From contig QXWX01000166.1 of assembly GCA_009911175.1 (NCBI GenBank), positions 1 through 8,710 on the forward strand: 8,710 nucleotides of DNA, in the 5' to 3' direction. The DNA is from Lachnospiraceae bacterium. GTDB lineage: Bacteria > Bacillota_A > Clostridia > Lachnospirales > Lachnospiraceae. Of the stretch, positions 1 through 8,710 are shown one piece after another; position 1 is the first letter of the stretch, and every line of letters begins with the position of its first letter. The notes under the pieces are model-generated. The model worked only from the letters and a program-made list of their open reading frames with translations. It was not told where the DNA came from and ran no database searches. A program made the translations under genes and the position numbers.

Positions 1-73
1 CTGAAAATATTTTATAGGCTAAAGTATTGATTTTTCAATGTGCGAATCCCATTTTTGATGTGGGAAGTTTGAG

Positions 74-250
74 TTAAATCAATTCCATAGCCCTTTTATA
101 CAATGAATCTAATTCACAGCCACAGCTTCCACATTCTTTGTCTGCTTGCTTGATTGCTGATACTAAAGTGTCTTTATCGGCTTTTCCCTCTAACCATTGT
201 TGTGCGGGAATAGATATTAAATCCCAACCAGACGCAACGAACTTCTCCAT
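74..250 (-). CDS. Small cysteine-containing hypothetical protein (58 aa), possibly the 3' part of a decayed gene
   Basis: I do not recognise a named family. Read on the minus strand, the frame from the ATG at 250 to the TAA at 74 gives 58 residues that look like a folded, charged, amphipathic protein. It begins MEKFVASGWDLISIPAQQW, has a central Lys/Asp-rich helix, then a C-G-S-C-G-C cluster (residues 40-45) followed by a Leu-Tyr-Lys-Arg helix. The three close cysteines could bind a metal or form a disulfide; that is inference. The frame stays open upstream of this ATG only to a TAG about 16 codons earlier, with no ATG, GTG or TTG start and no Shine-Dalgarno sequence before the chosen ATG. 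The piece may therefore be the C-terminal end of a longer gene broken further upstream. The opposite strand has an open frame over the same bases (138..398), but its composition is less protein-like over 138..250. Confidence 0.42.
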   Translation of the reverse strand: MEKFVASGWDLISIPAQQWLEGKADKDTLVSAIKQADKECGSCGCELDSLYKRAMELI

Positions 251-344
251 AATAGATTTGAATGCCGATACAGATATGAGAGAAAAAATTGATGCAGTCT
301 ATGACGTAGATAATCTTCCAGTTTATTGTACTGCGAAACAACTA

Positions 345-401
345 TCAAAAGTCATGCAGCTCCACCCAGACTTTTCCAGTGCCGATATCAGCATTTAACA
401 T
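345..401 (-). pseudogene. Possible start of a small gene, cut by tandem stops
   Basis: On the minus strand an AAAAAGG Shine-Dalgarno-like sequence (409-415) lies 7 nt before an ATG at 401. The frame gives 18 codons (MLNADIGTGKVWVELHDF), then TGA TAG in tandem. It lies just downstream of the nuclease gene on the same strand. Together with the 74..250 ORF, which is in a different frame, it could be the two ends of one small gene of about 109 codons that has been disrupted. The middle section (251-344) is not clearly coding in any one frame, so this is only a suggestion. Confidence 0.2.
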
Positions 402-424
402 ATCAATACCTTTTTAACATATGC

Positions 425-1255
425 CTACACAAGTTGCTTCCCATATCGCTCCAAGTAGGCGACGGCTGTTTCTAAGGACACCCCAATTTTTTCCTGCAGC
501 CTTTTCAAAATATCCGCATCATCCAGGCCAAACTCCTGCCCCATTTCAATAATTTCTTCTGCTTTTCCAGCCTCTCTTCCTTTGCGAATCAACTTTTCAG
601 ATTCGGTCTCAATTACTGTTCCACCCATAATATTCACCAGCCTTTCTTCGCTTTTATTTCCATTTGTAATATGTGTAATAATGGTATTTACAAATCCCAT
701 GAGATCTATCATCTCATCATCTGCTAATTCACCTTTTTTATGCAGCCGAACCATTTCATTTCTAAAATACTCTAAATCTTCTGCCGCATTCTCTATATTA
801 TTTTCAGAAGTAATATCCTTTTCATACCTCGCAATATAAAAAGGAATATAGGGGAATAATCTCTTTTCAACAATGCGTTCCTTTGTAAATTCCTCCAGAA
901 TGATATTCTCAGAATTATAATTCACTTCCTGTCCATCCGGAAATGTAAATGTAATCCTTGTTATTTTCGGTGTTTTTTCCGTTCTTTTGATATAAATAAT
1001 CGAAAATCTCGGCATGGGAATAGTTGCATGGCCAATATCCCATGCTGCAAATTGCCTGGCAACAATAAATGCATACTCTGCAATTCTGATTGCCATGGAT
1101 CCATCATCATAACTCTGGCACTCCAAAAGATAGACCTCTTTTCCAATCTTAATTACAAAATCTGAAATCTGTTCTTCGATATCTTTACTTCCATCTGTAG
1201 TCTCACTTTCGGTCAAATACCCCTCAGATGGTAAAGTTTCTACCTTCACATCCAT
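425..1255 (-). CDS. Rpn-family PD-(D/E)XK nuclease / putative transposase, apparently 5'-truncated
   Basis: The 276-residue product resembles the Rpn (recombination-promoting nuclease) and PD-(D/E)XK 'putative transposase' group common in Clostridia. Visible core: Asp32 in ISDFVIKIG, then the strand EVYLLECQS with Glu45-x-Gln47 (E-x-Q in place of E-x-K), then DGSMAIRIAEY with Arg57, a typical helix after the catalytic strand. Residues 83-145 match the conserved middle section (phenylalanine/proline-rich, KRLFPYIPFYIARYE). The C-terminus (220-276) is a charged helical region with a Gly-Arg-Glu-Ala-Gly-Lys segment, usual for this family. E. coli RpnA-type proteins are DNA endonucleases that promote RecA-independent recombination; activity here is inference. 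The ATG at 1255 has no convincing Shine-Dalgarno sequence. The frame remains open upstream for 23 codons of protein-like sequence with no start codon before a TAA at about 1324-1326, so the family N-terminus seems lost. Confidence 0.75.
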   Translation of the reverse strand: MDVKVETLPSEGYLTESETTDGSKDIEEQISDFVIKIGKEVYLLECQSYDDGSMAIRIAEYAFIVARQFAAWDIGHATIPMPRFSIIYIKRTEKTPKITRITFTFPDGQEVNYNSENIILEEFTKERIVEKRLFPYIPFYIARYEKDITSENNIENAAEDLEYFRNEMVRLHKKGELADDEMIDLMGFVNTIITHITNGNKSEERLVNIMGGTVIETESEKLIRKGREAGKAEEIIEMGQEFGLDDADILKRLQEKIGVSLETAVAYLERYGKQLV

Positions 1256-1380
1256 AGGGTAATTCTTCCCAATCGCTGCTTCCCTGATTGAAAAAAGGTA
1301 AGATATCTTATCCTTATTATATCGTTAATTAACTTCCCTGGCAACCAAAAAGAAACCTAAGCATCTATATTCATCTATAA

Positions 1381-1409
1381 TTGACAATCCCCCGCACACC
1401 CTATATAAT
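1381..1409 (+). promoter_or_regulatory. Consensus sigma-A promoter of the blaI-blaR1 operon
   Basis: TTGACA at 1381-1386, a 17-bp spacer and TATAAT at 1404-1409: a perfect match to the vegetative consensus. Transcription should begin near 1416, at the edge of the BlaI-type operator, so a repressor bound there would block initiation or early elongation. Confidence 0.9.
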
Positions 1410-1415
1410 ATCTTT

Positions 1416-1432
1416 ATTACACATGTAAGATT
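1416..1432 (+). promoter_or_regulatory. BlaI-type operator controlling blaI-blaR1
   Basis: ATTACACATGTAAGATT contains the dyad TTACA-CA-TGTAA. It lies between the -10 box and the AGGAGGG ribosome binding site of blaI (1433-1439). It closely resembles, from memory, the TACA/TGTA dyads bound by BlaI and MecI in Bacillus licheniformis and Staphylococcus aureus. Two more copies of the same 17-bp pattern lie upstream of the lipoprotein gene (5112-5128 and 5163-5179). Autoregulation by BlaI is the expected consequence. Confidence 0.82.
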
Positions 1433-1446
1433 AGGAGGGATTTACC

Positions 1447-1845
1447 ATGGCCGCTCTGCCGCAGATTTCCGAAGCTGAATATGAGGTAATGAAGGTCGTA
1501 TGGAAATACGCGCCCATCAATACCAACGAAATCACTGAGAAATTACTGAAAACCACCGCCTGGAGTCCTAAGACGATACAGACCCTGATCAAACGTCTTG
1601 TAACCAAAGGCGCTCTTGCCTATGAAAAGCAGAGCCGGATATTCGTCTATACCCCATTAGTAAAGGAAAAGGAATATATTGGCCAGGAAAGTAATTCTTT
1701 CCTGAAGCGTTTCTATGATGGAGATATCACTGCCATGCTCTCTGAGTACATAGAAAACGACAGACTGTCTGATTCAGAGATCGAACACCTGCGATCTCTT
1801 CTTTCCACAACAAAACCCGGTAAAGGAGGCAGACTGCATGACTGA
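1447..1845 (+). CDS. blaI: BlaI/MecI/CopY-family penicillinase repressor
   Basis: A 132-residue winged-helix repressor, close to the 123-128 residues usual for MecI/BlaI. The N-terminal start (LPQISEAEYEVMKVVWK), the recognition helix region (about residues 38-55, WSPKTIQTLIKRLVTKG) and the wing (57-70) are typical of the family. The C-terminal helices (about 75-120) form the dimerisation domain. In known systems BlaI represses the bla genes until it is cleaved after BlaR1 activation. By rough alignment the S. aureus Asn101-Phe102 cleavage site corresponds here to Glu100-Tyr101. The start at 1447 is fixed by AGGAGGG (1433-1439) 7 nt upstream. The stop overlaps the blaR1 start by 8 nt, so the two are translationally coupled. 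BlaI probably represses both its own operon and the convergent lipoprotein gene, since both promoters carry the same operator. Confidence 0.93.
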   Translation: MAALPQISEAEYEVMKVVWKYAPINTNEITEKLLKTTAWSPKTIQTLIKRLVTKGALAYEKQSRIFVYTPLVKEKEYIGQESNSFLKRFYDGDITAMLSEYIENDRLSDSEIEHLRSLLSTTKPGKGGRLHD

Positions 1846-3703
1846 TTTTATCATACATTTTCTTATAAGCAATCTGTTCATCAGCGGTATCATCGGGCTT
1901 CTTATGGCCGTTAAGCATTTATTCCGAAACAGCCTGTCCGGCCGGATGCAGTATCATCTGTGGTTTTTGCTGCTCGGACTTCTGGCCGTTCCTTTCATAC
2001 CGCTGCGTCCAGCCAGATTCTCCCGGATATTCTCCCGGCTTGCATTCTTTCAAAATTTCTCCGTGTCATATACAGGGAATGCAGCAAGAGAACGAATGAC
2101 TGTCGATCCGACCGGAAATATGGACTGGCTGAATGATTTTACTCTTTCTGTAAGCAGCGGTACCTCTTCCATTACCGGAAACATACTGCTGGGAATCTGG
2201 ATTGCAGGCATCCTTGTAATGGTGGTGTTCCTGGCGAAGGCTTTCCTCCGGTTACAAAACCTGAAACAGTCTGCGCTTCCTCTTCAACACCCAAAAATCC
2301 GCAGACTGTATCATCAGTGCCTGCATGAAATGAAGATAACAAAAAATATTCCCATATACAGCACCGCGTTTTTGAAATCGCCTGTGATTGTAGGGCTTCT
2401 AAGGCCCCGCATCTATTTTCCGATTCATTTGATCTCAGATTATAATGAAAATGAAGCAGAGATTAATAATACCCAAAAGGTATCCTGTAATCCGTGCCGC
2501 CTTGATACAAGCGGGCTTCGTCCAATAAGATATATGCTGCTGCATGAATTACAGCACTACAGACATAAAGACGCACTGGCTAATTATCTGATAGTCCTTG
2601 CCAGAATGATTTACTGGTTCAATCCCGTTGTGTGGCTTGCACTGAGAGAAATGCAATGCGACAGAGAGGTTGCCTGCGACACCTCCGTACTGAACATGCT
2701 TGATGGTGATTCTTATGGAGATTATGGAAATATATTGATCAGTTTTGCCGAAAAGATCTCTCATGCTTCCATCCCTTTTGCCGTCAATCTCAGCGGAACG
2801 ATGACACAGATGAAACGGCGCATCATGAACATTGCCACCTATGAAACACCAACATTAAAGAAGAAGCTGAAAGGCATGGCTGCTTTTTTGCTGACATCCG
2901 TTCTTCTGATCAGCCTGGCGCCGATATTATCTACATATGCGGCAGAGGACAGCCACTACCGATGGAAATCCTCTTCAAAGAACGTCACCTCCCTGGATCT
3001 TTCGTCTTATTTTGGAGAATATGAAGGAAGTTTTGTTTTGTATAATCTTGAGCAGGACGCATGGGGCATCTACGATATGGAGCATGCCGCTTTACGGCGC
3101 TCTCCTGACTCCACATACAAAATGTATGACGCATTGTTTGGACTGGAAGAAGGTATTATTACACCGGAAGATTCCAAAATGGAATGGGATGGGGAAAACT
3201 ATCCGTTTAAGGAATGGAATGCTGACCAGACCCTGACATCCGCCATGCGCTCTTCAGTCAACTGGTATTTCCAGGGAATTGATAAACAGCTTGGATCCGC
3301 TTCTGTTAAGAACTACATTCAGAAAATCGGATATGGCAATGAAAACACAGAAGCCGGTCTCCCTTTCTATTGGCTGGAATCTTCCCTAAAGATTTCTCCC
3401 ATAGAACAGGTAGAACAACTGGTCAGACTATATAACAACGCCTTCGGATTCCAACCTGAAAATGTCGAGGCAGTAAAGGATTCCATCTGTCTCTCCTTAT
3501 CAGAAACAGGAACTATCTATGGGAAAACCGGAACAGGAAGCATTGATGATTCGAATGTAAACGGATGGTTTGTCGGATACGTTGAAACTGCCGGCAATAC
3601 ATACTTTTTTGCCGCCAATATCGGCGCCGGCACTGATGCCTCTGGAGCGAATGCGGCCGAAATAACCATGTCCGTCTTATCAGATATGAATATATGGAAA
3701 TAA
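1838..3703 (+). CDS. blaR1: BlaR1/MecR1-family beta-lactam sensor, M56 metalloprotease with penicillin-binding domain
   Basis: A 621-residue membrane signal transducer that senses beta-lactams outside the cell and triggers loss of BlaI inside. Predicted membrane segments lie near residues 4-23, 39-57, 115-134 and 347-368. The M56 peptidase domain has HELQH (236-240) and a downstream zinc-ligand candidate Glu277 in CDREVACD. An Arg-Arg pair at 327-328 sits where S. aureus BlaR1 is reported to self-cleave (Arg293-Arg294), given the offset of about 35 between the HExxH motifs. The extracellular sensor (about 370-621) is of the class D beta-lactamase type: STYK with acylated Ser425 and Lys428, SVN at 473-475, KTG at 563-565. 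AAAGGAGG (1822-1829) lies 8 nt before the ATG. It is about 20 residues longer than the usual 585-601, explained by an extra segment of about 25 residues (204-230) just before HELQH. No resistance gene follows it directly; a terminator does. Confidence 0.93.
   Translation: MTDFIIHFLISNLFISGIIGLLMAVKHLFRNSLSGRMQYHLWFLLLGLLAVPFIPLRPARFSRIFSRLAFFQNFSVSYTGNAARERMTVDPTGNMDWLNDFTLSVSSGTSSITGNILLGIWIAGILVMVVFLAKAFLRLQNLKQSALPLQHPKIRRLYHQCLHEMKITKNIPIYSTAFLKSPVIVGLLRPRIYFPIHLISDYNENEAEINNTQKVSCNPCRLDTSGLRPIRYMLLHELQHYRHKDALANYLIVLARMIYWFNPVVWLALREMQCDREVACDTSVLNMLDGDSYGDYGNILISFAEKISHASIPFAVNLSGTMTQMKRRIMNIATYETPTLKKKLKGMAAFLLTSVLLISLAPILSTYAAEDSHYRWKSSSKNVTSLDLSSYFGEYEGSFVLYNLEQDAWGIYDMEHAALRRSPDSTYKMYDALFGLEEGIITPEDSKMEWDGENYPFKEWNADQTLTSAMRSSVNWYFQGIDKQLGSASVKNYIQKIGYGNENTEAGLPFYWLESSLKISPIEQVEQLVRLYNNAFGFQPENVEAVKDSICLSLSETGTIYGKTGTGSIDDSNVNGWFVGYVETAGNTYFFAANIGAGTDASGANAAEITMSVLSDMNIWK
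2447..2527 (+). other. Apparent in-frame extra segment in blaR1 before the HExxH motif
   Basis: Residues 204-230 (ENEAEINNTQKV... with Cys-Asn-Pro-Cys at 217-220) separate ISDYN from RYMLLHELQH. In related clostridial BlaR1 proteins, as I remember them, these two pieces are almost adjacent. The DNA holds an imperfect hairpin at 2496-2516 (CTTG-ATA-CAAG core flanked by GCC/GGC) and a small one at 2469-2483 (ATACC/GGTAT). The boundaries are approximate and the insertion call depends on remembered family alignments. Confidence 0.45.
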
Positions 3704-3755
3704 AAAAGACCGGAGATACAGTGCCATTATTATTACTGTTATCCGGTCTTTATTA
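3704..3755. terminator. Bidirectional Rho-independent terminator between blaR1 and the lipoprotein gene
   Basis: A 10-bp stem AAAGACCGGA (3705-3714) pairs with TCCGGTCTTT (3742-3751). There is a further inner pairing ACAGT/ACTGT (3718-3722 with 3735-3739). A-rich sequence precedes the hairpin and T-rich sequence follows it, so it can serve both convergent genes. It starts directly after the blaR1 stop codon. Confidence 0.88.
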
Positions 3756-3814
3756 ATTTTCACTGTATCCGTCACCTGCTCCCCACCTTCTTATCATCCA
3801 TTTTACATTTTCCA

Positions 3815-5044
3815 CTATTCCGGCTCCCCATACATTTCTTCCCACTGTTCCTCTGTCAAACGGGGTTTGTGCCATGTTGCCTCATAATTGTCTTCCGACG
3901 GTATAATCCGGTTCGATACATATTGCACTCCTCCATTATCCAAAGGGCGGATCACAACCTCATGTGCATACACTTTTGAAAGGCTTTTATAAGGGAATAC
4001 CGCTTGAACCGTAAGCGTTATCGTTCCGTCTTCGTTTTCCGTATAACTGACCACTTCTGGAAATGGGTACTCCGGATACTCCGCTTCAAAAAAACCTCTC
4101 GGTTTATATTCGTAAGTTTCATCCTCTGAATGGAAAATGGTTTTGGACTTAAGTGCGTCACTTTCTATATTAAAGTACGTTTTAATTACACTTTCAAACT
4201 CTTCCTTCGGTATCCTGTATACTGCACCGACTCCCAGGTTATCATCCATGCCATAGGGGATACACTGATTATTGATCTTAGGATAGAAAATGTCATACAA
4301 ATCATAAAAATCTAAATCTCCAAAGTCTGCCTCATTCCAGTCCACAAGGAACATGTTATTCCGCTCATAACTGACAGGCAGAATATACTGCCGGTTCAAC
4401 TCCCTGCATTTTTCATCTAACGGCTGCACTCGGAACGCGATATAGTCTTCTGCATCGCTCAATGTGAGTACATACAGCTCTTCGGAATAATAACTGCCTG
4501 AAAACAGTAAGTGACCGTCTTTTGTATACTCCCAGTGGTCTGCTAAGTAACTGGCCGTAAATACATTCTGCATATCTTTATTTTCATATTTGTAGTAATT
4601 AGTCTCCACAATTACTTCCCCGTCTTTTGTCCGCAGATCATATTTCACGATTCCGTCCAACGCGCCCTCCAGGTCATTAATCTTGATAATAGTAAGATCG
4701 CTCTCTTCCTTTGCACCTACTTTTTCACAGAACCGGACTACCTGTTCCACCTCCGTCATATCGATTTGATTTTTTGCGTCAATTGCCGCATACCCGTTAT
4801 CTCCTAAGCGATTCACGATACTTCGGAAGACTTCCAAATCACCCATGCTACCTTCATCATCCGCTTTCCTAAAAAGGTCATAGCAGATCTCAACTACTGG
4901 TTCTGTTTCTTTTTGAATATTTTGCTTAAGTTCGGCATTGTTCCCATTTTCAATATTCTTTTGTTCTATTTGAGATGTATTGCTGCATCCTGTAATGCAG
5001 AACAATAATATAAAAATAAGGAATTTGCTGTATCTTTCTCTCAT
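3815..5044 (-). CDS. BlaI-regulated secreted lipoprotein of unknown function (possibly DUF6070-like)
   Basis: A 409-residue protein with an N-terminal lipoprotein signal: MRERYSK, a hydrophobic stretch (8-18) and lipobox ITGC with Cys20. It should be lipidated and anchored on the outer face of the membrane. The mature part starts with a Gln/Asn/Glu-rich linker (about 21-48) and is then an acidic, aromatic-rich globular domain. The C-terminal third (about 275-409) looks best conserved in the clostridial lipoproteins it recalls, including DNLGVGAVYRIPKEEF, EYPFPEVVSYTENEDGTITL and YAHEVVIRPLDNGGVQY. I associate these with DUF6070, but that name is from memory. No catalytic motif is evident. GGAGGT lies just upstream of the ATG at 5044. 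The gene converges on blaR1, shares its terminator, and has its own promoter bearing two BlaI-type operators, so it should be induced by beta-lactams. Its role could be cell-wall stress protection, drug binding or a signalling accessory; none is shown. Confidence 0.85.
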   Translation of the reverse strand: MRERYSKFLIFILLFCITGCSNTSQIEQKNIENGNNAELKQNIQKETEPVVEICYDLFRKADDEGSMGDLEVFRSIVNRLGDNGYAAIDAKNQIDMTEVEQVVRFCEKVGAKEESDLTIIKINDLEGALDGIVKYDLRTKDGEVIVETNYYKYENKDMQNVFTASYLADHWEYTKDGHLLFSGSYYSEELYVLTLSDAEDYIAFRVQPLDEKCRELNRQYILPVSYERNNMFLVDWNEADFGDLDFYDLYDIFYPKINNQCIPYGMDDNLGVGAVYRIPKEEFESVIKTYFNIESDALKSKTIFHSEDETYEYKPRGFFEAEYPEYPFPEVVSYTENEDGTITLTVQAVFPYKSLSKVYAHEVVIRPLDNGGVQYVSNRIIPSEDNYEATWHKPRLTEEQWEEMYGEPE

Positions 5045-5111
5045 ATGACCTCCTTCCTTCCCTCTTTTTAAACTCGTTCATATTATGTTCTCATAGTTTA
5101 TAACTTATAGT

Positions 5112-5128
5112 ATTACACTCGTAAGACT
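5112..5128 (-). promoter_or_regulatory. BlaI-type operator, promoter-distal copy, upstream of the lipoprotein gene
   Basis: On the plus strand ATTACACTCGTAAGACT, which matches the blaI operator at 13 of 17 positions (three of the differences fall in the central triplet). It lies in the expected transcript leader, about 26-42 nt past the predicted start of transcription, and its centre is 51 bp from the other copy. A bound repressor could form a roadblock or cooperate with the promoter-proximal site. A weaker second promoter may overlap it (TTTAAG-17-TATAAG on the minus strand). Confidence 0.75.
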
Positions 5129-5160
5129 TAAACCCAAAAAAATATATCTGCCGCACTCAA

Positions 5161-5189
5161 ATATTACATCAGTAAGATTTATAAGTCAA
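5161..5189 (-). promoter_or_regulatory. Promoter of the lipoprotein gene
   Basis: On the minus strand TTGACT (5189-5184), a 17-bp spacer and TAATAT (5166-5161). Transcription would start near 5154, giving a leader of about 110 nt before the ATG at 5044. The spacer and -10 box are covered by a BlaI-type operator. Confidence 0.75.
5163..5179 (-). promoter_or_regulatory. BlaI-type operator overlapping the lipoprotein promoter
   Basis: On the plus strand ATTACATCAGTAAGATT, with arms ATTACA and GTAAGATT identical to the blaI operator and only the central three bases different. It spans the -10 box and most of the spacer of the minus-strand promoter, an ideal place for repression by steric exclusion of RNA polymerase. 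Confidence 0.8.
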
Positions 5190-5276
5190 GAGTAAATTAT
5201 AATGGACAATGCTTAAGTCCCCAAACATTTTCAGGGGCCAAAATCAGATTATAACAAAAATTCTTCTCCATATTCA

Positions 5277-5305
5277 TTGAATTTCTACCTGGAGAATGAT
5301 AAGAT
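5277..5305 (+). promoter_or_regulatory. Promoter of the AAA-ATPase-like gene
   Basis: TTGAAT (5277-5282), a 17-bp spacer and TAAGAT (5300-5305), with AGGAGG (5319-5324) and the ATG (5332) following. The promoter faces away from the BlaI-controlled one; no BlaI-type operator is seen near it. The remaining sequence between the two promoters (5190-5276) holds only a weak CCCC/GGGG dyad at 5219-5236. Confidence 0.65.
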
Positions 5306-5331
5306 ACAAGAAAACCTTAGGAGGTGCTGCT

Positions 5332-7076
5332 ATGCCGAGAATAGTTGGAATCGGCCATCAAGACTTTGAACAGATGATCACAAGCGACAATTTCTATATT
5401 GATAAGACCATGTTTATCAAAGAATGATGGGAAAACAATGATACCGTAACCCTGATCACCCGTCCCAGACGTTTTGGAAAGACGCTGAATCTGAGTATGA
5501 CAGAACATTTTTTCTCTGTCAAACATTCCGGGAGAGACGATTTATTTCAGAATCTGTCTATCTGGCAGGAAGAAAAATACAGAGAATTGCAGGGAACTTA
5601 CCCTGTCATTTTCTTAAGCTTTGCCGGTGTGAAAGAAACCTCCTTTCCTGATGCAAGAAAAAGTATCTGTCAGATTATAGAAAATTTATATAACAAATAT
5701 GATTTCCTTCTGGAAAGCGACCATTTGAACGAAAGGGAAAAAAAGCGTACAAGAACGTCTCCGCCGATATGGATCATAATCTGGCCGCCAATTCCCTGAA
5801 TACCTTATCGGATTACCTGATGCGTTATTATGGGAAAAAGGTGATTCTCCTATTGGACGAATATGATACTCCTATGCAGGAAGCCTATGTGCATGGCTAC
5901 TGGGATGAACTGGTTCCTTTTATCCGCAATCTGTTTCATTCCACTTTTAAGACAAATCCTTTCCTTGCAAGAGCCATCATGACCGGAATCACCAGAGTCT
6001 GCAAGGAGTCAATCTTTTCTGAATATGTTACCAATTCCGCAGGAATTGATAACCTGCACGCACATCAGTGCGTTTCCTCTTTTGACCTGAATAATTTGAC
6101 GGTAGTGACAACAACCTCAGATCTGTATGCGGAAAGCTTTGGCTTCACCCAGCAGGAGGTATGGGATGCTCTGGAAGAATATGGCCTGTCAGCCAAAAAG
6201 GACGAGGTCAGAAGATGGTATGACGGATTTACATTCGGCAATAAGACCGATATCTACAATCCCTGGTCGATCATCAATTATCTGAAATTTGCAAAATTCT
6301 CCCCCTACTGGGCCAACACCAGCAGTAACAGCCTGGTCGGAAAACTGATCCGTGAAGGAAGCGCGGATACAAAAATGGTTATGGAGGATCTTCTTTCGGG
6401 CAAGGCGTTCCGGACACAGATTGACGAGCAGATTGTATTCAGTCAGTTAGGGCGCCGGGAAAACGCCGTCTGGAGCCTGCTGCTTGCAAGCGGCTATCTG
6501 CGTGTGAAGCAATGGAGTATGGACAAAAGAGACCTGATCATCTATGAGCTCGTATTAACCAACCGCGAAGTAACACTAGTGTTTGAGCAGATGGTAGAGG
6601 ATTGGTTCTCAGAATTTACACCCGCTTATAATCAGTTCCTCAAGGCGCTTTTATTAGATGATAAAAAGGCGATGAATCTGTATATGAACCGGGTTGCCCT
6701 CACTACCTTCAGTTACTTTGATACCGGAAAGCATCCGTCCGAAGCAGCAGAACCCGAAAGATTTTATCATGGCTTTGTTCTTGGCCTGATGGTAGATCTT
6801 GCTGAACGGTACACAATTACTTCTAACCGTGAAAGCGGGTTCGGAAGATATGATGTGATCCTTGAGCCTCTTTCTGACACAGACGACGCTATTATTCTGG
6901 AATTTAAAGTCCATGACCCGGACGAGGAAACTTCGCTTGCAGATACGGCGCAGGAAGCATTGGATCAGATTGAGCGCATGAAATATTCTGCTTCGCTGGA
7001 AGCAAAAGGCATCCCAAAGAAACGGATCCGGCAGTATGGATTCGCATTTGAAGGGAAAACGGTATTTATTGGATAA
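5332..7076 (+). pseudogene. AAA-ATPase-like protein with C-terminal PD-(D/E)XK nuclease domain, disrupted by a stop codon and a frameshift
   Basis: The start at 5332 has AGGAGG 7 nt upstream and opens MPRIVGIGHQDFEQMITSD, the usual beginning of the AAA-ATPase_like (PF09820) plus DUF1703/PD-(D/E)XK (PF08011) family. Codon 32 is TGA (5425-5427), directly before a TGG; relatives usually have Trp-Trp here, so TGG to TGA is likely. The same frame continues with a P-loop variant RPRRFGKT (codons 44-51) to 5799. A frame change in the A7 tract at 5738-5744 then moves coding to the frame that holds Walker B (VILLLDEYD, near 5841), TGITRVCKESIFS, and the nuclease core Asp (6852), Glu-x-Lys (6900-6908). 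Adding one A gives 581 codons, normal for the family. The second part has no ribosome binding site at its first ATG (5769). A palindromic insert lies at 6021-6083. The biological role of the family is not established. Confidence 0.85.
6021..6083 (+). repeat. In-frame palindromic insert within the ATPase-like gene
   Basis: This 63-nt block encodes 21 residues (EYVTNSAGIDNL...) between SIFS and DLNNL, which I recall as contiguous in relatives. It contains two adjacent hairpins. The first has 11 pairs and one mismatch: 6027-6038 with 6042-6053, loop GCA, core CAATTCC/GGAATTG. The second is ACGCAC (6058-6063) with GTGCGT (6068-6073), loop ATCA. Such density of dyads in coding sequence suggests a small mobile palindromic element. 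Confidence 0.5.
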
Positions 7077-7107
7077 ATATATTTAGAAAGTGATAGAAAT
7101 ATATTTA
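7075..7107. repeat. Twin AT-rich palindromes AAATATATTTA
   Basis: Two identical 11-bp copies (7075-7085 and 7097-7107), each with the perfect palindrome AAATATATTT, lie 22 bp apart, about two helical turns. They sit between the ATPase-like pseudogene and the small lipoprotein gene. They could be a regulatory site; in AT-rich DNA chance is also possible. A poor -10 candidate TACAAT follows at 7114-7119. Confidence 0.35.
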
Positions 7108-7144
7108 ACAGACTACAATTTCACATTGAAGAAGGAAAAAGGGA

Positions 7145-7627
7145 ATGAATAATTTGAAGAAAGTTAGAAAATATAGGAAGCTGAAAATGATATTGCTTTG
7201 CCTGCTTTGCTTACTGGTGACAGCGTGCAGCAATCAATTTGCGAAGCAAGAGTATGATTCTGATGAAAAAATCGCTCAGGACACAGACCGTTATGCAAAA
7301 GAAAATTCTGTAGCGAATTCCGTAAATGGAGAATATTCACTTACAGTTTCCAAGTTTAATGGACGTGAGACATTGTGGAAAGAAACAATAAAAGAAAATA
7401 AAGATATAGAAATTGATTTTGATCTTAGTCTTTTAAAAGGACAGGCAAAAATAGTATATATTGACAGTGAAGATCATGTTACGACACTGATCGAATGTCT
7501 GCCCGAAACTTCAACAGATGGATTCGTAACAAAAACCTTGTCGTTAAAAAGCGGGAATAACAGATTAAAAATCGTTGGATATGACTGTGAAAATATTGAT
7601 CTGAAAATGTTATTTGCAGAACCCTAA
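7145..7627 (+). CDS. Small secreted lipoprotein of unknown function (160 aa)
   Basis: The N-terminus is Lys/Arg-rich (MNNLKKVRKYRKLKM), followed by a hydrophobic stretch (15-26) and a lipobox VTAC with Cys28, so the product should be a membrane-anchored extracytoplasmic lipoprotein. The mature part has a short acidic linker, then an apparent all-beta domain from about residue 60 (GEYSLTVSKFNGRETLWKETI) to the end, with alternating hydrophobic strands. Similar small lipoproteins with an 'S-x-F-x-G-R-x-x-x-W' strand occur in Clostridia, but I know no function. The start at 7145 is preceded by purine-rich sequence (GAAGG and AAAGGGA); no strong promoter is visible in the 68 nt after the broken ATPase gene. 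A clear terminator follows, so it is a single-gene unit or the end of a transcript from upstream. Confidence 0.75.
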   Translation: MNNLKKVRKYRKLKMILLCLLCLLVTACSNQFAKQEYDSDEKIAQDTDRYAKENSVANSVNGEYSLTVSKFNGRETLWKETIKENKDIEIDFDLSLLKGQAKIVYIDSEDHVTTLIECLPETSTDGFVTKTLSLKSGNNRLKIVGYDCENIDLKMLFAEP

Positions 7628-7665
7628 CAAATAATAATTCTGGTCAAACGAATCATTCTGACAAG

Positions 7666-7713
7666 AACAGCCCCTGCCGGATGAAAGGTATTCTAACGGC
7701 AAAGGCTGTTTTT
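7666..7713 (+). terminator. Rho-independent terminator after the small lipoprotein gene
   Basis: Stem AACAGCC (7666-7672) with GGCTGTT (7704-7710), plus inner stem TGCCG (7675-7679) with CGGCA (7697-7701), followed by a T-run (TTTTTATTT). The LysR pseudogene converges on it from the other side; A-rich sequence on the left is weak, so function for the minus strand is less certain. Confidence 0.85.
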
Positions 7714-7748
7714 ATTTGTATAAAAGGAGCACAAAAAACATCAATTCT

Positions 7749-8629
7749 TCAAAAGACATGGATAAATCTTAGAATATTCTCATTGAACGGCTCAATATCC
7801 TGATATAAAAAACCAATCTCACGGGACGGAACGGGATTAGCCAAGGGTACTTCCATCAGGCAGCCTGTTTCTAATTCCTGCTCTACAAACTGTTTTACAA
7901 CGCAGGAAATCCCTATCCCCATTTTGGCAAATTCGATCAGAATATCCATTTCATTTACCTCGAGGATATGCAGGGGGATGATATGATTCTTTGCGTAGTA
8001 AGCGTTAATATGCTTCCGGGATACATTATCTTTATCAAGGAGCATGATGTTCGCATATTCAAATATTTCATCATTCTTACAGTTCCATTTCTCTCTATAT
8101 GCCGGTGTACAGACAAAAATATACTCGATAATACCCAGAGAATAATAGACCAGCTTTCCAGGGCTTTGGGGCTTTACCACCAGCGCCAGGTCAACGCTGC
8201 ACTCCTCGATCATCACGCACGCTTCCGCCGAGGATGTACACGTGATGGCCAGCTCTGTATCAGGATATAATCTTATATATACTTTCAGATAAAGCATAAG
8301 AAAATGCTTACACAATACATTGCTGGCGGCTATGCGCAAATAACCTGTATATACCGGAAACTTAAGACTTTTTTCCGCATCCGAAAGCATTTGAAACGCT
8401 TTTTTCACACTGTCGTACAGCAGCCTTCCTTTCTCTGTCAGCTCTACTCCCTTTGATCTTCTGACAAAAAGTGTCGTGTAAGATTTTCTTCCAGCTTCTT
8501 TATGGTAATACTTACTGCCGGCTGGGAAATGTACAGCGAAGCGGCCGCTTTGGATATGCTTTTATTTTCAGCAGCAGAAAAAAATCTTGTATTTTGTGAG
8601 ATTATCAAACGTATCCTTATCTTCTCCAT
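7749..8629 (-). pseudogene. LysR-family transcriptional regulator, disrupted by frame changes
   Basis: The overall span (881 nt, about 293 codons) is normal for a LysR regulator, but the coding frame changes. From the ATG at 8629 the frame gives the helix-turn-helix segment AENKSISKAAASLYISQPAV and KKLEENL, then runs to a stop at 8444. The continuation TTLFVRRSKGVELTEKGRLL lies in another frame, starting near 8479-8484, and leads into the substrate-binding domain (SLKFPVYTGYLRIAAS... to 7749). A second change appears at the A7 tract 8578-8584 (T7 in the coding sense): the sequence before it reads NLTKYKIFF in one frame and the HTH follows in another. The C-terminal part has the usual effector-domain pattern (VNEMDILIEFAKMGIGISCV). 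No ribosome binding site is clear at 8629. The regulator is divergent from a putative oxidoreductase gene starting 41 nt away and probably once controlled it. Confidence 0.82.
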
Positions 8630-8670
8630 ATAACTATAACCTGAATCCGTGAACCTAACCTAAAAATAAA

Positions 8671-8710
8671 ATGAAATCGGTAAATAAGAAATATGAGGCA
8701 CTCTTTGTAC
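8671..8710 (+). CDS. Start of a probable NADH:flavin oxidoreductase (Old Yellow Enzyme family), cut by the window edge
   Basis: The last 40 bases read MKSVNKKYEALFV in one frame. The K-Y-E-A-L-F pattern near the N-terminus is characteristic of Old Yellow Enzyme-type flavin oxidoreductases of Clostridia (for example 2,4-dienoyl-CoA reductase-like and BaiCD-like proteins), where it is followed by a P-x-x-I-G strand. Only 13 codons are present, so the call is tentative. An in-frame TAA lies four codons before the ATG, fixing this as the first possible ATG; no Shine-Dalgarno sequence is evident. Its divergent placement next to a LysR regulator fits a regulator-target pair. Confidence 0.5.
   Translation, partial: MKSVNKKYEALFV

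Follow-up and report, generated by a model that had tools for sequence, protein, structure and literature searches.

The BlaR1-BlaI system is known for inducing beta-lactamases and PBP2a. In Bacillus licheniformis, the blaP-blaI-blaR1 system has three operators, of which two serve the target and the third blaI. The locus analysed here, a stretch of 8,710 nucleotides of Lachnospiraceae DNA (the window), shares this layout, whereas the B. licheniformis target, a class A beta-lactamase, differs from that of the window. In the parts of the literature covered, the staphylococcal and Macrococcus systems mec-mecR1-mecI and blaZ-blaR1-blaI use the same repressor and sensor-protease families as the window, and their repressor and target promoters likewise carry operators of the ATTACA...GTA type (PMC5341023, PMC9834060). 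In contrast to mec and bla as described there, the window has a DUF6070 lipoprotein as its target instead of a PBP, the genes are convergent rather than divergent, and three separate operators serve two promoters, where mecD has one in a shared promoter region (PMC5341023, PMC9834060). In many relatives of the window, as in mec, a MecA-type PBP stands under the operators. In Clostridium thermocellum, DAP-seq assigned small regulons to BlaI_0696 and BlaI_1845, including the hypothetical protein Clo1313_2238, which is suspected to be the response; the text covered names no DUF6070 protein in them, and the motif GTCTAT/GACTAT given there resembles the motif found here at class II BlaI genes (PMC8457756).

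Judged from its sequence, the blaI-blaR1 unit of the window is intact. The blaI gene (1447..1845, plus strand) encodes a penicillinase repressor of 132 residues (PF03965, E 1.7e-33), a BlaI/MecI-type winged-helix protein whose closest PDB entry is the penicillinase repressor 1p6r (E 4.1e-28), with MecI (1okr/1sd6) also matched. The overlapping blaR1 gene (1838..3703, plus strand) encodes a beta-lactam sensor/transducer of 621 residues which combines an M56 protease with a penicillin-binding sensor (NF000326, PF05569, PF00905). It scores 654.7 bits with NF000326 against a cut-off of 400, matches BlaR1 in PDB entry 8exp (E 1.1e-69) and retains the protease motif HEXXH (236) as well as the SxxK, SxN and KTG elements of the sensor (STYK at 425, SVN at 473, KTG at 563). 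The unit is preceded by the promoter TTGACA-17-TATAAT (1381..1409, plus strand), which agrees with the consensus at 12/12 positions; the -35 element TTGACA recurs in 13 of the 14 hand-picked relatives shown (exception L080). Downstream, a hairpin between the convergent genes (3705..3751; -21.1 kcal/mol on the plus strand, -18.1 on the minus strand) may act as a two-way terminator; it is absent from the list of the pattern scanner.

The second unit is the lipoprotein gene itself (3815..5044, minus strand), which encodes 409 residues and belongs to DUF6070 (PF19546, 403.7 bits against a curated cut-off of 27, E 8.7e-121). The protein starts MRERYSKFLIFILLFCITGC and carries the lipobox ITGC with its cysteine at position 20; the signal peptide was read from these residues. 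Gly19 and Cys20 are invariant in 26 aligned sequences. For the C-terminal half of the protein, a structural comparison with the NTF2-like fold, as in MecA_N, was equivocal. The predicted promoter, TTGACT (5189-5184)-17-TAATAT (5166-5161), lies at 5161..5189 on the minus strand, and 29 of the 31 hand-picked DUF6070-unit promoters shown have a -35 TTGAC equally far from the operator (exceptions L046 and L071). The promoter scan as a whole gave no excess over shuffled sequence (9 versus 10.8); the promoter calls rest more on this footprint in the hand-picked relatives, 31 DUF6070-unit and 14 blaI promoters. A literature search found no paper naming DUF6070 and no published function for the family.

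The preliminary description had noted three copies of a BlaI-type operator, one directly after the -10 box of blaI-blaR1 and two that cover or closely follow the promoter of the convergent lipoprotein gene, and this account holds. Three 17-mers match ATTACANNNGTAAGAYT with 0 mismatches at 1416-1432, 5112-5128 and 5163-5179. The conserved unit is one base longer on either side, a 19-mer of the form TATTACANNNGTARGATTT found at 1415-1433, 5111-5129 and 5162-5180. The first predicted operator (TATTACACATGTAAGATTA, 1415..1433, plus strand) lies 5 bases downstream of the blaI -10 box, at the expected transcription start. The second (5111..5129, plus strand, antisense to the gene) lies within the DUF6070 leader, about 26-42 nt downstream of the inferred transcript start, and the third (TATTACATCAGTAAGATTT, 5162..5180, plus strand) occupies the spacer between -35 and -10 and overlaps the latter. 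A matrix was built from 106 distinct sites of the relatives L002-L080, with the window and L001 excluded. Its top three places in the window are exactly the three operators, at 25.9, 23.9 and 27.9 bits respectively; ranks 4-6 are their reverse complements, and the next independent, non-overlapping place reaches 0.2 bits. In 300 simulated Markov-1 windows the maximum was 19.2 and none attained 23.9. The published bla/mec consensus RNATTACAWNTGTARKNT is matched at the repressor and target promoters with 2, 3 and 1 mismatches; the 3 mismatches of the operator at 5111 are a level that four unrelated places in the window also reach, and it is the matrix from the relatives that singles out all three.

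The preliminary description had also proposed looking for the same sites upstream of orthologues. We examined 80 DUF6070 loci, the best 80 of 163 confirmed relatives, so the counts lean towards close relatives. Within these loci, operators were counted at up to 2 mismatches and BlaI and PBP genes were called by similarity (at least 100 bits to the BlaI of the window, at least 800 bits to the PBP of L015); full domain scans cover L015 and L064. The operator stands ahead of the DUF6070 unit in 60/80 loci (best 80 of 163), at least one of which (L055, a 2-mismatch match) may be due to chance. Of the 35 among these loci which hold the matching blaI, 33 have the operator at that gene as well; at L031 a site is present, but the distance rule kept this locus out of the tally. 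Counted against the pairing are 17/80 loci (best 80 of 163) that lack a PBP and whose available upstream DNA shows no operator in front; 10 of these 17 form one starred clade in the DUF6070 tree.

Beyond the preliminary description, sequence comparison identifies the lipoprotein as a DUF6070 protein and indicates that in many relatives a similar promoter first drives a MecA-type PBP gene. Such a gene lies between the operators and DUF6070 in 26/80 loci (best 80 of 163), and in 24 of the 26 it overlaps the DUF6070 gene by 50 nt. In one further locus, L064, the two are fused. The PBP of L038, close to the end of a contig, is incomplete; L070 carries its fragment label because of a contig end and not through decay. 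In another 31/80 loci (best 80 of 163), DUF6070 comes first behind operators with no PBP piece detected; L034, with a 19-bit PBP trace, was counted as lacking a PBP. On the DUF6070 tree, the layouts with and without a PBP must have replaced each other at least 15 times; for this count L024, L035 and L047 were labelled direct, L064 was labelled PBP and 19 loci were left uncounted. Because no MecA-type PBP gene was found among the scanned ORFs of the window, it is not filed as a mec operon. The conserved operator pairing and the repeated layout switches make it well supported that DUF6070 is a conserved predicted BlaI target, whether the PBP is present or absent.

At the genome scale, the motif proved far from scattered, a concern raised at the outset. 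In 25 genomes hand-picked for having DUF6070 it gave 129 matches versus 6 for the reversed control, and at least 109 of the 129 lie within 12 kb of a DUF6070 gene, a count made on part of the DUF6070 matches, which the fuller set could only increase. Counted against this, 20/129 sites lie away from DUF6070, some of them at blaI or MecA_N genes. In six of the 25 genomes (G004, G005, G010, G011, G017 and G024) the sites at 0-1 mismatch number only three, of which two are located at DUF6070 and the third at blaI, and the near-identical genome G001 has only four at up to 1 mismatch, all at blaI or DUF6070. DUF6070 itself occurs in 23 of 150 family genomes sampled without selection for it. Of these 150, 18 have both an exact site and a sensor-type BlaR1, 5 BlaR1 only, 7 the site only and 120 neither (p 1.6e-13, kinship ignored); the 5/23 BlaR1 genomes lacking an exact site and the 7/25 site genomes lacking a BlaR1 above the cut-off count against the association. 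Of the 43 exact sites in this sample (30 assigned by their own annotated locus, 13 by coordinates or overlapping loci), 16 are at blaI, PBP genes and DUF6070 account for 8 each, class D beta-lactamase-like genes for 2 and a D-Ala-D-Ala carboxypeptidase gene for 1, with 8 lacking an assigned gene. In a phylum-wide sample, DUF6070 appears in 2/299 genomes, namely the reference genome itself and a second one whose match, at 29 bits, is marginal. At the level of sequence, the link to BlaI gains support from the similarity to 1p6r and MecI, the consensus fit, the placement at blaI and DUF6070 and the BlaR1 association.

The locus is very probably a BlaI/BlaR1 beta-lactam switch with the DUF6070 lipoprotein as a predicted target. 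The complete switch would have two outputs, its own blaI-blaR1 operon and the convergent DUF6070 gene. When no antibiotic is present, BlaI would sit on the operator at the blaI start and on the two at the lipoprotein promoter, one of which forms part of the -10 box, and both units would thereby be kept off. A beta-lactam would acylate the outer domain of BlaR1, the protease domain would destroy BlaI and both units would be transcribed; the lipoprotein would then be exported and anchored to the outer face of the membrane. We infer repression, sensing and BlaI loss from the known relatives. Two further observations count against the regulation reading. The S. aureus BlaI cleavage pair Asn101-Phe102 aligns with Glu100-Tyr101 in the window (in the other 34 sequences Ala-Tyr 30 times, Ser-Tyr 3 times and Ala-Phe once), so that the aromatic residue is kept and the asparagine is not, and the BlaR1 of the window has an insertion of about 23 residues ahead of the protease motif which is absent in L011.

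Because the DUF6070 gene of relatives overlaps or fuses with a MecA-type PBP gene, we propose, tentatively, that the lipoprotein serves at the membrane as an accessory factor to penicillin-binding proteins when these are under attack, an unproven role which we hold to be somewhat short of probable. PrsA, LpoA and LpoB are lipoproteins which help PBPs, and DUF6070 might work in a similar way, a likeness of role for which no relation in sequence or fold is claimed. The DUF6070 protein of the window, alone behind its operators, would need another PBP or wall enzyme as partner. In the broader form of this proposal, possible and no firmer, DUF6070 would be an unrecognised class of beta-lactam-inducible lipoproteins partnering PBPs in gut Lachnospiraceae, as the second gene of MecA-type operons, sometimes fused, and as the main or only BlaR1-BlaI output in many lineages including that of the window.

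Alternatively, only the PBP version matters, and the DUF6070 gene of the window is the leftover of a mec-like operon after PBP loss, with functionless regulation. The 19-mer of the third operator has identical copies at several PBP-DUF6070 unit promoters (e.g. L007, L015, L016, L017, L020 and L022), PBP scraps persist between operators and DUF6070 in L024, L035 and L047, and the near-identical genome G001 has a shorter DUF6070 allele. However, the reading frame, lipobox and three sites of the window are intact, and full-length copies 97% identical to its protein occur in four protein clusters. Moreover, the leftover account must accommodate the 31 DUF6070-first loci with operators and the many tree switches, and 13 of the 25 hand-picked genomes keep operator and DUF6070 with no MecA_N domain, although several are MAGs and perhaps incomplete. 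We regard it as unlikely.

About as improbable is that DUF6070 is no PBP partner and instead a membrane-anchored protein that inhibits or regulates wall hydrolases, its induction serving to halt lysis under PBP block. This is compatible with the lone-target layouts and draws on a weak structural resemblance: the Foldseek search, which gave no confident match, places the B. subtilis DL-endopeptidase inhibitor IseA at rank 33 (E 0.29, probability 0.60, TM 0.44 over the target). However, this E-value is not significant, many unrelated folds rank as high, and hydrolase control alone leaves the overlap and fusion with PBP genes unexplained.

It is very unlikely that the lipoprotein acts on the beta-lactam directly, binding it as a decoy or destroying it as a new beta-lactamase. 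Besides blaI and DUF6070, the assigned operators do front PBPs and beta-lactamase-like genes, but DUF6070 has no conserved Ser-x-x-Lys, neither Ser nor Lys is among its 13 positions invariant across 71 sequences, and the 71-sequence profile matched no solved chain at E up to 1. That the sites belong to another repressor, with the proximity of blaI coincidental, is scarcely credible: the genomes do hold many BlaI-family paralogues, and a different motif accompanies the class II BlaI genes found close to some DUF6070 loci, but the 19-mer is found ahead of DUF6070 in 0/9 loci where the BlaI/BlaR genes are exclusively class II (among the best 80 of 163), though one of them, L065, has a bare TTACA-N3-GTAA core there, and the motif sits at the matching blaI, tracks sensor-type BlaR1 and fits the published MecI/BlaI consensus.

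What is new is that a well conserved predicted target of BlaR1-BlaI in gut bacteria is a lipoprotein family for which no published function was found. The pairing suggests a so far unstudied element in the way gut bacteria may withstand penicillins. The overlap and fusion of DUF6070 with MecA-type PBP genes open a concrete and testable route towards an accessory factor in beta-lactam-resistant wall synthesis. Where the lipoprotein stands alone, the effect of DUF6070 can be tested free of a linked PBP. If the PBP-partner proposal is true, a lipoprotein with neither beta-lactamase nor transpeptidase activity would itself be the antibiotic response.

The three 17-mers of the preliminary description are all present in the window, and the unit conserved in relatives is a 19-mer, TATTACANNNGTARGATTT, found at 1415-1433, at the start of blaI, and at 5111-5129 and 5162-5180, in the leader and the promoter of the convergent lipoprotein gene (3815-5044, minus strand). 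A matrix built from 106 distinct sites of relatives, with the window and its near-twin locus L001 excluded, ranks exactly these three sites highest (27.9, 25.9 and 23.9 bits); the next-ranked places in the window are their own reverse complements and the remainder scores at most 0.2 bits. In 300 simulated windows, 23.9 bits was never reached. The sites differ by 2, 3 and 1 mismatches from the 18-letter MecI/BlaI consensus given in a published figure legend (PMC5341023), which at up to 3 mismatches yields 12 strand matches in the window versus an expectation of 4.1; four of these places are unrelated.

The sites are placed as described earlier. The blaI promoter is perfect (TTGACA-17-TATAAT, 1381-1409, plus strand), and its operator sits past the -10 box at the expected transcription start, with an AGGAGG ribosome site at the operator's end. 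In the lipoprotein promoter (TTGACT-17-TAATAT, 5189-5161, minus strand), one operator lies within the spacer and overlaps the -10 box, into which its TGTAAT arm (gene strand) continues, while the other lies 51 bp away in the leader. This spacing is short relative to the loci measured, where the first two operators are 57-67 bp apart in 41 of 55 and most commonly 64 bp (18 loci). Among hand-picked relatives, TTGAC occupies the -35 position in 29/31 promoters of the DUF6070 unit and TTGACA in 13/14 blaI promoters. A hairpin separates the convergent genes of the window.

The BlaI protein belongs to PF03965, and its nearest solved chains are the penicillinase repressor (1p6r) and MecI; residues 41-48, 50 and 51 (PKTIQTLI-RL) are invariant across 35 aligned BlaI sequences. 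BlaR1 (1838-3703) combines an M56 protease and a penicillin sensor with the full set of motifs. It carries about 23 extra residues (about 207-229) ahead of HEXXH, which the BlaR1 of locus L011 lacks. Upstream of blaI, on the opposite strand, 425-1255 encodes a weak Rpn-type nuclease/transposase relative (TIGR01784, below cut-off).

The lipoprotein is a member of PF19546 (DUF6070) with a lipobox. A genome-collection scan gave 163 relatives, the best 80 of which were retained. Within these 80, an operator with up to 2 mismatches precedes the DUF6070 unit in 60 loci, and 33 of the 35 loci with a matching blaI have one at blaI too. The 20 loci without a unit operator comprise nine with class II BlaI or BlaR genes only, eight with neither gene in the stretch covered, and three (L008, L038, L070) with the matching kind, in which the contig ends before the upstream side of the unit is complete. 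In seven loci (L059, L063, L065, L067, L073, L075, L076) the promoter of a class II BlaI gene near DUF6070 has, by eye, another motif, GACTAnTG...ATAGT, resembling the GACTAT/GTCTAT reported for C. thermocellum BlaI. An additional site that resembles the operator and is almost symmetric, TCTTACANNNGTAAGATTA, closely follows a downstream DUF6070 gene in 12 of the best 80 loci (L008, L010, L012, L013, L015, L017, L018, L027, L028, L030, L032, L044); in L012 (10766) it stands upstream of small genes (146 and 415 aa, no Pfam family over cut-off), possibly a third BlaI target. Two loci show an extra operator pair upstream of blaI, directed at a divergent gene (L070:8041-8530, L078:14273-14787). In L070 the product of this gene is 143 aa long and its only domain is an OmpR-type DNA-binding domain (PF00486); L078 has an ORF of similar length and start at the divergent position, and PF00486 is present in its copy at 4129-4560.

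Across 25 genomes picked from among the DUF6070 loci, the pattern at up to one mismatch gave 129 matches versus 6 for a reversed control. The matches are not scattered: most have a DUF6070 gene no more than 12 kb away (74/77 exact, 35/52 one-mismatch), and the three exact sites farther away are all at blaI genes. The window's plan alone, two sites at DUF6070 and one at blaI, occurs in 6 of the 25.

A less biased sample of 150 genomes of the family contained the exact site in 25, a sensor-type BlaR1 over cut-off in 23 and DUF6070 in 23. Site and BlaR1 occur together in 18 genomes, BlaR1 only in 5, the site only in 7 and neither in 120 (p 1.6e-13, ignoring kinship); DUF6070 and BlaR1 occur together in 16, each alone in 7 and neither in 120 (p 3e-11, again ignoring kinship). 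Of 43 exact sites, 35 were assigned, to blaI (16), PBP (8), DUF6070 (8), class D beta-lactamase-like (2) and D-Ala-D-Ala carboxypeptidase (1) genes, leaving 8 without assignment. DUF6070 therefore has its operator in common with classical genes of the beta-lactam response.

A MecA-type PBP gene directly precedes DUF6070 in 26 of the best 80 loci, with operators in front in 25 of them; one PBP gene (L038) is incomplete near a contig end. The MecA_N, PBP dimerisation and transpeptidase domains were verified in L015, and the other PBPs were called by similarity to it. The overlap between the end of the PBP gene and DUF6070, counted from the first Met codon, is 50 nt in 24 of the 26, and 53 and 80 nt in the others. 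In L064 the PBP and DUF6070 are joined in a single reading frame of 1086 residues that contains all four domains. A search found 257 proteins, and among the 120 of them that were listed, P0121 and P0191 also have all four (97% and 66% identity to L064 over the DUF6070 part), and P0190 has three. In 31 of the best 80 loci no piece of a PBP was detected between the operators and DUF6070; PBP scraps persist in L024, L035 and L047. A tree of 81 DUF6070 sequences (62 labelled rows), made by a quick method with 26/78 inner branches open, implies at least 15 switches between the PBP and direct layouts, gains and losses pooled; when only its starred branches are counted, the two layout labels still require 7 and 8 changes. 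Thirteen of the 25 chosen genomes, several of them MAGs, gave no MecA_N match in a domain search.

The predicted DUF6070 structure (pLDDT 83, pTM 0.80) would allow an NTF2-like fold in the C-terminal half, but structure comparison of the model gave no confident match. No conserved Ser-x-x-Lys was found in the DUF6070 alignment. Because it is a predicted outer-face lipoprotein without this motif, whose gene overlaps or is fused with a PBP gene in relatives, DUF6070 would more likely aid wall synthesis than act enzymatically on the drug. A 332-aa form (P0009) occurs on 34 contigs.

Window stretches are 97.7-99.5% identical to two contigs (C40, C19) of G001, the near-identical genome to which L001 belongs, which has a shorter DUF6070 allele lacking window stretches ~4227-4352 and ~4526-4619 (comparison with locus L116). 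At up to one mismatch, G001 has four sites: one at blaI, two at this DUF6070 gene and one at a second, which adjoins blaI and blaR1 remnants. G001 further has a third DUF6070 gene on contig C25 and encodes a MecA_N protein on C8; neither contig has such a site. Elsewhere in the window, an AAA-ATPase/PD-(D/E)XK nuclease gene (5332-7076; PF09820, PF08011) is interrupted, containing an in-frame stop as well as a change of frame, 7145-7627 encodes another putative lipoprotein, small (160 aa) and with no family over cut-off, and a LysR regulator (7749-8629) is split into two frames, with ~450 bp inside it (7820-8268) absent from G001. The cassette of L002 is part of a Sporofaciens musculi plasmid record, and the DUF6070 genes of L015 and L060, whose records bear the names Roseburia inulinivorans and Clostridium fessum, are near-identical, which hints that the cassette moves between species.

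In the mechanism described for S. aureus (PMC9834060), acylation of the BlaR1 sensor by the beta-lactam is followed by cleavage of BlaI by the protease, which frees the operators. By analogy, sensor acylation in the window would lead to BlaI cleavage and release of both blaI-blaR1 and DUF6070, which might then aid wall synthesis at the outer face. Operators at both units in relatives and the association with sensor-type BlaR1 support and extend, at the sequence level, the earlier reading of a local BlaI-type regulon including the lipoprotein gene. The identity of this target as DUF6070 and its MecA-type PBP partner in relatives are new, and the sequences support regulation of a known kind acting on a new target family.
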